DNA from: Bacillota bacterium
GTDB taxonomy: Bacteria; Bacillota; Syntrophomonadia; Syntrophomonadales; Syntrophomonadaceae
Reading direction: 5' to 3'
Assembly (NCBI GenBank): GCA_017861475.1
Contig: JAGFXV010000023.1
Coordinates: 1-10,325, forward strand
DNA: 10,325 nt
Positions within the stretch are counted from its first letter, which is position 1; every line of letters begins with the position of its first letter. The notes under the pieces are model-generated. The model saw nothing but the letters and a program-made list of their open reading frames with translations, made no database searches and had not been told where the DNA came from. A program made the position numbers and the translations under genes. Of this stretch, positions 1 to 10,325 are shown one piece after another.

Positions 1-515
1 CTGTCAGCGATAATACTGCCAACGCGGACAAAAATTTATCAGCAGTTTTCGGAAAAGTTGAAAGCATAGATGGCAATAAATTGACCATAGCCCTTGTCCA
101 ACAACCAGAGCGCAAGGAAATGCCGGCAAAAGACGGTACCACCTCTTCAACGAACGGCACCGCAACCCAGGGGCAACCACCTCAGGACGGAACTGCACCG
201 CAGCCTTCCAAAACTGGTGAACCCCCAGCCGGTGGCCCAGGAGGAAATGGCGGAGCCCCTCCCGGGAACGGAGGATCTGCTCCTGAAATGGAATTGACCG
301 GTGAAAAACAGGTCATCATCGTTTCGGATGATACGGTCATTGAATCTGGCAGGATGGGCAATCCGCAGGATAGTTCAGCATCTGCAAATGAAATCACACT
401 TACTGATATTAAGGCCGGAATGATCGTTGAAGTTACTTTGAAAGCCAACAGTACTGACACGGAAAAAACTGCCGCAACCATCCGGGTGATGTCCCAGATG
501 AGTCAGCAGCAGTAA
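1..515 (+). CDS. Secreted Gly/Pro-rich protein of unknown function, 5' end missing
   Basis: The reading frame is open from the first full codon at position 3, so the gene begins upstream of the window; the TTG at 81 is internal, not a start. Visible parts are a short beta-like segment (FGKVESIDGNKLTIAL), a low-complexity linker rich in Gly, Pro, Gln and Thr, and a second beta-rich segment (LTGEKQVIIVSDDTVIE, then LTDIKAGMIVEVTL) ending in SQMSQQQ. This order of an opening GKV-x-x-IDGN-x-(L/I)-T motif, a Pro/Gly linker and a closing DIK-x-G motif resembles small exported proteins of Firmicutes that contain a DUF5666-like fold. That likeness is from memory and no function is known for them. Any signal peptide or lipobox would lie to the left. 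It converges on the xdhC-like gene. Confidence 0.7.
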   Translation, partial: VSDNTANADKNLSAVFGKVESIDGNKLTIALVQQPERKEMPAKDGTTSSTNGTATQGQPPQDGTAPQPSKTGEPPAGGPGGNGGAPPGNGGSAPEMELTGEKQVIIVSDDTVIESGRMGNPQDSSASANEITLTDIKAGMIVEVTLKANSTDTEKTAATIRVMSQMSQQQ

Positions 516-527
516 TATAAAATCTGG

Positions 528-550
528 CCTGATTTCGTCTTAGAATCAGG
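528..550. repeat. Inverted repeat after the secreted-protein gene
   Basis: CCTGATT and AATCAGG face each other across a 9-nt loop, 12 nt after the stop codon. No T-tract follows on the plus strand, so it is at best a weak or Rho-assisted 3'-end hairpin. Confidence 0.4.
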
Positions 551-597
551 TCAAAGACTGACAATTTATGCAATCGAGCAAAAAAGGTTTAGAGCAA

Positions 598-667
598 GGC
601 AATCGTGAAGTCCGCGATTGAGCCGGCGCAAGGTATGGGGACACACCCCCTTTGGGGGAATGTCCCC
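598..667. repeat. Composite REP-like palindromes
   Basis: Two hairpins stand in tandem in the gap between convergent genes. The first pairs CAATCG (600-605) with CGATTG (615-620). The second is a two-tier palindrome: GGGGACA (637-643) pairs with TGTCCCC (661-667), with CCCCC (646-650) and GGGGG (654-658) nested inside around a TTT loop. The GGGGAC core recurs at 8264, 8290 and 9455 in this window, which suggests one dispersed repeat family. Neither hairpin has a T-tract. Nothing else was recognised between 516 and 730. Confidence 0.6.
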
Positions 668-730
668 GTAACAAGTACGTCGATTGAACGGGCTTCCAGA
701 TTAACGCAGCTATAAACCTTTTTGGCCGGT

Positions 731-1264
731 CTAAAACAGCTCATCTCGTTTGACTTTACCACTCTGTCTCCCCTTGATCAGCATAAAGCCACCCGGTCGA
801 TGATATTTCACCGCCTGAATTTCAGCCACGACCGACAACGCAATTTCAGCCGCCCTTTGTCCGCCCAGATCGAGTCCGATGGGGGCGTGAACTTTTTCAA
901 TCAGTTCGTCTGCAATTCCCATGGCAGTCAATTTGCTGAAATAGTTGCCTACCTGATGTCTGTTGCAGAGGACCCCGATATATCTGGCCGGAGAATAGAT
1001 CACTGTCTTTAGCACCGCTTCGTCGAATTCATGACGGCGGGTCACAATCACAATGCTGTCATCCCTGGTGATATCGTATCGGCTGATATTCTCAATAATG
1101 TCGCCCAGGATAAGTTCTCCGGCCAGGGGAAATCTCTCCCGGGTCAGCATTTCTTCATCATTGTCAATGATTACAATGTTATAGTCCAGCAGACTGGCAA
1201 ACTTGTAGACATAAAAAGCCACATTGCCGCTGCCGGTTATGATTATTTTATCACTATGTTCCAT
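731..1264 (-). CDS. XdhC-family protein, C-terminal Rossmann domain only
   Basis: The protein has 177 residues from an ATG at 1264, preceded by AGGAG at a 4-nt spacing. An in-frame TTG at 1297 lacks a Shine-Dalgarno sequence. The N-terminus is a Rossmann unit: GSGNVA at residues 11-16, and Asp34 at the end of the second strand (IVIIDNDEE). The C-terminal half carries the XdhC C-terminal signature: PARYIGVLCNR, then a helix, then HAPIGLDLGGQ and EIALSVVAEIQA. XdhC/CoxF-type proteins help insert or sulfurate the molybdenum cofactor of xanthine dehydrogenase-type enzymes; the Rossmann domain is thought to bind a nucleotide or cofactor. The N-terminal XdhC_CoxI domain of about 100 residues is absent, so this is a stand-alone half. 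It lies 113 nt downstream of the HPRT-like gene on the same strand and is probably cotranscribed. A TrkA-N-type redox sensor is a less likely alternative. Confidence 0.75.
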   Translation of the reverse strand: MEHSDKIIITGSGNVAFYVYKFASLLDYNIVIIDNDEEMLTRERFPLAGELILGDIIENISRYDITRDDSIVIVTRRHEFDEAVLKTVIYSPARYIGVLCNRHQVGNYFSKLTAMGIADELIEKVHAPIGLDLGGQRAAEIALSVVAEIQAVKYHRPGGFMLIKGRQSGKVKRDELF

Positions 1265-1377
1265 TTGTCTCCTGCTTTCACCTGACGATTGTTTCAAAAC
1301 TCCGCCTTGCCGGCATAAATATCAAGTCAGGTAATTTCTATGATCCTGTTCTGGGATTTATGCTTGGCTATATAATT

Positions 1378-1908
1378 TCAGTGCCGGTGATATTCGGCGA
1401 TATAAGGGAGATTGCGATATTCTTCCTTGTAGTCCAGCCCGTAGCCCACCAGAAACATATCGGGCATGGTAAAACACCGGTAGTCTATTTTTATGGTCAG
1501 GATGCGGCCGGCCGGATTGTCCAGCAGCGTGCAGATTTTGAAACTGGCCGGGCCGGAATCCTCAAGGTGCTGGATCACATACCCCAGGGTCAGGCCGGTG
1601 CCGATCACATCTTCGACCAGCAGCACGTGCCGATCTTTTAAGTTTATATCCAGATTGCGGGTAAAATGAATCCCGCTGCCGTGGTTGGTGGATGGAGGTG
1701 TTGCTGCTATGGACAGAAAATCGATACTGAGCGGCATGGTGAGTTGTCTGGTCAGATCGGCCAAAAAATAGATCGAACCTTTCAGCACACTGACGATGAC
1801 CAGTTTTTGCCCGGCATAGTCCCGGTTTATCTCTCCGGCTACTTCCCTGAGCCGGGCCTGTATCTGTTCCTCGGTATAGACGATCCTTCCCAAACCGGGC
1901 GTGTTCAT
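1378..1908 (-). CDS. Divergent hypoxanthine phosphoribosyltransferase-family protein
   Basis: The protein has 176 residues, normal for bacterial HPRT, which makes IMP or GMP from a purine base and PRPP. Family features present are VSVLKGSIYFLADL (pyrophosphate loop, residues 39-52), the PRPP-loop stretch VLLVEDVIGTGLTL (95-108), and the base-binding end PDMFLVGYGLDYKEEYRNLPYI (149-170). Two departures are clear. The PRPP loop reads EDVIGTG where the family has ED-x-x-DTG, so the Asp usually proposed as catalytic base is Gly103 (codon GGC). The flexible-loop Ser-Tyr of canonical enzymes (VSSYG) is replaced by LSIAATPP. The start ATG overlaps the stop of the upstream kinase-like gene (TGATG), so translation is very likely coupled, and AGGGGA lies about 11 nt upstream. 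It is either a paralogue with reduced or altered chemistry or a purine/PRPP-binding protein. Confidence 0.85.
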   Translation of the reverse strand: MNTPGLGRIVYTEEQIQARLREVAGEINRDYAGQKLVIVSVLKGSIYFLADLTRQLTMPLSIDFLSIAATPPSTNHGSGIHFTRNLDINLKDRHVLLVEDVIGTGLTLGYVIQHLEDSGPASFKICTLLDNPAGRILTIKIDYRCFTMPDMFLVGYGLDYKEEYRNLPYIAEYHRH

Positions 1909-2837
1909 CAGTCATCGTTCCCCTTCCGCAGTCCGAATCTCTCCGCCAGATGATAAAATTCATGCTTGTAAACAATGTTGATATTGATATCCGGATACAG
2001 TTTCTGCAGCAGTTTGACCTTTTTTTTCTTGTGAGAAACATACTTCTGCTCCATGGTGGTCAGTTCGATATAGGTATCAAAATGGGGCAGGTAAAAATCA
2101 GGCGCGAAGGCCTGGATAACATTGCCCTCCGTATCCCACTGCACCGGGAAGGTGCGCGGCTCATATTCCCATTTGATATTGTGCATGTCAAGGATCGTGG
2201 CAAATTCCTCTTCCGACGGATGTTTAAAGACCACCGGCCGGGCTTCATGATCATTCTCTGCTGCATCCTGCACCTGAAAGCCCACCTGCAGATCGCGGGC
2301 CGCGAAGGCCAGCAGTTCTGCTCCATCCTCGGTGCTTATATGATCCGTATTGAGGATCAGGTGATAAAGGGTTGGGTCCGCCCAGTCGCGCTCGTAAATC
2401 GTGGCGATATAGCGACGGTGCTTGCGGTCGGTCAGTTCGAGAAATCTTTCTGCATCCTTTTCCCCCATGTTTAGGTTCTTCATCAAACGTTTGCTTCTGA
2501 CTTGCGTCGAAGCCATAATTTTAACGTGCAGGACCCCCGGTTGCTGCGCAAAAATGATCTGCGCCCCCAATCCGAAAATAATCGCTGAATGTTGTGCGGC
2601 ATATTCTTTCAAGCGGTTTTCCAGATAAGCTGCATAGGTAATCCCTTGCGAAAATTCGTTCAGAAAATAACGAGGGCTTTCCGAGAGCATATGCAGTTCA
2701 TGTTTATCAGCAATCTCGGGGAACCATTGGCTCATGACCAAATCCCTGGTGATGACCGGCAGATCCAGTTTCAATGCGAGAAGGTCAGTTATTTCCTTGC
2801 CGAGACTGCCTGTTTCACGTGAAACAGTGATCAACAT
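1908..2837 (-). CDS. Cytidylate-kinase-like protein with C-terminal nuclease-like domain
   Basis: The protein has 309 residues, with a strong Shine-Dalgarno (GGGAGGTGA) 6 nt before the ATG. Residues 1-185 fit the cytidylate kinase-like family (PF13189 type): an opening ITVSRETGSLGKE with a P-loop-like G10-x-x-G13-K14, IIFGLGAQ near 87-93, KIMAS, an Arg-rich helix, and ERDWADPTLYHLILNTDHIS at 149-168. Family members of about 200 residues are predicted nucleotide or nucleoside kinases. The additional 100 residues (about 205-302) contain EYEPRTF, a PDFYLP motif (D247), YIELTTMEQK (E258, K265) and a Lys-rich helix KKKKVKLLQKLYP. This order resembles a PD-(D/E)xK nuclease core, but Thr sits where the ExK lysine is expected, so catalysis is uncertain. 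It is the first gene of the group, coupled to the HPRT-like gene. Codons 4-9 coincide with a parS site. The substrate is unknown. Confidence 0.75.
   Translation of the reverse strand: MLITVSRETGSLGKEITDLLALKLDLPVITRDLVMSQWFPEIADKHELHMLSESPRYFLNEFSQGITYAAYLENRLKEYAAQHSAIIFGLGAQIIFAQQPGVLHVKIMASTQVRSKRLMKNLNMGEKDAERFLELTDRKHRRYIATIYERDWADPTLYHLILNTDHISTEDGAELLAFAARDLQVGFQVQDAAENDHEARPVVFKHPSEEEFATILDMHNIKWEYEPRTFPVQWDTEGNVIQAFAPDFYLPHFDTYIELTTMEQKYVSHKKKKVKLLQKLYPDININIVYKHEFYHLAERFGLRKGNDD
2811..2826. other. parS: parS site, ParB/Spo0J chromosome-segregation centromere
   Basis: The sequence TGTTTCACGTGAAACA is a perfect 16-bp palindrome identical to the parS consensus established for Bacillus subtilis Spo0J. 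ParB clamps load on such sites by CTP-dependent closure and recruit SMC. It lies within the coding region, overlapping codons 4-9 (TVSRET) of the kinase-like gene, as parS sites often lie inside genes. parS sites cluster around the replication origin, so the window is probably origin-proximal; that is inference. The overlapped peptide is part of a conserved family motif, so chance resemblance through codon choice is possible but would need every synonymous choice to match. Confidence 0.8.
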
Positions 2838-2892
2838 AAACCGTCACCTCCCGTATCCCGCCTCACATCTTGGGATGTATGCGGCTAATTAA

Positions 2893-2933
2893 ATTATATC
2901 ATTAAATTATATTCGTGTTTATCAGCTTGTCCG
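2893..2933 (-). promoter_or_regulatory. Probable sigma-A promoter(s) of the kinase/HPRT group
   Basis: On the minus strand, two exact TATAAT boxes occur at 2911-2906 and 2898-2893. The outer one has CGGACA (2933-2928, 4 of 6 to TTGACA) at a 16-nt spacing. The second box has no clear -35. Transcription would begin about 60 nt before the kinase-like start codon. A short hairpin, ACATC/GATGT with a TTGG loop, lies between promoter and ribosome binding site. Confidence 0.5.
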
Positions 2934-3132
2934 TCGATTTATATTTTTGCCGGTTATTTTAAATTTTAAAAAATATTTTTTCTGTCACACAAAGCATATC
3001 CGATATTTCCGCATCTTTGTTTTTTAGCCGATTAAAATTTATGAAATTTTTATTAAATCGAAGATCGAGGGAGATAAATCAGGCAGATGATGCCGCAAGA
3101 ATTATTTTCAGAATATTCAATCTTTTTTGCCG
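2934..3132. other. AT-rich divergent intergenic DNA without a gene
   Basis: This stretch lies between the two divergent promoters. It is very AT-rich, with runs of A and T around 2955-2983. It includes an imperfect dyad at 3029-3060 in which CGATT pairs with AATCG and AAATTT faces AAATTT across ATG. I see no open frame with a ribosome binding site. It may hold UP-like or curved upstream elements for the flanking promoters, but nothing specific was recognised. Confidence 0.4.
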
Positions 3133-3133
3133 T

Positions 3134-3162
3134 TTGCCTGCTGCCTAATAGTTCTGTATTAT
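3134..3162 (+). promoter_or_regulatory. Promoter of the structured RNA
   Basis: TTGCCT (3134-3139, 4 of 6 to TTGACA) and TATTAT (3157-3162, 5 of 6 to TATAAT) are separated by exactly 17 nt. The predicted start, about 7 nt after the -10 box, falls at 3169, which is the first base of the terminal helix of the RNA. That agreement between two independent signals is the main support. Confidence 0.6.
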
Positions 3163-3168
3163 TAAATC

Positions 3169-3502
3169 AAGCTCCAAGGAATTCCTAAGACGGAAACCCT
3201 TCCGAGCCGGAAAACAGGAAACGCAACATGACAACTGAATATAAGGCTAGTGAAAGCGGATTTCACTATATCAAACGGAATCAGGGAAAAAGGTTTGTGA
3301 CCGGGATTGAAAAGCGGAAGTTCAGGGTTGTTGATCTGAAAAGGTTGTCAAGCAGGAACAGAAGTAGCCAAAGCCAGTACAGACGAGGAGTAACTGAAAC
3401 CCGCAAGACGAAGGCCTTATAAGCAAGTTGAAATGGGAAACGTAATGAAGAAGGCAAAGAAAGGCGGAAATCGATAAAGGTTCGTTGGAGCTTTCTTTTT
3501 CT
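3169..3502 (+). ncRNA. Large structured non-coding RNA of unknown family
   Basis: The ends pair: AAGCTCCAA (3169-3177) is complementary to TTGGAGCTT (3485-3493), extended by GAA/TTC across one G-G mismatch, and is followed by TCTTTTTCT as an intrinsic end. Inside, a nested long-range helix pairs CAT (3227-3229), CAACT (3232-3236) and TATAAGGC (3240-3247) with ATG (3433-3435), AGTTG (3426-3430) and GCCTTATA (3414-3421). Stacked directly on it is a perfect 8-bp hairpin, TAGTGAAA/TTTCACTA (3248-3268). Further hairpins are 3191-3204, 3321-3340 and 3375-3396. The unpaired parts are purine-rich. It is about 335 nt with its own promoter, divergent from the kinase-like gene and convergent with the vanZ-like gene, so it is not a leader of either. 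It does not look like tmRNA, 6S, SRP or RNase P RNA. Large orphan RNAs such as raiA-type are possible but not recognised. Confidence 0.65.
3485..3502 (+). terminator. 3' half of terminal stem plus U-tract ending the structured RNA
   Basis: The 3' strand of the terminal helix (GC-containing, 9 bp) is followed at once by T-C-TTTTT. The matching 5' strand is over 300 nt away at 3169. AAAGAAAG at about 3456-3463 can also pair with CTTTCTTT at 3491-3498, so an alternative local hairpin competes for the same bases. Confidence 0.5.
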
Positions 3503-3544
3503 GCCTTTAAAACCATTAGCGCAAAAATAGAGTTTCTCCGTCGG

Positions 3545-4057
3545 TTAATCAACAGTGTCTTCATCGTTGACCCTCCGTCTGCTCCGCCATTGTTTCACCA
3601 ACAGCACCAGAACCACACCTGTCAACGTACCGCATAAATCAAGGCACAGATCAGTTAATTCAAAGGCCCGTCCGGCCACAAACAACTGGTGCGTTTCATC
3701 GCTTAATGCATAACCCATACATATAAGGAGCGTTAAAGCAGCCTGTTGCCCTTTTTTAAAATTATGCTGCAGCAAGGCAATAGTGCAAAGTGTCGCCAGT
3801 AAAAAATAGCTTAGGTAATGAGCCGTATTTCTGACGATATGCTGCAGGCTGGACACCAGTTGGGTCTGCTGCAGGGCGGTCATATGTAAATATTCAGGTT
3901 TCAAAATCGTCAGCAGGGCCCGGATCGTTTCCCCGCTCAGTACGGTTGATTCTTTGGCCGTCTGGGATGAGAAAAAGAAAAGCATCCCCGTCCAGGCGAT
4001 TACCAGCAGCCAGGCGATCAATTTCTTATATATTGACGGAGTTTCATTTGTTTTCAT
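3545..4057 (-). CDS. VanZ-like membrane protein
   Basis: The protein has 170 residues, with AAAGGA about 7 nt before the ATG. Four hydrophobic segments are visible, at about residues 11-29, 76-95, 103-116 and 138-153. VanZ-family hallmarks are present: WTGMLFFFSSQ in the first helix, RNTAHYLSYFLLA (Arg and His before the second helix), ALSDETHQLFVAGRAFELTDLCLDLCGTLTG in the third to fourth segment, and a basic C-terminal tail. VanZ was named for a teicoplanin-resistance accessory protein, but most homologues outside glycopeptide operons are unlinked to resistance and their activity is unsettled, so no resistance role is claimed. It appears monocistronic and converges on the structured RNA, with only about 40 nt between its stop codon and the RNA's U-tract. 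Confidence 0.85.
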   Translation of the reverse strand: MKTNETPSIYKKLIAWLLVIAWTGMLFFFSSQTAKESTVLSGETIRALLTILKPEYLHMTALQQTQLVSSLQHIVRNTAHYLSYFLLATLCTIALLQHNFKKGQQAALTLLICMGYALSDETHQLFVAGRAFELTDLCLDLCGTLTGVVLVLLVKQWRSRRRVNDEDTVD

Positions 4058-4121
4058 GTTTGATCCTTTCGTCGAACGTCACGGTTTTTTTCGGAGATTA
4101 ACAGCAAAGGGCCATTCTCAT

Positions 4122-4149
4122 AAATTACCATACTGGCAAAAAAAATCAA
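4122..4149 (-). promoter_or_regulatory. Candidate promoter of the vanZ-like gene
   Basis: On the minus strand, TTGATT (4149-4144) and TAATTT (4127-4122) are 16 nt apart, and the -10 box is preceded by TGG, an extended -10 arrangement. Both hexamers are imperfect (4 of 6), so this is moderate evidence. Confidence 0.35.
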
Positions 4150-4201
4150 CCCTGCTCCCCCCATCCATCGTAGCCATGAATTTATTCCCGGCAAAATTTG
4201 A

Positions 4202-4335
4202 GCGGGGTTAAAACCCCGCCCACAGGTATGATATTCCCCCGCGATGGTTGCCTGGAAACGATGCGGGTGGTAATATCTTATTCAGCGCTTGGCTTTGCTG
4301 CCGTTTGTGAAGGCGGGATTGAAATCCTGCCTTCA
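4202..4335. repeat. Cluster of three palindromes upstream of the RluA-family gene
   Basis: Three hairpins follow one another. The first is GCGGGGTT (4202-4209) with AACCCCGC (4212-4219). The second has arms 4230-4242 and 4263-4277, paired over 13 bp with two bulged T residues. The third has 13-nt arms at 4308-4320 and 4323-4335, with one G-T pair around a GA loop. The cores of the first and third (GCGGGGTT..AACCCCGC against GCGGGATT..AATCCTGC) differ by changes that preserve pairing, so they look like two copies of one repeat. The stretch from 4058 to 4364 contains no credible gene. The T-poor flanks argue against simple terminators. Confidence 0.6.
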
Positions 4336-4364
4336 GATCACATAAAACAGGAGAAATATTATAT

Positions 4365-5261
4365 ATGGATGAAAATTTGCTGATTTACGTGGTCGATCCG
4401 GAAGATCGATTAATTTATCTGCGGGATGTTTTTAAACACAAGCTTCCCATGTCCCATGCGCTGCTGGCCCGGCTCAAGGCACAGGAAAAGATCCGCGTCA
4501 ATGGCGAGTTTGCCCATACCAACTACCGCCTGCAGCCCGGCGACCGGATCACCGTTGACCTGAATATGGATGAAATAAATACGATCATACCGCAGGATAT
4601 CCCTCTTGATATTGTGTATGAGGACGCTGATTTGATGGTGATCAACAAACCTGCTGGCATGGCAGTTCATCCCATCAAAGAAAAAACCGAGGGAACCCTG
4701 GCCAACGCCGTCACCCATTATTGGCTGCAGAGGAGCGAGTCGCGCCTGTTTCGCCCCGTCAACCGCCTTGACAAGGGCACCTCCGGTCTGGTGCTGATCG
4801 CCAAAAGCCAGTATGCCCATCAGGCCATGTTCAGGCAGCAGAAGCAAGGTCTGATCCAGCGCCGTTATCTGGCCGTCGTGGACGGTGTAGTGGAGGAAGA
4901 CCAAGGCCTCATTGACCTTCCTATCGCCCGCACTCTGCCGGGCAGTCAGGTTTTTCGCCAGGTCGATGATGACGGAAAACCTGCCATCACCCATTTTACA
5001 GTGGAGAAAAGATTTCAGGACAAGACCCTGCTTCGCCTGCGTTTGCAAACCGGCCGCACTCATCAGATCCGTGTCCATATGAGTTACATCGGCCATCCGG
5101 TCTGCGGCGATCCCATCTACGGGCAGACTTCACCGCTTATCACCCATCAGGCTTTGCATGCCGGCTGGACTTCTTTTTTGCAGCCCCGCACCCAGACCCG
5201 TCTGGAATTTGAAATACAGTTGCCGCAAGATATGCAATATCTGCTTTCCCAACTCCGATAA
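4365..5261 (+). CDS. RluA/RluD-family 23S-type RNA pseudouridine synthase
   Basis: The protein has 298 residues, usual for the RluD group, with AGGAGA 10 nt before the ATG. An S4-like RNA-binding segment occupies about residues 15-70 (LKAQEKIRVNG, LQPGDRITV). The catalytic domain has the entry motif VINKPAGMAVHP (92-103), motif II FRPVNRLDKGTSGLVLIAKS (129-148) with the catalytic Asp at 136, the stretch QRRYLAVVDG, RLQTGRTHQIRVHMSYIGHPVCGD (226-249), and the closing IYG and HA-x-x elements. The enzyme isomerises uridine in structured RNA, most often in 23S rRNA; the target site cannot be read from sequence. It departs slightly from the common motif HRLDRDTSG, with Asn for His and Gly for the second Asp; similar variants occur in the family and Asp136 is intact. 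It is a single gene followed directly by a strong terminator. Confidence 0.92.
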   Translation: MDENLLIYVVDPEDRLIYLRDVFKHKLPMSHALLARLKAQEKIRVNGEFAHTNYRLQPGDRITVDLNMDEINTIIPQDIPLDIVYEDADLMVINKPAGMAVHPIKEKTEGTLANAVTHYWLQRSESRLFRPVNRLDKGTSGLVLIAKSQYAHQAMFRQQKQGLIQRRYLAVVDGVVEEDQGLIDLPIARTLPGSQVFRQVDDDGKPAITHFTVEKRFQDKTLLRLRLQTGRTHQIRVHMSYIGHPVCGDPIYGQTSPLITHQALHAGWTSFLQPRTQTRLEFEIQLPQDMQYLLSQLR

Positions 5262-5294
5262 AAAAAGCGCCAGGCAATTTGTCTGGCGCTTTTT
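5262..5294. terminator. Bidirectional intrinsic terminator
   Basis: A 12-nt arm, AAAAAGCGCCAG (5262-5273), pairs perfectly with CTGGCGCTTTTT (5283-5294) around a 9-nt loop. The A-run and T-run give a U-tract on either strand. It lies between the convergent RluA-family and S-layer-protein genes and ends both. Confidence 0.93.
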
Positions 5295-5309
5295 GCTCGT
5301 TAGATATTC

Positions 5310-7493
5310 CTAATAATTGCTCTTCTGGCTGGCGGTCGTCAAGGTACGGACCAGAACGGCGGCAGCTTCACCGCGGGTGGTCTGATGGGAAGCATTGAAA
5401 TTAACGCCGTCTCCTTTGATTATCCCCAAACCCCAGGTCAAAGCTGCGTAGCCTTTCAAATCAGCGTTCAGGGTGGAGAAATCCCGGTAGGGCGCCTGCA
5501 GCGCCGGAGAAGGCATTTTGGCTATAAATTCCACATCCAGCATCCGGACCATCAGCTGTGCCAGCAGCCCGGTGGTCATGACGGTTTTCGCATCCATTTT
5601 CTCTTTCAGCCATTTGTTGCGTACCGCCTGGTCAATGATCTCCTCGTCAGTTACGGTACTGGGGTTGTAATAACCGCTTTGGGCCATGATCATGGCACGC
5701 AGCATGGTCACCAGATTGATTTGTTCCTGGGGATGGAAAGCGGTGTCGTATTCACTCATGATTCCTGCCTGACCCAGCATGGAGATCTCCTTCTCCGCAA
5801 AAAGTCCGGCAATGTCGTTAAAAGCATGTGGCTGCAGACTATCGGCCACCGGTGTCCCATCCCAGTTCAGCGGCTCGCCGCTCTGCGCATCGATAATGTT
5901 GCTCTGCCGGGCAGGGACTGCGGCCCGGGGAACATAAACCAGTTTGTATTCACCGGAAGTTTCACTTCTCATGGTTGTCTGTGGATAGATCAACTCATAT
6001 TGCAGCGTCAGCGGCTGATTCTGCAGATACATTTGCACGGCTTTGTCCATGCCCATGACCTTGGCCGGGTCGGGGAACTGCAGAGACGGCCAGATATAGC
6101 TGTAGGAAGTGATCTGTTTGCTGCGGCCGTCAACGGTGATACGAATGCCATGCGTCGGACAGGGAATGTCGTTCTCCACGCGGGTAAACATAAACTGCCA
6201 TTGATCCGGATTGCCTGCTTCCTTACTGTAGATCTCCTGGTAAGTGTCCTTCTCCAGTCGCACCGATTTCTGTTTTTCCGGCTGGATCCTGCTCATAAAA
6301 TCGCGGGCGATTTTTTCCGCGGCAGATTTGTCCAGCGTCGGTTTTACTTCGCTCGAATTGCGCCGGTCAATATAGAAATTCATAATCTCCCCGGTCACAG
6401 CATCAACCTGGGCACTGACATAAATATATGTCTGGGCGTCCGCATCGCTGCGCCAGTTGAGGTTCCAGATACGTTTCTCCGGATCCTGATAATCTTTGTA
6501 TAAATTGGCTTCTTGCAGTTTGCTGTCGGACGGTATCGTCACCCATTGTTTTACGACCGAAACAGCTTTCTCCTGGGAAATAAGATTGAGTGTATTATCG
6601 ATTTCTGCTTGCTCCTGCGGGCTTAAATCAGCTTGCGGACTGTTCATACTCTTCTCGGCGGACCCCATTCCCTCGACATCATTGATTCCGTATATATTCT
6701 GATTTTCCATCGGCTTGCCGCTGACGGCGTCAATAACTCCGCCGGAGGAATGTGTCAGACGGTAAACCAGGCGGGGCTGAACTTTTTCCCCTGCACTGCG
6801 GATCGTATATTCGGGCGCAACAAAATATTGCAGTTCCAGCATATTGTTGGAGGCAAACGCCGCTGCTGCCTGCTCAGCGGATATATATTCGGCTTTGGCA
6901 GGAATGACTTTGTCAGACCAGTTCAGATTGTAGCTGTTCACTGTGCCATTGCTGCTGCTGATCTGGATGGTGACCCCCTCGTCTCCTACCGGTACCTGAT
7001 TGGCCATCCTCTGCCAGTGCAGCTCATACTGTCCCCCTTCCCAACTGCTCAGGGGGATGATCTGCTGGTTGGGTACATATTGCAGATAAGCGACCCGGTC
7101 GGGGATCAGTTTTTTAAGCAGATCGAGACCGATTTTTTGCGCTTGCTCGATCGAAACAGCCGGGATCTCAGTCGTCTGACGACCCTGTCTGTAGATATGC
7201 ATGGAGGTGATGACGCCGGTGGTGGCGTTGACTTCGGCGTTCATGGATCCTTTCATGTTTTGCTTGTCAGTCCAGTTCAATGTCCAGATCTGACCGTTGT
7301 CACTGCTGCGAAAGCCGGACGTAAACTCCGTGTACTCTGCGGGTACGGTAAAATTCTGTTTAACCTTCTGGATGGCCTGTTCCAGCGACAGCGCCGGTTT
7401 ATTTTCCGCCGCCATGACACCAGTCGGCAGCATGGCAAACAACATCAGGACCATCACCAGCAGGCTCATTCCTCTGCGTAAACGATTGTTCAT
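5310..7493 (-). CDS. Secreted YcdB/YcdC-repeat protein with C-terminal SLH domains
   Basis: The protein has 727 residues from the ATG at 7493, with AGGAGA about 9 nt upstream; the in-frame GTG at 7499 sits too close to it. A classical signal peptide (RLRR, hydrophobic core, VMA before AENKP) ends near residue 28. Residues 35-262 and 304-542 are two diverged copies of one module. Each has a helix (SLEQAIQKVKQNF; SQEKAVSVVKQWV), an IW-x-LNW strand, a VTG turn, a second AAEKIA-type helix, and an IDA-x-SG-x-P end, like the YcdB/YcdC (DUF4901, PepSY-like) domains. Three SLH-type repeats follow (558-605, a degenerate one about 617-660, and 669-717), which would bind secondary cell-wall polymer. The protein is expected on the cell surface. 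PepSY-like modules are often peptidase-inhibitory, but the role here is unknown. It appears monocistronic. Confidence 0.85.
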   Translation of the reverse strand: MNNRLRRGMSLLVMVLMLFAMLPTGVMAAENKPALSLEQAIQKVKQNFTVPAEYTEFTSGFRSSDNGQIWTLNWTDKQNMKGSMNAEVNATTGVITSMHIYRQGRQTTEIPAVSIEQAQKIGLDLLKKLIPDRVAYLQYVPNQQIIPLSSWEGGQYELHWQRMANQVPVGDEGVTIQISSSNGTVNSYNLNWSDKVIPAKAEYISAEQAAAAFASNNMLELQYFVAPEYTIRSAGEKVQPRLVYRLTHSSGGVIDAVSGKPMENQNIYGINDVEGMGSAEKSMNSPQADLSPQEQAEIDNTLNLISQEKAVSVVKQWVTIPSDSKLQEANLYKDYQDPEKRIWNLNWRSDADAQTYIYVSAQVDAVTGEIMNFYIDRRNSSEVKPTLDKSAAEKIARDFMSRIQPEKQKSVRLEKDTYQEIYSKEAGNPDQWQFMFTRVENDIPCPTHGIRITVDGRSKQITSYSYIWPSLQFPDPAKVMGMDKAVQMYLQNQPLTLQYELIYPQTTMRSETSGEYKLVYVPRAAVPARQSNIIDAQSGEPLNWDGTPVADSLQPHAFNDIAGLFAEKEISMLGQAGIMSEYDTAFHPQEQINLVTMLRAMIMAQSGYYNPSTVTDEEIIDQAVRNKWLKEKMDAKTVMTTGLLAQLMVRMLDVEFIAKMPSPALQAPYRDFSTLNADLKGYAALTWGLGIIKGDGVNFNASHQTTRGEAAAVLVRTLTTASQKSNY

Positions 7494-7570
7494 CCTCACA
7501 CTCTCCTGTCATAAATAAGTACAATGTTTCACCCCTGAAGATCCGTTCTGTCTTCCCTGCCTTTAAAACA

Positions 7571-7606
7571 CACTTGAGTGGTGCACCCCACGTGGTCGGG
7601 ATTATA
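7571..7606 (-). promoter_or_regulatory. Promoter region with adjoining dyads for the S-layer-protein gene
   Basis: An exact TATAAT lies on the minus strand at 7606-7601; no good -35 is seen. Immediately downstream, around the expected start, are three abutting dyads: CCACGTGG (7588-7595), GGTGCACC (7580-7587) and CACTTGAGTG (7571-7580). This is a plausible operator or leader hairpin region. The leader to the ATG would be about 100 nt. Confidence 0.4.
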
Positions 7607-7671
7607 TAACTCCCAGAATTATCTTCTATACCCATTTACGGTTTCGGTCTGCTTACCTTACACGTACAGTC

Positions 7672-7701
7672 AAAAAAACCCGGGGATCAAATACCCCGGG
7701 T
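7672..7701 (-). terminator. Intrinsic terminator of the small membrane-protein gene
   Basis: Read on the minus strand, ACCCGGGG pairs with CCCCGGGT around an 8-nt loop, and a run of seven T follows. It starts 12 nt after the stop codon of the upstream minus-strand gene. Confidence 0.92.
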
Positions 7702-7713
7702 CTGCTGAAATAT

Positions 7714-8175
7714 TTACGCGTCTTCAAAACCGCCGGCTCGTAATTTTCTTTGAAAATAGATAAAGATCGGAAAAGGAATAATGATCCACCCCATGCTCTT
7801 GATCAGACTGTTGGTGGCCCGTTCAGTTTGCCTTTGTTTCTCCGCTGCGACCATCGCATCATAGTTTTCTTTCAATTGTTTCTCGGTCATTTTGCTGACA
7901 TCACCGGCGGAAGCTTCCATTTTTGCCCCGCCTTGCTTAAATTCTTCAAAAGACTGGTAATAACCGGTGGGAGCGACCATATCAGCGATCGCCATAAAAG
8001 CAGCTACTCCCCCGCCAATGGTCATCATCAAGGTTGCAAACAGTACCAGGTAAACATAAACCTTCTTAATCACTTCATCGCCTCCATTTTTGGATTCACT
8101 TTTAGCCCCGGCAATAATCAAGCCAGCCAATGCCAGAATTCCGCACAGTACCAATAAAGATACCACCATGCTCAT
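7714..8175 (-). CDS. Small membrane protein of unknown function (DUF5671-like)
   Basis: The protein has 153 residues from the ATG at 8175, preceded by GAGGTGG; an in-frame GTG at 8202 lacks a ribosome binding site, and a second ATG at 8169 is also possible. Three hydrophobic segments are visible: residues 3-23, 38-66 (VYVYLVLFATLMMTIGGGVAAFMAIADMV) and 129-141 (WIIIPFPIFIYF). The second opens with a Lys-Lys then a Tyr-rich start, as in DUF5671-type proteins. A charged, partly helical stretch (75-125, rich in Glu, Lys and Gln) separates the last two. I do not recognise a function; the DUF5671 likeness is only suggestive. It has its own promoter and terminator, so it is probably a single-gene transcript, separated from the DUF4405 gene by a REP-type hairpin. 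Confidence 0.65.
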   Translation of the reverse strand: MSMVVSLLVLCGILALAGLIIAGAKSESKNGGDEVIKKVYVYLVLFATLMMTIGGGVAAFMAIADMVAPTGYYQSFEEFKQGGAKMEASAGDVSKMTEKQLKENYDAMVAAEKQRQTERATNSLIKSMGWIIIPFPIFIYFQRKLRAGGFEDA

Positions 8176-8222
8176 ATGCCACCTCAATTCCGCATTTTGC
8201 ACTGTATATCAACTATATGCTC

Positions 8223-8228
8223 ATTATA
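8223..8228 (-). promoter_or_regulatory. -10 box of the small membrane-protein gene
   Basis: An exact TATAAT on the minus strand lies 48 nt upstream of the chosen ATG. The -35 region (TGTTTT) is poor. Confidence 0.4.
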
Positions 8229-8253
8229 GCCGATTACTTTCACCAAAAACAGA

Positions 8254-8363
8254 AAGTTGACAGTGGGGACGGTCCTTTTCGCGCAAGTCGGGGACGGTTA
8301 GTGCTTGCGTGAAAATGGTCTCACGCGCAAGCAAGAACCGTCCCCGACTTGCGCGACTTGCGC
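8254..8363. repeat. Large REP-like palindromic element
   Basis: Perfectly complementary 21-nt arms lie at 8279-8299 and 8336-8356, each containing the GGGGACGGTT/AACCGTCCCC core. Inside, GCTTGCG pairs with CGCAAGC and TGA with TCA around a short loop, giving an almost continuous hairpin. Flanking it are a second GGGGACGGT copy (8264-8272) and a tandem duplication of GACTTGCGC (8346-8354 and 8355-8363). Part of the unit recurs at the right edge of the window. It lies 11 nt after the stop of the DUF4405 gene, so it may also shape that mRNA's 3' end. No transposase is present here. Confidence 0.8.
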
Positions 8364-8366
8364 ATA

Positions 8367-9323
8367 CTATTGAACGTAAGTCGCTTGATATTGCTGCTGG
8401 GCTGCTTCCAGTTGGGGAATACCGCGGTCACATCGTAAACTTAGCAGAGAGCAATGTTTCTCACAAGCATCGCAGAACAAGCTGCTCAGGTAAGTATTCA
8501 GAGAAGGTTTGTCATCGCTGCTGCCGGAGCTGATGCTGCTATTCGAAGATGTATCGCTGCTCTGCTCTGATTGAGTGAGACTGTCACCGCTATCCGTGAC
8601 TGAATTGTCGTCAGTGGTTGGATTTGAATACTGGGGAGCGTTGTCTTCATAGTAGACATTACCGCCCTGTTCCCAGCCGTGACCATGTCCATGTCCGTTG
8701 CGGGGACGATCCGCATAATAGTTATCCTGGTTTTGAACGGATTCCTGCTGGCCCTTGTCGTTGGCTGCGGTATTCGCGCTGGAAATCTCCTTGGAGAATG
8801 CGCCGGTTTGCGTATACAAAAGACTGAGAATCAGTAAAATCCCTGCCATGCTCAGTCCTGCCCTGGCCCATGCCGGTCGGGCCGGAGCCTTGAACAGTTT
8901 GGGTACGTTTTTCTTGATAAACTGCCAGTGCAGAACAATATGCAGCCCGAATAAACCGATACATGCATAGGAAACCCATTTATGCACGTCGACCAGCGTG
9001 TGACTGATCATTTCATCGGAGGGAAACAGAACCATGGAGATCTGTACGCCTGTAATGATGATCGTCGCTACCGCCAGCAAAGATACGGTGTTGAGCAGAT
9101 AAAATAGCCTGGGTTTGGTTTTCATCCGGGGATTGAAAAGATTTTTGGTGATGCTTTTGACCCATGACCAATTGAGGACGATATGGTAAATGAGCAATCC
9201 GCCCATGACCAGCCCGGCGATTTCATGAAAGGTAAAGCCGGTGTCCTTTGCATATAACAAAGCAATAAACAATATGGTCAGAACGATATCCAAAATCAGT
9301 TTGGTACGATTTCGTTCCTGCAT
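8367..9323 (-). CDS. DUF4405 haem-b-type membrane protein with C-terminal four-cysteine motif
   Basis: The protein has 318 residues from the ATG at 9323; an in-frame ATG at 9338 lies over the GGAGGA that serves this start. Helices are at about residues 8-25, 33-51, 73-100, 112-133 and 155-171. Conserved His residues (FHEIAG His33, IYHIVLNW His47, DVHKWV His114, GLHIVLHW His128 and His132) sit as in DUF4405/cytochrome-b561-like proteins and could ligate two haems. Then follows a long hydrophilic linker with HGHGHG (211-216) and a Ser/Asp-rich part. The tail is FCDACEKHCSLLSLRC, giving Cys284-x2-Cys287-x3-Cys291-x6-Cys298, a pattern that could hold an iron-sulfur cluster or zinc. A redox role at the membrane is inferred. 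It is divergent from ylmH. Confidence 0.75.
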   Translation of the reverse strand: MQERNRTKLILDIVLTILFIALLYAKDTGFTFHEIAGLVMGGLLIYHIVLNWSWVKSITKNLFNPRMKTKPRLFYLLNTVSLLAVATIIITGVQISMVLFPSDEMISHTLVDVHKWVSYACIGLFGLHIVLHWQFIKKNVPKLFKAPARPAWARAGLSMAGILLILSLLYTQTGAFSKEISSANTAANDKGQQESVQNQDNYYADRPRNGHGHGHGWEQGGNVYYEDNAPQYSNPTTDDNSVTDSGDSLTQSEQSSDTSSNSSISSGSSDDKPSLNTYLSSLFCDACEKHCSLLSLRCDRGIPQLEAAQQQYQATYVQ

Positions 9324-9396
9324 TTTAAATTCCTCCATATCAGATTTGAATTTTAACCTATCGATAGTTTATCCGGCGAATATGAATTTCCCGTGA

Positions 9397-9416
9397 AATA
9401 ATTCTTAAGAATTATT
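9397..9416. promoter_or_regulatory. Perfect 20-bp palindrome, probable operator
   Basis: AATAATTCTTAAGAATTATT is exactly self-complementary and lies in the divergent DUF4405/ylmH intergenic region. A smaller palindrome, CTATCGATAG, is at 9358-9367. Length and symmetry suit a dimeric winged-helix or Fur-type repressor, but I cannot name the protein. Confidence 0.5.
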
Positions 9417-9440
9417 AATAGAAAGTTGCTAAAATTAATC

Positions 9441-9481
9441 AAAAGTGGACAGATGGGGACGTACCCCGATTGTCAACTTTT
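9441..9481. repeat. REP-like hairpin in the ylmH leader
   Basis: Four paired blocks are symmetric: AAAAGT/ACTTTT, GACA/TGTC and GGGG/CCCC, with a single mismatch and a GAT/GAT internal loop, around ACGTA. It shares ATGGGGAC with the element at about 635. It ends 38 nt before the ylmH start codon and is followed by T-rich sequence, so in the plus direction it could attenuate transcription. Confidence 0.6.
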
Positions 9482-9518
9482 TCACACTTTTCCAGGGAAG
9501 TCGAAGGGGGTGGTGGCC

Positions 9519-10295
9519 ATGAACCAATATTTGCTGAATCTGGCTGTCAACGCAGAGGAAAGACAACTGCTGGCCCGGCTGGACGAGCTGGCCCGTAAGG
9601 CTTCGCAGGGAACGGCAGGCCGGAGCGATTTTTTGGATCTTCGCCAGCAGGTTTTGGCCGAGGCAGTTGCAGCCCAGTATGGAGAAATCGTCTGGCAAAT
9701 TGACGGAGGATTTGAAGGCGCGGAGCGCAAGCGTTTGCTGCTCGGTCCGGCCTGGGAAAATGACGACCTGGATAATCAAATCCAGTGCCTGCATATAAAA
9801 AGCACCGACAAAATGGGATCGTCGCCGGGACATCGGGACTATCTGGGCGCCATCATGAATCTTGGCCTCAAGCGAGAGAAATTCGGCGACATCCTTGTAC
9901 AGGAGCGGGAAGCTTTCGTCATGGCCGACCGAAGCATGAGCGCCTATCTCTGCCAGCAGCTTGAACGGGTGGGACACAGCAAAGTGACTACCGAAGTGAT
10001 TGCCATGAAAGATCTGCAGCTTCCTGAAGCAGCCCCACAGCAGATCACCTGTACCGTTTCCGCATTGCGTCTGGACGCGGTATTGGCTGCCGCCTGCCGG
10101 ATATCGCGGGCAGCAGCAGTGGAGCTGATTGAAGCTGGTCAGGTGCGGTTAAACCACCAGGTGATAGAGAAAAACGCCTCATTATTGGAAGAAGCGGATT
10201 TGCTCTCGGTACGGGGCTACGGCCGTATCCGCGTGGATGAAGTGGAAGGCGTCAGCAAAAAAGGCCGCCTGCGGATACGCCTGTCCAAATGGTAA
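9519..10295 (+). CDS. ylmH: YlmH, S4-domain ribosome-associated RNA-binding protein
   Basis: The protein has 258 residues, as in B. subtilis YlmH. The start ATG at 9519 follows AAGGGGGTG at a good spacing; the frame is open further upstream but runs through the hairpin. The N-terminal half shows the family core: an HIKSTDKMGSSPGHRDYLGAIMNLGLKREKFGDILV stretch at residues 92-127 and AFVMADRSMSAYL. The S4 domain spans about 182-245 (SALRLDAVLAAACRISRAAAVELIEAGQVRLNHQ, then GRIRVDEV), with a basic tail. YlmH is reported to bind 50S-peptidyl-tRNA complexes and to act like RqcP in ribosome-associated quality control. The family usually lies in the ylmD-sepF-ylmG-ylmH-divIVA division cluster; here the left neighbour is unrelated and REP-like sequence follows, so it appears detached. 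Confidence 0.92.
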   Translation: MNQYLLNLAVNAEERQLLARLDELARKASQGTAGRSDFLDLRQQVLAEAVAAQYGEIVWQIDGGFEGAERKRLLLGPAWENDDLDNQIQCLHIKSTDKMGSSPGHRDYLGAIMNLGLKREKFGDILVQEREAFVMADRSMSAYLCQQLERVGHSKVTTEVIAMKDLQLPEAAPQQITCTVSALRLDAVLAAACRISRAAAVELIEAGQVRLNHQVIEKNASLLEEADLLSVRGYGRIRVDEVEGVSKKGRLRIRLSKW

Positions 10296-10296
10296 C

Positions 10297-10325
10297 CCCG
10301 CGCAAGTCAAGAACCGTCCCCAACT
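10297..10325. repeat. Partial REP-like unit at the right edge
   Basis: The sequence from 10299 onward repeats 8324-8349 (CGCGCAAG, AAGAACCGTCCCC, ACT) with one inserted T and one G-to-A change. The element continues beyond the window, so its partner arm is not visible. Confidence 0.7.

Follow-up and report, generated by a model that had tools for sequence, protein, structure and literature searches.

Positions 3169-3493 (+ strand) of the window, by which we mean the whole 10,325-nucleotide stretch of DNA that was analysed, represent one member of a family of RNA genes that Rfam 15 does not contain, as judged by sequence comparison. We propose, with a probability of roughly 0.7, that the product is a trans-acting structured RNA that serves as the noncoding partner of a KIN-HPRT operon and is most likely the RNA of a ribonucleoprotein. 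Because the RNA is almost only found together with KIN in the genomes searched, it would probably form the RNA component of an RNA-protein machine not yet described. The operon, a partner that the first-pass annotation of this DNA had missed, is the most informative feature of the RNA, and in the window it lies upstream and divergent (1378-2837), 332 nt away. The predicted features are as follows.

1378..1908, - strand: second, operon-linked HPRT, 176 aa, TIGR01203 at 170.9 bits (cut-off 150)
1908..2837, - strand: KIN, 309 aa, Cytidylate_kin2 (residues 3-166) plus a PD-(D/E)XK domain (residues about 199-302; window 1932-2243)
3134..3162, + strand: promoter by sequence match, TTGCCT (3134-3139), 17-nt spacer, TATTAT (3157-3162)
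3169..3493, + strand: structured noncoding RNA, 325 nt, a long nested rod with one side hairpin
3169..3177, + strand: closing (handle) helix, 5′ arm AAGCUCCAA; helix 1, 98.6% of cells paired
3179..3186, + strand: inner handle, GAA (3179-3181)/UUC (3481-3483) plus CCU (3184-3186)/AGG (3478-3480)
3227..3247, + strand: rod helices 6-8, 5′ arms, partners 3414-3435
3248..3268, + strand: side hairpin UAGUGAAA/UUUCACUA; helix 9, 82.5% paired
3414..3435, + strand: rod helices 6-8, 3′ arms, partners 3227-3247
3485..3493, + strand: closing (handle) helix, 3′ arm UUGGAGCUU; a U-rich run (3494-3502) comes next

The ends and the promoter are as the first-pass annotation had described them: 3169-3177 (AAGCTCCAA) pairs with 3485-3493 (TTGGAGCTT), a T-rich run begins at 3494, and the -10 of the TTGCCT-17-TATTAT promoter (score 9/12) ends 6 nt before 3169. 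This arrangement recurs across the family. A promoter scoring at least 8/12 is found just upstream of 48/49 RNA copies (mean 9.7, against 6.5 for letter-shuffled sequence), which we read as a probable sigma-70-type promoter in the same place in all 48, and the -10 lies exactly 6 nt ahead of the first helix base in 45/49. A simple hairpin terminator follows within 90 nt in 14/49 copies (1.2% when shuffled); by the same rule the window copy has none. ARAGORN detected no tRNA or tmRNA in the window. Within the RNA, the inner handle adjoins a G.G mismatch (3178/3484) and corresponds to columns 11-18 with 369-374 of our alignment, A1. Further in, the rod arms CAT (3227-3229), CAACT (3232-3236) and TATAAGGC (3240-3247) pair with 3433-3435, 3427-3431 and 3414-3421, respectively. 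This nested 3+5+8-bp helix and the perfect 8-bp side hairpin (3248-3255/3261-3268) had both been recognised in the window at the outset, and they recur as consensus helices 6-8 and 9; the hairpin overlaps a conserved CACUAUAUC (3264-3272).

Homologues decide whether such pairings matter. An exact scan of named genomes for the 5′ motif returned 47 loci, of which the family model recognises 42; the other five (L052, L063, L075, L087 and L092) either did not fit the model or had no 3′ end, and we discounted them as chance matches. After L055, L066, L078 and L081, which are cut by record or locus ends, and the 172-nt L096 copy had been kept out, A1 comprised 39 copies, namely 37 loci, a second copy in L097 and the window. 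The L096 copy (796-967) retains the promoter and both ends and has lost the middle of the rod. The consensus of 71 pairs has 84.1% of its cells paired across the 39 copies, a figure inflated, as paired cells are above all, by derivation of the structure from the same sequences. Two-sided changes occur at 45/71 pairs and in 216 cells, compared with 32.4 and 82.6 in shuffles, and 0/500 shuffles reach these values, although related rows make the shuffle counts optimistic. The covariation score is 0.275, versus 0.173 shuffled and 0.06-0.09 slid. The covariation that had been named as a check on the helices first seen in the window is thus found among the homologues, with helices 1, 6, 7, 8 and 9 paired in 98.6, 67.5, 61.5, 82.8 and 82.5% of A1 cells; within the consensus, pairing is weakest in helices 7 and 11, each at 61.5%. 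The copies were also folded singly (39) and in six subgroups of 2-10 members (35 of 39), and the subgroup folds of these 35 are end-to-end nested rods with the same closing helix. The + strand is favoured because G-U cells outnumber A-C cells in A1 (260 vs 101). Single-sequence folding alone is weak evidence: the + strand gives z -2.29, with 1/100 shuffles folding equally well, and the - strand, at z -3.46, is at least as good. The aligned copies share constant ends, AAGCTCCARGGAAnnCCTAAGAYGGAA and GATAAAGGTTCGYTGGAGCTT, together with the upstream -35/-10, and several carry a downstream hairpin and T-run.

These data also bear on whether the element might be a cis-regulatory leader (riboswitch) or a small protein gene, an account to which we attach very little weight. 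There is a 64-aa frame at 3228-3422; however, a closed frame of at least 50 aa occurs in only 7/49 copies, and the window start codon is kept in 4/39 aligned copies. As for a leader, the nearest + strand gene downstream begins 872 nt away, at 4365, beyond an intervening - strand gene, and the RNA is not leader-like because no + strand gene follows closely and its position relative to genes varies between lineages. The initial view of a free-standing RNA rather than a riboswitch is therefore supported as far as its own promoter, covariation and gene positions can tell. The accompanying statement that it is unlinked to a downstream gene needs amending: it stands in that the next + strand gene comes only at 4365, and it fails in that the RNA is linked upstream to the divergent operon.

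Searching 3050-3600 against Rfam 15 gave no match on the RNA strand up to E=10, in agreement with the earlier inability to place the RNA in a known family. At gathering score there are 0 matches in the window and 0 at the element in two sets of 12 and 13 loci and in the RNA-bearing L191, L192, L195 and L201, nor was there a gathering-score match to HEARO, 6S, YrlA or other Rfam 15 families. At E<=1 the element has no match in L191 and L064. Given this lack of Rfam matches, the RNA is not raiA, OLE, ROOL or GOLLD as Rfam defines them, and the suggestion of a raiA-type or other large orphan RNA falls away under those definitions. Two functional classes were considered separately. A type III antitoxin RNA was rejected on finding 0 tandem repeat arrays in 3050-3600, and a CsrB-like GGA decoy was weighed by eye on the aligned copies, where several GGA motifs of the window read AGA or AAA in copies such as L042. 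No description of the RNA or the operon was found in the literature searched; preprints and most subscription papers lay outside that search, so priority cannot be claimed. With no Rfam family and only weak domain matches in PADLOC, both the RNA family and the KIN-HPRT-RNA system appear to be undescribed.

The RNA is single-copy in its own assembly (77% complete). BLASTN against 61 genomes, its own included, found relatives (E<=1e-6) in nine other genomes, eight from the family and one from another family, with several copies in G016 and G017, while plasmid and phage searches gave best E values of only 0.3 and 1. Hosts in the motif scan were Syntrophomonas, Syntrophomonadaceae, Peptococcaceae UBA2264, Thermincola, Desulfosporosinus sp. 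Tol-M, Desulfitobacteriaceae, Proteiniclasticum aestuarii, and unclassified Bacillota, Firmicutes or Clostridia, and the exact 5′ motif occurred in 0 viral contigs. A scan of 12 genomes with a 9-base pattern gave nothing useful, the pattern being too short. With R1, the covariance model of A1, 3169-3493 scores 238 bits, the window copy being part of the training set. R1 matches 18/54 family genomes, 18/63 class genomes (a set that contains those 54) and 15/398 sampled phylum genomes, with only 4 candidates per genome scored in this last set. The two weakest phylum matches (E 5e-7 and 9e-6; 266 and 196 nt) have similar ends and different but complementary handle letters.

The distribution of the RNA follows that of KIN. 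When the flanking ORFs (up to 2 per side) of 49 RNA copies were listed and clustered, many flanks being cut by contig ends, KIN lay within two ORFs of 24/49 copies and a phosphoribosyltransferase within two ORFs of 18/49; the next largest cluster had 4 members. Among 63 class genomes, 15/15 KIN-positive genomes carry the RNA and 45 have neither (Fisher p 7e-12). The RNA occurs without KIN in 3 class genomes, all incomplete (G064 80%, G071 88%, G016 73%). Joint presence and absence extends to within genera: in g1, G000 has both and G001 and G002 neither; in g22, G065-G067 have both and G023 and G036 neither; in g9, G010 and G074 have both and G028 neither; and in g16, three have both, three neither and one the RNA only. 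Across 398 phylum genomes, KIN is present in 39, and all 15 R1-positive genomes are KIN-positive. This co-occurrence is not mere linkage, because KIN lies on a different contig from the RNA copies in G017, G068 and G069.

Distant lineages carry, beside the operon, an RNA with the same handle and another body. We read 26 KIN loci with wide flanks, covering distant families and some R1-positive genomes. The HPRT gene adjoins KIN in 25/26 (24 by clustering, plus L195), and KIN is interrupted in the 26th, L204. An RNA was seen in the locus at 18/26, one cut by a contig end and one weak, and elsewhere in the genome for 4 more (G017, G068, G069 and G094); none was detected in the remaining G141, G246, G317 and G421. 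Most loci share the same RNA plan, in which a promoter is followed by a handle helix around CCRAG/UUGG and a variable body. A type-2 RNA (ACCAGATTCCGAGAGRCA...GGYCTGTTGGAATCTGGT) is found in families f70, f49, f13, f125 and f55; f79 and f33 have other types, and f126 a weak one. Type-2 bodies align poorly and fold, as single sequences, into a branched shape; some lineages have short RNAs of about 150-200 nt. A handle finder matched 12/26 KIN loci with best scores of 19-23, against 1/26 (best 16) in each of 5 shuffled rounds and 0/80 viral loci (717 kb); this control applies to the stricter finder and not to the relaxed locus scan, which had none. Two RNA copies, of one or different types, lie near the operon in L186, L188, L192 and L203.

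The second model, R2, was built from nine type-2 copies. At E<=1e-8 it matches 10/398 genomes, all KIN-positive, with G094, G211 and G118 lying outside the training set. At E>=2.5e-4 it matches 15 further genomes, 13 of them KIN-negative, and the handle helix is absent at L307, the one inspected of those 13 weak matches. R2 matches fall on four contigs in G400. The union of R1 and R2 at E<=1e-5 covers 24/39 KIN-positive and 0/359 KIN-negative genomes. By model, finder or eye, the RNA is present in 31 of the 39 KIN-positive genomes, and none was found in 4. The remaining 4 (G133, G169, G204 and G322) were covered by the models alone and gave no match; the KIN match of G322 covers the kinase part only.

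There are up to 4 RNA copies per genome, some away from the operon. In L083/L086, L065/L091 and L054/L056/L079, related genomes share the neighbours of their additional copies: a two-component system, a protein whose DUF4153 match falls below cut-off, and an ADP-ribosylglycohydrolase (one member of each scanned). We regard these as stable paralogues. Multiple copies per genome, terminal complementarity and contig ends that fall inside copies in G016 could also fit a mobile or MITE-like repeat whose terminal inverted repeat is the handle helix. That explanation is highly improbable given that handle letters differ between lineages while staying complementary in distant copies, that promoter and structure are conserved, that extra copies keep their neighbours and that no viral contig holds the exact motif. 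An RNA acting in trans is indicated by copies that lie on either side of the operon and far from it.

Residues 3-166 of KIN match PF13189 (E=1e-28, above the family cut-off), and the second domain is related to T7 endonuclease I by profile (E=5e-4) and to a PHROG resolvase (E=7e-8); structure models place residues about 199-302 in a moderate fold relation to T7 endonuclease I and PD-(D/E)XK resolvases. Seven residues (E209, P246, D247, E258, T260, K270 and K273) are invariant in 33 proteins. An acidic residue stands at position 14, next to the P-loop glycine, in 21/33. A 16-base palindrome inside the KIN frame (TGTTTCACGTGAAACA, 2811-2826), which we take to be a parS (ParB/Spo0J) consensus, codes for part of VSRETG.

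Such a domain raises the alternative of an RNA-controlled nuclease, defensive or toxin-antitoxin-like, in which the RNA would hold back or permit the cleavage of nucleic acid by KIN. The PD and E of the PD-(D/E)XK motif are kept in 33/33 KIN proteins, PADLOC reports a weak match to HEAT_CxxC_PDDEXK (E=1e-4) and the distribution is patchy, all of which are compatible with this idea. However, the ExK lysine is threonine in 33/33 KIN proteins and lysine in 12/12 readable viral-contig relatives (13 of 80 kept loci looked at), the window RNA has no tandem repeats, the exact 5′ motif is missing from the viral contigs, and the three matches to KIN in annotated phages are confined to the kinase part. 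The invariant K270 and K273 could replace the ExK lysine in catalysis. We consider a controlled nuclease unlikely.

The operon HPRT is also unusual. The Asp of the VEDxxDTG loop, which we take to be the catalytic residue of HPRT, is Gly in the window protein and missing from 9/27 operon-type copies, as against its retention in 8/8 housekeeping copies. Two HPRTs were found in 12/14 KIN-positive genomes tested and one in 6/6 KIN-negative genomes, and a search of viral contigs with the operon HPRT gave no relative. In Thermomicrobium an endonuclease-I-like domain is fused directly to HPRT; on the Thermomicrobium roseum plasmid NC_011961 (L287, 3989-4990) the fusion is annotated only as hpt, and no RNA was recognised at that locus. 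In the window, the HPRT gene is directly followed by an XdhC_C-domain gene (731-1297), a possible purine link, which is not a recurrent neighbour of the RNA (up to 2 ORFs per side, 49 copies). Linkage to HPRT and to a nucleotide-kinase-like gene, and the divergent position of the window RNA close to the KIN start, would suit a regulatory RNA that works by base pairing or as a decoy, adjusting purine salvage or KIN-HPRT expression, and forms no stable ribonucleoprotein. Conservation is concentrated in the paired ends and rod, though, and copies occur away from the operon, which makes this reading quite improbable.

Under the preferred reading, a ribonucleoprotein RNA, linkage, joint presence and absence within genera and the fused variant argue that RNA, nuclease-fold protein and HPRT form one system. 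The nuclease-fold domain of KIN would bind the conserved handle, that is, the closing helix and the neighbouring mismatch; protein binding at the handle is suggested by its constancy beside a variable body. The long variable body may then act as a scaffold or effector surface in the manner of Y RNA or OLE RNA. KIN and the second HPRT may be binding or nucleotide-sensing parts rather than ordinary enzymes, because the ExK lysine is uniformly threonine and the catalytic Asp of HPRT is gone in this lineage; with catalytic positions changed in two of the three protein parts, binding or sensing seems likelier than plain catalysis. A fuller version, which we offer tentatively and rate at less than an even chance, is a new class of bacterial ribonucleoprotein in which a catalytically altered endonuclease fold, carrying a kinase-like domain as a fusion, holds a variable-body RNA by its constant handle. 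The second HPRT coupled to it would have turned from a salvage enzyme into a purine or PRPP sensor, such that nucleotide status would control an RNA machine in many anaerobic Bacillota. If so, nuclease, kinase and HPRT folds would have been reused around an RNA. To our knowledge, few large noncoding RNAs of bacteria have protein partners of their own, and most still lack a known partner or function. Joint presence and absence with one protein gives this RNA a testable partner from the start, the fused variant joins two of the protein parts, and the short RNAs of some lineages suit structure work.

Several known systems bear comparison. OLE is described as a large conserved RNA of Gram-positive anaerobes that forms a ribonucleoprotein (PMC12054373, PMC10898510). 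The RNA described here is likewise large, conserved and free-standing in Gram-positive anaerobes, and it differs from OLE in length (325 nt versus about 600 nt) and in having no Rfam match. We know of no protein partner that the two share. The raiA motif, or ModT (RF03072), also belongs to Bacillota and is likewise structured and free-standing; its model has P1-P8 and two pseudoknots (PMC11706538). In contrast, our pseudoknot-free model of the window RNA is a single nested rod with one side hairpin, again with no Rfam match. The Y RNAs and YrlA, which associate with Ro/Rsr, have a conserved terminal helix as a presumed protein handle and a variable body. The window RNA has this terminal handle and variable body in common with them, whereas its presumed partner is a nuclease-fold protein and not a Ro protein, and it has no Rfam match. 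KIN resembles T7 endonuclease I and the PD-(D/E)XK resolvases by profile and fold and departs from them in the Thr at the ExK lysine, the kinase-like fusion and the tie to an RNA. Finally, the operon HPRT scores above the TIGR01203 cut-off for hypoxanthine phosphoribosyltransferase, yet is a second copy with an Asp-to-Gly change; PyrR provides a precedent for a phosphoribosyltransferase that binds RNA.
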